Origin: Myxococcota bacterium | GTDB lineage: Bacteria; Myxococcota_A; UBA796; UBA2385 | Assembly: GCA_023150805.1 (NCBI GenBank) | Contig: JAKLKF010000038.1 | Span: 1 to 56,465, forward strand | DNA: 56,465 bases | Reading direction: 5' to 3' | Shown: positions 1 to 56,465 of the stretch, one piece after another | Numbering within the stretch: position 1 is the first letter of the stretch | Layout: each line of letters starts with the position of its first letter | Notes under the pieces: generated by a model | Database searches by the model: none | Seen by the model: only the letters and a program-made list of their open reading frames with translations | What the model was told of the DNA's origin: nothing | Program-made: the position numbers and the translations under genes

Positions 1-133
1 CCCATGGCGGGCTCGCGAGCGTCCCCGGCTGCGCCAGGGGGAGGAACGTGCGCCACGGCCTGGTCGCCGGCCCATGGCGGGCTCGCGAGCGTCCCCGGCT
101 GCGCCAGGGGGAGGAACGTGCGCCACGGCCTGG
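1..133. repeat. 70-bp tandem direct repeat, two copies in window
   Basis: Positions 1-63 and 71-133 are identical, giving two units with a 70-bp period; the last 7 bases of the period differ in the second unit. Because the first unit begins at the window edge, more copies may lie to the left. Each unit carries an ATG (4 and 74) in a short open frame, but I see no convincing gene in them. The array lies upstream of the AAA ATPase gene, so it could be a leader region, a recent duplication or the end of a longer array. Confidence 0.85.
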
Positions 134-257
134 CTCCGTGCACACACCCGCTCGCACGGACGGGCCGGTCACGACGAGCAAGGTCCACGCCTCGCCGGCA
201 TCGGCCTCGGCCCAGGTCACGACCTGCCGGGGGCCGGCCCGCGTTAGGACCACCCCG

Positions 258-1829
258 ATGCCCGCCCTCTCCCCGCGCTTCTTCAACACCACCGGGCCCT
301 GCCGGCCCGACAAGCACTACATGCTCCTGCCCGGTCGCCGGCTGCCGGAGCTGCGGCGCCTGATCGACGAGGAGCGCTACTTCGTCATCCACGCCGCCCG
401 GCAAACGGGCAAGACCACGGCGATCCGCGCCCTGGCCGAGGAGCTGCGCGCCGAGGGAGTGGTGGCCCTGCACGTCTCGCTGGAGGCCAGCCGGCAGACG
501 CCGGCGGTGGCCGAGGTCGAGCCGCGGTGGCTGCGCGCCGTGGCCGATGCGGCCGAGATCGTCCTGCCCCCGGCGGATCGCCCCCCACCGCTGGCCGAGC
601 TGGGGACCGAGGTCGGCACACGCCTGGGCCAGCTCGTTCGTCGGTGGGCCCTGGCCGTGCACCCGCGCCCCATCGTGCTCATGCTCGACGAGGTCGACAC
701 CATCGAGGGCGATGCGATGGTCAACTTCCTCGCCCAGCTCCGCAGCGGCTTCCACGACCGCCCGCGCGCCTTCCCCTCCAGCGTCGTGCTGGTCGGCCTG
801 CGCGACCTGAAGGACTACCTGGTGCAGGCCAAGGACGGCCTGCCACCCAACCCCGGCAGCCCCTTCAACATCAAGGCCGAGTCGCTGACCCTGCGCAACT
901 TCCAGCGCGACGAGGTCGCCGAGCTGTACGCCCAGCACACCCAGGACACGGGCCAGCCTTTCACCGAACAGGCGGTCGAACGGGCCTGGTTCTGGACCCG
1001 CGGGCAGCCCTTCCTGGTCAACGCGCTGGCCTACCACCTGACCCGCCGCGACCCGGTCCCCGCCCCGACCCCGATCACCGCCGAGGACATCGACCGCGCC
1101 AAGGAGGCGCTGGTCCTCTCGCGCACCACCCACCTGGACAACCTGTCCAAGCGCCTGTTCGAGCCGCGGGTGTCCCGGATCGTGCGGCCCATCCTGCTGG
1201 GCGAGGGCCCTCCCGAGGACGTGCACGACGACCTGGACTACGCTGTCGACCTGGGGCTGATCACACGGGGAGAACAGGGCTGGCAGGCCGCCAACCCGCT
1301 GTACCGTGAGGTGCTGGTCCGCGCTTTGACCTGGACCCGCCAGGCGGCACTGCCGGTGCCCTGGTGGCCCTGGCAGCGCCCCGACGGCGGCCTGGACCTG
1401 CCCGCGCTGGTCGACGCCTTCGTCACCTGGTGGCGCCGCCACGGCGACATCCTGATCGACGAGACCGACGCCGGCTGGCGCGAGGCCGCCGCCCACCTGG
1501 CCTTCATGGGCTTCCTGCAGCGCGTCGTGAACGGTGGGGGCCATGTGACACGCGAGTACGCCAGCGGCCGGGGGCGGCTGGACCTGCTGCTCGAGTACGG
1601 ACCCGACCGCTTCGCCATCGAGCTCAAGCGGGTCCCCCCGGCGCATGTCTCGCTGGAGACGGTGCGCGAGGAGGGGATCGCACAGCTTGCCGGCTACCTG
1701 GACCAGCTCGGCCTTCACGAAGGCTGGATGCTGATCTTCGACCAGCGCGCCGGCCGCACCTGGGAGCAGCGGCTGTGGCGCGAGCGGGTGGAGCACCAGG
1801 GCAAGGTGCTGCACATCTTCGGGGGCTGA
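258..1829 (+). CDS. AAA-family ATPase with C-terminal PD-(D/E)XK nuclease-like domain
   Basis: This 523-residue protein starts with an ATP-binding domain: the P-loop is ARQTGKTT near residue 48 and the Walker B strand is IVLMLDEVDTIE near residue 138. This is the AAA-like architecture often paired with a restriction-type nuclease fold in mobile or defence-associated ATPases. The C-terminus (about residues 425-500) contains a GRLDLLLEY strand followed by FAIELKR, the Asp...Glu-x-Lys arrangement of PD-(D/E)XK nucleases. I chose ATG 258 because the protein from there matches the family start (a PRFFNTTGP segment, then RHYMLLP-like); the frame is open further upstream into the tandem repeat but looks non-coding. 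The substrate is unknown. No obvious partner gene is visible, so it seems to be a stand-alone unit. Confidence 0.8.
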   Translation: MPALSPRFFNTTGPCRPDKHYMLLPGRRLPELRRLIDEERYFVIHAARQTGKTTAIRALAEELRAEGVVALHVSLEASRQTPAVAEVEPRWLRAVADAAEIVLPPADRPPPLAELGTEVGTRLGQLVRRWALAVHPRPIVLMLDEVDTIEGDAMVNFLAQLRSGFHDRPRAFPSSVVLVGLRDLKDYLVQAKDGLPPNPGSPFNIKAESLTLRNFQRDEVAELYAQHTQDTGQPFTEQAVERAWFWTRGQPFLVNALAYHLTRRDPVPAPTPITAEDIDRAKEALVLSRTTHLDNLSKRLFEPRVSRIVRPILLGEGPPEDVHDDLDYAVDLGLITRGEQGWQAANPLYREVLVRALTWTRQAALPVPWWPWQRPDGGLDLPALVDAFVTWWRRHGDILIDETDAGWREAAAHLAFMGFLQRVVNGGGHVTREYASGRGRLDLLLEYGPDRFAIELKRVPPAHVSLETVREEGIAQLAGYLDQLGLHEGWMLIFDQRAGRTWEQRLWRERVEHQGKVLHIFGG

Positions 1830-1836
1830 TCTCCGC

Positions 1837-1863
1837 GGCAGGACCCCCCGGCGCCGGCCTGCC
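1837..1863. terminator. Hairpin between convergent genes
   Basis: GGCAGG (1837-1842) pairs with CCTGCC (1858-1863) around a 15-nt GC-rich loop that itself contains the palindrome CCGGCGCCGG. It fills the short gap between the stop of the AAA ATPase gene and the stop of the opposing cytochrome gene. There is no T-tract, so termination in either direction is an inference. Confidence 0.4.
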
Positions 1864-1866
1864 CTC

Positions 1867-2664
1867 CTACTCCACCCCCTCGCGCATCCAGCGGGCGATG
1901 GCGGCGCGGTCGGCGGCGCTCAGTCGGGCCGTGCCCTGGCGGATGACGCGGCCCATCTCCCCGCCGACGACGTCGCCCTCGGGCGTCATGCCGTCGGCCA
2001 GGAAGTCCTCCCAGTCGCGCGCCGACCAGCCCAGGGTGGCGGGGCGGATGTCGGGGGCGGGCTCGGGCGGGTCGTCGGTGCCGGCCATGGCCAGGCGGTC
2101 GCGCAGGCCGCCCAGGCCGTTGCGGGGCGTGTGGCACTCGCCGCAGTGCCCGACGGCGTCGACCAGGTAGCGGCCGCGGTCGAGCTGGGCGTCGTCCAGC
2201 GGCCGGCGCGGGCCGCGGTCCAGCTCCAACAGCTTCCAGAAGGCCAGGGCGCCCCGCCAGCGGAAGCGCTCCAGCTCGTGCGGCCGGCTGCTCTGCGGGG
2301 TGGGCGGCACCGAGCGCATCCAGGCCCACAGGTCGGCCAGGTCCTGGTCGGTCATGGCCGTGTACGATCCGTAGGGGAAGGCCGGGTACAGGTGCTGGCC
2401 CTCGGCCCGGCCGCGTCGCATGGCGCGCACGAAGTCCCGCTCGGTCCAGTCTCCCAGGCCGGTCGTGGGATCGAGGGTGATGTTGGGGCTGTAGAAGTCG
2501 CCGTGGGGGGTCTCGATCCGGTAGCCGCCGGCCAGCGGGGCGCCCCCTTCGGACGTGTGACAGGCCTGGCAGCCGGCCAGCCCCTCCAGCAGGGCGCCGC
2601 GGGCCGGGTCGCCGGGCGGCAGGTCGCCGGCCAGCGCGAGTCCCAGGCCCAGCAGCGCCCACAT
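1867..2664 (-). CDS. Dihaem c-type cytochrome
   Basis: The 265-residue protein has an N-terminal hydrophobic export signal and two haem c attachment motifs, CQACH near residue 32 and CGECH near residue 175, each in its own cytochrome c domain. The surroundings (PHGDFYSPNIT and HTPRNG) are those of the dihaem or multihaem cytochrome subunits that accept electrons from membrane-linked dehydrogenases. It should be periplasmic. It lies 3 bp downstream of the gene for the cytochrome c-prime-like protein on the same strand, so the two are probably co-transcribed. The dehydrogenase partner is not in the window. Confidence 0.85.
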   Translation of the reverse strand: MWALLGLGLALAGDLPPGDPARGALLEGLAGCQACHTSEGGAPLAGGYRIETPHGDFYSPNITLDPTTGLGDWTERDFVRAMRRGRAEGQHLYPAFPYGSYTAMTDQDLADLWAWMRSVPPTPQSSRPHELERFRWRGALAFWKLLELDRGPRRPLDDAQLDRGRYLVDAVGHCGECHTPRNGLGGLRDRLAMAGTDDPPEPAPDIRPATLGWSARDWEDFLADGMTPEGDVVGGEMGRVIRQGTARLSAADRAAIARWMREGVE

Positions 2665-2667
2665 GGC

Positions 2668-3210
2668 TCAGTCGCCCTTGCGATAGCTGTCGTGGCAGGC
2701 GCCGCAGGTGGCGCCGACCTTGCCGAGCTGGGCGCCGAAGGCGGCGACGTCCCCGCCCTGGGCGGTGGTGACCAGGGCCTGGCTCTCGGTGGCGAAGTCC
2801 TGGGCCCTGGCCTGGAAGCCGGTCCAGTCGGTCCAGACCTCGGCCAGGGCCTCGGTCTCGGCCACGACGTCGGGGCCGGTGCCGGCGGGGAACATGTCCA
2901 GCAGGTAGGTGCTCAGCCCCTGCATGGCCTGGGCGTGGGCGACCATGTCGGCCTGGCGGGCGGGCGCCCGGCCCTTGGCCATCAGGCTGGAGGCCTTCAT
3001 GTGCTTGCCCAGGGCCTCGAAGGCCTGGTGGCGGTACTCGTAGATGTCGGCGGGCGTGGGCGCGCCGGCAGGGGCGGCCTCGGCGGCGGGCGCGGCGGGC
3101 GCCGCGGGCGGGGCGGGCGGCGCCGGCGGGGCGGCGTCTTCGCTCTTCTTCTTGCCGGCGAAGGCGGGGGAGGCGAGCAGGGCCAGGGCGAGGGCGGCGG
3201 TGCGGATCAC
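2668..3210 (-). CDS. Cytochrome c-prime-like (class II) protein
   Basis: The 180-residue product begins at GTG 3210 with a clear signal peptide ending near SPAFA, followed by a Lys-rich stretch and an Ala/Pro-rich linker. The haem motif CGACH sits only a few residues from the C-terminus, inside a helical domain, which is the layout of class II cytochromes c (cytochrome c-prime/c556) as opposed to class I. It is presumably a periplasmic electron carrier or gas/ligand binder. It lies directly upstream of the dihaem cytochrome gene, with a 3-bp gap. Confidence 0.8.
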   Translation of the reverse strand: MIRTAALALALLASPAFAGKKKSEDAAPPAPPAPPAAPAAPAAEAAPAGAPTPADIYEYRHQAFEALGKHMKASSLMAKGRAPARQADMVAHAQAMQGLSTYLLDMFPAGTGPDVVAETEALAEVWTDWTGFQARAQDFATESQALVTTAQGGDVAAFGAQLGKVGATCGACHDSYRKGD

Positions 3211-3272
3211 GAGGGCAGGCTCCGGGTCCGGGGGGTGGGGGAGGGGAAGAGGGGCAGGCTATCCGGATCGGC

Positions 3273-5039
3273 TCAGGCTGCGAACTGCCGCTCGACCAGC
3301 CGGCGGTACAGGCCGTCCCGGGCCAGCAGCTCGCCGTGGCGGCCCTGCTCGACCACCAGCCCGCCATCCAGCACCAGGATGCGGTCGGCGGCCTTCACCG
3401 TGCTCAGGCGGTGGGCGATCACCACGGTCGTGCGCCCCCGCATCAGCCGCTCCAGCGCCTCCTGCACCAGGTGCTCGCTCTCGGCGTCGAGCGCGCTGGT
3501 CGCCTCGTCGAGCACCAGGATGCGCGGGTCCTTGAGGATGGCGCGGGCGATGGCGACGCGCTGCTTCTGGCCGCCGCTCAGCCGCACGCCGCGCTCGCCG
3601 ACCAGGGTCTGGTAGCCCTCGGGGAAGGAGGCGATGAAGTCGTGGGCATTCGCCGCCCGTGCGGCGGCCTCGACCTCGGCGTCGGTGGCGTCCTGCCGGC
3701 CGTAGCGGATGTTCTCGGCCACGCTGCAGGCGAAGAGGACCGGCTCCTGGCTGACGACACCCACCTGGCCCCGCAGCCAGTCGGGGTCGAGCGCCCGCAG
3801 GTCCTGGCCGTCCAGGGTGATCTGTCCACGCTGGGGATCGTAGAAGCGCGAGAGCAGGGCGGCGACGGTGGACTTTCCGGCGCCCGAGGGGCCGACCAGG
3901 GCGGTGACGGTGCCGGGCTCCAGCGACATGGACAGTCCGTCCAGCACGACCCGGTCGGCCCGCGCGGGGTAGGCGAAGCCCACCTCGCTGAACGCGACCC
4001 GGCCCTGCACCCGCTCCAGCCGACCGTGCCCGCCGGCCACCTGGGGCTGCCGGTCCAGCAGCTCGAAGACCCGCTCGCTGGCCCCCACGGCCTTCATGAA
4101 GTCCTCCCACAGGCTGGACAGGGCGCCCAGCGAGAAGGCCAGGGTGAAGGTGTAGAGCAGGAAGCTGGTCAGCTCGCCCATGCTCATCTGTCCCCGCGTG
4201 AGCAGCAGCCCGCCGTACCACAGCACCGCCGCGATGGCGGCGTAGCCGAAGAAGCCCGCCACCCCGCGGAACACCGCGCCCACCCTGGCCCGTCGCACGG
4301 CCAGGGCGAAGCTGTCCTCGACCGCCTTGCCGTAGCGGGCGCGCTCGGCCGGCTCGTGGGCGAAGGCCCGCACGGTGCGGATGCCGGCGATGGTCTCCTC
4401 CGCCACGGTGGTGGCCTGGGCCAGCGCGTCCTGGAAGGAGCGGCTGATGTCGCGCAGCACCCGTCCGTACAGGGTGGCGCCGACCACGACCAGGGGGACG
4501 ACGGCCAGCATCAACAGCGTCAGCTTCCAGCTGGTCCAGAACAGGATGCCGAGCGCGCCCAGGCCCATCACCAGGTAGCGCAGGGCCATGCTGACGTTGA
4601 CGGTGACGGTGTTCTGCAGCACGGCGGCGTCGGCCGCCAGGCGGTTGGTCAGCTCGCCGGTGCGCCGCTCGTCGAAGAAGGCGATGTCCTGGCGCACGAT
4701 GGCCGCGTACAGATCCCGCCGCAGGTCGGAGACGATGCGCTCGCCGGCGACCGTGAACCACCAGGCGCGCAGGGCGCCCATCACGCTGCCGACGAAGAAC
4801 AGTCCCAGCAGGGCGACCACCACCCCGTCCAGGGCCGCCCGCCCCTGGCCGGCCAGCACGCCGTCGACGATCTCCTTGACGTACCAGGGGTAGGCCAGGG
4901 ACATGCCGGCGCTGATGGTCAGCGCGATGGTGCCGAGCACCAGCCGGCGGAGCTGCGGGCGGGCCAGGGCCAGCACGCGGCGCAGGTCGATGCGGGCCCG
5001 CGCGGGGGGGGCGGCGGGGGGAGGGGAGGGCGCGGACAC
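3273..5039 (-). CDS. MsbA-like ABC exporter (fused permease and ATPase)
   Basis: This 588-residue half-transporter has an N-terminal six-helix ABC exporter domain (about residues 20-310) and a C-terminal nucleotide-binding domain with Walker A GPSGAGKST, signature LSGGQ, Walker B ILVLDEATSALD and a switch His in IAHRLST. These are the features of inner-membrane lipid or multidrug exporters such as MsbA; the substrate cannot be read from sequence. I prefer GTG 5039 (length close to MsbA); a TTG at 5072 would add 11 residues. Neither start has a good Shine-Dalgarno sequence. The gene is divergent from topB with a gap of only 62 bp. Confidence 0.85.
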   Translation of the reverse strand: MSAPSPPPAAPPARARIDLRRVLALARPQLRRLVLGTIALTISAGMSLAYPWYVKEIVDGVLAGQGRAALDGVVVALLGLFFVGSVMGALRAWWFTVAGERIVSDLRRDLYAAIVRQDIAFFDERRTGELTNRLAADAAVLQNTVTVNVSMALRYLVMGLGALGILFWTSWKLTLLMLAVVPLVVVGATLYGRVLRDISRSFQDALAQATTVAEETIAGIRTVRAFAHEPAERARYGKAVEDSFALAVRRARVGAVFRGVAGFFGYAAIAAVLWYGGLLLTRGQMSMGELTSFLLYTFTLAFSLGALSSLWEDFMKAVGASERVFELLDRQPQVAGGHGRLERVQGRVAFSEVGFAYPARADRVVLDGLSMSLEPGTVTALVGPSGAGKSTVAALLSRFYDPQRGQITLDGQDLRALDPDWLRGQVGVVSQEPVLFACSVAENIRYGRQDATDAEVEAAARAANAHDFIASFPEGYQTLVGERGVRLSGGQKQRVAIARAILKDPRILVLDEATSALDAESEHLVQEALERLMRGRTTVVIAHRLSTVKAADRILVLDGGLVVEQGRHGELLARDGLYRRLVERQFAA

Positions 5040-5101
5040 GCCGCAAGCTGCCCACCGCGCGGGGCGAGGCAAGGGGAGGCGGGGCGGCTTAGGGCCCCGG
5101 G

Positions 5102-7507
5102 ATGCGGATCGTCATCACCGAGAAGCCGTCTGTCGCCCGCGACCTGGCCCGCGTGCTCGGCGTGCGCGGCAAGGCCGAGGGCTGGCTGGAGGGCGACGGC
5201 CTGCGCATCGGCTGGTGCTTCGGCCACATGGCCGAGCTGGAGGACCCGGCCCACTACGACCCGGCCTGGAAGGCCTGGGACCCGGCCCTGCTGCCGATGC
5301 TGCCCGAGCGCTTCGCCCTGCGCGTGCGGGAGGGGGCCCAGGACCAGGTCAAGGTGCTCAAGCGGCTGCTGTCGGACCGGGCGGTCACCGAGGTGATCAA
5401 CGCCTGCGACGCCGGCCGCGAGGGGGAGCTGATCTTCCGCTACCTGCTGGAGGTGGTGGGCTGCCACAAGCCGGTGCGCCGGCTGTGGGTCTCCTCGCTC
5501 ACCGACGAGGCGATCCACCGGGCCTGGGGGGCCATGGAGGCCGGCGCCCGCTACGACGCCCTGGCCGACGCCGCCCGCTGCCGGGCCGAGGCCGACTGGC
5601 TGGTCGGGCTGAACGCGACCCGGGCCATGACCTGCCTGGCCCGCGGGGACGCCGGCCAGGGCACGCTGATGAGCGTCGGCCGCGTGCAGACGCCCACCCT
5701 GGCGATGATCGTGGCCCGCGACCAGGAGATCGCCGCCTTCGTGCCCGAGGACTTCTGGCAGGTCAGGGCCCGCTTCGACGCCGGCGTGCCGCTGCTGGCC
5801 ACCTTCCACCGCCCCCGCCCCCCGGGCCAGGACGAGGCCCCCGAGGACGATGCCCCCCGCTCGCCCGAGGAGGAGGAGCGCCAGGGCGGGCCGCCGCCCG
5901 GCACCCGCCTGCCGACCGAGGCCGCCGCCCAGGCCGTGCTCTCCGCGACCCTGGGCCGCCAGGGCCGCGTCGCCCACGACCAGCGCAAGCGCACCCGCGA
6001 GCGCCCGCCCCAGCTCTACGATCTGACGGCCCTGCAGCGCCGCGCCAACCAGCGCTACGGCCTGTCGGCCGCCCGCACGCTGGAGGTGGCCCAGAGCCTG
6101 TACGAGCAGCACAAGCTCATCACCTACCCGCGGACCGACGCCCGCCACCTGACGCCTGACCAGGTGCCCGAGCTGCCCGGCATCATCGAGGGGGTGGGCC
6201 GCCTGCCGGTCTACGCCCCCTTCGCCCGCGCCCTGCTGGAGGCCGGCCCCATCCGGCCGGGCAAGCGCGTGGTCGACGCCGCCGAGGTGGGGGACCACCA
6301 CGCCATCCTGCCCACCGGCCGGACCCCGGACCCCGGGCGCCTGTCCGCCGACGAGAAGCGGGTCTACGACCTGGTGGCGCGCCGCCTGCTGGCCGCGCTG
6401 TCGCCCGACGCGGTCTTCGACGTCGCCGCCATCGAGCTGCACGTCGATCCCGACCCGGCCGTGGCCCTGCCCGAGGGCGTGGGCGCCCCGCTGGTCTACC
6501 GGGCGCGCGGCCGCATCTGCGTCGAGCCCGGCTGGCAGGCCGTCGACCCGCCCGGCCGCCGCAGCGAGGTCGACCTGCCGCCGGTGGGCGAGGGGGCGCT
6601 GTTGCCCGTGCTGGACGGGCAGCTCCACCCCGGCCGCACCCGCCCGCCGCCGCCGCACGACGACGCCAGCATCCTCAAGGCGATGGACACGGCCGGCCGC
6701 GACCTGGACGACGAGGCGCTGCGCCGCGCCATGCGCCAGTCCGGCCTGGGCACGCCGGCCACCCGCGCCGCCATCCTGGCCACCCTGGAGAAGCGCGAGT
6801 ACGTCACCCGCCAGGGAAAGCACCTGCGCGCCACCGACAAGGGCGTGGCCCTGGTGGCCGCCGTGCCCGTCGACGAGCTGAAGAGCGCCGAGCTGACCGG
6901 CCGCTGGGAGGCGCGGCTGTCGGCCATCGCCGAGGGCCGCCAGGACCGGGATCGCTTCATGTCCGACGTGCGGGTCCGCACCGGCGAGATCGTCTCCGCC
7001 ATCCTGGCCGCCCCCCGGCCCGCGGTGGCGGCCCAGGCCGACGAGCGCGAGATCCTGGGCGCCTGCCCCGTCTGTGGCAGCCCCGTGCGCGAGGGCCGCG
7101 GCGCCTGGACCTGCGAGAAGGGGCGGGCCTGCACCTTCGTCATCTTCAAGAAGATCGCGAAGCGCGAGGTGTCGCGCCGCACGGCGAAGCTGGTCCTGGG
7201 CGGCGGCACCACCCCGGTGATGAAGGGCTTCAAGTCCAAGGCGGGAAAGGACTTCGAGGCGGCGCTCAAGCTGGACGAGCAGGGGCGGCTGACCTTCCAC
7301 TTCCCGTCGCGAGAGGCGCCGGCCGCTCCCGCGACCCCCGCGCCCGCCGCGCCCGCACCGCCAGCGGCGCCGGACCCGCTGGGGGTGCCCGACCCCACCG
7401 GCCTGCCCTGTCCCTCCTGCGGCCAGGGGACCATCATCCGCGGCCACCACGGCTGGGGCTGCGACCGCTGGCGGCAGGGCTGCGCCTGGCGCCGGCTCGA
7501 CGCCTGA
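5102..7507 (+). CDS. topB: DNA topoisomerase III (type IA)
   Basis: The 801-residue protein opens with the Toprim domain (ITEKPSVARDLA; acidic metal site in NACDAGREGE) and carries the type IA active site ITYPRTD, with the nucleophilic Tyr at residue 342. It would relax negatively supercoiled DNA and decatenate replication intermediates by passing a strand through a transient single-strand break. After the core come a degenerate topo C-terminal repeat with CPVC and a second CPSC zinc-ribbon-like tail separated by an Ala/Pro linker (about residues 735-765). Its length exceeds E. coli TopB (653), and the difference lies in this tail and in an acidic, Pro-rich insertion around residues 240-275. 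Confidence 0.93.
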   Translation: MRIVITEKPSVARDLARVLGVRGKAEGWLEGDGLRIGWCFGHMAELEDPAHYDPAWKAWDPALLPMLPERFALRVREGAQDQVKVLKRLLSDRAVTEVINACDAGREGELIFRYLLEVVGCHKPVRRLWVSSLTDEAIHRAWGAMEAGARYDALADAARCRAEADWLVGLNATRAMTCLARGDAGQGTLMSVGRVQTPTLAMIVARDQEIAAFVPEDFWQVRARFDAGVPLLATFHRPRPPGQDEAPEDDAPRSPEEEERQGGPPPGTRLPTEAAAQAVLSATLGRQGRVAHDQRKRTRERPPQLYDLTALQRRANQRYGLSAARTLEVAQSLYEQHKLITYPRTDARHLTPDQVPELPGIIEGVGRLPVYAPFARALLEAGPIRPGKRVVDAAEVGDHHAILPTGRTPDPGRLSADEKRVYDLVARRLLAALSPDAVFDVAAIELHVDPDPAVALPEGVGAPLVYRARGRICVEPGWQAVDPPGRRSEVDLPPVGEGALLPVLDGQLHPGRTRPPPPHDDASILKAMDTAGRDLDDEALRRAMRQSGLGTPATRAAILATLEKREYVTRQGKHLRATDKGVALVAAVPVDELKSAELTGRWEARLSAIAEGRQDRDRFMSDVRVRTGEIVSAILAAPRPAVAAQADEREILGACPVCGSPVREGRGAWTCEKGRACTFVIFKKIAKREVSRRTAKLVLGGGTTPVMKGFKSKAGKDFEAALKLDEQGRLTFHFPSREAPAAPATPAPAAPAPPAAPDPLGVPDPTGLPCPSCGQGTIIRGHHGWGCDRWRQGCAWRRLDA

Positions 7508-7510
7508 GGT

Positions 7511-7542
7511 CCCCCGGCGGATCGCGGCGGATCCGCAGGGGG
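7511..7542. terminator. Long bidirectional hairpin terminator
   Basis: CCCCC (7511-7515) pairs with GGGGG (7538-7542), and GCGGATC (7517-7523) pairs with GATCCGC (7530-7536), giving 12 base pairs with one mismatch around a 6-nt loop. It fills the gap between topB and the convergent lipoprotein gene. The symmetry would serve both directions; there is no T-tract. Confidence 0.65.
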
Positions 7543-7547
7543 CGCCC

Positions 7548-8468
7548 TCACCACCAGGGGCTCTGCTCCCAGTCCAGCAGGGTCGTGAAGTCCGCGCAGA
7601 CCGTGCCCAGGGACTGGCCGTGGGCCCAGGCGGTGCCACAGCCGTCGCAGCCGGGATCCTCGGGCCCCTCGGCGGCGAAGACCAGGTCGAGCCACTGTCC
7701 CTCGCCATCGAGCACCGACAGGGTGGCCGAGGGCTCCAGGGCGCAGCCGGCCAGCGCCTCGTCGCTGAGCACCACCTGGTCGAGGACCAGCACCTCGATC
7801 CCGCCCGTCATGCCGGTGACGGTGCCGTCCACCGAGGTCGCGCGACCGTCCACCTCCTCGTACCAGGCGGTCCAGGTCACCAGCGCCGGATCCAGCGCGT
7901 CGGCCAGCCAGGTCCCCTCGGCGGCCGAGTCCGAGAAGCCGGCCTCCATGTAGCTGTAGCTGACGCGCGCGCCGTCCAGGGTGGTCGCGTCGAAGATGCC
8001 GGCGCCGCCGCGGGCCTGGAAGGCGCGACCGTCCTCGTCCACCACGCTGGCGATGCCGTAGAGCTGGGAGCCATCGTAGACGGTGCCGTCGGTGTCGACG
8101 TAGTCCGAGAGCGGCACCAGGTAGGCGTAGCCCTCGAAGCGGGTGCCGTCCGCGGACTGGCAGGAGTCGTACCAGTAGGGCAGACCCTCGCTCTCGAACC
8201 ACTCCGGACAGTCACCGTCCATGCCGTCGGTGACGGCCTGGTAGGCCGAGACGACGTCGCGGGCGGTGTAGTCCAGCAGGTGCGCCAGGGCGTCGGACAG
8301 CGACAGCCCCAGGGCCTCCAGGTCGACGTCGGGCGCCGGATCTTCCTCGCCCTCGGTGAGGTAGGGGCCGGTGTTGCCGTCCCACTCGCTCGCGGCGGCG
8401 CCGCTGTCGCCAGAGGGGTCGGCGGTGGTGGCCGGCTCGCATGCCAGCAGCAGCAGGGAGATGATCAC
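7548..8468 (-). CDS. Lipoprotein B of a paralogous pair, Cys-rich C-terminus
   Basis: The GTG at 8468 overlaps the stop of the preceding gene (GTGA) and has GGAGG a few bases upstream, giving 306 residues that begin with a lipoprotein signal ending LLLLAC. The mature part is acidic, Tyr/Trp-rich and ends in a block with CDGCGT, VCADF and LDWE. It shares blocks with the protein at 11703-12623 (DCPEWF against DCPDWY; FWYD/YWYD; SLYG/QLYG; CDGCGT), and both are exactly 306 residues long. I recognise no named family. It is the last gene of a five-gene operon with DUF1501 and haem proteins, so an outer-membrane or periplasmic role with them is inferred. Confidence 0.75.
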   Translation of the reverse strand: MIISLLLLACEPATTADPSGDSGAAASEWDGNTGPYLTEGEEDPAPDVDLEALGLSLSDALAHLLDYTARDVVSAYQAVTDGMDGDCPEWFESEGLPYWYDSCQSADGTRFEGYAYLVPLSDYVDTDGTVYDGSQLYGIASVVDEDGRAFQARGGAGIFDATTLDGARVSYSYMEAGFSDSAAEGTWLADALDPALVTWTAWYEEVDGRATSVDGTVTGMTGGIEVLVLDQVVLSDEALAGCALEPSATLSVLDGEGQWLDLVFAAEGPEDPGCDGCGTAWAHGQSLGTVCADFTTLLDWEQSPWW

Positions 8469-8809
8469 GGCTCCTCCAGCCAGCAACGCAGCCAGATCTC
8501 GAGCAGGTCGCGGTCGTCCGGGGACGGACCGCCCCGGGGTGGCATCGTCGGCTCGGCGCCGGTGGCGGTGGCCAGGATGGCGTCGCGGTGGGTCCAGACC
8601 TGGGCCTCGGTGTCGAAGGTGACCGACGCCGGGGCGCCGTTGCGGTCGGCCGAGGTGGAGGCGTGGCAGGACTGGCAGGACTCGGTCAGGAAGCCCTGCC
8701 CCCAGTACTCCCAGGTGACGACGGGCGCGTCCTGGCACAGCGCGTCGGTGGACCCCGAGTCCTCGCCGGAGTCCCCGCACGCCAGCAGGAGGGACAGGAG
8801 CGGGATCAT
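8465..8809 (-). CDS. Small monohaem lipoprotein (PSCyt-like fragment)
   Basis: The 114-residue product has a lipoprotein signal with lipobox LLLAC at residue 11 and one haem motif, CQSCH, near residue 45. It then has an MPPRG segment, the usual position of the distal Met ligand in planctomycete-type cytochrome c domains. It is likely a lipid-anchored electron carrier. Its start overlaps the stop of the DUF1501 gene (ATGA) and its stop overlaps the start of the next lipoprotein gene (GTGA), which indicates translational coupling. Confidence 0.75.
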   Translation of the reverse strand: MIPLLSLLLACGDSGEDSGSTDALCQDAPVVTWEYWGQGFLTESCQSCHASTSADRNGAPASVTFDTEAQVWTHRDAILATATGAEPTMPPRGGPSPDDRDLLEIWLRCWLEEP

Positions 8810-10092
8810 GCCAGGATCCCCCGCAGCGGCTCGGTGCCCGCGACGAAGTCGCCGGGGTCGACGTCCGCCAGCTCCAGCAGCGCCGCGCCGACCGCCTCGG
8901 CCGACAGGATGCTCTGTCCATCGGCCACCTCGCCCGAGGCCAGGTCGACCGTCTGTCCGGCGAAGCCCCCGTCGTAGCCGCCGATCACGCGGTCACCGGC
9001 CAGCCCCGGGCCCAGCAGCATCATGCTGGTGTAGGGCCAGTGGTCCTTGCCCAGGGTCGCGTTGAGCTGCGGCGTCCGTCCCATCTCGCTCATCACCACG
9101 ACGACGGTCTGGTCGGCCAGGCTGCCGCCGGCGGGCCCGGGGGTCTGCTCCAGCAGGGCCAGGAGCTGGGCCAGGCCGGCGAAGAGGGCCTCGAACAGGG
9201 GGCTCTGGGTCTCGTCGTTGTCGGCGTGGCTGTCCCAGCCCAGGCCGCCGCCGCCGTCGAAGCCCAGGCTGACACAGCGGCAGAGGTCGAGCTTCAGCGC
9301 GTCGGTGGCCACCCGGGCCTGGGTGGCCAGGTCCCCCCCGCCGGTGAAGTCCATCACGAAGCGGTAGTCCTTCAGCCCCAGCGCGGCCGCGGTGGCCCCG
9401 GCGTAGCCCTGCGCCAGCGCCTGGTCGACGGGGCTGTGCGTGGACAGGGCGCGGGCGTTGACCCGGCGCTGCACGAAGCGGTCGATGGCGTTCTCGAAGG
9501 GGGTGCCCGGCTGGTAGACGAAGCGGTCGTTCCACTGCAGGATGTCGCCCGAGAGCAGCGCCTCGAGCTGGCCGGCGCTGCCGGTGCGCGCGACGCTGGT
9601 CACCAGCTCGCCTGAGAAGCTGGGGCCGCCGATGACCAGGTGGGGCAGGGTGAAGCGGTCGCCCTGGGCGCTGGCCAGGATGGTGGCCCAGTCGGGGTCC
9701 AGGCCCGAGCTGGTGCCGGTCAGGGCCAGCATCGTGCAGATCTCGTGGGCGATGGCGCGCACCAGCACCCCGTTGACGATCACCATCCGCTGGTGGTTCG
9801 CCTGCATGAAGGCGCCCACGCTGGGGCGGTCGGGGTGCTCGACGTAGGAGATGCCGCCGGCGGTGGCCGGCTCGGCCAGGTCCTCCATGTCGACCTGGGG
9901 ATTGTCGAAGGTCGTGGCGAAGACCCGGGTCGTGTCCCAGCCGCCGCTGGCGAAGACGAAGACGAAGCGCAGGTCGCTGCCGCCCACGGTGGGCAGCGCC
10001 GCCAGGGCCGGGCGGGGGAGGAGCAGGCCCGGACCGGCCAGGGAGGCGGCGGCGCCCAGGGCGGAGCGTCCGAGGAAGGTGCGACGGTCCAT
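8806..10092 (-). CDS. DUF1501 family protein with Tat signal
   Basis: The 428-residue protein starts with a twin-arginine type leader (RRTFLGRSALG and a hydrophobic stretch ending near ALA) and so is probably exported folded. The body has DUF1501 hallmarks: RFVFVFASGGWDTT, GLGWDSHADN and MSEMGRTP, the last two being the likely metal and active-site segments of this alkaline-phosphatase/sulfatase-like fold. DUF1501 genes are usually beside DUF1800 or PSCyt-type genes, as here with the haem protein 9 bp upstream. The substrate is unknown. Confidence 0.85.
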   Translation of the reverse strand: MDRRTFLGRSALGAAASLAGPGLLLPRPALAALPTVGGSDLRFVFVFASGGWDTTRVFATTFDNPQVDMEDLAEPATAGGISYVEHPDRPSVGAFMQANHQRMVIVNGVLVRAIAHEICTMLALTGTSSGLDPDWATILASAQGDRFTLPHLVIGGPSFSGELVTSVARTGSAGQLEALLSGDILQWNDRFVYQPGTPFENAIDRFVQRRVNARALSTHSPVDQALAQGYAGATAAALGLKDYRFVMDFTGGGDLATQARVATDALKLDLCRCVSLGFDGGGGLGWDSHADNDETQSPLFEALFAGLAQLLALLEQTPGPAGGSLADQTVVVVMSEMGRTPQLNATLGKDHWPYTSMMLLGPGLAGDRVIGGYDGGFAGQTVDLASGEVADGQSILSAEAVGAALLELADVDPGDFVAGTEPLRGILA

Positions 10093-10101
10093 GGAGGGCT
10101 C

Positions 10102-11709
10102 CTAGTACAGGACGAAGTCGGGGTCGCGCATCAGGGCCGAGAGCAGGCCCGCCCAGGCCAGGGCCACGTTGTCCTCGATGGTGATGAGCTCGGTGAGCAG
10201 CGCCTGGCCGGCCTGGACCTCCTCTCCGTCCGCGGCCACCTCGTCGCCCAGCACCAGCAGGTGCAGGCGCTGGATCTGGGCGGCGGTGGCGCCGGGGGCC
10301 AGCGAGGGGTCCTGCTCCAGGTCGACCTCGGTGAACAGGGTGCGCTGGTCCAGGGGCAGGGCGGCCTCGGTGACGACGGCGTGGATCGCGGCCGCCTCGG
10401 AGAGTCGCTCCTGCACCAGCACCAGGGTGGCGTTGGCGGCGGTCGCGGTGGCGGCGACCGAGGCGCCGTCGGCGCCGCCGGCCAGGGTGCGCACGCCGAC
10501 GCTGTCGGTCGACATCATGTCGACGCCGGCGTACTCCCAGCGGAAGCCGGTCAGCGCCTGCACCTGGTCGGCCAGCAGGTCCGGCGTCACCAGCTTGCGG
10601 GGCACGGCGCCGTCCAGGTCGGTGGCGCCGGCGCGGTACCAGGGGTCGGAGAGCACCGAGCGCACCAGGCTGCGCAGGGTGAGCCCGCCGTCGAGGAAGG
10701 CGGCGCGGTGCCCGGCCAGGCGGTCCATGTCGGCCACGGTGGCGTCGCGGCGCAGCAGCAGCTCGAAGGCCTGCTGCACGGCGCACTCCGGGAAGCGGGG
10801 GTCGGCGGCGATCTGTCCACCCAGGTCGGACAGGGAGCTGCCGGGCTGGCCGTAGTAGCCGGGGGCGACGCCGGTGTACTGCTGCCAGAGCTGCTCGCGC
10901 TCGGGGTGGTAGCGGCTGGCGTCCACCACGCTGTCGGGCACGTAGGTCCAGAAGCCGAAGAGGTAGCTGGCCAGCGGGTCCAGGCTGGTGTGACAGGCGA
11001 TGCAGCCCTCGTTGTTGGTGATGGCGTCGAGCACCGCCTCCTCGTCGAGCAGGTCGACGTTGCGCTCGAAGTCGATGGGCCGGACCAGGTAGTCGTTGCA
11101 CAGCAGGATGCGGCTGACCTGGTTGGCGCGGCCGCGGTTGGCGTTGCTGTCGGTGCTGGTGTAGCGCCACCACAGGCCGTTGGTGGCCAGCACGCCGGCG
11201 GCCGGGCGCCCGTCCGTGTAGCGCGCCACCTGCCAGCCGGTGCCGGGCTCGCGCTCCAGGGGCCAGGCGGCGGCCAGCAGCTCGTCGGCCATCGTCCAGT
11301 CGCCGGTGACCAGCTCCGTCCAGGGCAGGTCCTCCTGGGCGACCCGCGCCAGGATGCGCAGCGGCTCGTCGCCCACGGCGGCGCGGAAGCCGGCGTCGTC
11401 CTCCAGGCCGTAGTCGGCGGCGCTGATGTAGAAGGTCTCGGTCCGGGTCAGGTAGATCTCGCTCCACAGATCGGCCATGCGCTCGCCGAAGGCGGGATCG
11501 GACAGGAAGCCCTCGACCAGGCCGTCCAGCGCGGCGGGGTCGGCGCGGACGGCGTCCAGCTCCTCGGCCGAGGGGCGGCGCCCGCGCAGGTCGAGGCTGG
11601 CGCGGGTGAGCAGCTCCGAGGCGGCCATCTGTGGCACCTGGACGGTCTGCCCGGGGTCGGGAGGGGGCGCGTCGGCGCAGGCCAGCGCCAGGGCGAGCAG
11701 GGTCACCAT
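10102..11709 (-). CDS. PSCyt/DUF1549-DUF1585-like haem-binding lipoprotein
   Basis: From ATG 11709 the product has 535 residues and begins with a short signal and lipobox LALAC. The N-terminal part (LTRASLDLRGRRPSAEEL, then DPAFGERMADLW) resembles the DUF1549 module. A single haem motif, CIACH, lies near residue 240. The C-terminal part (AVQQAFELLLRRD, then GGLTLRSLVRSVL) resembles DUF1585. This is the usual partner of DUF1501, and the two probably form one secreted assembly. The start overlaps the preceding lipoprotein gene by 7 bp; the next codon, GTG, would give a GTGA overlap and is an equal candidate. Confidence 0.75.
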   Translation of the reverse strand: MVTLLALALACADAPPPDPGQTVQVPQMAASELLTRASLDLRGRRPSAEELDAVRADPAALDGLVEGFLSDPAFGERMADLWSEIYLTRTETFYISAADYGLEDDAGFRAAVGDEPLRILARVAQEDLPWTELVTGDWTMADELLAAAWPLEREPGTGWQVARYTDGRPAAGVLATNGLWWRYTSTDSNANRGRANQVSRILLCNDYLVRPIDFERNVDLLDEEAVLDAITNNEGCIACHTSLDPLASYLFGFWTYVPDSVVDASRYHPEREQLWQQYTGVAPGYYGQPGSSLSDLGGQIAADPRFPECAVQQAFELLLRRDATVADMDRLAGHRAAFLDGGLTLRSLVRSVLSDPWYRAGATDLDGAVPRKLVTPDLLADQVQALTGFRWEYAGVDMMSTDSVGVRTLAGGADGASVAATATAANATLVLVQERLSEAAAIHAVVTEAALPLDQRTLFTEVDLEQDPSLAPGATAAQIQRLHLLVLGDEVAADGEEVQAGQALLTELITIEDNVALAWAGLLSALMRDPDFVLY

Positions 11710-12623
11710 GGGTAGAGCTCCCAGTCCAGCCAGGGGGAGAAGTCGGCGCAGGCGGTCCCCACCTCCTGGCCGGCGAGGCTGACGGTGCCGCAGCCATCGC
11801 ACAGGGCCGCGTCCATCCCCCCCTCCTCGGGGGTGTCGAAGGCCACCATCCACCAGGTGCCGTCGGCGTCGCGGATCTGGGCGGTGCCGGTGGGCTCCAG
11901 CGCACACACGCTGCCCAGCGCCTCGCTGAACAGCAGCGCCTCGGTGAACAGGGCGGCGGTCGCCTCGCCGGGCATGCCGCTCACGCCGCCGTCGACGTAC
12001 ACCCCTCGCCCGTCGTAGGTCGGGTAGTCGACGCTGTAGAGGTAGATGTCGGGGACCAGGCCCTCGCTCAGCCAGTCGTCGGCGCCCTCGGCCGCGGTCC
12101 ACAGGAAGCCCCCGGCGACGTCGCTGACGGCGGCGTGGCTCTCGGGGTCGGCGCCCTGGCCGGTCAACAGCTGCAGGCCGCCGCCGGCGTGGAAGGTCTG
12201 GCCCTGGGCGGTGGTGATCGTCGCGACGCCGTACAGGCTGTCTCCCGACCACAGGGTGCCCGATCCGTCCAGGTCCACCTGGTCGTACTCGTAGAAGAAG
12301 CCGTAGCCGTCGAAGAGGGTGCCCTGCTCGCTGGTGCAGTAGTCGTACCAGAACACGTTGCCGTCCTGTTCATACCAGTCCGGGCAGTCGGCGTCGGCGG
12401 CGGCGACGACCTGCCGGTAGCCCTCCAGCGCGGGGCCGGCGTGGAGCTGCAGGGCGACGTCGATCGCCTGCTGCAGCGCCGCCTCGACCATGGCGGCGTC
12501 GTAGTCGGGGTCCTGGTCGGTGGGCGCCTGGTACTCCCAGGGCTGGGGCTCGGTGGCGGAGGCGTCGTCCGGCAGGGGGCCGTCCAGGGTCGGCTGGCAG
12601 GCGGACAGGGCGAGCAGGAGCAT
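11703..12623 (-). CDS. Lipoprotein A of a paralogous pair, first gene of operon
   Basis: I start at ATG 12623, which has GGAG six bases upstream and yields a lipoprotein signal with lipobox LALSAC; an upstream ATG at 12680 would put 19 extra residues before it. The 306-residue product matches the last gene of the operon in length and in conserved blocks (DCPDWYEQDG, FWYDYC, SLYGVA, CALEPT, CDGCGT, ACADF). The conserved Cys residues probably form disulfides outside the inner membrane. The function is unknown. The two paralogues bracket the haem and DUF1501 genes, which suggests they act on, or as part of, the same assembly. Confidence 0.75.
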   Translation of the reverse strand: MLLLALSACQPTLDGPLPDDASATEPQPWEYQAPTDQDPDYDAAMVEAALQQAIDVALQLHAGPALEGYRQVVAAADADCPDWYEQDGNVFWYDYCTSEQGTLFDGYGFFYEYDQVDLDGSGTLWSGDSLYGVATITTAQGQTFHAGGGLQLLTGQGADPESHAAVSDVAGGFLWTAAEGADDWLSEGLVPDIYLYSVDYPTYDGRGVYVDGGVSGMPGEATAALFTEALLFSEALGSVCALEPTGTAQIRDADGTWWMVAFDTPEEGGMDAALCDGCGTVSLAGQEVGTACADFSPWLDWELYPW

Positions 12624-12799
12624 GGGGGCTCCAAGGGCGGGGGACGCGCTGGGAGTGGCCGGCGGGGGGTGGCTGTTCACGGTGGCGACAGGTTGCCCTC
12701 GTTCGACCCGCGTGGAGGCAGGAATCGAAAGGCCTGCGGCCGCGCGTCGTCGGTGGCCCCGGGTGGGGATAGGGCCGACGTGCCTGCCCGGAGCCCGCC

Positions 12800-13462
12800 G
12801 TGAGTGAAGCGCCCACCGTTCTTGAAGGAAGCAGCCCGGTCCTGACCTGGAAGCGCGCCCAGAACATGCAGGCCGTCGGCGTGCTGGAGGGGGGCTACGC
12901 CGGGCGCCTCGACGACTTCCAGTTCGACCTGGACAGCCACCGGATCTACGGCTGGCGGCTGAAGGGCACCGGCGTCTGGGGCAAGGCGGGCGCGGTGGCC
13001 GCGCGCCACCTGACGCTCATCGGGCGCGACGTGGCTCTGCTGGACTCGATCGACAGCGTCCACTGGGGCAGCCCGGCGCGCAAGACGGTCGACGGCCGCG
13101 CCTGGGCCAGCGCCTACCGCGGGACGCAGGCGATCACCCGCCGCGGGCGGGCCCTGGGCGCCGTCCAGGACTTCGTCATCGACACGGGCGGCGCGCGCGT
13201 GACGGGGCTGCTGCTGCACGGCGACCGGCTGCTGCCGCTGGCGGGTCGGGTGCACGCCGGGCCGGCCGCGGTGATCGCCGAGGACGACGACGTGGTGGTC
13301 GAGCTGGGCAGCCGGGACGAGGAGTCCGAGGGCGCCGGCTGGTGGGCGCGCCTGCGGGCGGCGCTGGGCACGCGGGGCGAGGCGGCGCCGGTGCCGGGCG
13401 AGGGGCACCTGGCCGACGTCCCAGCCGCCAGCCTGCCGGCGGATCCCGACAGCGAGGGCTGA
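12800..13462 (+). CDS. PRC-barrel domain protein
   Basis: The 220-residue product (GTG start at 12800) contains two repeats with the beta-barrel pattern of PRC domains: one around residues 20-85 (GVLEGGYAGRLDDFQFD) and another around 110-175 (RRGRALGAVQDFVID). PRC-barrel domains occur in photosynthetic reaction-centre H subunits, RimM and many small bacterial proteins that bind RNA or other proteins. There is no signal peptide, so it is probably cytoplasmic. It is transcribed alone and divergently from the lipoprotein operon. Confidence 0.75.
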   Translation: MSEAPTVLEGSSPVLTWKRAQNMQAVGVLEGGYAGRLDDFQFDLDSHRIYGWRLKGTGVWGKAGAVAARHLTLIGRDVALLDSIDSVHWGSPARKTVDGRAWASAYRGTQAITRRGRALGAVQDFVIDTGGARVTGLLLHGDRLLPLAGRVHAGPAAVIAEDDDVVVELGSRDEESEGAGWWARLRAALGTRGEAAPVPGEGHLADVPAASLPADPDSEG

Positions 13463-13476
13463 GGGCCGGCCCTCAG
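13459..13476. terminator. Palindromic terminator spanning both stop codons
   Basis: CTGAGGGCC followed by its exact reverse complement GGCCCTCAG makes an 18-nt perfect palindrome. The TGA of the plus-strand gene (13460-13462) and the TGA of the minus-strand gene (13473-13475) both lie inside it. As RNA it folds to a 7-bp stem with a CCGG loop from either strand. Confidence 0.6.
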
Positions 13477-16121
13477 AAGTCGACCACGGAGGGGTCGTCC
13501 TGGGCCGGGTGGGTGGGGATCACCACCCGCGCGCCGGGCGGGCCGTACAGGCGGACGTAGGTGGCGTAGTAGGCGCTCACCTTCTTGACGTAGTCGCGGC
13601 TCTCGTCGTACTCGATCTGCTCGACGAAGGCGTCCAGCTCGATAGGCTCGCCCTTGACCAGCCAGGGGCGCAGCCACCGGCCCATGTTGTGGGGGCCGCC
13701 GTTGTAGCTGGCGACGGCCAGCGGGAAGCTGCCGCCGAAGCGCTTGAGCAGCAGCGACAGGTAGTAGGTGCCGTAGCGCAGGTTGGTGGCCGGGTTTTCC
13801 AGCGCCGCCGGCGAGTAGCGCCCCTCGCCCAGCAGGGCGGCGACCTTGGCGCCGGTGCGGGGCATGACCTGCACCAGGCCGATGGCGCCGGCGTGGCTGA
13901 CGACGGTGGCCTGGTAGGTGGACTCCTGGCGCATGATGCCCATCACCAGGAAGGGGTCGACGCCGTAGACGCGGCCGTGCCGCCACAGCTCGGGGGTGCG
14001 CACCATCGGGTAGGCCAGCCGCCAGGCGTCCAGCTCGTCCTCGGCGGACTCGGCGTGCTTGTGCAGCCCGGTGCAGACCCGGTAGGACAGGTGGGCCTGG
14101 CGGGCGAAGATGGTCACGTCGCGCCAGTCGCCGATCCGGACCGCCTGCAGGCGCTGGCTGGCGGCGTCGGAGCGGCCGCGGGCCTGCTCCCACTGCTCCC
14201 AGGCCTCCCGCAGGATGCGCCCGGCGTCGGTGGACTGGCCGGCGCGGGCCAGGTCGTAGGCCGCCGGCAGGTCGGGCAGCAGGTCGGAGAGCGAGGTGGA
14301 CAGCGCCTGGAAGGTCGCCTCGGCCGTCGCCGGGTCGTACCAGGTGCAGGCGCCGTAGCCGTCGGGCAGGGCTTCGAGGGCCACCGGCAAGGGGGACGGG
14401 GGCGCCAGCGGGTGCGCGGCCGGCGGGGGGGAGCCACCGTCGGCCCGCAGCGACCCGCCGGTCCAGCGCAGGTGGGCCCAGCCGTCGTTGCCCGGCGGCG
14501 CGTCCAGGGCGGCGGACCGGGCGCGGCCGGGGGTCGGCGCCGCGCGGGCCTGGGTGGCGGCCGGCGGCAGCAGGACCGGCGGGTGGTGCCCGTGCCAGGC
14601 GCCGTCCCGCAGCATCCAGGCCTCGGTGGCGGTGCGGGCGTCGGCGGGCGTCGGCGGGGGGGGGGCGCCGGCCGCGCGCCAGTCGTGGTCCTGGGCCAGC
14701 AGGCGGTACCAGCCCGTGTCGTCGGCCCGCGCCGCCAGCCGCCACTGCGCGGCGAGCTCGGCCTCTCCCTTGGCGGCGTGCGCACGCGCGCGCCACCAGG
14801 CGGCCCGGCCGGCGTCCTCCTTGCCCTCCTCGTAGATGGCGCCCAGCTCGGCGATGGCCAGGTCGTGCTCCCCGCCGCGGAAGGCGGAGAAGGCGGCGTA
14901 GAAGCGGGCGTCGCGGCCGAGCTTGCCGCCGGTGCGGCCCAGCTGGCTCCAGCGCTCCCGGGCGGCCACGTAGTCGCCGGCGTGCAGGGTGGCCCAGGCC
15001 AGGTGCTCGCGGTTGCTCTTGTCGCCCCAGTCCCGCTCCATGCGGGCGCCCCAGGCGGCGGCCTCGGCGTACATGCCGCCGCGCTCGTAGGCGCGCATGA
15101 TCCGCCAGCCCAGGCGGGCCGAGGGCTGGGCCTCGTAGCGGGGCAGCACGCCCTGGACCCAGACGTCGAAGCGGCGCGTACCCCAGGAGAAGCTCTCCTC
15201 GTTGTCGTCGACCCAGCGCTGCAGGGCCGGGTCCAGCGGCCGCCCCTCGGCGTCCACCCGGTCGGCCTCGGCCTGAAGCTGCTGGAACAGGGTCCAGGCC
15301 TCGACCAGCTTGCCCGAGCGCCGCAGGCTGTGGGCGTAGCGCATCCGGCTCTGCAGGTCCGAGGGCATGGTGATGTCGTGGCCCTGCTGGCGCAGCTCGT
15401 CCAGGGCCTGCTGCGCGCCCACGGCCGTCGAGGGGAAGGTGTGGACCAGCACCAGCTCGTGCAGCATCGGGATGCCGCGGCGGGGGTCGGTGCGGGCGAC
15501 GGCCACCGCCTTGGCCAGCTCGATCTCCTCGGTGCGCGGGGTGTCGGGGTTGTGGTCCAGCCAGGTCTGGAAGGCGGAGACGGCGGCGCCGGGCTTGCCC
15601 AGGGCGGCCCACGCCTCGCCGACGAGGACCAGGCACTCGTCGGCGTGCTGCCCCTCGGGCCAGCGCTCGCGGTAGCTGGTGCACTCGCTGATCGCCGCCT
15701 CGTGGCGGCCGCGCTCGTGGTCGACCACCGCCTCGTACCAGGCGCCCCAGGGGGCCAGCGGGTCGGCGCTGCGGCGGACCTGGAAGAAGTGGGCGCTGGC
15801 CAGGTTCCAGTTCTGGCGCTCGACGTGGGCCAGGCCCAGCAGCAGGTGGCCCGCGGTGCGCGCCCGGCCGCCGGGGCCACCGGTGCCCTCCAGCCAGGGG
15901 CTGAGCAGGGTGATGGTGCCGGCGACGTCGCCCTGGTGCCACCGCTCGCGCGCCAGGGCCAGGGGGTCGGCCGGCGACGGCGGGACGGTGCCCGGCGGGA
16001 CGGCCGGCGCCTGCGGCAGGACCGTGCCCGCGGAGGGGAGGGCCGCGCCCGCGGCGGGGAGCGAGGCGGTGACCGGGCCGGCCAGCGCGAGCGCGGTGGC
16101 CAGCAGGCGGGGCAGGGTCAT
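13473..16121 (-). CDS. Soluble lytic murein transglycosylase (Slt-type) with TPR-rich N-terminus
   Basis: The 882-residue protein begins with a signal peptide (LLATALALAGPVTA). It has a long alpha-helical region (about residues 60-640) of TPR-like repeats, then a C-terminal SLT goose-type lysozyme domain with GIMRQEST (catalytic Glu near residue 733), GLVQVMP and VASYNGGP. It would cleave the glycan strands of peptidoglycan in the periplasm, releasing 1,6-anhydro products. A Pro/Ala-rich insert near residues 530-580 separates helical blocks. It is longer than E. coli Slt70 (about 645). The ATG at 16121 overlaps the stop of the rhodanese gene (ATGA). Confidence 0.88.
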   Translation of the reverse strand: MTLPRLLATALALAGPVTASLPAAGAALPSAGTVLPQAPAVPPGTVPPSPADPLALARERWHQGDVAGTITLLSPWLEGTGGPGGRARTAGHLLLGLAHVERQNWNLASAHFFQVRRSADPLAPWGAWYEAVVDHERGRHEAAISECTSYRERWPEGQHADECLVLVGEAWAALGKPGAAVSAFQTWLDHNPDTPRTEEIELAKAVAVARTDPRRGIPMLHELVLVHTFPSTAVGAQQALDELRQQGHDITMPSDLQSRMRYAHSLRRSGKLVEAWTLFQQLQAEADRVDAEGRPLDPALQRWVDDNEESFSWGTRRFDVWVQGVLPRYEAQPSARLGWRIMRAYERGGMYAEAAAWGARMERDWGDKSNREHLAWATLHAGDYVAARERWSQLGRTGGKLGRDARFYAAFSAFRGGEHDLAIAELGAIYEEGKEDAGRAAWWRARAHAAKGEAELAAQWRLAARADDTGWYRLLAQDHDWRAAGAPPPPTPADARTATEAWMLRDGAWHGHHPPVLLPPAATQARAAPTPGRARSAALDAPPGNDGWAHLRWTGGSLRADGGSPPPAAHPLAPPSPLPVALEALPDGYGACTWYDPATAEATFQALSTSLSDLLPDLPAAYDLARAGQSTDAGRILREAWEQWEQARGRSDAASQRLQAVRIGDWRDVTIFARQAHLSYRVCTGLHKHAESAEDELDAWRLAYPMVRTPELWRHGRVYGVDPFLVMGIMRQESTYQATVVSHAGAIGLVQVMPRTGAKVAALLGEGRYSPAALENPATNLRYGTYYLSLLLKRFGGSFPLAVASYNGGPHNMGRWLRPWLVKGEPIELDAFVEQIEYDESRDYVKKVSAYYATYVRLYGPPGARVVIPTHPAQDDPSVVDF

Positions 16122-16786
16122 CCGCCGAGCGCCTCGGGGGCGAGGGGACCCACCTCGGGCTCGGCCTGGTCCTCCCCCAGCCACAACAGGTAGCGCGGGC
16201 CGTCCAGCACGCGCAGCACGTGGCCCGCGCGGCCGTCGGGCAGCCGCGCCGGGTCCCCCACCCGCAGCGCGGCGCCGGGCTGGAGAGGGGGGACCTCGGT
16301 GGGCTCGCCGTGCTCGATCCACTCGGCGAAGCCGCCGCGCAGGCGCCGGGCCAGGGGCCAGCCGTTCTCCCGCAGCCAGGCCGCCACCTCGGTGCTGCCC
16401 AGCTCGCCGGTCTGGTCGTAGACCGTGACCCGCCGGTCGGGGGCGGGCAGCAGGTCGAGGTGGTGCCGGATGCTGCGGCCGGGTGCCAGGACGGCGCCGG
16501 GCAGCATGCCGGCGACCACCTCGGCGGGGGGCCGCAGGTCCAGGAAGAAGGGCGCCTCGCCCGACAGGACCTGGGCGGCGACCCAGGTGCGGCCGATGTC
16601 CTCGGGGTGCTTGGGGCCCGGCGTGTCGCCGGCGCCGTCGACGACCTTGGGGATGACGGAGAGATCCACCTCTCCCACCCGTCCCTGGGTCTGCCCGGCC
16701 GGGTCGCGCTCCTCGACGTCGAACTCCATGTGGAAGATCTTCACGGCGGCCTTGCGAGCGGCGCTCTTCAGGCGGTCTCGGATCAT
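16118..16786 (-). CDS. Rhodanese-like protein lacking the catalytic Cys
   Basis: The 222-residue product has a rhodanese-like domain at about residues 60-165, with FFLDLRPPAEVVAGMLPGA and RRLRGGFAEW as clear landmarks. The active-site loop that should read VYCxxGxRS reads VYDQTGELGS, so the persulfide-carrying Cys is Asp and sulfur transfer is not expected. A C-terminal extension of about 55 residues (RVGDPARLPDGRAGHVL) looks like a small beta domain. No signal peptide is seen. It is translationally coupled to the lytic transglycosylase gene downstream. Confidence 0.75.
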   Translation of the reverse strand: MIRDRLKSAARKAAVKIFHMEFDVEERDPAGQTQGRVGEVDLSVIPKVVDGAGDTPGPKHPEDIGRTWVAAQVLSGEAPFFLDLRPPAEVVAGMLPGAVLAPGRSIRHHLDLLPAPDRRVTVYDQTGELGSTEVAAWLRENGWPLARRLRGGFAEWIEHGEPTEVPPLQPGAALRVGDPARLPDGRAGHVLRVLDGPRYLLWLGEDQAEPEVGPLAPEALGG

Positions 16787-16924
16787 CGGCGGCTCCGGGG
16801 CGGGGCCGCAGGGTAGCCCAGGTCGAGCGCCCTGGGGCGGGGGTGGCTCGCGACCCGGTGCGGGCGTGGTAGACAGGCGGACGGGCTTTGCACGGATGCA
16901 GGCGAGGCCCGAGCGGAGGCGCGC

Positions 16925-17440
16925 GTGGGAGTGCTCAGAGACCTGCTGCTGGGGCGGCCGGATGGCCGGCGCGCGCGCCTGCGGCGCAAGCTGGGGCTGG
17001 GGGGCGGCCAGGCCTGCACCAAGGCCGAGGCTCCGCCGGCGCCCCCGCCCGCGGCGGCGGGGTGGGGAAGGGAGCCGGCCGCGGCCGAGCCGGCGCTGGG
17101 CCTGTCGCCCGAGGCGCCCAAGGACGTGACCCCGCCGGAGGGCTTCGAGGTGGTACTGCACAAGGACGCCCTGCCCGCCGGCCAGGTCGTGGAGATCATC
17201 ATCGGCGGCACGGCCATCGCCGTGGCCAACGTCGAGGGCACCTTCCACGCGGTGACCAACACCTGCCCGCACGCTGGCGGGCCCCTGGGTGAGGGGACCC
17301 TGGACGGCCACGACCTGACCTGCCCGTACCACGGCTGGACCTTCGACGTGGGCACGGGGGCCTGCAAGACCAACCCGGACGTGGTCCTGCGCCGCTACGA
17401 CGTCGTGGTCGAGAGAGACGCGGTCTGCGTGCGGCTGTAG
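16925..17440 (+). CDS. Rieske [2Fe-2S] ferredoxin-like protein
   Basis: The 171-residue product (GTG 16925) has an Arg-rich N-terminus and an Ala/Pro linker before a C-terminal Rieske domain (about residues 72-171). The two cluster-binding loops are CPHAGG and CPYHGW, supplying two Cys and two His ligands. The simple domain without a transmembrane anchor is like the NirD/BphF-type electron carriers. It is the first gene of a three-gene run with a FIST protein (8 bp downstream) and a sensor-like protein, and may report or deliver electrons in that pathway. Confidence 0.85.
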   Translation: MGVLRDLLLGRPDGRRARLRRKLGLGGGQACTKAEAPPAPPPAAAGWGREPAAAEPALGLSPEAPKDVTPPEGFEVVLHKDALPAGQVVEIIIGGTAIAVANVEGTFHAVTNTCPHAGGPLGEGTLDGHDLTCPYHGWTFDVGTGACKTNPDVVLRRYDVVVERDAVCVRL

Positions 17441-17448
17441 GGGGCGGC

Positions 17449-18624
17449 ATGGTGCAGCCCGTGGCCGTGGCCTGGAGCCAGGCGCCCGACACCCGTCAGG
17501 CGGTGGACGAGGTCTGCCGGGAGCTGGCCGCGGCGGCGCCGTCGTTGGTGCTGGTCTTCCACTCGACCGCCCACCCGGCCGAGGTGGTGGCCGACCAGGT
17601 CGCGGGGGCCTTCTCGCAGGCGATCACGGCCTGCTGCACGACCATGGGGGAGCTGGGCGGGGGCCGCTTCCTGCGCGGGGCGATCGCGGCGATCGGCTTC
17701 GGAGGGCCCGCGCGCGCCGCCGCGGTGTTGATCCCCGACCTGCGCTCCTGGCGCTTCCAGGAGGGCGCGGCGCTCATCGGGAGCCTCTGCGACTCCCTGG
17801 GCCTGGCGCCGGGGCGCCTGACGCCCGGCCGGCACCTCTTCCTGACGCTGGTCGACGGCCTCTCGGGCTTCGACGAGCTGCTGCTGACCGCGATCTCCGA
17901 CGTGGCCCCGGGGGTGCCGGTGGTCGGGGGCTGCGCGGCGGACGACGGACGCTTCCAGCAGACCCTGGTCAGCCTGGGGCGCCAGACGATGTCGGGCGCC
18001 GCGCTGCTGGTGCTGCTCGAGCCCGGCGTGCCCTTCCATCCCTTCGCCGTGCACCACTTCCGTCCCACCGGGGCCAAGGTCGTCGTCACCCGGGCGGACC
18101 CGGCCCGGCGGCGGGTGAGCGAGCTGGACGGCTGGCCGGCGGTGTCGCGCTACGCCCGGCTCTGCGGGCTGCCGGCAGACCACTTCCAGCGCAACCCCTC
18201 CGACGTGCTGGGGCTGAACACGCAGTTCGCGGTGGGGGGGCAGGGGCAGGACTGCCTCCGCGGCGTGATGGCGATCCGCGACCAGGAGCTGGTGATGGCG
18301 GGCGCGGTGGAGGAGGGGGAGCTGCTAGAGGTCGTCGCGGGGGACGAGCTGGTCGAGAGCACGACCCGCGCCCTGTCGGTGGCCGTGGAGTCCAGCGCGG
18401 GGACGGCGGGCGCCCGCGCCGGGGTGAGGTTGCTGCTCTTCAGCTGCGGGGGACGCTTCGCGGCCGCCCACCGGACGGGCCTGGTCGAGGCGCTGGGCCA
18501 GGCGATGGCGCCGGTGCCGTCCGTGGGCTTCTCCACCTATGGCGAGCACTTCGGCGCCTCGCTGGTCAACTACACCCTCTCGGGCGTGGCCTTCGGGGCC
18601 TCGCCCGACGCGGGCGAGGCGTGA
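17449..18624 (+). CDS. FIST domain sensory protein
   Basis: The 391-residue protein has a FIST N domain (about 20-220; LVLVFHSTAHPAEVVADQV, then GGCAADDG) and a FIST C domain (about 230-380; GVMAIRDQELVMAG and GFSTYGEHFG). FIST domains are predicted ligand-binding modules, probably for amino acids or similar small molecules, and typically sit next to signal-transduction genes. Its stop overlaps the GTG start of the PAS/kinase/receiver protein, so the two are likely to be made together. No membrane segment is seen. Confidence 0.85.
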   Translation: MVQPVAVAWSQAPDTRQAVDEVCRELAAAAPSLVLVFHSTAHPAEVVADQVAGAFSQAITACCTTMGELGGGRFLRGAIAAIGFGGPARAAAVLIPDLRSWRFQEGAALIGSLCDSLGLAPGRLTPGRHLFLTLVDGLSGFDELLLTAISDVAPGVPVVGGCAADDGRFQQTLVSLGRQTMSGAALLVLLEPGVPFHPFAVHHFRPTGAKVVVTRADPARRRVSELDGWPAVSRYARLCGLPADHFQRNPSDVLGLNTQFAVGGQGQDCLRGVMAIRDQELVMAGAVEEGELLEVVAGDELVESTTRALSVAVESSAGTAGARAGVRLLLFSCGGRFAAAHRTGLVEALGQAMAPVPSVGFSTYGEHFGASLVNYTLSGVAFGASPDAGEA

Positions 18625-20240
18625 GCGACGGAGGGGGGGGCCCGGCGCCGGGCTCCCGGCCGGCGGAGGCCCCGGCCGAGCCGCGCGAGGAGATCGCCCG
18701 GCTGCAGGCCGAGCTGGCGGCTGCGCAGCGGACGGTCGACGTCCTGGTGCGCCGCCTCGAGCGGGAGAACGCCAGCTCACCTCCCGATCGGCGGGCCTTC
18801 CTCCGCGCCATCGGCCAGCTCGAGACGACGGTGGCGGCGCGGCAGCGCGACCTGGCCGAGCGCGAGCAGTACTTCCGCGCGCTCTTCCACCAGAGCCCCG
18901 ACGCCATCCTGGCCCTGGACCGCCAGGGCGCCGTCCTGTCCTGCAACCGCACCGCTGCCGTGGCCTTCGGGGCCGCCATCGTGGACCTGATCGGGCGCCC
19001 GGTGGACCGGCTCTTCGCGCCGGAGAGCGGCGCAGCCCTGACCGGGCTGCTGTGGAGCGGCTTCACCGGCGTGGGCGACGCCGAGCTCGAAGTGCCGCCC
19101 GACCGCCGGATGGGCTTCAGCGTGGCCCGCCTCGCGGGCGGGGAGGTGCTGCTGGTGCTGCGCGACGTGACCCAGCGCCGGCGCCTGGAGGAGGCCCTGG
19201 AGCGGGCCCGCCGGCACGCGGGCTACGGGCGGCTGGCCGCCGAGCTGGCCGTCGAGATCACCAACCCGCTGTCGGTGGTGCTGGGGCGCCTGGAGCTGAT
19301 GCTGCAGCGCCCCCCCTCGCGGCAGGACCAGCTCGTGCCGATCCTGGAGGTGCTGGCGGATCACTGCCGCAGCATCGACGCCACGGTGGGCAACCTGCGC
19401 GCGCTGGGGCAGCCGCGCCCTCCTCGCCCGCGGCGGCTCCCCCTGGCGGACCTGGTGGCCCGGGCCGTGGCCCACGGCTCCACGGCGCTGCGCCGGGTGC
19501 GGCTGGACGTGGACCTGGCCGACGGGGCCTGGGTCCACGTGGACGCCGATCATGGCGAGCTGGCGCTGCGCAACCTGATGGCGCTGGTGGCCGAGGGCAT
19601 GCCGCGCGACCGTCGGCTGGAGCTGCGGTCCCACCGTGTGGCTGGCGATGGCGTCGAGCTGCGCCTGCGGGGAGAGGACGTGCGCCTGCCGCCGCAGGTG
19701 ATGGAGGCGCTCCGCCAGCCCGCGCCGGACCCGATGGCGCCGGTGGACCCGGGGGTGGGGCTGGGCCTGGCGATCGCGTGGGTGCTGCTCTCCGAGAACG
19801 GAGGGCGCCTGCGCGTGGTCGACGAGGCGGGCGGCCCGTGGGAGCTGGCGATCTGGCTGCCGGCGGGGGCGGCGGACCTCGAGCGCGCCGCGGCGGTGCC
19901 GAGCGTGCTGGTGGTCGACGACGACCAGCTCCTCTGCGAGACCGTGAGCTGGATGCTCTCGGGGCGGGGCATGTCGGTGCGCACGACGCGGACCGCCGAG
20001 GAGGCGCTGCGCATCCTGGGCGTCGAGAGCTTCGACTGCGTGCTGGTCGACCTGATCCTGCCGGGGATGGACGGGATCGCCTTCGTCGACCAGGTGGTCC
20101 AGCGGTGGCCGCACATGGCCGACCGGCTGGTGCTCACCACGGGCACCGACCAGCCCGCGCCGCCGACGGTGCGCATGCTGCGCAAGCCCTTCGACCGGGC
20201 GCGGCTGCTCGCGGCCCTGGCGGCGCGCGGCGAGAGCTGA
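18621..20240 (+). CDS. Hybrid sensor: PAS, degenerate histidine kinase, receiver domain
   Basis: The 539-residue protein has an N-terminal coiled coil (20-80), a PAS domain (about 80-185), a kinase-like core and a C-terminal receiver (428-535). The receiver is complete (D433, D434, phospho-acceptor D477 in LVDLILPGMDG, K522). The kinase is not: the H-box reads ELAVEITNPLSVV with Val211 where His should be, the N-box Asn is Leu322, and the DxGxG motif is replaced by GEDVRL. Only the later GLGLAI glycine box survives. I infer a pseudokinase scaffold that could pass ligand state from PAS or the coupled FIST protein to the receiver, phosphorylated by another kinase. Confidence 0.85.
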   Translation: MSDGGGGPAPGSRPAEAPAEPREEIARLQAELAAAQRTVDVLVRRLERENASSPPDRRAFLRAIGQLETTVAARQRDLAEREQYFRALFHQSPDAILALDRQGAVLSCNRTAAVAFGAAIVDLIGRPVDRLFAPESGAALTGLLWSGFTGVGDAELEVPPDRRMGFSVARLAGGEVLLVLRDVTQRRRLEEALERARRHAGYGRLAAELAVEITNPLSVVLGRLELMLQRPPSRQDQLVPILEVLADHCRSIDATVGNLRALGQPRPPRPRRLPLADLVARAVAHGSTALRRVRLDVDLADGAWVHVDADHGELALRNLMALVAEGMPRDRRLELRSHRVAGDGVELRLRGEDVRLPPQVMEALRQPAPDPMAPVDPGVGLGLAIAWVLLSENGGRLRVVDEAGGPWELAIWLPAGAADLERAAAVPSVLVVDDDQLLCETVSWMLSGRGMSVRTTRTAEEALRILGVESFDCVLVDLILPGMDGIAFVDQVVQRWPHMADRLVLTTGTDQPAPPTVRMLRKPFDRARLLAALAARGES

Positions 20241-20253
20241 GGCCCGGGGGCCT
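20240..20253. terminator. Short palindromic terminator between convergent genes
   Basis: AGGCCC and GGGCCT pair around GG. The hairpin starts on the last base of the sensor gene's stop codon and reaches into the stop codon of rpmB. AGCT flanks on both sides could lengthen the stem with one internal mismatch. Confidence 0.5.
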
Positions 20254-20488
20254 AGAGCTTGGACAGGTCCAGGCCGACCTCGGCCGCGTAGACGCCCAGG
20301 CCCTTCTTGGTGACGGTCCGCAGCGCGCGGGTCGACAGCTTCAGGGTGACCCAGCGGCCGCCCTCGTCGTGCCAGACCCGACGGGTCTGCAGGTTGGGGA
20401 GCTGGCGCTTCTTGGTCTTGATGTTCGAGTGCGAGACCTTGTTCGCCACGTTGGGGCGCTTGCCGGACAGCATGCAGCGACGAGCCAT
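20252..20488 (-). CDS. rpmB: 50S ribosomal protein L28
   Basis: The 78-residue basic protein starts at ATG 20488 with an AGAGG ribosome-binding site 8 bases upstream. It has the L28 landmarks RRCMLSGKRPN, then NLQTRRVW and VSTRALRT-like beta segments. It lacks the extra Cys pairs of zinc-binding L28 forms. L28 is a component of the large ribosomal subunit. The common neighbour rpmG is not adjacent here. Confidence 0.95.
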   Translation of the reverse strand: MARRCMLSGKRPNVANKVSHSNIKTKKRQLPNLQTRRVWHDEGGRWVTLKLSTRALRTVTKKGLGVYAAEVGLDLSKL

Positions 20489-20648
20489 GACGATTCCTCT
20501 CCAGGTCGACCGCACCGGGCCCGGGGGATCGGGCAGGCGTGGCGGACGCGCCACGAGCCGGGGGACGACAACCCCCGCCGGTTACCACGGCCTGCCGCGG
20601 CAGGCAAACCCGAGTGCAGAGGTTGTGGGACCCGCGCCCGGGGCCGCC

Positions 20649-20849
20649 TCAGATGGTGAAGTCGACGATGACCACGCCCGCGTCGCGATCGTCCCGCCCG
20701 CGCTCGGCGGGTCCCGGGTCGGGCCGGTGCTCGAGCACCTCGTCCGGAGGCAGCGGGCGCTCCAGGGGCAGGCGGAGGCGGCCCTGGTCGTGCTGCTCCC
20801 GCTGCTCGCGCTCGCGCCGGATCCTCTCGATGATGAAGGCGTCGAGCAT
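20649..20849 (-). CDS. Small conserved-looking protein of unknown function
   Basis: The 66-residue product starts with MLDAFIIERIRRERE, an amphipathic helix rich in Arg and Glu, followed by a proline-rich middle and a short hydrophobic VVIVDFTI tail. I believe small proteins with this opening recur in deltaproteobacterial genomes, but I cannot name a function. I chose ATG 20849; longer frames exist upstream but read as non-coding Arg/Pro sequence. A plausible sigma-70 promoter lies 75-100 bp upstream. Confidence 0.6.
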   Translation of the reverse strand: MLDAFIIERIRREREQREQHDQGRLRLPLERPLPPDEVLEHRPDPGPAERGRDDRDAGVVIVDFTI

Positions 20850-20923
20850 CTGGCCTGGCTCCGTCGTGCGGTGTGGACCTTGCGGTGGGGACGGTCTCGC
20901 CGTGTTGCGCTGCATCTGTGAGG

Positions 20924-20951
20924 AGTATAGCACCGGACCTTTGGGGGGCAA
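20924..20951 (-). promoter_or_regulatory. Putative sigma-70 promoter for the 66-residue protein gene
   Basis: On the minus strand TTGCCC (20951-20946) and TATACT (20929-20924) are separated by 16 bases. The -10 element is close to consensus and stands out as AT-rich in a region that is otherwise nearly all G and C. Confidence 0.5.
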
Positions 20952-21049
20952 CTCGCCCTGCGCGCCTGCAAAGCCCCGGATTTCCGGCCTTTGGTCCGCC
21001 GTCCTTGTCAGGTTTCGTCTCCGGCGCGGGCCTCCGGGAGGTTGACGGG

Positions 21050-21829
21050 TCAACGGCGCGCGGCGACCAGGGCTCGGGCGCGCTCGAGCAGGGCATCGTA
21101 GGTCGGCAGCGACGCGGGAGAGGCCTGCGCCAGGGCCCGCCGGTGCGCGTCGAGGACCTCCTCGTCGCCGCGGGCGACCGGTCCCGTCAGCGCCGTGGCG
21201 GGGCCGACGCGGGCGGCGTTCTCCAGGCTGGCGCGGGCCAGCGGCAGCAGCAGGGCGGGCGCCTGGCCGGCGGGGACGCCCGCGGCCGCCAGCAGCTCGG
21301 CCGCCACGGCCAGCAGCACGGTCGAGAAGTTGCCCGCGACGACGGCGGCGGCATGGTACAGGCGACGGTCTCCCGGGACGGGGAACGGCGCCATCCCCAG
21401 CGTGCGCGCCAGCGAGGCGGCGACCAGGATGGCCTCTTCGTCCCCGGCCACGGCGGCCGGAAGCCCCTCGAGGTCCGGCATCGCCAGCTCGGGGCCGGGG
21501 AAGGTCATCAGCGGGTGCAGGCTACCGGCGGGGCGATGGGGCCGCAGCGGGGCGACGTCCAGGGCGCCGCTGGCGTGCAGCACCACGCCCCCGGCGGGGA
21601 CCCGCGCGGCGACCTCGGCCACGGCCCGGTCGGGCACGGTGAGCCAGGTCAGGGGCGAGGGCGGCACGGGCTGGTCGCGGCCGACCAGGCGCACCTGCAC
21701 GCCGCGCAGCTCCAGGGCGCGGGCCATGCTCCTGCCCAGGCGTCCGGGGCCCACCAGCACGACCCGCGCGAGTGGCGCCGGGGCCGCGGGGGCCGTGAGG
21801 AGGGGGAGGGCGTCCGTACCGTCGGGCAT
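21050..21829 (-). CDS. Rossmann-like and DUF2520 domain protein
   Basis: The 259-residue protein has an N-terminal dinucleotide-binding fold with VVLVGPGRLGRSMARAL (residues 23-39) and a C-terminal all-helical DUF2520 domain (about 140-255; YHAAAVVAGNFSTVLL). This arrangement resembles NADP-dependent 6-phosphogluconate/ketopantoate-type reductases, and in many genomes the gene sits near panC or panB, so a reductase role is likely, but the substrate is unknown. SLHPLMTFP is a typical family motif. It is divergent from the enoyl-CoA hydratase gene. Confidence 0.8.
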   Translation of the reverse strand: MPDGTDALPLLTAPAAPAPLARVVLVGPGRLGRSMARALELRGVQVRLVGRDQPVPPSPLTWLTVPDRAVAEVAARVPAGGVVLHASGALDVAPLRPHRPAGSLHPLMTFPGPELAMPDLEGLPAAVAGDEEAILVAASLARTLGMAPFPVPGDRRLYHAAAVVAGNFSTVLLAVAAELLAAAGVPAGQAPALLLPLARASLENAARVGPATALTGPVARGDEEVLDAHRRALAQASPASLPTYDALLERARALVAARR

Positions 21830-21979
21830 GGCGCTGTAGTAGCCTGCCGGCCGCCGGCGAGGGTGCCCGGCGCTCGCCCGGCCCGTCCCGGACGGGTCGC
21901 ACGGGGCCCGCGCCGCAGGAGGTCGGATGGAGCCGCAACGGGTGCCGCAGACTGCCTTGTCGGCGGGGAGGGCCCCCGC

Positions 21980-22750
21980 GTGCTGAAGACCACGCGGGAC
22001 GGCCCGCTCGTGCACCTCGTGCTGGCGCGGCCGGAGCGCCGGAACGCGCTCTCGCCCGCCCTGGTGGCGGCGCTCCTCGACGGCCTCGACGCCGCGTGCG
22101 CGGACCCCGCGGTGGGCGCGGTGGTGCTGTCGGCCGAGGGCGAGCACTTCTGCGCGGGCGGCGACCTGGGCCCTGGGGGGATGGCGGGGGACGGCCTGCT
22201 GGATCAGCACCGGGAGCGCGGCGTCTTCGCCACGCTGCTGCAGCGCCTGGTGCAGGCGCCCGTGCCGGTGGTCGCCGCGGTCCAGGGGGACGCGCTGGGC
22301 GGGGGGGCGGGGCTGGTGGCGGCCTGTCACCTGGTGGTCATGGCCGACGGGGCCCGGCTGTCCACGCCGGAGCTGAAGGTGGGCCTCTTCCCGTGGATGA
22401 TCGCGCCCGTCCTCGCCCGCAAGCTGCCGCGCAACGCCCTGCACGAGCTGGTGTTGTGCGGCGGCCGCCTCGACGCCGAGCGGGCGCTGGCCTGGGGCCT
22501 GGCCAACCGCGTGGTGCCGCGCGCCCAGGTGCTGGACGTCGCGACCGCGCTGGCCCGCGACGCCGCGGCCCACTCGCCGGCCATCGTGCGGCTGGGGCTG
22601 TCCGCGCTGGCCGCCGTCGACGACCTGCCGCTGCCGGCGGCCCTGCGGCACATGCACGGCCAGCTCAGCCTGAACCTGCTCACCGAGGACGCCGCCGAGG
22701 GCATCTCCGCCTTCCTCGCCCGGCGCCCACCCACCTGGAAGGGGAGGTGA
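21980..22750 (+). CDS. Enoyl-CoA hydratase/isomerase family protein
   Basis: The 256-residue protein has the crotonase fold with the oxyanion-hole segments FCAGGDL (about 54-60) and GDALGGGAGL (about 95-104). The acid position usually held by Glu falls in the TPELKVGLFP region. GTG 21980 has a purine-rich ribosome-binding site (GGGGAGGG) at good spacing. It would act on acyl-CoA thioesters; substrate cannot be read. It is the first gene of a three-gene run with a BKACE enzyme and an ATP-grasp protein, suggesting a CoA-dependent catabolic route. Confidence 0.85.
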   Translation: MLKTTRDGPLVHLVLARPERRNALSPALVAALLDGLDAACADPAVGAVVLSAEGEHFCAGGDLGPGGMAGDGLLDQHRERGVFATLLQRLVQAPVPVVAAVQGDALGGGAGLVAACHLVVMADGARLSTPELKVGLFPWMIAPVLARKLPRNALHELVLCGGRLDAERALAWGLANRVVPRAQVLDVATALARDAAAHSPAIVRLGLSALAAVDDLPLPAALRHMHGQLSLNLLTEDAAEGISAFLARRPPTWKGR

Positions 22751-22752
22751 CC

Positions 22753-23658
22753 GTGGCCGACCCCCACGACCGTGCCGAGACGCCCGTCGACCCACCCGTG
22801 CGCTTCGGCGGCGACGCCGTCGTCATCTCCTGCGCCCTCACCGGCGTCCTCGCCGACCGGCGGCAGTGCCCCCACATCCCCTACAGCCCGGTCGAGATCG
22901 CAGAGGAGGCGCGGCGGGCGTGGGAGGCGGGCGCCACCGTGGCCCACATCCACGGCCGCAACGACGACGGGTCGCCCTCGTGGTCCCAAGACGTCTTCGC
23001 CCGCATCAAGGACGAGGTCCAGGCCCGCTGCCCCATCGTGATCAACTTCTCGACCGGCACCCTGGACGACCAGACCGCCGAGCAGGAGCGGATCATCGAG
23101 GGGGTGCGCCCCGACGTGGCCGCGCTGAACATGGGGACCATGAACTACGCGAAGTACTCCGAGCGCCGCAAGGACTTCGTCTTCGACATGGTCTTCCCCA
23201 ACCCGATCGGCAAGATCAAGCGCCTGCTGGCCGCCATGAACCGCGCCGGCGTGCACCCCGAGCTGGAGTGCTTCGACGCGGGCCACACCGCGACGATCGT
23301 GCCGTTGATGGACATGGGGCTGCTGCGGCCGCCCCTCGAGCTGAGCTTCATCATGGGCGTCCTGGGGGGGCTGCCGGTGTCCGTCGAGGCGCTGCAGCTC
23401 CAGGCCGGTCAGGTGCCTGCCGGCTCGTCCTGGCAGGTCATCGGCATCGGCCGGATCCAGTGGCGCATGGTCGCCGCCGCCCTGGTGCTGGGCGGCAACA
23501 TCCGCGTCGGCCTGGAGGACAACTTCTACCTGCCGGACGGCGCCATGGCGACCAGCAACGGGGCCCTTGTGGAGCGGGCGGTGCGCCTGACCCGCGACGT
23601 GGGCCGTCGCCCTGCCACCCTGGCGGAGACCCGGGCGATGCTCGGGCTGAGGGGCTGA
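22753..23658 (+). CDS. BKACE (DUF849) beta-keto acid cleavage enzyme
   Basis: The 301-residue TIM-barrel protein has the family's zinc and CoA-site segments: ISCALTGV near the N-terminus, AHIHGR (His pair), NFSTGT and MGTMNYAKYS. BKACE enzymes, such as 3-keto-5-aminohexanoate cleavage enzyme of lysine fermentation, condense a beta-keto acid with acetyl-CoA and release acetoacetate plus a new acyl-CoA. I prefer GTG 22753, five bases after GGAGG; GTG 22747 would overlap the previous stop but has poor spacing. The acyl product could feed the neighbouring hydratase. Confidence 0.85.
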   Translation: MADPHDRAETPVDPPVRFGGDAVVISCALTGVLADRRQCPHIPYSPVEIAEEARRAWEAGATVAHIHGRNDDGSPSWSQDVFARIKDEVQARCPIVINFSTGTLDDQTAEQERIIEGVRPDVAALNMGTMNYAKYSERRKDFVFDMVFPNPIGKIKRLLAAMNRAGVHPELECFDAGHTATIVPLMDMGLLRPPLELSFIMGVLGGLPVSVEALQLQAGQVPAGSSWQVIGIGRIQWRMVAAALVLGGNIRVGLEDNFYLPDGAMATSNGALVERAVRLTRDVGRRPATLAETRAMLGLRG

Positions 23659-23660
23659 CC

Positions 23661-25001
23661 ATGGCGGGAGGACGGGGGGAGGAGCCGCGCGCGGGTGGCC
23701 GCGAGGAGCAGGTGCGGCGGGTCCTGGTGCCGGCGCGGGGGGCGGCGGCGGTCCGCCTGGCCCGCTCGGTGCGGGAGGCGGGGCTGGAGGTGGTGGTGCT
23801 GCTCGCCGACCACGACGACGGGACGGGCTGGGCCGAGGTCGCCGACCACGCCGTCCCGGTGCCGGGGGCGCCGCCGGGCTGGCCACCGCCCGAGCGGGTG
23901 ATCGACGCGGCCGTCGACGCCGGCTGCGACGGGATCCTGCCGGCGTGGGACCGCCTGGCGCGAGACCCCGCCTTCGCCGCCCGCTGCGCCCGGGCGGGCC
24001 TGCGCTGGCTGGGCACGCCGCGCGAGCTGCTGGCCTTCGTGGGGGATCGCGTCCGGGTGCGGGAGCAGGCCGAGGGCCAGGACATCGACGTGGTGCCGGG
24101 CACGCGGGCCCTGACCGACCCGGACCTGGCGCTGGCCTGGGCGGTCAGCGTCGGCTTCCCGGTGGCGCTGAAGCCGGCGGTGGGCCGGTTCCGCCCGCTG
24201 GTGCGGGTCGACAGCCCCGAGGAACTGCTGGTCGCGGCCGAGGGCATGCTGGAGGACGGGCCGGTCCTGGTGGAGCGCTACGTGCTGGGCGCGCGGGAGA
24301 TCGAGGTCCCGGTCGTCGGCGACGGGGACGAGGCGGTGGTCGCGGTCGGCACCCGCGACATCACCGGGCGGGTCGACGGCGTACGGCGGCTGACCACGGT
24401 GCCGGCCGGCGGCCTGCCCGGCGACCAGGAGCTGCAGATCATGCAGGCCGCCCTCTCCCTGGCCGCCTCCATCGGCTGGCGCGGCGTCGGCGCGGTCCAG
24501 TTCCTGCTGACCCCCGACGGCCGGCCCTACCTGCTGGACCTGCGCCCGGGGCTGCGGCCCGCGGACGTCGCCACCGAGCGCATCTACGGCGTGGACCTGG
24601 TCGACGCGGCGCTGCGCGTCGGGATGGGCCAGCGGCTGCTGTGGGGCGCGGAGGAGGTGGAGGCCGACGGGGTCGCCATCGCGGTGCGCCTGCGGGCATC
24701 GCCGGACGGCGCGCCCCAGATGTGCCTGGGCGCGGTGCGGGCGCCGCAGGAGGCCAGCCTGGTCGTGCAGGCCGGAGGGCAGGTCCGCGCCGGGGACGAG
24801 CTGGGCACCGTGCTGGTCCACGCGCCGGCGCGGCAGGCGGCGCTGGTGCGCGCCAAGGTCGCGCTCGACGACCTCGAGCTGCCCGGCGTGCCCTGCGACC
24901 TGCCAGCGCTGCGCCGGATCCTGGGCGACCGCCGGACCTGGCAGGCGCGCCTCGACCGCGAGGCGGTGGCCGACCTGGCCGGTCCGGACCCCGACCGGTA
25001 G
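23661..25001 (+). CDS. Biotin-carboxylase-like ATP-grasp protein, degenerate active site
   Basis: The 446-residue protein follows the biotin carboxylase plan: N-terminal Rossmann domain, ATP-grasp with FPVALKPAVG (Lys171) and a C-terminal domain. The Gly-rich loop GGGGRG after the Lys is missing (GRFRPL instead). The metal/catalytic strand normally reading E-x-N-x-R-L-Q-V-E-H reads D-L-R-P-G-L-R-P-A-D (293-302), so the Glu, Asn, catalytic Arg and Glu-His are gone. Carboxylation is therefore unlikely; it may be a pseudoenzyme or have acquired another ligase activity. It lies 2 bp after the BKACE gene. No biotin carrier or carboxyltransferase gene is nearby. Confidence 0.75.
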   Translation: MAGGRGEEPRAGGREEQVRRVLVPARGAAAVRLARSVREAGLEVVVLLADHDDGTGWAEVADHAVPVPGAPPGWPPPERVIDAAVDAGCDGILPAWDRLARDPAFAARCARAGLRWLGTPRELLAFVGDRVRVREQAEGQDIDVVPGTRALTDPDLALAWAVSVGFPVALKPAVGRFRPLVRVDSPEELLVAAEGMLEDGPVLVERYVLGAREIEVPVVGDGDEAVVAVGTRDITGRVDGVRRLTTVPAGGLPGDQELQIMQAALSLAASIGWRGVGAVQFLLTPDGRPYLLDLRPGLRPADVATERIYGVDLVDAALRVGMGQRLLWGAEEVEADGVAIAVRLRASPDGAPQMCLGAVRAPQEASLVVQAGGQVRAGDELGTVLVHAPARQAALVRAKVALDDLELPGVPCDLPALRRILGDRRTWQARLDREAVADLAGPDPDR

Positions 25002-25049
25002 GGCGGCCCCGGGGCGGACGGCTCCCGCTGGACGGGGTAGAGCGCGCCG

Positions 25050-25529
25050 ATGTCTCGCCCCCATCGCGGCCGTCGCGCCGATGGCGCCGCGCGCGCCCCC
25101 TCGCCGTCCACCACCCCCGCCGCCCGGGCCGACCGGGTGGCCACCGACATCCACGCCGTCCTCGCGCGCACGCTGCGGGAGGAGGTGAAGGACCCGCGCG
25201 TCTCGTCGGTCAGCATCACCGCCGTCCGCCTCAGCAAGGACCTGAGCATCGCGCACGTCAACTTCGTGCCGCTGGGCGGGCAGGGCGACCCCGAGGTGGT
25301 GCTGGCGGGGCTGCAGGCCGCCGCGGGCTTCCTGCGGCGGGTCGTCGGCCAGCAGGTCCGGCTGCGCCACACCCCCGACCTGCAGTTCCACCTGGACGAG
25401 GGCCTGGACGAGTCCCTGCGGATGACCCGGATGCTCCAGGACCTGGAGGCACAGCGGCGGGAGCCGGCGGCGGAACAGCGGCGGGAGCCGGCGGCGCAGG
25501 GCCCGGCGGCCGGGGAGGGCGAGGAGTGA
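25050..25529 (+). CDS. rbfA: Ribosome-binding factor A
   Basis: The 159-residue protein has the RbfA KH-like core (about residues 28-125: RVATDIHAVLARTLREEVKDPRV, ISIAHVNF-like strand and a LRHTPDLQFHLDEG segment), which binds the 30S subunit during 16S rRNA 5-prime-end maturation. The N-terminus is basic. The C-terminus carries a two-copy repeat from a 24-bp tandem duplication. It directly precedes truB with a GTGA overlap, the common rbfA-truB order. Confidence 0.92.
   Translation: MSRPHRGRRADGAARAPSPSTTPAARADRVATDIHAVLARTLREEVKDPRVSSVSITAVRLSKDLSIAHVNFVPLGGQGDPEVVLAGLQAAAGFLRRVVGQQVRLRHTPDLQFHLDEGLDESLRMTRMLQDLEAQRREPAAEQRREPAAQGPAAGEGEE
25451..25498. repeat. 24-bp tandem repeat inside rbfA
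   Basis: Two 24-bp copies (25451-25474 and 25475-25498), differing at one base, encode two copies of QRREPAA plus one residue near the RbfA C-terminus. The frame is kept, so the duplication only lengthens the disordered tail. Confidence 0.8.
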
Positions 25530-26491
25530 AGCCCGCCTTCCTGGTCGTCGACAAGCCCGAGGGCATCACCAGCCACGACGTGGTCGCAATGGTGCGCGCC
25601 GTGCTCGGCGTGCAGAAGGTGGGGCACACCGGGACCCTGGATCCCTTCGCCACCGGGGTGCTGCCCCTGGCGCTGGGACCGGCGACGCGCCTCATCCAGT
25701 ACCTGGACGAGGATCTCAAGGTCTACGACGCGACGATCCAGCTCGGGCAGGCGACGGACACCGGGGACCTGACGGGCACGGTGGTCCGGGAGGCGCCGGT
25801 CCCGACGCTGGACGAGGCGCTGGTGCGCGGCGTGCTCGCGGGCTTCCTGGGGGTCCGTCCCCAGGTGCCGCCGGCCTACTCGGCGGTGAAGGTCGCCGGT
25901 CGCCCCCTCTACAAGTACGCGCGCGCCGGCGAGGAGGTGTCCGTCCCCGCCCGCGCCGTCCGCATCGACGGCATCGAGCTGGTCTCGCTGGCGGCGCCCC
26001 TGCTGCGCGTGCGGATTACCTGCGGGCGCGGCACCTACGCCCGGGTCCTGGCCGACGAGATCGCCCAGGCGCTGGGGACCGCCGGGCACCTGGTCGCGCT
26101 GCGCCGGGAGCGCAGCGGGCCCTTCCTGGCCTCGATGGCGCTCGACCTGGGCACCCTGGCCGGCATCGTCGCCGGGCGCGAGGACTGGCCGGCCGTGCTG
26201 CGGCCCTCTCGCGGCGCCGAGCGGGTGCCCTGGAGGCCTCGCGCCCAGGTCCAGGCGGACCTGGCCCCCTGGCTCATCCCCACCGCCCGCGCCCTGGGCC
26301 ACCTGCCAGCCGCGCCGCTGTCGGCGGTGCAGCGCGACCTGCTGCGGCGCGCGGGCCAGGCGCCGGCCTCTCCGCCGGGGCTGGCGCCCGAGGCCCTGTG
26401 GCTGGGGCTGGACGGCGACGAGGTGCTGGCGGTCCTGCAGGCCGAGGCGGGCGGCGGGGCGCGGGTCCTGCGTTCGGTCCATGGCGGCTGA
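25526..26491 (+). CDS. truB: tRNA pseudouridine-55 synthase
   Basis: The 321-residue protein has the TruB active-site motif HTGTLDPFATGVLP, with catalytic Asp at residue 39, and KPEGITSHDVV at the N-terminus. It converts U55 of the T-loop in tRNA to pseudouridine. The GTG start overlaps the rbfA stop (GTGA). The C-terminal extension after residue 225 is longer than a minimal PUA domain and poorly conserved by eye. It overlaps the start of tsaE by 11 bp. Confidence 0.93.
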   Translation: MKPAFLVVDKPEGITSHDVVAMVRAVLGVQKVGHTGTLDPFATGVLPLALGPATRLIQYLDEDLKVYDATIQLGQATDTGDLTGTVVREAPVPTLDEALVRGVLAGFLGVRPQVPPAYSAVKVAGRPLYKYARAGEEVSVPARAVRIDGIELVSLAAPLLRVRITCGRGTYARVLADEIAQALGTAGHLVALRRERSGPFLASMALDLGTLAGIVAGREDWPAVLRPSRGAERVPWRPRAQVQADLAPWLIPTARALGHLPAAPLSAVQRDLLRRAGQAPASPPGLAPEALWLGLDGDEVLAVLQAEAGGGARVLRSVHGG

Positions 26492-27041
26492 GGAGGTCGG
26501 CCGCGTGGACGTCGACCGGGCCCCGCCGTGGACGGTCGTGCTGGGGGACGCCGACCGGACCCGCGCCTTCGGGGCCTGCCTGGGACGGGTGGCGCCGGGA
26601 GGGCTGGCGGTGGCCCTGGTGGGCGGGCTGGGTGCTGGCAAGACCTGCTTCGCGCAGGGCGTGGGCGCGGCGCTGCGGGTCGAGGGGCCGGTCGTCAGCC
26701 CCACCTTCGTGCTGGTGGCCGAGCACCAGGGGACCCTGCCCCTGCTGCACGCCGACCTGTACCGGCTGGAGCCGGGCGAGCTGGGCGCCATCGGCCTGGA
26801 GGAGACGCTGGAGTCCTGGCCGGGCGTGGCCCTGGTCGAGTGGGCCGACCGCTTCCCCGAGGTGCTGCCGGCCGACCACCTCTCGGTGGGCCTGCGCGCG
26901 CGGGGCGGGTCACGCGAGGCGCAGGTCCACGCCACGGGCCCCCGGTCCGCGGCGGTGTCGGCGGCCTGGCGGCGCGCATGGGAGGCGCGGGACGCCGCGC
27001 CCGGGTCCCCACCGCCCGCGGGCGGCGAGGCGCCGCGGTGA
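26481..27041 (+). CDS. tsaE: tRNA threonylcarbamoyladenosine biosynthesis ATPase TsaE
   Basis: The 186-residue protein has the TsaE P-loop GGLGAGKT (49-56), SPTFVLVAEHQG and HADLYRL motifs and a WADR segment. TsaE is the ATPase that resets the TsaBD complex during t6A37 synthesis in ANN-decoding tRNAs. tsaD lies in the same window at 53546. The last 45 residues are an Ala/Pro-rich tail. It is coupled to the next gene by GTGA. Confidence 0.9.
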   Translation: MAAEEVGRVDVDRAPPWTVVLGDADRTRAFGACLGRVAPGGLAVALVGGLGAGKTCFAQGVGAALRVEGPVVSPTFVLVAEHQGTLPLLHADLYRLEPGELGAIGLEETLESWPGVALVEWADRFPEVLPADHLSVGLRARGGSREAQVHATGPRSAAVSAAWRRAWEARDAAPGSPPPAGGEAPR

Positions 27042-27592
27042 GCCGGGACCGCCCGCGCTTCTCGGATCGTCGAGGGCCGCCCCAGGTCGGCGGGCGCGTG
27101 CTGGCGATGGGTGCCCTGCTGCTGGTCGCGGCGGCGCTGTTGTGGGCGCGATCGGCCTGGTGGTCGCGGGTGGCCGCGCTGCCGCCGGTGGTCGTCGAGG
27201 TCCAGGGCCGGGTGCCCGCGCCGGGCCTGGTGACCGTGCCCGGTCCGGCCCGCGCGCACGACGCCATCCGCGCGGCCGGGGGCGACCCGACGGGCATGGT
27301 GGACGCCACCATCGAGCCGGGGACCCGCGTGGTGGTGGGGGAGGGCGGTTGGAGGGCCGAGACCATGGACCAGGTCCTGGTCATCGGCCTGCCGGTGGAC
27401 GTCAACACCGCCAGCGCGGTGGCGCTGGAGGCCATCCCGGGCGTCGGCGCCGCGCGGGCCCGCGCCATCGTCGACGAGCGCGCCCGCGGGGGGCCCTACC
27501 GGGACGTGGAGGACCTGGACCGCGTGCCGGGCATCGGGCCGGCGACGGTCGAGGCGCTGCGCCCCTTCGTCGTGGCCTCCTCGGCGCCCTGA
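27038..27592 (+). CDS. ComEA-like helix-hairpin-helix protein with membrane anchor
   Basis: The 184-residue protein has one N-terminal transmembrane helix (about 20-40), a short SLBB-like beta domain (VVEVQGRVPAPGLVTV, about 50-105) and a C-terminal tandem helix-hairpin-helix domain with VDVNTASAVALEAIPGVGAA and VPGIGPATVEAL. This is the ComEA layout: a periplasmic or surface DNA-binding protein for DNA uptake. ComEA-like proteins also occur without competence, so the role is inferred. No comEC is in the window. Confidence 0.8.
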   Translation: MSRDRPRFSDRRGPPQVGGRVLAMGALLLVAAALLWARSAWWSRVAALPPVVVEVQGRVPAPGLVTVPGPARAHDAIRAAGGDPTGMVDATIEPGTRVVVGEGGWRAETMDQVLVIGLPVDVNTASAVALEAIPGVGAARARAIVDERARGGPYRDVEDLDRVPGIGPATVEALRPFVVASSAP

Positions 27593-27614
27593 GCCGGCCC
27601 GGGCCCGGCGCGGC

Positions 27615-27616
<2 letters not shown>
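27591..27616. terminator. Hairpin overlapping two convergent stop codons
   Basis: GAGCCG (27591-27596) pairs with CGGCTC (27611-27616), with further GCC/GGC pairing inside and one bulged G. It overlaps the stop codons of the HhH protein gene and of bioD, like the palindromes at 13459 and 20240. Confidence 0.55.
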
Positions 27617-29670
<2,054 letters not shown>

Positions 29671-29726
29671 CTCGGGGGGCAGCGGGGCCCGGGGAGGCGG
29701 GGAGGGGAGGGTGGGGGACAAGGCCC

Positions 29727-31067
29727 TCAGCTCCGCGCCGCGAGTGCGGCGATGGCGGCCACCACCAGCAGGGCCACGGCGCCGATCGCCGCCCACTCGC
29801 CCAGGCCCAGGCGGCGGCTGGTGGCGGGGGCGACCAGCGGCCGGCGCGGCAGGGGCAGGGTGTCCTCCAGCGGGGGGGGCTCTGGCGTCGCGTCGCCGGG
29901 CAGGGCTCCCTCGAGCTGGGGCCCCTCGGGCAGGGGTCCCTCGGGCAGGGTTCCCTCGGGCAGGGGGGACAAGGAGGGGTCCAGCGGCTGGGTCACCTCG
30001 TCCTCGTCGGGATCGGCCTGGTCGAGACGCGGTCCGATGGGCGCGTCCGGCGCGGCGAGGGCGGCGGGCATGACCAGGGCGGGGCCGGCCGACCGGAGGG
30101 GGCCCAGGTCCGCGGGGTCGGGCACCGCCCACGCCGGGGAGGGCGCGGCGCTGGCGGTGGGCAGGCCCGCAGGGACCAGGCCCAGCTCCGCCATGCGTTC
30201 GACCAGGCGGCCGCGATCCGCCACGCCGCGCAGGCTGCGGCGCAAGGCCTGCAGGCCGCGGATCAGCTCCCCCTCGTCCTCGAAGCGCGCCGCCGGGTCG
30301 ACGGCGAGCAGGCGCGCCAGCATGCGGCCCAGGGCGGGGTTGACCTGGGCGATGGGCTCGACCCAGGGCTCGACCCGGCCCTCGCGCCGCACCGAGGCCG
30401 AGGCGGGGCCCCCGGGCTCCTCGTACAGCGGGCTCCCGGTGAGCAGCTCCACCAGCATGGCGCCCAGCGCCCACTGGTCGCCGCGGGCGCTGGGAGCGGC
30501 GCCGGCCAGCCGCTCGGGGGCCTGCTCGGCCAGCCCCACCCGGCCGCCGGTCCGTCCCAGGCCCAGCAGGGTGAGCTGGCCTGTCGGGCCCAGGCGGACC
30601 CGGCGCGCGTCCAGGCGCCCGTGCACGAGGGGCCGGCCGTCGGCGCCCCGACGCCCGTGGACCTGGCGCAGGGCCTGGGCCAGGTCCTCGGCCAGGTCGA
30701 GCACCGTCGCGGCGTCCAGGGTCAGCAGGCCCTGGCGGTGGGCCGCCGCGGCGTCGGCCAGCGTCGGCCCGGGGGCCCAGGTCATCGCGAGCGCCGCCTG
30801 GCCCGCGAAGTGACCGAGCACCTTCGGGATCCGGGGGTCGTCCACGGCGCGCAGCGCCTCGTACTCGGCGGCGATCCGGGCCGCAGCGGCGCGATCGTCG
30901 GGGTCGAGCGCCCGGCGCACGACCGCCTCTCGCGGGCTGCGGTCGCCGCTGACCCGCTCGGCGAGCCACAGCCGGCTGTCGCGGTCCGTGGCGGGGTCAC
31001 GGTCCAGCTCGCGGACGAGGGCGAAGGGGCCGACCCGGTCGTCGGCGAGGACGGGCTTCGAGGGCAA
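29727..31067 (-). CDS. Membrane-anchored Ser/Thr pseudokinase
   Basis: I start at TTG 31067 because GGAGG sits exactly five bases upstream; the product has 446 residues. Residues 12-275 follow the protein-kinase fold (GDQWALGAMLVELLTGSPLY is a normal helix F), but the catalytic machinery is lost: the HRDLK loop reads HGRLD (149-153), DFG reads GLG (169-171) and no clear VAIK Lys is present. A Pro/Glu-rich stretch with PEG-type repeats precedes one C-terminal transmembrane helix (about 425-442). It is likely a regulatory pseudokinase facing the cytoplasm. It heads the run leading to bioD. Confidence 0.8.
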   Translation of the reverse strand: MPSKPVLADDRVGPFALVRELDRDPATDRDSRLWLAERVSGDRSPREAVVRRALDPDDRAAAARIAAEYEALRAVDDPRIPKVLGHFAGQAALAMTWAPGPTLADAAAAHRQGLLTLDAATVLDLAEDLAQALRQVHGRRGADGRPLVHGRLDARRVRLGPTGQLTLLGLGRTGGRVGLAEQAPERLAGAAPSARGDQWALGAMLVELLTGSPLYEEPGGPASASVRREGRVEPWVEPIAQVNPALGRMLARLLAVDPAARFEDEGELIRGLQALRRSLRGVADRGRLVERMAELGLVPAGLPTASAAPSPAWAVPDPADLGPLRSAGPALVMPAALAAPDAPIGPRLDQADPDEDEVTQPLDPSLSPLPEGTLPEGPLPEGPQLEGALPGDATPEPPPLEDTLPLPRRPLVAPATSRRLGLGEWAAIGAVALLVVAAIAALAARS

Positions 31068-31294
31068 GGCGACCTCCGCGGCGCTGCCGGTCGCGCCGGC
31101 GAGCGCCGGGCTGGCGCCACGGTAACGGGCCCAGGGGGCTCCTCCCAGGGCGCATCCCGCGGAACTGTGCCGGCGCCATGGAAGGTCGCAGGCGGACGAG
31201 TTAGATGGCGTGCCGACGCTCGGACGCCGCCCCACCGCCGCAGCCGGTACGGCTCCCATGCGCCACGGCCAGCGATCTGCTGACAAGGATGCCC

Positions 31295-31801
31295 ATGCCC
31301 GTCGACGCCGGAGAGTTCCGCAACGCGCTCGCCCGCTTCGCCTCGGGGGTCACCGTGGTGACGGCCCGCACCCCCGACGGGGGCGACCGCGGCATGACGG
31401 CCAGCGCCTTCTGCTCTCTCTCGCTCGATCCCCCGCTGATCCTCGTGTGCGTGCGCAAGGGCAACGCGATGGACGGGGTGCTCCAGGGCGCCGCCGGCTT
31501 CGCCGTCAACCTCCTCGGCCAGGACCAGGTCGACCTGTCGAACCGCTTCGCCGGCTACGGCGCCCAGCCCGCCGATCGCGTCGACGACCTGCAGCCGGCC
31601 GCCGGTCCCTACAGCGGGGCCGCCTGGCTGCCGGGCGCCATCGCGCGCCTGGACTGCGCGCTCCACCAGGTCCTGGACGGCGGCGACCACCACATCTACC
31701 TGGGGCGGGTCGAGGCGGTCGATGCCCCCGGCGCGCGGGAAGACCAGCGCCCCCTGCTCTACTTCGCCGGTGCCTACCGGGCCGCCGGCGAGAAGCTCTG
31801 A
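31295..31801 (+). CDS. Flavin reductase domain protein
   Basis: The 168-residue protein has the FMN-binding split-barrel pattern of flavin reductases: FRNALARFASGVTVVTA, GMTASAFCSLSLDPPL and a YFAGAYR tail. Such proteins reduce FMN or FAD with NAD(P)H for a partner monooxygenase, or act alone on flavins. I chose ATG 31295 because AAGGA sits five bases before it; ATG 31289 would overlap that site. It is followed 35 bp later by an SDR gene. Confidence 0.85.
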   Translation: MPVDAGEFRNALARFASGVTVVTARTPDGGDRGMTASAFCSLSLDPPLILVCVRKGNAMDGVLQGAAGFAVNLLGQDQVDLSNRFAGYGAQPADRVDDLQPAAGPYSGAAWLPGAIARLDCALHQVLDGGDHHIYLGRVEAVDAPGAREDQRPLLYFAGAYRAAGEKL

Positions 31802-31836
31802 AGGCCCCTCTCCTCCCCTGAACATCGGAGATCAGC

Positions 31837-32583
31837 ATGCCCAAGGCACGTCACGTCGTGGTGACCGGTGGAGGCCGTGGCCTCGGCGCCGCCACCGCCC
31901 GTCGCTTCAAGGAGGAGGGCTACCGCGTCACCGTCATGGCCCGCACGCGCGGCGAGATCGAGAAGCTGGCCGACGAGATCGGGGCCTACGCCGTGCGCAT
32001 CGACGTGGGCGATCCCGCCAGCGTCGAGGCGGCCTTCATGGCGGCCGGGCCGGTCGACGTGCTGGTCAACAACGCGGGCATGATGCGCCCCTCGCTGGTC
32101 ACCAAGACCGACGTGCGCGTGTGGGAGGAGCACCTCAAGGTCAACCTGACGGGCGCCTTCCTCTGCTCGCTCAAGGTCCTGCCCGGCATGATCTCGCGCG
32201 GCTTCGGGCGCATCATCAACGTCGCCGGCACCACCGGGCTCACGGGCTACAACGGCCTGGCGGCGCTGTGCGCCAGCAAGCACGGCCTGGTCGGCTTCAC
32301 CCGGGCGCTCGCGCTCGAGGTCGGAGACAAGGGCGTCACCGTGAACGCGGTGTGCCCGGGCATGATCGACACCGAGGCGCTGCACCAGGGCCTCGAGACG
32401 CTGGCCGAGAAGTCCGGCACCGAGAAGGCCGAGCTGCTCGAGGGCTTCACCCGCCGCAGCCCGCAGGGGCGCCTGTTCACGCCCGAGGAGGTGGCCGAGG
32501 GCATCGCCTGGCTGGCGGGCTCCGGCACCAGCGGGATCAACGGGTCGGTGCTGCCCATCGACGGCGGCGAGCTGCTCCGCTGA
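31837..32583 (+). CDS. Short-chain dehydrogenase/reductase lacking the catalytic Ser and Tyr
   Basis: The 248-residue protein has a complete cofactor site (TGGGRGLG at 10-17, NNAG at 78-81) and closes like a FabG-type SDR (PEEVAEGIAWL, IDGGELL). The catalytic tetrad is incomplete: aligning IINVAG...SK with FabG puts Gly131 in place of Ser and Leu144 in place of Tyr (LCASK instead of YxASK), while Lys148 and Asn103 remain. It probably binds NAD(P)H but may not be a normal alcohol/ketone oxidoreductase. Placed after a flavin reductase gene. Confidence 0.85.
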   Translation: MPKARHVVVTGGGRGLGAATARRFKEEGYRVTVMARTRGEIEKLADEIGAYAVRIDVGDPASVEAAFMAAGPVDVLVNNAGMMRPSLVTKTDVRVWEEHLKVNLTGAFLCSLKVLPGMISRGFGRIINVAGTTGLTGYNGLAALCASKHGLVGFTRALALEVGDKGVTVNAVCPGMIDTEALHQGLETLAEKSGTEKAELLEGFTRRSPQGRLFTPEEVAEGIAWLAGSGTSGINGSVLPIDGGELLR

Positions 32584-32638
32584 CGCGGGCAGCCCCGGCG
32601 CGGGGGGGCCGCCCCCGGAAGGCGGTGCGGGGCGCCGC

Positions 32639-33334
32639 CTACTCCTCGAAGCGGTAGCCCTTGCCGTGGATCGTGAGGATGTGCCGCGGATCGGCGGGCT
32701 CGTCCTCGACCTTCTTGCGCAGCTTCAGGATCTGGTTGTCCACGGTGCGGGTCTGCATGGTGGGGGCGTAGCCCCAGACCTTCTCCAGCAGCTCCTCGCG
32801 CGTGACGTCGCGGCCGCGGTGGGCGATCAGGTAGCCGAGCACGCCCGCCTCGTGGGTGGTCAGGCGGTACTCCGGGTCGGAGCCGCGGACCAGGATGCGC
32901 CGGCGCAGGTCGACCCGCACGTCGCCGAAGGTGAAGTTGTCCGGGACGTCCTTGAGCCCCTCCAGGGCCCGCAGGCGCGCGCGCACCCGCGCCAGCAGCT
33001 CCTGCAGGTCGTAGGGCTTGGGCACGTAGTCGTCTGCGCCCAGCTCCAGGCCCTCGACCCGGTCCATGGGGTCGCCCTTGGCGGTGGCCATGATGATGGG
33101 CACCTCCCAGTTGGCCGCCTTCATCCGGCGCAGCACCTCGAGCCCGCTGATGCCGGGCAGCATGATGTCGAGCAGCACCAGGTCCGGCGGCGTCTGCTGG
33201 AAGGCCGCGACGGCGGTCTCCCCGCGGTCGAAGCGCGTCACCTGGTAGCCCTGGTGCTGCAGGGCTTTCACTACCCCGAGCGCGATGGTGTCCTCGTCTT
33301 CCACGACGAAGACATGGGCCGCTTCCGTTCCCAT
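32639..33334 (-). CDS. OmpR/PhoB-type response regulator
   Basis: The 231-residue protein has a receiver domain (VVEDED, phospho-acceptor Asp56 in LLDIMLPG, Lys in PKPYD) and a C-terminal winged-helix DNA-binding domain (THEAGVLGYLIAHRGRDVTREELLEKVWG, here by position 160-190, ending GKGYRFEE). Its ATG shares one base with the stop of the sensor kinase gene (TGATG), with GGAGGAG before it, so it is translated with its cognate kinase. Targets cannot be read from the window. Confidence 0.92.
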   Translation of the reverse strand: MGTEAAHVFVVEDEDTIALGVVKALQHQGYQVTRFDRGETAVAAFQQTPPDLVLLDIMLPGISGLEVLRRMKAANWEVPIIMATAKGDPMDRVEGLELGADDYVPKPYDLQELLARVRARLRALEGLKDVPDNFTFGDVRVDLRRRILVRGSDPEYRLTTHEAGVLGYLIAHRGRDVTREELLEKVWGYAPTMQTRTVDNQILKLRKKVEDEPADPRHILTIHGKGYRFEE

Positions 33335-35346
33335 CAGCTCCTCCTGAGTCGGATCACGAACCGGGCACCACCCGCGATGCCGTCGCGGCACTCTACCTTG
33401 CCGCCGTGGCTCTCGACCGCCTCGGCGACGAAGGCCAGCCCCAGCCCGTGTCCTCCGGCCTTCCCGCGGCCCTCGCCCTCGACCCGGGTGAAGCGCTCGA
33501 AGACGGCGCGCCGCATCGGCTCGGGCACGCCGATCCCGTTGTCGGTGACCTCGTAGACGACCCACCTGCCGGCCATCGCGGTCCGCACGCGCACCAGGCC
33601 GGGGCGGCCCTCGTCCAGGTACTTCAGCGCGTTGTCCAGCAGGTTGCTCATCGCGTCCCGGATGAGCGCCCGGTCGCCTTGCACCGGCGCGGTGGGCTCC
33701 AGCTCTGCGGTCAGGCGCGCGCCCTTCTGCTCGAAGCGCGGCGCCCAGATCTCGACCAGCTCCTCGGCCAGGCCCTGGAGATCCAGCGGCTCCCGGCGCG
33801 AGATCTCGGCGCGGCGCGCCAGGCGCAGCACCTCGTTGACCCGGTCCTCCATGCGGCTGACCTCGGTGATGATGCGCTGGGCGCTCTGGCGCACCTCCTC
33901 GGGCTCGGTGACGATGCCCATGTCGACCAGCTCGGCCATGACCTTCACGCCGGCCAGGGGCGTCTTCAGCTCGTGGCTCACCCGGTTGACGAAGGCCTGC
34001 TGGCGCTCCCACAGCTCGCGGAGCTGGCGGTCGGCCCGCAGCCGCGAGCCCAGCGCGCCCGCCGCCAGCAGCGTCAGCAGGGCGATGGGCATGAGCTGCG
34101 AGGTGCGCCAGCCGCGGTCGGGCGGCGGGGCGGCGGGGTCGGGGGCCATCGCCAGGCGCAGCTCGGGGAAGAGGCGGCCGAAGGGGACCTGGGCCTGCAG
34201 CGGCGTGGGCGGCGCGTCTCGCGGGAGCACCACCTGGCCGTGGGCGTCGAGGATCCGCAGGGCGCGTCCAGGCAGGGCGCTGACCAGCTCGGAGAGCATG
34301 GTCGCGGGGTCGAGCTGCAGGCCGGCGCTGAGCCCCTCGGGCAGGGGGACGACGATCAGCAGGTGGCGCCGCTCGCCGAAGGGATCGCCGATCACCGATG
34401 CCACCAGGCGGTCCGCCGAGGGCGGGCCGGCCACCTGCAGCAGGGGCGCGCCGACGTCGGCGTCGCTGTCGGCCAGCCGCGACACCTCGCGCCAGGCGTC
34501 GAGGCGGTCCCGCACGGGGCGGCCCAGGGCCTCCAGCTCGTCGGCCTCCTGCGCCATGCCCATGCGCCGGAGGTCGTCGAGCACGGGGTAGTCCAGGTAC
34601 GGCAGCGTGCGGTCCAGCACCGGGCCGGGCTGCACCAGCAGGTCGTGGCCCACGGCCAGCAGCAGCTCCCGGGCCTGCTCGACCTGCCCGGCTGCGCGCC
34701 GCGCCTCGGCGAGCTGGAGCTGCCGGACGACCGTGCGCTCGACGCTCAGGCCCAGCGCCAGGCGCTCGTCGGCCGTGGGGAACAGGGGGACGGGGGTGGA
34801 CTCCAGGGCGGCGATGGCCAGGTCCGCGCGCCCGGCAGCCATGAACTGGTCGGCCGCCCGGCTGATGGCGAGCAGCGCCACCGGCGGCGCCCGGTCCCCG
34901 CAGCGCTGCCAGGCCTGGGCGATGTCGACGCGGTCGGCCTGGGGGGTGGCGGCGCGGCCCGCCTCCACCATGCAGGGATCGGCGAGCAGGGCGGCGATGT
35001 CCTCGCCCGGATCCGGCGGGGGGTGCAGCAGGGCGCCCGGCCTGCCCGGCTCGGCGCGGCGCCACAGGTAGGCCGCCTGGACGCCGCCACCGGGGGCGCG
35101 CACGTAGGCCAGGGGATCGGCCGCCAGGGCCAGGACCTCGGCGCGGACGCGGTCGAGCTGCTTGTCCTCCCACAAGGCCAGGGCCGCGCTGAGCTCGGCC
35201 TCGCCCCGCTGCCGCTGCTCGTCGGCCAGCCGCGCCTCGAGCCGCAGGGTGCGCTCCACCGCGAAGATGGCCATGAACACGAAGGCCCCCGCCAGCAGGC
35301 CGTAGGCCAGGCGGCTGCTGCGGTCGAGGGTCGGCGCGGTCGGCAT
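33334..35346 (-). CDS. Membrane sensor histidine kinase
   Basis: The 670-residue protein has an N-terminal transmembrane helix (about 14-30), a large periplasmic region of roughly 360 residues with no named domain, a second transmembrane helix (about 415-432), and a complete kinase core: VSHELKTPLAG with phospho-acceptor His458, N-box NLLDNALKY, DNGIGVP and GGHGLGLAF. It is the partner of the downstream regulator. The sensor region includes a helical, TPR-like section (ERTVVRQLQLAEARRAAGQ) and may sense an envelope state. Confidence 0.9.
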   Translation of the reverse strand: MPTAPTLDRSSRLAYGLLAGAFVFMAIFAVERTLRLEARLADEQRQRGEAELSAALALWEDKQLDRVRAEVLALAADPLAYVRAPGGGVQAAYLWRRAEPGRPGALLHPPPDPGEDIAALLADPCMVEAGRAATPQADRVDIAQAWQRCGDRAPPVALLAISRAADQFMAAGRADLAIAALESTPVPLFPTADERLALGLSVERTVVRQLQLAEARRAAGQVEQARELLLAVGHDLLVQPGPVLDRTLPYLDYPVLDDLRRMGMAQEADELEALGRPVRDRLDAWREVSRLADSDADVGAPLLQVAGPPSADRLVASVIGDPFGERRHLLIVVPLPEGLSAGLQLDPATMLSELVSALPGRALRILDAHGQVVLPRDAPPTPLQAQVPFGRLFPELRLAMAPDPAAPPPDRGWRTSQLMPIALLTLLAAGALGSRLRADRQLRELWERQQAFVNRVSHELKTPLAGVKVMAELVDMGIVTEPEEVRQSAQRIITEVSRMEDRVNEVLRLARRAEISRREPLDLQGLAEELVEIWAPRFEQKGARLTAELEPTAPVQGDRALIRDAMSNLLDNALKYLDEGRPGLVRVRTAMAGRWVVYEVTDNGIGVPEPMRRAVFERFTRVEGEGRGKAGGHGLGLAFVAEAVESHGGKVECRDGIAGGARFVIRLRRS

Positions 35347-35385
35347 GGGGCGGTCATTGTCCCAGGTGCGGGCCCGCGGCGGGGA

Positions 35386-36372
35386 TCAGTCGGCCCTGCA
35401 GACCCGGTTCCGCCCGGTGGACTTGGCGCGGTACATCGCCTGGTCGGCGCGTCGGATCCACTCCTCGATCGACTCGTCGCGGCGCATCTCGGCCACGCCG
35501 AGGCTGGCCGTGACGTGCAGGTCGGGGGCGGTGCGGTACCAGTCGTGGTCGGCGATGCGCCGGCGCAGGCGGTCGGCCACCCCGGCGGCGGCGGCCAGCG
35601 AGCTGCCCGGCAGGAAGAGCAGGATCTCCTCGCCGCCCAGGCGCACGCAGGCGTCCTCGTCGCGCACGTCGCCCAGCAGGATGCGGGAGGTGCGCGCCAG
35701 CACCTCGTCCCCGACGCCGTGGCCGTACAGGTCGTTGATCGCCTTGAAGCGGTCCAGGTCCAGGAAGGCGCAGCTCACCGGCAGGTCCGACTTGCGGCAC
35801 TTGCGCACCAGGTCGGGCAGCTCGTCCTCGAGGAAGCGCCGGGTCCGCAGCCGGGTCAGCGGGTCGCTGCCGGCCTCGGCCAGGCGGCGGGCCACGCGCC
35901 CCAGGTGGTTCAGCTCGTCGGCGGTCAACAGCTCCAGGCGCAGCAGGACGCCGCCGACCTCGAGGTTGTCGCCGGGGTGCAGGGGAGTGGGGTGGGTGAT
36001 CGGGACGCCGTTGACCGAGGTGCCGTTGGTCGAGTCCAGGTCGTCGACCACCACCGAGCCTGTGTCGTCGGTGAACAGCGCGGCGTGGCGCTTGCTGACC
36101 GTCGCGTCGCTGAGGACCACGCCCGCCTCTCGCTCGTCGCGGCCCACCACCAGGCGCTCGTCCGCGCCCAGGGTCCAGAAGCCCAGCATGTCGCGGCCGG
36201 GTCCCGCCACGACCTTGAGCGTGGGGACCCGCTCGGTCCGATCCTCCCGCGGGCTGGTCAAGGCGATCTTGACCGTGACCTCGGTGTCGTCGAGGCGCGG
36301 CGGGGCGCTCTGGCTGTGGCGATCGCTCGGCACGCCGGAACTCCAGGAGCTGCGGAGGCGAGGAGAGGACAT
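35386..36372 (-). CDS. FHA-GGDEF diguanylate cyclase
   Basis: The 328-residue protein has an FHA phosphothreonine-binding domain (about 52-148; VVGRDE, VSKRHAAL and DLDSTNGTSVNG) and a C-terminal GGDEF domain. The active-site loop is GGEEI (246-250), a functional-looking variant, and an RxxD inhibitory site (RDED, 237-240) sits the canonical five residues before it. It should make cyclic di-GMP and be subject to product inhibition, with FHA linking it to Ser/Thr kinase signalling. It lies 39 bp upstream of the two-component genes on the same strand. Confidence 0.9.
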   Translation of the reverse strand: MSSPRLRSSWSSGVPSDRHSQSAPPRLDDTEVTVKIALTSPREDRTERVPTLKVVAGPGRDMLGFWTLGADERLVVGRDEREAGVVLSDATVSKRHAALFTDDTGSVVVDDLDSTNGTSVNGVPITHPTPLHPGDNLEVGGVLLRLELLTADELNHLGRVARRLAEAGSDPLTRLRTRRFLEDELPDLVRKCRKSDLPVSCAFLDLDRFKAINDLYGHGVGDEVLARTSRILLGDVRDEDACVRLGGEEILLFLPGSSLAAAAGVADRLRRRIADHDWYRTAPDLHVTASLGVAEMRRDESIEEWIRRADQAMYRAKSTGRNRVCRAD

Positions 36373-36595
36373 GGGGCGAGGTCTCCCGGGAGCGACCTCG
36401 CGCGACGGGAGTGGCTATCGCCGGGATGGTAGGCGCGGCGAGGGCACCGCGCAATTGCACACCGGCCCGTCACCTGTCGCCAGATGTCGGCGGCTGCCGC
36501 CCACCGCCCCGTGACTGCGCGGCCGCCCGAGGCTAAGCTCGGAGCTTCGCGGCACAAGGTCGCGCGAGGCGGGGGCTCCCCGCGAAGGAGACGCG

Positions 36596-38116
36596 ATGGA
36601 CACTCGTACCCTGGCCGGCATCGGCATCCTCTCCCTGGTCCTCTTCGCCTGCGACGGCGACAAGGGCATCGACGACGACGGCACCTCCGACGGCGGCGCG
36701 ACCGACGGCGGCGGCGACGGCGGCGGGGACGGCGGCGACGGCGGCGACGGCGGCACCAGCGGCGACGACTGCGGCGGCGACATCGCCAGCGCCTGCGACT
36801 TCCAGATCGACGCCAAGGCCGGCTACGCGCAGGCCGACGAGGTGATCGCCGAGGAGGGCGACCGCGACTTCTTCAAGATGTCCCTGGGCGCCGGGCAGAG
36901 CATCGCGGTGGGCACCATCGCCTACGCCGCCGACGGCGACATGGAGCCCGACACCGTCCTGCGCCTGTACGACAGCGCCGGCACCCTGCTGGCCACCAAC
37001 GACGACATGCCCTTCCGCCTCCAGGAGACGGACAGCGCGCTGTACTTCCAGGCCCCCACCGACGGTGACTACTACTTCGAGGTCCTGGAGTGGGGGGACT
37101 GGGACGGCTCGGGCGGCAACGGCGGCGACTCCTACGAGTACACGCTGATCGCCTACGAGGTGGTCCAGCTCGACCCCGAGCCCGACAACGACGACTTCGC
37201 CTCGGTGGTCGCCTACACCAAGGCCGGCAACTACGTCTACTACGGCAACGGCTGGACCGAGGACGGCTCGCTGCCCTACCAGTTCTTCGGCGACATGGAC
37301 GCGGCCGGCGACACCGACCTGTTCCCCATCGACTGGACGCTGAAGGAGGAGGACGAGCGGGTGTGGTGCCAGTACTCGGTCTGGCCCACCTGGCTCGGCG
37401 ACTTCCAGCCCTCCTTCGCCCTGTACGACGGCGACGGCAACATGGTCGCGCAGAACGACTCGCCGGTCTACAGCCTGGACCGCTACTACTACTACGACGG
37501 CGCGGTCATGATGGCCGACCAGGGCGTGGTCTTCGGCGAGATGGGCGAGGTCGGCGGCGGCCAGACCTACTACCTGGAGGTCAGCGACCTGGGCGGCATG
37601 AGCGGGGTCGGGACCTTCTACCCGGGCCTGATGGAGTGCTACACCTGGAACACCGAGGTCGTGACGGTCGAGGACATCGACACGGACAACAACCTGCCGG
37701 CGCTGTCCAGGGACGTGCTCATGAACGAGAGCTCCGACGGCACCGCCTGGTACGGCTACATGGTCGGCGGCATCAACGCGATGGGCATCCCCGCCGACGA
37801 GCTGGACTCCTGGCGGATCAGCTCGGCGGGCACCGGCGGCTCGCTGGACGGCAAGATCCTCAACATCGTCCTGCAGTCCAAGGGCGTGGGCCAGTTCCTG
37901 GACGCGGCGATCACGGTCTACGAGGACGACGGCACGACCGTCCTGACCAGCGCCTCCAGCAACACCTTCGACGACAACGGCGACCCGGCGATCGAGAGCT
38001 TCGAGATCGACTCGGACACGGCCTCGATCTACGTCGTGGTCGAGGCCGAGGACGCCGCGATGGTGCCCGACGCCAACCAGTACCTCGCCTTCATCTGGAT
38101 CAGCGAGGCCGAGTAG
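36596..38116 (+). CDS. Large acidic surface lipoprotein with Asp/Gly linker
   Basis: The 506-residue protein has a lipoprotein signal with lipobox LVLFAC (Cys19), then a linker of Asp/Gly repeats (about 25-58), then acidic beta-rich domains rich in Tyr and Asp (for example DNDDFASVVAY, YYFEVLEW). The pattern resembles the pre-peptidase C-terminal type domains seen in secreted proteins of this phylum (DGDYYFEV, DSAGTLLATNDD). It is likely surface-exposed, perhaps calcium-binding. No enzymatic motif is visible. It is a single transcription unit ending at a strong hairpin. Confidence 0.75.
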   Translation: MDTRTLAGIGILSLVLFACDGDKGIDDDGTSDGGATDGGGDGGGDGGDGGDGGTSGDDCGGDIASACDFQIDAKAGYAQADEVIAEEGDRDFFKMSLGAGQSIAVGTIAYAADGDMEPDTVLRLYDSAGTLLATNDDMPFRLQETDSALYFQAPTDGDYYFEVLEWGDWDGSGGNGGDSYEYTLIAYEVVQLDPEPDNDDFASVVAYTKAGNYVYYGNGWTEDGSLPYQFFGDMDAAGDTDLFPIDWTLKEEDERVWCQYSVWPTWLGDFQPSFALYDGDGNMVAQNDSPVYSLDRYYYYDGAVMMADQGVVFGEMGEVGGGQTYYLEVSDLGGMSGVGTFYPGLMECYTWNTEVVTVEDIDTDNNLPALSRDVLMNESSDGTAWYGYMVGGINAMGIPADELDSWRISSAGTGGSLDGKILNIVLQSKGVGQFLDAAITVYEDDGTTVLTSASSNTFDDNGDPAIESFEIDSDTASIYVVVEAEDAAMVPDANQYLAFIWISEAE

Positions 38117-38140
38117 GCCCTCGGACCCCCACCGGACGCG

Positions 38141-38160
38141 GCGCCACCCCTCGGGGTGGC
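38141..38160. terminator. Bidirectional terminator hairpin
   Basis: CGCCACCCC (38141-38149) and GGGGTGGCG (38152-38160) are perfect complements; the RNA would close with a tight CTCG loop. It sits 24 bp after the surface lipoprotein stop and 61 bp before the stop of the opposing OmpA-type gene. Confidence 0.75.
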
Positions 38161-38221
38161 GTCGTCGTCTGGGGGGTCGACGACCCGCTCCGCCGCCACA
38201 GGGGAGCGGGCGACGGGCGGG

Positions 38222-41200
38222 TCAGCGCTCCAGGGGGCGCTGCTCGCCGCCGCCCTGCAGGATGTGGAACTCCACCCGGCGGTTGGCGGCGTAGGCCTCC
38301 TCGCTGGTGCCCGGCTGCAGCGGCACGGTGGGGCCGAAGCCCTTGGCCACCAGGCGGTCGGGGGCGATGCCGCCCTTCTCGACCAGGTAGCGCCGCACCG
38401 CCTCGGCGCGGCGGCGGGACAGGTCCATGTTGTGGTCCAACCCGCCCTGGGCGTCGGTGTGGCCCTGGATCTCGACGCGGCCGATCTCGGCGCGGGTGGC
38501 GAGCACGCCGGCCACCTCGTCGAGGATCTTGATGCTCTCGGGCTTGAGGATGTCGCTGTCCAGCTCGAAGAACACCTTGTCGAGGATGACGATGCGGCCG
38601 CCCTCGACCAGGGCCCGGGGGGCGCGCAGGACCACCTCGACCTCGCTGGTGGCGTTGCGGCGGATGTCCACCGTGCGCCGGCCGACGCCCAGCCCCTCGG
38701 CGGTGACGTAGAGCTGGTAGCTGCCCGCGGGCACCTCCTGCCGGGCCAGGCCGTCGGGGCCGACCGCCAGCTCGACCTGCCGCGTGCCGGAGGCCTCGAT
38801 CAGCCGGCCGGTCGCCGCCAGGGGCCGGCCCTGCTCGTCGACGACGGTGACCTGGACGATGCCGCTGATGGCCGGCGTCACCTTCAGGCGCGCCTCGTAG
38901 CTGCGGGCGTCGGGCACCTCCACCGCGGCGGACTGGGGCACGTAGCCCTCGGCGCTGATCTCCAGGTTGTAGGTGCCGGGCGCCATCGAGCGGCCGAGCT
39001 GGCCGTCCGCGGCCGTCCAGCTCCCGCTCTCCGGGCCGCTGGTGATGTCGATGCGGGCGCCGGCCACCGGGCGGGTGCTCTCGCCGTCGACCACCACGAT
39101 GGTCACCGGCGTGAGCCCGGCGTCCGGGCAGCCGTCGTCGTCGTCGATCCCGTTCCAGTCCTCGGCCTGCTCGGGGCAGCGGTCGACCGGCGGCAGCAGG
39201 CCGTCGCCGTCGCGATCCCCGGCGACCGCCTGGCCGCCGCGGTCCGAGCGCAGCGGGGGCGCCCAGGACAGGCCGGCGAACAGCCGGTAGTCGGGAGCGC
39301 CGATGCCCGTGGTCAGGCCGGCGCCTCCGCCGACGGTCACCAGCAAGCGGTCGACCGGCTCGGCCCGCAGGGCGGCCCGGGCCTCCATCGGCGTGCTGCC
39401 GGGGGCGCCGGAGCTCTGCAGCAGCCAGGTGCCGTCCCACTCGGCGATGGCCCACAGGGGCAGGCCCTCCTCCAGGATGGGGGCGCTCAGCCCCAGGCCC
39501 CACTGGGCCCGCGTGCCCCAGGTCACGTCGTCCACCAGGGCCTTGCCGCCGCCGGCCATGCCGGCGTTCGCGGCGACGACGAAGCGGTCGCCGTAGGACA
39601 GGCCGACCTCGCCGCCGGCCAGCAGGCCGGGCTCGCCCAGCCAGTCGCGGCCGCTGCCGGTCGGCAGGTCCAGGCGAGCGCCCAGGGACAGGCCCAGCGG
39701 CGCGTCCCGGCGGTCGAGCAGCTCGACCTTGGCGTCCAGGCCCAGGTCGCCGACCATGCGGAAGCCGTCGACGTTGTAGCCGCTGCTCAGCAGGTGCAGC
39801 GGCAGGTCCAGGCCCAGGCGCAGCGGGGCCCAGTTGTAGGAGGCGGTCAGGTTCGCGGTGCCGACCGTGCCCAGGATGCGCTCGTCCTCCCGGTCGTCGT
39901 CGTAGCGGTAGATGAAGGGGTCGCGCGCGTAGTTGAACAGCAGGCCCGCGCCCAGGCCCTGCGCGCCCACCGCCGTGTCGTCGACGCTCAGCAGGGCCCG
40001 GCCGTCGACGCTGGGGGCGAAGCGCTGGGCGTCCAGCTCGACCTCCTGGGCACGGGCCGGCGCCCCGCTCGCGGCCAGGGCGGCGCCGGCGCCCACCACC
40101 AGCGCGCCGGTCGCCACGGGGCCGCCCGGACCCCGGCGGCGGCGGCGGAGCAGGGCGGCCAGGCCCAGCAGGCTGGGGGCCAGCAGCGCGGCGCCCGGAG
40201 CCGAGGTGCAGGAGCCGCCGGTGAAGTGACCGCCGGAGAAGGGCGGCAGGCCGCCGGTGTCGACCGTGCCGCCGTCGGCGCCCCCGCCGTCGGCGCCGCC
40301 GTCGCCCCCGCCGTTGTCGGGGTCGAGGATGTCCGGCCGGCCGTCGCCGTCGCTGTCCTCGTCGCAGTCCTCCTCGCCGTCGAGGATGCCGTCGTCGTCG
40401 GTGTCGGGGTCGTGCGGGTCGCTGCCGCACTCCTCCTCCTCCTCGTTGGTCAGGCCGTCGTCGTCGGGGTCGGCGCAGGGGCCGTCCTCGTCGTCGGCGT
40501 CGACGTAGTTGGCCAGGCCGTCGCAGTCGTCGTCGCCCGTGCCCTCCACCTCGTCGGGCTTGCCGTCGTCGTCGCTGTCCAGGTCCAGCCGGTCCGGCGT
40601 CTTGTCGCCGTCGGTGTCGACCGTGCCCTCGGTCGAGGTCGGGATGCCGTCGTCGTCGTCGTCCTCGTCGCAGAAGTCGGGGTCGCCGTCGCCGTCGGTG
40701 TCGACCAGGCCCTCGTCGGCGTCGGGCACGCCGTCGCCGTCGCCGTCGTCGGGGTCCTCGCCCCCGCACTCGTCCTCCAGCACGTCGGGGATGCCGTCGC
40801 CGTCGGTGTCCTCGGAGTCCGCCGTCCCCGGGTCGGTCTCCCAGGGGTCGCGCCCGCCGTCGCCGTCGGCGTCCTCGTCCCCGTCGAGGATGCCGTCGTC
40901 GTCCGTGTCCTCGTCGAGCGGGTCCGTGGTGCTGCCCGGGTCGCTGTCCGGGGTCCAGCAGTCGCCCGCGGTGTCCGTGTCCTCCAGCGGCTCGGTGACC
41001 CCGACCTCCAGGCCGTCGGACAGGCCGTCGTCGTCGCTGTCGCAGTCCAGCGGGTCCGTGCCCCAGGTGAACACCTCGTCGCCGTCGGAGAGCCCGTCGT
41101 CGTCGGTGTCCGCGTCCTCGGGGTCGGTGCCCAGCTCCAGCTCCTGCGGCAGGGTCAGGCCGTCCTCGTCGGCGTCGAGCGTGATCGCGTCCAGCCAGTC

Positions 41201-41839
41201 GTCCTCGACCACGTCGTCGTCCAGCAACAGCACGCTGAGGCTGCCGGTCGCCACCTTGACCTGGAAGGGGACCGCGGCGGAGACGGGCTCGGGCAGGTCG
41301 CCGTCCATGAGGATCGCCAGCGGCACCTGGACGTCGACGAAGGAGTCGGCGTCGCTCTCGGCCCACCAGGTCGAGGGCGTGGTCGAGATGCGCACCTCGG
41401 CGTCGCTGTCGGCGCTGGTCGCCAGCCGGCTCTCGGCCGGGTCGGTGTCCCCGCCCGTCCGCGGCGTGTTCTCGTAGATCCAGACGTCGGCCAGGCCGCC
41501 GCCCTGCAGGCCCGCGACCAGCTCGTAGTTGGAGGTGTCGCCGTCGGTCTCGAGCTGGAAGCCCCAGCCCTTGGCCTGCAGGGCCACCCCGTCGAGGTAC
41601 CACGGGCTGTCGTTGAGCCGCAGCCGCAGGTACAGGAAGTCCTGGTCGGCGTACCAGGCCCCCGCCTCGCGGCCCGACGAGCTCTCTCCGACGATGTCGG
41701 TGTACTGGTAGCCGCCGTCGCCGATGGTGTCGCCGGCGATGGCGCCGCCGTAGGTGAAGGGGACCCAGGCGCCGTCGGCCGGCCAGGCAAGGGCGGTGGA
41801 GGGCGTGCCCAGGGCGAGGAGGAGGAGGGAGCGGCGCAT
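38222..41839 (-). CDS. Two-part envelope protein: TSP3-repeat protein with internal sorting signal fused to OmpA-family porin
   Basis: The 1205-residue protein has a signal peptide ([15 protein letters not shown]), a beta-rich domain (20-215) and thrombospondin type 3 calcium-binding repeats (about 220-510, [10 protein letters not shown] type). A Gly-rich linker then leads to a tripartite segment: GGSC (Cys544), hydrophobic helix 550-564 and RRRRR (565-569), the form of a MYXO-CTERM sorting signal. Such signals normally end a protein. Here a second export-like segment follows at once (hydrophobic 578-590, APARAQE at 593-599), then a beta-barrel-like region, two carboxypeptidase-regulatory-like repeats and an OmpA peptidoglycan-binding domain (about 1085-1200; [19 protein letters not shown]). 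The frame is continuous. I infer a polyprotein or recent gene fusion. Confidence 0.85.
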
Positions 41840-41865
41840 GGGGACCTCGGGTGGGGTGCAGGGAG

Positions 41866-41895
41866 AAGGTACCGTCTCAGGGGGGGGCTTGACAA
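41866..41895 (-). promoter_or_regulatory. Putative sigma-70 promoter and inverted repeat upstream of the OmpA-type gene
   Basis: On the minus strand TTGTCA (41895-41890) and TACCTT (41871-41866) are 18 bases apart, placing transcription about 20 bases before the GAGGT ribosome-binding site of the gene starting at 41839. The -35 half lies in an inverted repeat TTGAC-AA-GTCAA (41889-41900) that could be an operator. The other strand of the same repeat faces larE. Confidence 0.45.
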
Positions 41896-41971
41896 GTCAA
41901 TGCGAAAGGAGGCTTCGCCCGGCGCGCGCCGGGGCCCTCGCGATGGGCCGGGGGCGCGATAGCGGAGGAGG

Positions 41972-42862
41972 ATGCCGACCGTCCGTGCCTCCTCGCCCGT
42001 CCCCGCGCCCCCCGACTCGCCGCCGGAGGCCGCGGTCACGCGCCACCTCGACGCCCTGCGCGCCGTCCTGCGCGAGATGGGCAGCGTGCTGGTCACCTTC
42101 TCGGGCGGCGTCGACAGCGCCCTGGTGCTCTGCGTCGCGCACCAGGTGCTCGGCGAGCGCGCCGTCGGCCTGACCGCCGTCAGCCCGACCTTCCCGCCCG
42201 AGGAGCTGGAAGAGGCCGTGCGGCTGGCGAGCACCATCGGGGCGCGCCACCTGCTGGTCGACTCGCGAGAGCTGGAGCGCGAGGGCTACGCCCAGAACGC
42301 GGGGGACCGCTGCTTCTTCTGCAAGAGCGAGCTGTACGAGCTGGCGCATGCCCAGGCGAAGGCGCTGGACATCCCCTGGATCGCCGACGGCACCATCCAG
42401 GACGACCTGGGCGAGCACCGGCCCGGCCTGGTGGCGGCGGACCGGGCGCAGGTGCGGCACCCGCTGCTGGAGGCCGGCTTCGACAAGGCGGCCGTCCGCG
42501 AGGCGGCGCGGGTGCTGGGCCTGGCGGCCTGGGACAAGCCGGCCTTCTCCTGCCTGGGCAGCCGGTTCCCGGTCGGGACCCGCGTCACCGTGACCCGCAT
42601 CCGGCAGGTGCAGCGGGTCGAGAGCGTGCTGCGGACCTTCGGCCTGCGCGCCTTCCGGGCCCGGTGGCACGAGCTGGAGGGCCGGCCGATGCTGCGCCTG
42701 GAGCTGGAACCCTCCGAGCTGGGCGCGCTGGCCGACGACGAGCTACGGCGGGCCGTGGTCGAGGTCGCCAAGGCGGAGGGCTTCTCGTGGGTGACGCTGG
42801 ATCTGGAGGGCTACAAGCGGGGCAGCCTGTCCCACGCCCTGGCGCCGCCGACGGTGCCCTGA
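41972..42862 (+). CDS. larE: LarE-type ATP-dependent sulfur transferase
   Basis: The 296-residue protein has the PP-loop SGGVDSA (44-50) and the LarE hallmarks DRCFFCKSELY and KPAFSCLGSR. LarE adenylates and thiolates a pyridinium dicarboxylate precursor of the nickel-pincer nucleotide used by LarA racemases. Cys114, Cys117 and Cys194 form the three-Cys pattern that, as I recall, goes with [4Fe-4S] LarE enzymes as opposed to the single sacrificial Cys type. ATG 41972 directly follows GGAGGAGG. larB, larC and larA are absent here, so the family member could also serve another sulfur transfer. Confidence 0.85.
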   Translation: MPTVRASSPVPAPPDSPPEAAVTRHLDALRAVLREMGSVLVTFSGGVDSALVLCVAHQVLGERAVGLTAVSPTFPPEELEEAVRLASTIGARHLLVDSRELEREGYAQNAGDRCFFCKSELYELAHAQAKALDIPWIADGTIQDDLGEHRPGLVAADRAQVRHPLLEAGFDKAAVREAARVLGLAAWDKPAFSCLGSRFPVGTRVTVTRIRQVQRVESVLRTFGLRAFRARWHELEGRPMLRLELEPSELGALADDELRRAVVEVAKAEGFSWVTLDLEGYKRGSLSHALAPPTVP

Positions 42863-42873
42863 GCGCCGCGCCG

Positions 42874-43749
42874 GTGGACCCGCTCGTCCCCTTCGACCGG
42901 GGGGACCGCCCGGACCCCGCGCTGGCCGGCAGGGGACGCCGCGTGCTCGCGGAGATCGTCGCCCTGTGGCTGGTGACCCTGCTGGCGATCCGGGGCGTCG
43001 TGGCGCTGCAGCGGGGCGCCGGCCTGCCCGACTGGATCCTCGCGGCGGTGCCGCTGCTGTTCATCTACGCGCCGGTCGCGCTCTGCCACCTGCGCAGGGT
43101 GGACTCCTGGTCCTACCGGCTGAGCATCCCCGCCTTCTCCGACGGGCCCTCCTGGCGCCGGGCCTTCGCCTGCAACGCCCGGGTCCTGGCGCTCATCCTC
43201 CCGCCCTGGATCGTCGGCTACCACTTCTACCAGGGCTGGCTCTTCGACCACCGGCCGGGGGACGGCTGGCGCGAGGGCGCGGCGCAGGCGCTGGTGGGGG
43301 TCGGACAGCCGCCGCCCGAGGTGATCCTCGGGGCGGTCGAGGCGGGGGCGAGGGCGCTGGGGGGAGGGGACGCGCTGGCCCTCGCCATGCTGGCGGGGCT
43401 GCAGGTGCTGACCCTGGTTGCCTACCAGGTCTTCTTCGTGGCCATCCCCGAGGAGTTCTTCTACCGCGGCTACGTGCAGACCCGGCTCAACGAGCTGTGG
43501 CCGCGGCGGTGGCTGATCTTCGGCGCGCCGATGGGCTGGGGCGCGGTGGTCGCCTGCCTCTTCTTCGCCTTCGGCCACTCGCTGGTGCAGGTGCAGTGGT
43601 GGCACTTCGCCACCTTCTTCCCCGGCATGGTCTTCGCCTGGATGCGCGAGCGCACCGGCGGCGTGGTGACCGGCGCCCTGTTCCACGCCGCCTGCAACGT
43701 GCTGGTCGTGCTCCTGGACAACCTCTACGGGGTGCCGCGGGGCTTCTGA
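42874..43749 (+). CDS. CPBP-family intramembrane glutamic protease (myxosortase candidate)
   Basis: The 291-residue protein has about seven hydrophobic segments and all CPBP (CAAX protease/bacteriocin-processing) motifs: PEEFFYRGY (Glu193, Glu194, Arg198), FAFGHSL (His235) and FHAACN (His271, Asn275). Members of this family include Rce1-type proteases and the myxosortases that cleave MYXO-CTERM tails. GTG 42874, 11 bp after larE, is the best start though its ribosome-binding site is weak. The nearby gene at 38222 carries a MYXO-CTERM-like segment, so a sorting-protease role is a reasonable inference but not proven. Confidence 0.8.
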   Translation: MDPLVPFDRGDRPDPALAGRGRRVLAEIVALWLVTLLAIRGVVALQRGAGLPDWILAAVPLLFIYAPVALCHLRRVDSWSYRLSIPAFSDGPSWRRAFACNARVLALILPPWIVGYHFYQGWLFDHRPGDGWREGAAQALVGVGQPPPEVILGAVEAGARALGGGDALALAMLAGLQVLTLVAYQVFFVAIPEEFFYRGYVQTRLNELWPRRWLIFGAPMGWGAVVACLFFAFGHSLVQVQWWHFATFFPGMVFAWMRERTGGVVTGALFHAACNVLVVLLDNLYGVPRGF

Positions 43750-43755
43750 CCCGCT

Positions 43756-44208
43756 TCAGCCCGCCGCGGCCTTGCGGGCGCGGGCCTTGGCCTTCGGTCG
43801 CGGGCCCTCGTCGGGGGGCGGGGGCGGCGCCTGCGCGGCGAGCAGGGCCTGGACCCGCGCGTCCACCAGGGCCGGCAGCCGGGCCTGCAGCTCGGCCTCC
43901 AGGCGCTCCTGGAGCAGGCGCTCCACCGCGGCGGCCAGGGCGTCCTGACGAACGGTGACCTGGTCGAGCTCTTCGAGCCGATCCTCCAGCTCTTCCAGGC
44001 CGTCCGCGAGCTTCTTGACCCCGCCGGTGGCGCCGCCGAGCTGGCCGCGCAGGCTGTTCACCAGGTCGCGCAGCTCCTTGAAGTCGGTTCGGTTGGGCAC
44101 CTGCCGCTGGTCGAGGGTCTCGAGGATCACGTCCTGCACCGGGCGGCGAACGAGCGGGAGGATGGCGTCGGCGACGGTGGCGGCGACGAAGTCGGTTCTG
44201 CTGCCCAT
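43756..44208 (-). CDS. Coiled-coil protein of unknown function
   Basis: The 150-residue product starts MGSRTDFVAATVADAIL, has a continuous coiled coil (about 50-95, with ELRDLVNSLRGQL and LEELEDRLEELDQ) and ends in a Pro-rich then Lys/Ala/Arg tail (AKARARKAAAG). The helical core plus basic Ala/Lys tail recalls phasin-like or nucleoid-associated small proteins, but I cannot assign it. It converges on the CPBP gene with 6 bp between stops and no terminator. Confidence 0.65.
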   Translation of the reverse strand: MGSRTDFVAATVADAILPLVRRPVQDVILETLDQRQVPNRTDFKELRDLVNSLRGQLGGATGGVKKLADGLEELEDRLEELDQVTVRQDALAAAVERLLQERLEAELQARLPALVDARVQALLAAQAPPPPPDEGPRPKAKARARKAAAG

Positions 44209-44532
44209 GGGAGGTCCAGGCGGAGGAGGGGGGGGCGAACGGGTCGCGGGGGAGCGGTCGGCGCGGGGGAGGGAACCTTCGCGGAGATCCGTTGTCGGAC
44301 AGGCGGCCACTGGGTCTCTGCGCGCGGCGCCCGTCCTTCGGGTCATAATGGCTGGCGCGCCACCTCACCATCCCCGCTCCGCCCCGCGGGCGGGCTCCCG
44401 CTCCCCCGACTCGCGACCTTGTCCCACCGCCGACCGGATGCTGCTCCCGCGTTGCGCGCTCCCGCGCCACGGTGGTACCGTGCCCGGCGCAGGGCCCGTC
44501 TCGTGCGCGCCGCTGGCTGAAGAGGAGGATCG
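44209..44532. other. Divergent intergenic region, 324 bp
   Basis: No gene is apparent between the coiled-coil protein and the AgmX-type protein. An isolated CATAAT (44344-44349) could be a plus-strand -10 element, without a recognisable -35. CACGG (44468-44472) and CCGTG (44478-44482) form a small inverted repeat around TGGTA about 50 bp before the next start. AGAGGAGG at 44521-44528 is the ribosome-binding site of the next gene. Confidence 0.4.
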
Positions 44533-45453
44533 ATGGGCCACTGCCCCTTCTGCAAGGGCGCCATCCAACGTGAGCTGCTCGTCAACGGGGGCACCTGCCC
44601 CCACTGCCTGATCGAGATCCCCGGCGAGGAGGCTGCCACCGATCCGGGTGAGCAGGCCATCGCGCGCCAGCAGGCAGAAGAAGCAGCGACGCGGCGGCGC
44701 GGGCCCGGGCTGGCGGCAGCGGTCGTGCTGCTGGCGCTGGTGGCCGCGGGCGGCGGCTGGCTCGCCCTGCGCAACGCGCAGCCGGCGGTGGTCGAGCTGG
44801 AAGAGGAGAGCTTCACGCCGATCCCGCTGGACGCGCACCAGAACATCTTCGACGAGCAGCCGGCCGCGGCCGGGGCCCAGGCGCGCGCCGGCGGCTCGAA
44901 CCCGGCCACGGGCGGCTCGGCGGCCGTGGTGGCCAGCGCCTCCCTGGGCAGCGCCGGGCGCGGGTCCAGCGCCGGTCCGGCGACCGGTGGGCAGGTCGAC
45001 CCGGTCGCCCCTGCCGAGCCCGGGCGCGCGACCCTGAACCCGGCGGCCGGCTCGATCGCCAAGCAGGTCGAGGACGTCGATCCCACCGCGGCGGCGTCGT
45101 CGCCCGGCGGCATGGTCGGCCCCAACATCACGGTGGGGGGCCGCAGCGCGGCCGAGACCCTCACCGACCCCGACGCCATCACCGAGATGATCAAGCGCGT
45201 GGTCGGGCGGAACAGCCGCCAGCTCCAGGACTGCTACAACGACCGGCTCAAGCTGGCCGAGGACCTGGAAGGCCGCTGGCGCGTGGGCTTCGAGGTGCAG
45301 AAGAACGGCAGCGTCTCGCGGATCGAGGTGGGTGGCCTGGGCGTGGCGGACGCAGAGCTGGAGTCGTGCATGACCGGGCGCATCGCCTCCTGGCGCTTCT
45401 CCCGCATCGGCAACCCCCAGCAGGTCTCGAAGACTTACAGCTTCACGCGCTGA
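44533..45453 (+). CDS. Zinc-finger, membrane-anchored AgmX/PglI-type protein
   Basis: The 306-residue protein has an N-terminal zinc ribbon (Cys4, Cys7, Cys22, Cys25), one transmembrane helix (about 58-78), a Gly/Ala/Pro-rich periplasmic linker and a C-terminal AgmX/PglI domain (about 205-306; VVGRNSRQLQDCYNDRLK, then GRWRVGFEVQKNGSVS and IASWRFSRIG). This TonB-C-like domain occurs in myxobacterial motility and envelope proteins and may couple inner-membrane energy to the outer membrane. Its 3-prime end overlaps the convergent rimI gene by 11 bp. Confidence 0.85.
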   Translation: MGHCPFCKGAIQRELLVNGGTCPHCLIEIPGEEAATDPGEQAIARQQAEEAATRRRGPGLAAAVVLLALVAAGGGWLALRNAQPAVVELEEESFTPIPLDAHQNIFDEQPAAAGAQARAGGSNPATGGSAAVVASASLGSAGRGSSAGPATGGQVDPVAPAEPGRATLNPAAGSIAKQVEDVDPTAAASSPGGMVGPNITVGGRSAAETLTDPDAITEMIKRVVGRNSRQLQDCYNDRLKLAEDLEGRWRVGFEVQKNGSVSRIEVGGLGVADAELESCMTGRIASWRFSRIGNPQQVSKTYSFTR

Positions 45454-45901
45454 GGCCCGCCAGGGGCAGGGGGCAGCCCAGCAGCAGGGCGTCGGCGCCG
45501 TCGGCGTAGTAGCGCGGGCGCCGCCCGGTCATCGACAGTCCCCGCGCGCGGTAGAGCGCCAGCGCGGCGTGGTTGTCCGGGCGAACCTCCAGCCACAGCT
45601 CCTCGGCGCCCGCGGCGTGGCAGGCGGCGGCGAAGGCCGACAGCAGGCGCCCCCCCTGTCCGCGTCGGCGGGAGGCGGGGTCGACGGCGATGCGGAGCAG
45701 CTCGCTCACGCCCCCCGCCGCCCAGCCCAGCGCAGCGGCGACGACGGCCTGCCCGTCCTCCACCACCAGGGCGACCACGTCCGGGCGCGCCAGCAGGTCC
45801 CGCACCTGGGCCTCGCTCCACGCCTCGCCCGGGAACGCCCGTGCCTCCAGCGCGACCAGGGCGGGCAGGTCCCGCGGTCCAGCCGGCCGGGCCGCCCTCA
45901 C
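45443..45901 (-). CDS. rimI: RimI-like GNAT N-acetyltransferase
   Basis: The 152-residue protein has the GNAT fold with acetyl-CoA loop VDPASRRRGQGGRLL (about 73-87) and the RimI-type C-terminus (EVRPDNHAALALYRARGLSMTGRRPRYY, positions about 107-134, then a short tail). RimI acetylates the N-terminal Ala of ribosomal protein S18; family members also modify other N-termini. The GTG start overlaps the preceding stop (GTGA). tsaD, often its neighbour, is 8 kb away. Confidence 0.82.
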   Translation of the reverse strand: MRAARPAGPRDLPALVALEARAFPGEAWSEAQVRDLLARPDVVALVVEDGQAVVAAALGWAAGGVSELLRIAVDPASRRRGQGGRLLSAFAAACHAAGAEELWLEVRPDNHAALALYRARGLSMTGRRPRYYADGADALLLGCPLPLAGLSA

Positions 45902-46572
45902 CGCCACGAGACCCGCCCGATGCGGCGCAGCGCGACCGTGTCTCGCAGCTCGGCCACCCAGCCCTGGTAGCGCAGCCGGGTGGCCGCCTCGTCCTCGCCT
46001 GCCGCCTCCGCGGCGAGGCTGATGTTGCGGTGGACGTAGCGCTCCACGACCAGGCGCCCCTGCGCCCAGGCCTGCACCCCCTCCCGGTCCACGCCCAGCC
46101 GCGCCTCCAGCGCGACCAGCTCGGCGGGATCGAAGGCCGCGAGCAGGCGCTCGGTCCGGTCCCGCACCTGCCCGGGCTCGGGCTGGTAGACGCCGATGTC
46201 GCCGGCCAGCTCCCGCAGCATCACCTGCTCGATCCACCACTCCACGGGTGGCCGGTCTCCGCGGGCGGTGATGGGCAGGGCCGCGGGATCCCGCGACGCC
46301 AGCAGCACCGCGATCTCGACCTCGGACGCGGTGACGACGCGGTCGCCGACGACGGCGACGGCGCGGTCCACGGGCCCCTCGGCCTGCTGCGCCGCCGCGG
46401 ACGGGCCCAGCGCCAGCGCCAGCGCCAGCGCGAGCGCCAACGCCGGAGCGAGCGCCAACGCCGGAGCGAGCGCCCACGCCGGAGCGTGCGCCAACGCGAG
46501 CGCCAGCGCCGGCGCAACCGGCAGCGCGCGCTGGGTGGGTGGGGGGGCGGTGGCGGGGCGGGGCGCGGACAT
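45898..46572 (-). CDS. SurA N-terminal-like periplasmic protein without PPIase domain
   Basis: The 224-residue product has an unusually long Ala/Leu/Pro signal region (about 15-60) built from short DNA repeats, then VDRAVAVVGDRVVTASEVE, the classic start of SurA-type chaperones, and a helical domain. No parvulin domain follows. It could be a minimal periplasmic chaperone or a peptidyl-prolyl isomerase relative that lost its catalytic part. It is translationally coupled to rimI. Confidence 0.7.
   Translation of the reverse strand: MSAPRPATAPPPTQRALPVAPALALALAHAPAWALAPALALAPALALALALALALGPSAAAQQAEGPVDRAVAVVGDRVVTASEVEIAVLLASRDPAALPITARGDRPPVEWWIEQVMLRELAGDIGVYQPEPGQVRDRTERLLAAFDPAELVALEARLGVDREGVQAWAQGRLVVERYVHRNISLAAEAAGEDEAATRLRYQGWVAELRDTVALRRIGRVSWR
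46405..46515. repeat. 18-bp-period tandem repeats in a signal peptide
   Basis: The region contains about three copies of an 18-bp unit (GCGAGCGCCAACGCCGGA type) flanked by 6-bp GCCAGC units. On the minus strand they encode repeated Ala-Leu and Ala-Pro-Ala-Leu stretches in the hydrophobic export signal of the SurA-like protein. Copy-number change would keep the frame and alter the hydrophobic core length. Confidence 0.75.
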
Positions 46573-46641
46573 CGTCGAGCGGGTCGCTTTACCCTGGCGA
46601 CCGGCTGCATTACACGCCCAGGTCCCTTGGAGCGCCCCTTC

Positions 46642-47574
46642 ATGATCTCCGCCCGACAGCTCACCAAGCGCTTCGGCCCGCTGACGGCCGTGGACCGCGT
46701 GACCTTCGAGGTGGAGAAGGGCGAGATCCTGGGCTTCATCGGGCCCAACGGCGCCGGCAAGACGACGACGATGCGCATGCTCACGGGCTTCATCCCGGCC
46801 ACCGAGGGCAGCGCCGTGGTCGCCGGGCACGACGTCTTCGAGGCGCCGATGGAGGTGCGCCGGCGCGTGGGCTACCTGCCGGAGACGCCGCCGCTGTACC
46901 GCGAGCTGACCATCGGCGACTACCTTCGCTTCGTCGCCGAGATCCGGGGGATCTCCCACGGCGACCGGCTGCGGCGGGTGGGCCAGGTGATGGAGCAGGT
47001 CGGCTTGTCGGGCTGGGAGGGCCGCATCCTGGGCAGCCTGTCCAAGGGCTACCGCCAGCGCGTCGGGCTGGCCCAGGCCATCATCCACGACCCGCCGGTG
47101 CTGATCCTGGACGAGCCCACCAGCGGCCTGGACCCCGGGCAGGTCGCCGGGATGCGTGACTTCGTGCAGCACCTGGCCCAGGACCGCACCGTCATCCTGA
47201 GCACCCACATCCTGCCGGAGGTGGAGCTCATCTGCCGACGGGCGGTGATCATCGCCGGCGGCAAGGTCGTGGCGGACGACAGCATCGACGGCCTGCGGCG
47301 GCACGCCGGAGGGGGCCTGCGCTACCGGGTCGAGCTCAAGGACGCCGACCTGGACGCCATTCCCTCGCTGGTGGGCGCCCTGCCCGAGGTCGAGCAGGTC
47401 ACCCCGCGCGGCGTCGACGACGGCTTCACCCTGCTCGACGTGCGCGCCCCCGCCGATCCCCGCACCGCCATCGCCCGCCTGGCCACCACGCGCGGCTGGA
47501 CCCTGCGGGCGATGGAGCGCCACGTGCCCTCCCTGGAAGAGGCCTTCCTCGCCATCGTCGGCGCCGAGCGCTGA
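46642..47574 (+). CDS. ABC transporter ATP-binding protein, Gld/Nos-type
   Basis: The 310-residue protein has Walker A GPNGAGKTTT (37-46), the signature LSKGYRQRVGLAQA, Walker B LILDEPTSGLD and a switch His in STHILPE. LSKGY-type signatures mark the GldA/NosF group that pairs with ABC-2 permeases. The C-terminal 90 residues are a regulatory extension (ERHVPSLEEAFLAIV). It begins a four-gene run with permease, GldG-like and DUF4340 proteins. Confidence 0.9.
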   Translation: MISARQLTKRFGPLTAVDRVTFEVEKGEILGFIGPNGAGKTTTMRMLTGFIPATEGSAVVAGHDVFEAPMEVRRRVGYLPETPPLYRELTIGDYLRFVAEIRGISHGDRLRRVGQVMEQVGLSGWEGRILGSLSKGYRQRVGLAQAIIHDPPVLILDEPTSGLDPGQVAGMRDFVQHLAQDRTVILSTHILPEVELICRRAVIIAGGKVVADDSIDGLRRHAGGGLRYRVELKDADLDAIPSLVGALPEVEQVTPRGVDDGFTLLDVRAPADPRTAIARLATTRGWTLRAMERHVPSLEEAFLAIVGAER

Positions 47575-47605
47575 AGCCCCTCCCCCTGTCCTGACTGGAG
47601 CCGCC

Positions 47606-48319
47606 TTGCAGGTCGCCTGGGCCATCTACAAGAAGGAGCTGAAGGTCTACTTCGTCAGCCCGCTCGCCTACGTCTTCCTGGGCGTGTTCCTGCTGCTGGC
47701 CGGCGCCTTCTTCTACCTGGGTGTGACGATGACCGGCGAGGCCAGCCTGCGGGTGATGCTGGGCAACCTGGCCATCGCCCTGCTGTTCCTGCTGCCCCTC
47801 CTCACGATGCGGCACTTCGCCGAGGAGCGGCGGGCCGGCACCTTCGAGCTGATGATGACGGCGCCCGTGCCGCTGTGGGCGATGTTGCTGGGCAAGTGGG
47901 GCGCGACCTGGACCCTGTGCGTGGCGCTGCTGGCGGGCACCGCCCTGTTCCCGGCGATCCTGGCCTACTACGGTGAGCCCGACTGGGGCGTGATCGCCAC
48001 CAGCTACCTGGGCCTGCTGCTGGTCTGCGGGGCCTTCGTCTCGGCGGGCATGTTCAGCAGCAGCCTGACGGACGAGCCGGTGGCCGCGGGCATGGTCGGC
48101 GTGGTCCTGCTGCTGCCCTTCTGGATCGCGGGGACCCTGGCCGAGCTGGTCGACGCCGCCTGGCTCCGCGCCACGCTGCGCCACGCCTCCTTCCTCACCC
48201 ACATCGAGCCCTTCAGCCGCGGCGTCGTCGACACGGCCGCCCTGGCCTGGTTCGGCCTGTTCACCTTCGCCTTCCTCTTCCTGACCTGGCGCTCGATCGA
48301 GTCCCGGCGGTGGCGGTAG
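47606..48319 (+). CDS. ABC-2 type permease, GldF-like
   Basis: The 237-residue protein has six predicted membrane helices and the conserved RAGTFELMMTAPV loop of the gliding-type permeases. The TTG start at 47606 is supported by GGAG five bases upstream and by its IYKKELKVYFVSPLAYVF N-terminus, which fits the family. It should form the inner-membrane channel with the preceding ATPase. The substrate is unknown. Confidence 0.88.
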   Translation: MQVAWAIYKKELKVYFVSPLAYVFLGVFLLLAGAFFYLGVTMTGEASLRVMLGNLAIALLFLLPLLTMRHFAEERRAGTFELMMTAPVPLWAMLLGKWGATWTLCVALLAGTALFPAILAYYGEPDWGVIATSYLGLLLVCGAFVSAGMFSSSLTDEPVAAGMVGVVLLLPFWIAGTLAELVDAAWLRATLRHASFLTHIEPFSRGVVDTAALAWFGLFTFAFLFLTWRSIESRRWR

Positions 48320-48327
48320 GGGGCCCC

Positions 48328-49794
48328 ATGAACCAGCAGCTCCGCCGCCGCCTGGCCTATGGCTCCAACGCCACCCTGGTCACCGCCATGGTGCTCGGCG
48401 TGCTCGTGCTGCTCTACGTGCTCGCCGACGGCAGCCGGGCGCGCTGGGACCTGTCGGCCGACGCGGCCAACACCCTGCAGGCCGACACCGAGGCCAAGCT
48501 CACCCTGCTGGACGCCGACGGGCTGCCCGTCGAGATCACCGCCTTCAGCCACCAGCGCGGCAAGGAGGACAGCGCCCTGCGGGACCGCGCGGTGCGCGAC
48601 CTGCTGGTCGAGCTGGACACCCGCTCCACCTCGCTGTCCTGGCGGATCGTCGACTTCGACAAGGAGCGGCTGACGGCCGAACGCCTGGGCGTCAACGACT
48701 ACGGCCGCATCGTCGTCCAGCGCGGCCAGGACCGGGTCGACATCAAGGATCGCGACCTGTTCCGCCGGGTCGGCAAGGGCGACGACCGGGGGCTGGAGTT
48801 CCTGGGCGAGGCGGCGCTGTCCCGGGCCTTCGCCCAGCTGCTGGCCCCGACCCGCCGCGTCGTCTACGTCCTGCAGGGCCACGGCGAGCCCTCGCCCACG
48901 GAGCGGGGCCCGGGCGGCCTCTCCGACCTGGTCGCGGCCCTGGACATCGAGCGCTACGACGTCGAGCCGCTGGACCTGCTGCGCACCGACCGCGAGGGCA
49001 ACGCCCCCGTCGTGCCCGAGGACGCCGCCGTGGTCGTGGTCGCGGGCCTGCGCGGGCCCCTGACAGCCCAGGAGGAGGACGTCCTGCTGGAGTACCTGGG
49101 CCGCGGCGGGCCGCTGCTGCTGGCCCTGGACGCCGGGCAGCCGCTGCCGGTCTTCCTGCCGCGGCTGGGCGTGCGCATCCCCGACGGCCTGGCCATGGAC
49201 ACGGTGCTGGTCTTCCCCTACAAGGACCGGCCCGTCCCCGTCTACAAGTCCCACCCGATCACCGAGACGCTGCGGGAGGGCAAGGTCGTCACCATGCTGG
49301 GAGCCCCGGCGCCGCTGCGCCTGGTGGAGCCCGCCCCCGCCGGCCTGCGGGTCGACCCCATCCTGGTCGGTGGGCGCGAGAGCTGGATCGAGCGGGGAGG
49401 GGAGTCGGTCGGCGGCAGCGCGGTGTTCCAGGCCGGGGTGGACGGCGAGGGGCCCACCGTGCTGGCGACCGCCGTCCAGCTCCTGCCCGGCGGAGGGGTG
49501 GTGCGGCCGACGAAGCCGGCCGCTCGCGTCCTGGTCCTGGGCGACAGCGAGGCGCTGACCAACGGCCTGCTGGCCGAGGGCCCCGGCAACAAGGACCTCG
49601 CCCTGAACGCGGTGCACTGGCTGGCCGGCGACGACCAGCGCCTGGGCGCCACCAAGGGCCGCCGCACCGCCGAGCGGCGCCTGGCGCTGACCCTGGAGGA
49701 GACCGACCGCCTGCGCTGGATCAGCCTGTTGCTGCTGCCCGGGCTGGTGTCCATCCTGGGCCTGGCCACCTGGAACAGCCGGAGGGGTCGATGA
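48328..49794 (+). CDS. GldG-like ABC transporter auxiliary protein
   Basis: The 488-residue protein has transmembrane helices at both ends (about 20-37 and 465-483) and a large periplasmic domain between, with YVLQGHGEPSPTERG and GRGGPLLLALDAG typical of the GldG/ABC-auxiliary family. I use ATG 48328, which has AGGGGG before it; GTG 48310 would overlap the permease gene. It probably couples the ABC motor to an envelope partner. It overlaps the next gene by ATGA. Confidence 0.85.
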   Translation: MNQQLRRRLAYGSNATLVTAMVLGVLVLLYVLADGSRARWDLSADAANTLQADTEAKLTLLDADGLPVEITAFSHQRGKEDSALRDRAVRDLLVELDTRSTSLSWRIVDFDKERLTAERLGVNDYGRIVVQRGQDRVDIKDRDLFRRVGKGDDRGLEFLGEAALSRAFAQLLAPTRRVVYVLQGHGEPSPTERGPGGLSDLVAALDIERYDVEPLDLLRTDREGNAPVVPEDAAVVVVAGLRGPLTAQEEDVLLEYLGRGGPLLLALDAGQPLPVFLPRLGVRIPDGLAMDTVLVFPYKDRPVPVYKSHPITETLREGKVVTMLGAPAPLRLVEPAPAGLRVDPILVGGRESWIERGGESVGGSAVFQAGVDGEGPTVLATAVQLLPGGGVVRPTKPAARVLVLGDSEALTNGLLAEGPGNKDLALNAVHWLAGDDQRLGATKGRRTAERRLALTLEETDRLRWISLLLLPGLVSILGLATWNSRRGR

Positions 49795-51311
49795 AGGCCT
49801 TCCGCGGCACGCTCATCGCCGCCGCCGTCTTTGCCCTGGTGTTCATCGCCTGGGCCATGCTCCGGCCCGACCCGCAGGCGCCGGTCGACGGCGAGGGCGT
49901 GCGGATCTTCACCTTCGAGAAGCACGAGCTGGTCTCGGTCCACGTGCAGCCCGCCGGGGCAGACCCCATCACCCTGGTCGAGCGGGACGGGCAGTGGATC
50001 ATCGAGGGGACGGGCTTCGTCGCCGGTCGCTCGATGGTCAACCGCGTCAAGCACCAGCTCCACGACCTGACCAGCCGCGCCACGGTGGTCGAGGCGCCCG
50101 AGCAGCCCGAGCTGTACGGCCTGGGCGCGAACGCGACCCGGGTGAGCCTGACCCTGCGCGACGGGCGGACCCTGTCCTTCGAAGCGGGGGATCCCAACCC
50201 CAGCTCGGTCAGCTACTACATCCGCCCCCTGCCCGGCGACGTCATCTACACGGTCAAGAAGTCGGCCGTCGACTACTACAGCCTCACGCTGGACGAGTTC
50301 CGCGAGCGACGCTTCGCGGGCTTCGACAGCAAGGACGTCACGCGGCTGGACGCGCGCATCGCGATGCCGGCGGGACCGCAGGGCCCGGCGCTCGACCGGA
50401 CCCTGGTGCTCGAGCGGGTGGGCGACCGCGAGTGGGAGATGCGCAGCCCCGAGCAGATGGCCGCCAACGAGGATCGGGTGCGGCGCCTGCTGGGCCGGGT
50501 GAACGCGCTCAAGGCCAGCTCCTTCATCGAGGTGCCCGAGGAGCAGGTCCAGGCCCGGCTGGCCGAGTGGGGCCTGGACGCGCCGCGCCTGGACGTGACC
50601 CTCTCCTTCGCCAGCCGCGAGCCCCTGCGGGTCAAGGTGGGCGGCGACGCCCCCAGCGACAGCCAGTTCGAGGAGCTGGCCTACATGCTGGTGGACGGGG
50701 ACAGCACCGTCTACGTGGCCCGCCGCGGGATGCTGGAGGAGTTCGCCCAGGACCTGCAGGAGCTGCGCAACCGCAAGGTCGTGCGCATGGAGGCCGCCGA
50801 GGTGCGCGCCATCGACGCCACCCTGCGGGCCGAGCCGCCCCAGGAGGACCTGGCGGGCACCGCGGGCGTGCGCTTCGCCGCCGAGCAGTGGATGTGGGAC
50901 GACGGCGTGCCGGTGCCCGGCAGCACCCCCGAGCGCGTCGCCCGCTACCTTGCCGAGCTGGAGGTGGACGCCTTCGTCGACGACCAGCCCGGCGACCTGG
51001 CCCGCTACGGCCTGGTCGACCCGGTCGCGCGCGTGGTCCTGCGCAACGAGGCGGGCGAGGAGCGGGTCGTGCGCATCGGTGACCCCGGCGAGCCGCAGCT
51101 CGACCCGGAGGGCAACCCCCGCGAGCGCCGCTACGTCAGCATCGAGGGCGCCGAGCCCGTCTACCTGGTCGACCTGCGCGTGCTCAGCGTGGTGCGCGAC
51201 CTGGTACGCGAGGGCAACCGCAAGAAGGACAAGGACGCCGAGGCCGCCGCGCGGCTGGAGCGCATCCCCTCCGAGGCCGCGCCGGAGGAGGGGGAGCAGG
51301 ACGGGCAATAG
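49791..51311 (+). CDS. DUF4340 domain protein
   Basis: The 506-residue protein has one N-terminal transmembrane helix (about 8-24) and a long periplasmic part with repeated beta units of DUF4340 type (LVERDGQWIIEG, YGLGANATRVSLTLRDGRTLSFEAG around 110-135, and a related unit near 405-440). DUF4340 genes regularly follow GldG-like genes, as here with an ATGA overlap. The last 35 residues are charged and disordered. The function is probably as an envelope component of the ABC system. Confidence 0.82.
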   Translation: MKAFRGTLIAAAVFALVFIAWAMLRPDPQAPVDGEGVRIFTFEKHELVSVHVQPAGADPITLVERDGQWIIEGTGFVAGRSMVNRVKHQLHDLTSRATVVEAPEQPELYGLGANATRVSLTLRDGRTLSFEAGDPNPSSVSYYIRPLPGDVIYTVKKSAVDYYSLTLDEFRERRFAGFDSKDVTRLDARIAMPAGPQGPALDRTLVLERVGDREWEMRSPEQMAANEDRVRRLLGRVNALKASSFIEVPEEQVQARLAEWGLDAPRLDVTLSFASREPLRVKVGGDAPSDSQFEELAYMLVDGDSTVYVARRGMLEEFAQDLQELRNRKVVRMEAAEVRAIDATLRAEPPQEDLAGTAGVRFAAEQWMWDDGVPVPGSTPERVARYLAELEVDAFVDDQPGDLARYGLVDPVARVVLRNEAGEERVVRIGDPGEPQLDPEGNPRERRYVSIEGAEPVYLVDLRVLSVVRDLVREGNRKKDKDAEAAARLERIPSEAAPEEGEQDGQ

Positions 51312-51353
51312 CAGAGCGGGCGCGCCCGCCACCTCGGGCGTCGAGGAGTCGTG

Positions 51354-52982
51354 ATGATCGGCAACGGTGTGCTCCTGCTGGGGATGGTGCTGGGCTGTGG
51401 CGGGTCGGAGCCGGCGGCTCCCGCGGGCACCGCCGCGCCCGCCGTGGGCTTCGCCGCGCCCGCCGTGGGCTTCGCCGCGCCCGCCGTGGGCTTCGCCCTG
51501 GCCTTCTCCAGCCGCGTCGACGGGGAGATCGAGCCCTGTGGTTGACCGAAGAACCCTCGGGGCGGTCTGTCCCGTCGCAACCACCTGCTGATCGAGCGGG
51601 GCCCCGAGCTGGCCGCGCGCGGCCTGCCCCTGTTCGTCGTCGACGCTGGCGACCTGGGCTGGAAGTCCGCCGCCGCCTCGCCCGCCGTGGTCGAGCAGCA
51701 CCGGAAGAAGCTCGACCTGCAGCTCCAGAGCTTCGCGCTGGCCGGCATCGACGCCTGGACCCCGGGCGAGGGGGACCTGGCCCTGGGGCTGGCGGCCGTG
51801 CGCGAGACCGCCGCCCGCCACCAGGTGCCGGTCGTGGCCGCCAACCTGCGCTGCCAGGGGCAGGCCCCCTTCCCGGCCGCGCGGGTGGCCGAGCGCGGCG
51901 GGGTCCGCGTCGGCTTCGTGGGGCTCATCGACCCCGCGCTGCTGGGCGCGGGCGGCGCCGACGGCTGCGTGGCCGAGCCGGTCCTGCCGGCCCTGGGCCA
52001 GGCCCTGGCCGCGCTGGGACCCGTCGACGCCCTGGTCGTGCTCAGCCACCAGGAGGGCTCCGCCGACGCGGCGCTGGCGCCCGCGCTGCCCCAGGGGGCG
52101 CTCGTCGTCAACGGCCACGGCGGCCTGAGCCACGACGCGGCGCTGAGCGTCGGGCCGGGCATGGTCCAGCTCGCCGCCGGCTCGCGGGGCAAGGCCCTCG
52201 GCCTGGCGGAGATCACCTTCACGGCGGGCGGGCAGGGCTTCCAGGGCCAGGCCTCCGAGGGCGACCAGAAGCGCCTGGCCCGCTTCCAGGAGCGGCTGGC
52301 CAAGGCCCGGGAGGAGCTGGCCGCCGGCGCCCTCGATCCCACCGCCCAGGCCCGCGCCGAGCGCCAGGTCGCCTTCTACGAGCGCGAGATCGCCACGCTG
52401 CAGGCCCGCCTCGACGCCGCCGCCGCCGCCGCGGGTGCGGCCCGGCACGACGTGGCCGTCCGCCTGCTCGACCTGGGCAAGGAGCTGCCCGAGCACCCCG
52501 AGACCCTGGCCCTGGTCGAGGCGACCAAGGCCCTGCTGGGCAAGGGGCCGGACGGGGCCCTCGCCGCGGCCGACGGCGGCAAGATCGCCTACGCGGGCAG
52601 CCCCGCCTGCCAGGCCTGTCACCCCGCCGAGACGACCCAGTGGCAGGCCACGGCCCACGCCACGGCCTGGAAGAGCCTGGTCGACGACGGCCGGCACCTG
52701 GACCAGGCGTGCTGGCGCTGCCACGCCACCGGCGCCTTCGACGAGGCCGGCCCTCAGCACCCCATGCAGGTCGGCCCGCCCTTGCAGGGCGTGGGCTGCG
52801 AGTCCTGCCACGGACCGGGCAAGGACCACGTCGCCGCGCCGACCGCGGCCAACATCCTGCGCGACCCCCCCGAGCTGCTGTGCACCACCTGCCACGACGG
52901 CGTGCAGGACGAGGGGCGCTTCGACTGGGAGCGCTACCGCCCGATGGTCGCGCACCGCGCGGCGGCGCCGTCCCCGCCATGA
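51354..52982 (+). CDS. Predicted selenoprotein: metallophosphatase-like domain fused to tetrahaem cytochrome c
   Basis: Read through one in-frame TGA (51543-51545) this is a 542-residue lipoprotein. ATG 51354 has GAGGAG five bases upstream; the lipobox is VLGC (Cys15), followed by three AAPAVGF repeats. The TGA sits in GEIEPCG-(TGA)-PKNPRGGLSRR, where this 5-prime-nucleotidase/UshA-like family normally has a second Cys (EPCGC), so residue 64 is predicted to be selenocysteine, giving a Cys-Gly-Sec motif. The frame continues with family sequence (LFVVDAGD, VNGHGG), a coiled coil and four haem sites: CQACH 419, CWRCH 453, CESCH 482, CTTCH 510, like cytochrome c554. It is likely a redox enzyme outside the inner membrane. 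If the TGA were a true stop only a 63-residue lipopeptide would be made. Confidence 0.8.
51432..51494. repeat. Three perfect 21-bp tandem repeats
   Basis: Three identical 21-bp copies (51432-51452, 51453-51473, 51474-51494) encode AAPAVGF three times in the linker just after the lipidation Cys of the selenoprotein. Confidence 0.9.
51558..51574 (+). promoter_or_regulatory. Bacterial SECIS hairpin
   Basis: CGGGGC (51558-51563) pairs with GUCCCG (51569-51574), six pairs including one G-U, closing the pentaloop GGUCU (51564-51568). The stem begins 12 nt and the loop 18 nt after the TGA. From memory the E. coli fdhF selenocysteine insertion hairpin has the same GGUCU loop and a similar distance. 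In the frame it codes for RGGLS, so it is both coding and structural. Confidence 0.8.
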
Positions 52983-53506
52983 GCGACCCGGCCTGGCAGC
53001 GCCCGCTCCGGGACGAGGAGCGAGCCTGGATCGAGGAGCGGCGCCGCTACTGCTTCGTGATCTACGAGGGGCGCCTCACCCCGCACCGCAGCTGCGGCGT
53101 CGCCCTGGCCGAGACCTTCGGCCTGCCGACGCCCTCCTACCAGTCCCTGCGCCGGGGCGGCATCACCGGTCGGGGCGAGTGTGGCTCCCTGGTGGCCGGC
53201 CGGCTGGTCCTGGGCGAGCTGCTGGGGGACCCCGACCCGACGGGCCCGGTCACGCCCGCGCTGCGGCAGGCGATGGAGGACTACGATCGCCAGTGGCCGC
53301 AGGCGCTGCGCCGGGGCGCGGTGACCGACAGCGTCGTCTGCAACGACCTGACGGGGCAGTTCCCGGCCTTCACCGCGCCCGAGCGCCTGTCCTTCTGCAC
53401 CCTGCTCGCCTCGGACGTCGCGGCGCTCGTGGCCGAGATCCTGGTCCGCCGCGGCCACCGGCTGCCCCCTGCGCCGGGAGATCCGTCGCCCGCCGGGCCG
53501 GGCTGA
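52979..53506 (+). CDS. C_GCAxxG_C_C family-like redox protein
   Basis: The 175-residue protein has spaced Cys residues at 25, 39, 68, 121 and 140 in the pattern of the C_GCAxxG_C_C family (RSCGVALAETFGL, GRGECGSLVAGRLVLG, and single Cys in VCNDL and LSFCTLL). These proteins are predicted redox or metal-binding proteins, often near cytochromes. It has no signal peptide. Its ATG overlaps the selenoprotein stop (ATGA), so the two are translated together and may share electrons or a maturation role. Confidence 0.75.
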   Translation: MSDPAWQRPLRDEERAWIEERRRYCFVIYEGRLTPHRSCGVALAETFGLPTPSYQSLRRGGITGRGECGSLVAGRLVLGELLGDPDPTGPVTPALRQAMEDYDRQWPQALRRGAVTDSVVCNDLTGQFPAFTAPERLSFCTLLASDVAALVAEILVRRGHRLPPAPGDPSPAGPG

Positions 53507-53511
53507 TCCCT

Positions 53512-53527
53512 TGCCCGATCGGGGGCA
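53512..53527 (+). terminator. Weak hairpin upstream of tsaD
   Basis: TGCCC (53512-53516) pairs with GGGCA (53523-53527) around GATCGG. It lies in the 39-bp gap before tsaD and could end the selenoprotein operon, but the stem is short and no T-tract follows. Confidence 0.25.
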
Positions 53528-53545
53528 CCGGGGCATGACCGCGCC

Positions 53546-54571
53546 ATGATCGTGCTCGGCATCGAGACCTCGTGCGACGAGACCGCGGCGGCGGTGGTGG
53601 GCCCCGGCGTCGGCGGCCCCGGCCAGCCCGCCACGGCCGTGCTCTCCGACGTGATCCACAGCCAGGAGATCCACGCCCGCTACGGCGGTGTGGTGCCCGA
53701 GCTGGCCAGCCGCTCCCACGCCGACCACGTCGTCGCCACGGCCCGCGCCGCGCTGGACCGGGCGGGGGTCGCGCGGCCCGACGCCGTGGCCGCCACCGCG
53801 GGGCCGGGGCTGCTGGGCGCGGTGCTGGTGGGCCTGTGCTTCGGCAAGGCGCTCGCCGCCGGCTGGGGCGTGCCCTTCGTCGGCGTCAACCACCTGGAGG
53901 GGCACCTGCTCTCGCCCCTGCTGGAGGCGCCTCCTCCCCCCTGGCCCTTCCTGGCCCTGGTCGTCAGCGGCGGGCACACGACCCTGTACCTGGCGCGGGG
54001 GCTGGGCCGCTACGAGACGCTGGCCAGCACGGTCGACGACGCCGCCGGCGAGGCCTACGACAAGGTCTCGCGCATGCTCGGCCTGGGCTACCCCGGCGGG
54101 CCCGTCGTGGACCGCCTCGCCGACACCGGTCGTCCCGGCGCCTTCCACCTGCCCCGGCCGGTCGTGCGCGACCGGGACAGCCGGGCGGTGACCCTGGACT
54201 GGTCCTTCTCGGGGCTGAAGACCGCGGTGCGCACGCTGCTGGAGGAGCACCCCGCCGCCCCCGCCGACGACGTGGCCCTGGCCTTCCAGGAGGCGGTGGT
54301 GGACGTGCTGCTGGATCGAGTCCAGCGCGCCGCCGCCCAGCACGGCGTGACCGACGTCGCCGTCAGCGGCGGGGTCGCCGCCAACAGCCGCCTGCGGGCC
54401 CGCCTGGGCGCCCTGCACGACCAGGGGGCCCTGCGCGTCGTGCTGCCTCCCCGGTCGCGCTGCACCGACAACGGCGCGATGATCGCCCACGCCGGCCGCC
54501 TGCGCCTGCTCGCCGGGCAGGTCGACCCGCTGGACCTCGCCGCCCGGGCGAGCTGGGCCCCGGGCTCGTGA
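53546..54571 (+). CDS. tsaD: tRNA N6-adenosine threonylcarbamoyltransferase TsaD
   Basis: The 341-residue protein has the Kae1/TsaD motifs GIETSCDET, the metal-binding NHLEGH (His116, His120), VVSGGHT and SGGVAANSRLR. With TsaB and TsaE it transfers the threonylcarbamoyl group to A37 of tRNA. tsaE is at 26481 in this window; tsaB is not seen. It overlaps rsmA by GTGA. Confidence 0.95.
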   Translation: MIVLGIETSCDETAAAVVGPGVGGPGQPATAVLSDVIHSQEIHARYGGVVPELASRSHADHVVATARAALDRAGVARPDAVAATAGPGLLGAVLVGLCFGKALAAGWGVPFVGVNHLEGHLLSPLLEAPPPPWPFLALVVSGGHTTLYLARGLGRYETLASTVDDAAGEAYDKVSRMLGLGYPGGPVVDRLADTGRPGAFHLPRPVVRDRDSRAVTLDWSFSGLKTAVRTLLEEHPAAPADDVALAFQEAVVDVLLDRVQRAAAQHGVTDVAVSGGVAANSRLRARLGALHDQGALRVVLPPRSRCTDNGAMIAHAGRLRLLAGQVDPLDLAARASWAPGS

Positions 54572-55428
54572 GCGACCCCGGGTCGCCGCCCGCGCGAGGC
54601 GCCGCCGTCCTCCCTGCGACCGCGGCCGAGGTCCTGCGCGCCTGGCCCGGGGGCGCGCGCAAGCGCTTCGGCCAGCACTTCCTGGCCAGCGACGGCATCG
54701 TCGACCGCATCCTGGCCGCCGCCGACCTCGCGCCCGGCCAGCCCGTGCTGGAGATCGGCCCCGGTCCCGGCGTGCTGACGGCTGCCCTGCTGCGCGCCGG
54801 CGCCGCCGTCACGGCCGTTGAGCTCGACCGCGACGCCGCCCTCCACCTGCGGGGGCTGCTGCCCCAGGTGGCGCTGGTCGAGGGCGACGCGACCCAGGTG
54901 GCGCTCGAGCCGCTCCTGCCCGGCGCCGGCTGGGTCTGCGTGAGCAACCTCCCCTACAACGTCGGCACCCGCATCCTCCTGCGCCTGCTGGAGCACCGGC
55001 CGCCTTTCTCCCGCCTGGTCCTGATGCTCCAGCGCGAGGTGGCCGAGCGCCTGTGGGCTCCGCCCGGCGACCGCGGGCGCGGCTCCCTGTCGGTGGCCGT
55101 GCAGGCCCGCGCCACGGTCGAGCGGATCTGCAAGGTGCCGCCCGGCGCCTTCGTGCCGCCGCCCAAGGTGGAGAGCGCCGTCGTGCTGCTGCGCCCGCAC
55201 GCCTCGCCCGACCTGCCGCCCGGGCTGGACGCCCTGCTGCGCACCGGCTTCGCCGCCCCGCGCAAGACCCTGCGCAACAACCTCCGCGCCCTCGGCGACG
55301 ACCTGGCGGAGGCCGCGATGACCCGCGCCGGCGTCGACCCGGGCGCCCGCCCCGCGGCGCTGCCGCTGGAGGGCTGGCTGGCGCTGGCCCGGGCCCTGGC
55401 GTCGACACCGCGGGAGGGCGCAGGTTAG
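54568..55428 (+). CDS. rsmA: 16S rRNA dimethyladenosine transferase
   Basis: The 286-residue protein has KRFGQHFLASD, the SAM-binding EIGPGPGVLT, the catalytic NLPYNV and a C-terminal helical domain (FAAPRKTLRNNL). RsmA (KsgA) dimethylates A1518 and A1519 of 16S rRNA during 30S maturation. The GTG start overlaps the tsaD stop. Confidence 0.94.
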   Translation: MSDPGSPPARGAAVLPATAAEVLRAWPGGARKRFGQHFLASDGIVDRILAAADLAPGQPVLEIGPGPGVLTAALLRAGAAVTAVELDRDAALHLRGLLPQVALVEGDATQVALEPLLPGAGWVCVSNLPYNVGTRILLRLLEHRPPFSRLVLMLQREVAERLWAPPGDRGRGSLSVAVQARATVERICKVPPGAFVPPPKVESAVVLLRPHASPDLPPGLDALLRTGFAAPRKTLRNNLRALGDDLAEAAMTRAGVDPGARPAALPLEGWLALARALASTPREGAG

Positions 55429-55523
55429 CGCGCCCCGGTAGTCGGGACGGTCGCGCCTCCCCGCGGCGGTCGTCGCCATGTCCTATGCTCCGTGCCTGCT
55501 GATCCCCCTGGCGGAGTCCGTCG

Positions 55524-56291
55524 ATGCGCATCACCTCCTGCGGCATGACCGACGTCGGCGTGAAGCGGACCAACAACGAGGACAACTACCTCATCAACGA
55601 GGAGCTGAACCTCTACGTCGTCTGCGACGGCATGGGCGGGCACGTGGGCGGTGAGTTCGCCAGCGCCATCGCCGTCAACACCGTGGAGGAGGTGCTCACC
55701 TCCATGGAGCTGCGCCCCGAGGAGCTGGGCGTGGACAAGGAGGACGACGGCCCGGTCGAGGTGACGCGCGAGAAGCTGCGCTACGCGATCCGGCTGGCCG
55801 GCAAGCGCATCTTCCAGAAGGCCCAGGAAGAGCCCGAGTACAAGGGCATGGGCACGACCTGCCTGGCCCTGCTGGTCGACGACGGCAACGCCTACGTCGC
55901 CCACGTGGGCGACAGCCGCGGCTACGTCGTGCGCGAGGGCCGCATCGAGCAGCTGACCGAGGACCACAGCCTGGTCAACCAGCACATCAAGGCGGGCCTG
56001 ATCACGCCGGAGCAGGCGAAGACCCACAAGCTCAAGAACATCATCACCCGCTCGCTCGGCTACATGGAGGACGTCGAGATCGACATCCAGGTGCGCGCCG
56101 TGCGGCGGGGCGATCGCTTCGTGCTGTGCAGCGACGGGCTGTCCAACCTGGTCGAGGCCAGCGAGATCGGAGAGGCGGTGCTCGACTTCGGGCCGCAGGA
56201 GGCCAGCCGCCGCCTGATCGAGTCGGCCTGCGAGCGTGGAGGGGACGACAACATCACCGTGGTCGTCGCCCGGATCGACGAGGTGCCGTGA
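55524..56291 (+). CDS. PP2C-type Ser/Thr protein phosphatase
   Basis: The 255-residue protein has all PP2C metal motifs: DVGVKRTNNEDN, VCDGMGGHVGGE, GMGTTCLALLVDD, AHVGDSRGYVV, CSDGLSNLV and GGDDNITVVV. It is the stand-alone cytoplasmic form (Stp/PrpC-like) that reverses Hanks-type kinase phosphorylation and needs Mn or Mg. Such phosphatases usually pair with a kinase gene; none is adjacent, although the FHA-GGDEF protein at 35386 and a pseudokinase at 29727 point to such signalling. It overlaps the frame that follows by GTGA. Confidence 0.93.
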   Translation: MRITSCGMTDVGVKRTNNEDNYLINEELNLYVVCDGMGGHVGGEFASAIAVNTVEEVLTSMELRPEELGVDKEDDGPVEVTREKLRYAIRLAGKRIFQKAQEEPEYKGMGTTCLALLVDDGNAYVAHVGDSRGYVVREGRIEQLTEDHSLVNQHIKAGLITPEQAKTHKLKNIITRSLGYMEDVEIDIQVRAVRRGDRFVLCSDGLSNLVEASEIGEAVLDFGPQEASRRLIESACERGGDDNITVVVARIDEVP

Positions 56292-56465
56292 GGGTGCCGC
56301 GCCGGCGCACCGCCCCGCGCGCCCCGACCCCCGCAGGACGGCGGGCGCAACGGCGGGACCTGGCCCGACAGCGGCAGCGCGGGGCCCTGGGGCCGGCGCG
56401 GGTCGACGTCGCCCGCGGGCCGGCGCCCCCGGCCGCCAGCTCCCCGCCGATCCCCGCCGTGCCGC
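56288..56465 (+). CDS. Partial open frame at window end
   Basis: A GTG at 56288 overlaps the phosphatase stop (GTGA), and the frame stays open to the window end (59 codons). The peptide is Arg/Pro/Ala-rich (VRVPRRRTAPRAPTP...) and recognisable as nothing. The overlap favours a real coupled gene with a disordered N-terminus, but GC-rich DNA often gives such frames. Confidence 0.3.
   Translation, partial: MRVPRRRTAPRAPTPAGRRAQRRDLARQRQRGALGPARVDVARGPAPPAASSPPIPAVP

What the first reader, a model, noticed from the sequence alone, without database searches (positions are those of the whole stretch)
51354..52982. Selenocysteine codon in a metallophosphatase-tetrahaem cytochrome fusion
Seen: two open segments (51354-51542 and 51546-52982) lie in the same frame and are separated by one TGA. 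Together they spell the conserved GEIEPCG-x-PKNPRGGLSRR block, with the TGA exactly at the position usually held by Cys. Known: UGA encodes Sec when a bacterial SECIS hairpin follows, and Sec usually replaces a redox Cys that is Cys in homologues. Inference: Sec64 with Cys62 forms a Cys-Gly-Sec centre in a lipoprotein that also carries four haems. Standard gene callers would split or truncate this gene. Sec forms of UshA-like proteins may already have been listed in selenoproteome surveys; I am not certain.
Basis: partly seen in the sequence, partly recalled or inferred. Interest (0 to 1): 0.95.

Follow-up and report, generated by a model that had tools for sequence, protein, structure and literature searches.

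The report
Selenocysteine UshA-like tetrahaem lipoprotein gene
This bacterial gene has a stop codon in its middle that is predicted to be read as selenocysteine, giving a likely redox lipoprotein with four haem-binding motifs; it is a well-supported new example of a selenoprotein kind already on published lists, and its function, as far as I found, is untested.

Summary
In detail: one TGA (51543-51545) splits an otherwise open frame, at the second Cys of an invariant Cys-Gly-Cys motif. The selenocysteine reading is strongly supported. The genome has selA, selB, selD and tRNA-Sec. 57 of 71 class genomes hold a match interrupted by one TGA; in the 38 of them that I read, it is always the same codon. 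A 6-bp hairpin with loop GGUCU follows (loop 18 nt after the TGA); of 704 TGA triplets in the window only this one has such a hairpin. It is not new as a kind: NCBIfam NF041198 'UshA-like (seleno)protein' and three papers list UshA-like CxU selenoproteins, and NF041198 already spans the haem region. The protein scores below that model's cut-off (245.6 vs 275 bits), but relatives in the same gene order pass it. What I add: the fold is 5'-nucleotidase/SoxB-like, yet the phosphatase site is dismantled (catalytic Asn and His in 0 of 61), whereas Cys-Gly-Sec/Cys (48 of 48) and the ligands of four haem motifs (61 of 61) are invariant. I read it as a likely periplasmic selenol-haem oxidoreductase, often encoded between Gld-like ABC-transporter genes and tsaD.

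The parts
51354..52982 (+). whole gene, read through the TGA: 542 residues, UshA-like tetrahaem selenoprotein
   Evidence: ATG 51354 follows GAGGAG at 51343-51348 (read directly)
51354..51398 (+). signal peptide ending in a lipobox-like VLGC (Cys15)
   Evidence: read from the translation; a simple lipobox pattern is found in 33 of 40 sequences scanned, one of these (L052) on a misparsed stretch; lipidation inferred
51431..51497 (+). 21-bp tandem repeat, 3.2 copies, AAPAVGF linker
51543..51545 (+). in-frame TGA, predicted selenocysteine codon (Sec64, with Cys62 as Cys-Gly-Sec)
51558..51574 (+). predicted SECIS hairpin: stem 51558-51563 / 51569-51574, loop GGUCU 51564-51568, 18 nt between TGA and loop
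51489..52217 (+). 5'-nucleotidase/SoxB-like metallophosphatase-fold domain with dismantled metal site
   Evidence: model mb7f12e3c34b6, ligand columns
52263..52430 (+). two long helices between the domains
   Evidence: DSSP of the model, model residues 262-281 and 287-317
52608..52895 (+). cytochrome c554-like domain; CXXCH motifs at 52608-52622, 52710-52724, 52797-52811, 52881-52895
47606..48319 (+). ABC-2 permease, GldF-like (below NCBIfam cut-off), neighbour
48310..49794 (+). ABC_transp_aux / GldG-like (below NCBIfam cut-off), neighbour
49791..51311 (+). DUF4340 protein, upstream neighbour in 12 of 19 relatives
52979..53506 (+). weak C_GCAxxG_C_C-like redox protein overlapping the stop codon
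   Evidence: below both curated cut-offs
53546..54571 (+). tsaD, downstream neighbour in 14 of 19 relatives

Best explanation
The gene at 51354-52982 carries an in-frame TGA that is predicted to be decoded as selenocysteine, using a predicted SECIS hairpin whose loop lies 18 nucleotides downstream and the selA, selB, selD and tRNA-Sec genes found in the same genome. The product would be a periplasmic lipoprotein: a 5'-nucleotidase/SoxB-type fold that has lost its phosphatase metal site and carries an invariant Cys-Gly-Sec (or Cys-Gly-Cys) pair instead, followed by a cytochrome c554-like domain with four CXXCH motifs. The likely mechanism is a two-electron selenol-thiol centre (Cys62/Sec64, cycling between reduced and selenenylsulfide states) that reduces a periplasmic substrate, probably a sulfur or selenium compound or an oxidised thiol, with electrons passed one at a time through the haems. 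Shown: the sequence, the machinery genes, conservation. Predicted: the fold. Inferred: Sec insertion, haem attachment, lipidation, direction of electron flow and the substrate.
Against: No peptide or selenium data. Covariation of the hairpin is weak: 1 of 6 pairs has changes on both sides (4 cells), a version slid by -2 has a higher covariation score (0.148 vs 0.085), RNAalifold picks other pairs, and 8 of 39 loci need a register shifted by one. The free minimum-energy fold of the window stretch is another structure (-12.8 vs -11.5 kcal/mol with the hairpin enforced; z -0.99). No Rfam family reached its gathering score there. The protein is under the NF041198 cut-off. Asp II, His IV and His V of the metal site are still present in the window protein. 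The distance between Sec64 and the haems in the model was not measured, so electron transfer between them is untested; the GOS paper does not count UshA-like among families with a Cys-based redox motif.
Confidence: 0.8

Rival explanations
1. The protein is a selenoprotein but its CG-U pair is a metal or substrate ligand of a still hydrolytic (SoxB- or nucleotidase-like) enzyme, with the haems serving only as a scaffold or electron store.
For: Fold matches 5'-nucleotidases and SoxB closely; TIGR04486 SoxB is hit weakly; Asp of motif II kept in 31 of 60, His of motifs IV and V in 24 of 61 each, all three in the window protein.
Against: Catalytic Asn and His of motif III kept in 0 of 61; motif I His in 2 of 48; of 42 rows with all eight sites aligned, none keeps more than five and 17 keep none.
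Confidence: 0.12
2. The TGA is a real stop: the gene is a decayed or split pseudogene, or the base is an assembly error.
For: Only the direct reading of the standard code; raw reads not available.
Against: A one-TGA match in 57 of 71 class genomes, at the same codon in the 38 read, intact frames on both sides, all haem motifs kept, Sec machinery present.
Confidence: 0.02
3. The TGA is read through as another amino acid (near-cognate readthrough or TGA=Trp recoding) and not as Sec.
For: None specific.
Against: Homologues have Cys, never Trp, at the position (11 of 11 rows of A3 that reach the motif without TGA); TGA is the stop of this gene and of 5 of 7 other window genes checked; Sec machinery present.
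Confidence: 0.02

Closest known systems
NCBIfam NF041198 UshA_like_PCGU, 'UshA-like (seleno)protein' (UshA-like CxU in PMC2398784, PMC9312934, PMC13188914)
   Same: Same PCG-U motif, and full-length match including the haem region (model 20-514 of 519)
   Different: Scores 245.6 bits, below the curated cut-off of 275; the gene order here (Gld-like ABC genes before, tsaD after) is not mentioned in the passages I read
E. coli UshA / 5'-nucleotidases and SoxB thiosulfohydrolase
   Different: Metal-site residues mostly lost, Cys-Gly-Sec present, and a tetrahaem domain at the C-terminal end
Cytochrome c554 of Nitrosomonas europaea (1bvb, 1ft6)
   Same: First fold match of the haem domain (E 0.0096) and a sequence match (3.1e-7); Pfam Cytochrome_C554
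   Different: Here it is the C-terminal part of a fusion; the fold E-value is not significant on its own; by sequence the best solved match is the cell-wall cytochrome OcwA, 6i5b (1.4e-11, named)
NCBIfam NF049981 UshA-like selenoprotein family 2 (CxxU)
   Same: Also listed as a UshA-like selenoprotein (PMC13188914, passage)
   Different: Not hit by this protein at E <= 1; model is 262 positions, listed motif CxxU; hit weakly by the Cys paralogue
ExtKL (NF040886) multihaem (seleno)protein
   Same: Multihaem cytochrome that can carry Sec
   Different: Only E 0.072 over the haem part

Membership tests
NF041198 UshA-like (seleno)protein | score over the curated cut-off (275 bits) | tested here: not met
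   245.6 bits, 237.6 in six frames. 22 of 377 phylum genomes and 19 of 71 class genomes pass; two that pass, G274 (304.9) and G326 (297), have the same gene order (L083, L080). Filed therefore as the same kind, not as an NF041198 equivalog.
NF041198 UshA-like (seleno)protein | full-length homology with PCG[U/C] motif and C-terminal haem motifs | tested here: met
   model positions 20-514 of 519; PCG-U at residues 61-64 and four CXXCH
bacterial selenoprotein | in-frame TGA aligned with Cys of homologues | tested here: met
bacterial selenoprotein | selA, selB, selC, selD in the genome | tested here: met
bacterial selenoprotein | bSECIS model (loop 3-9 nt, stem 4-16 bp, G in first two loop positions, spacing 16-37 nt, MFE <= -7.5; quoted in PMC13188914) | tested here: met
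   loop GGUCU of 5 nt, stem 6 bp, spacing 18 nt, -9.5 kcal/mol for the hairpin; but it is not the free MFE fold of the stretch, and covariation is weak
bacterial selenoprotein | selenium in the product | not testable with these tools
   needs selenium-75 or mass spectrometry
metallophosphatase / 5'-nucleotidase / SoxB enzymes | fold | tested here: met
   predicted model
metallophosphatase / 5'-nucleotidase / SoxB enzymes | di-metal ligands and catalytic Asn-His | tested here: not met
   window protein keeps 3 of 8 sites; Asn and His of GNHE 0 of 61 (the yardsticks were two metallophosphatases of the same genome, one of which itself has Gln at one of the eight sites; roles of the sites recalled)
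lipoprotein | signal peptide with lipobox | tested here: inconclusive
   VLGC pattern by eye and a simple pattern in relatives; no predictor available; no Lys/Arg before the hydrophobic stretch

The most novel reading that the evidence does not exclude
UshA-like PCGU proteins are not phosphatases at all: they are retooled ones, in which the metal site was replaced by a Cys-Gly-Sec centre wired to a tetrahaem, making a new type of periplasmic or outer-face seleno-haem reductase that serves a Gld-like ABC transporter (GldF/GldG/DUF4340) encoded beside it.
Probability: 0.35. Interest if true: 0.6.

Novelty: new member of a known kind. Interest (0 to 1): 0.33.

Why it matters
The gene is a clean case of a selenoprotein that automatic annotation tends to cut short: 13 of the 15 database homologues that I aligned begin after the TGA position (15 of the 120 listed were aligned). 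More usefully, the family is named after a phosphatase, but its conservation says redox protein: the catalytic residues of the metal site are gone while the Cys-Gly-Sec/Cys pair and the haem ligands do not vary in the rows examined. That suggests a testable function for a selenoprotein family listed by 2008, for which I saw no tested function in the passages read.

Tried and rejected
Rfam scan for a known SECIS or other RNA: nothing at gathering score; one chance-level row, E 8.2. RNAalifold on all 39 sequences: found only 4 pairs with no covariation; kept as evidence against. A second, shifted register was counted too. Folding 71 nt around the TGA: z -0.99, not exceptional. PHROGs: no hit. 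Promoter and terminator scans: none. The search for related loci in genome contigs gave 4 loci only, so the genome search was used. Paper searches: 'selenoprotein' with 'Myxococcota' gave 4 listings, unrelated by title; 'DUF4340' with 'GldG' gave none; UshA with selenocysteine, multiheme, cytochrome (20 of 28 listed) and with selenoprotein and NCBIfam (10 of 46 listed) brought no further paper that I opened. So no paper describing the lost metal site, the haem fusion or this gene order was found by these searches, which proves little; I read passages of three papers only. In one search the queries for the ABC ATPase and for KsgA were cut out of frame by me; their rows are ignored, and I name those two genes only by eye. 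Rows dropped: from A3, L046 (N bases), L071 (same genome as L034) and L009 (is the window); L035-L037 were not aligned (L036 shows PCGC and four haem motifs, L035 four haem motifs with the Cys motif not located; L037 matches the haem part only). L080-L083 are the same genes as L048, L051, L038 and L046 and were used for gene order only. Of the 57 class genomes with a TGA match, 19 were not read at sequence level.

Full report
What is there. The window is contig C321 of a 7.77 Mb genome in 398 contigs. From ATG 51354 to the stop at 52980-52982 one frame is open except for TGA 51543-51545. Read through, it is 542 residues: a short signal peptide with VLGC, an AAPAVGF repeat linker, the block GEIEPCG-U-PKNPRGGLSRR, a domain of about 240 residues, a helical segment, and four CXXCH motifs.

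Is the TGA selenocysteine? The genome has selB (295.7 bits), selA (480.6), tRNA-Sec (69.6; ARAGORN anticodon tca) and two selD genes, one with its own in-frame TGA. selB is also over its cut-off in 9 of 10 genomes of the family. In the 71 genomes searched for the class, 62 match NF041198 at E <= 1e-30; by my count of the rows 57 have a match with one TGA, and the remaining 5 have partial matches that do not reach the motif. Full-length matches without TGA also occur in the class at lower scores, for example in G287, G198 and G203, each in a genome that has a TGA match too. In the phylum sample 248 of 377 genomes match; its listing was cut short, and in the rows shown the 50 TGA matches all belong to the window's own class, while the rows without a stop belong to other parts of the phylum (my count). 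I read 39 TGA loci from 38 of the 57 genomes: the TGA is always the codon after [ED]PCG and the only stop in the match. Forms without TGA have Cys there: 9 of 9 loci and P0100 and P0116. One of these nine is a Cys paralogue in the same genome (L026:5746-7326).

The insertion signal. After the TGA lies CCGAAGAACCCU, then stem CGGGGC, loop GGUCU, stem GUCCCG. The loop is 18 nt from the TGA, the hairpin alone is worth -9.5 kcal/mol, and this is the only one of 704 TGA triplets in the window with a GGTCT loop on a stem of 5 bp or more at 16-37 nt. It fits the published bSECIS limits as quoted in the figure legend of PMC13188914 (passages read). The best comparative evidence is at a silent position: the second Gly codon is GGT in 37 of 39 Sec loci (one GGA; one row, L046, misparsed because of an N) and GGC in 9 of 9 Cys loci, while GGT makes up 286 of 1990 Gly codons in the Sec-type matches. 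These loci are related, so this is not a count of independent events, and 8 of the 9 Cys loci come from outside the class. The genome's own Sec-type selD shows GCGGTCTTGTCGG with its loop 20 nt after the TGA. Against it: covariation is weak, 1 of 6 pairs; 8 of 39 loci need a shifted register; one slid version has a higher covariation score; RNAalifold prefers other pairs; the free minimum-energy fold of the stretch is a different structure by 1.3 kcal/mol.

What the protein is. NCBIfam NF041198 'UshA-like (seleno)protein' matches residues 43-520 at 245.6 bits, under its cut-off of 275. The match includes the haem region, so the fusion is the normal architecture of the family. In print, PMC2398784 lists COG0737 UshA-like, CxU, 76 sequences (passages read), PMC9312934 lists it (passage) and PMC13188914 lists NF041198, CxU (passages). 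So the kind is known. Relatives in the same gene order, G274 and G326, pass the cut-off.

Surroundings. Upstream lie a GldF-like permease, a GldG-like protein (both below NCBIfam cut-offs) and a DUF4340 protein, downstream a weak C_GCAxxG_C_C-like protein and tsaD. In 19 TGA-bearing relatives fetched with flanks, a DUF4340 homologue lies upstream on the same strand within 900 nt in 12; one contig ends too early (L069) and 6 lack it (L074, which has 1.0 kb upstream only, L078, L079, L081, L082, L085). tsaD lies downstream on the same strand within 2.1 kb in 14; 2 contigs end too early (L084, L087) and 3 lack it (L074, L076, L078). The C_GCAxxG-like gene is found in only one of these 19 (L071). 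The Cys paralogue L026 and the Cys homologue L086 show none of this order.

Organism. A genome of the same family (G151) holds the stretch of record RFKJ01000166.1, a Deltaproteobacteria MAG (L034 and L071, same length and coordinates of all matches), and several database homologues are named Myxococcota. A Myxococcota-like MAG is my inference.

Verdict. A correct and well-supported selenoprotein reading, of a kind already catalogued. The surprise value is modest; the lost phosphatase site together with the invariant Cys-Gly-Sec/Cys and tetrahaem is the part worth following.

Noticed in passing
window 47606-54571; L068-L085, L087: Gene order GldF-like, GldG-like, DUF4340, UshA-like Sec gene, tsaD recurs across several families of the order; the tsaD neighbour is also seen in L081 and L082, from other families of the class.
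   Followed up: partly
L026:5746-7326: Cys paralogue of the same tetrahaem fusion in the same genome (GEIEPCGCP, four CXXCH), on contig C341, on which groEL also lies.
   Followed up: partly
L015:1363-3741 (- strand): A PCGC-type UshA-like protein in the same genome with no CXXCH in the frame read; 7 of 8 phosphatase-site residues differ too.
   Followed up: partly
L030 (G000:C177:35018-35944): A second selD with an in-frame TGA (TCGU) and a GGTCT loop 20 nt downstream, beside a TGA-free selD on C344.
   Followed up: partly
window 51431-51497: Perfect 21-bp repeat, 3.2 copies, coding an AAPAVGF linker between lipobox and the conserved domain.
   Followed up: no
window 52979-53506: Short C_GCAxxG_C_C-like protein overlapping the selenoprotein stop codon; a Sec form of that Pfam family is listed in PMC13188914, whereas this frame has no inner TGA.
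   Followed up: no
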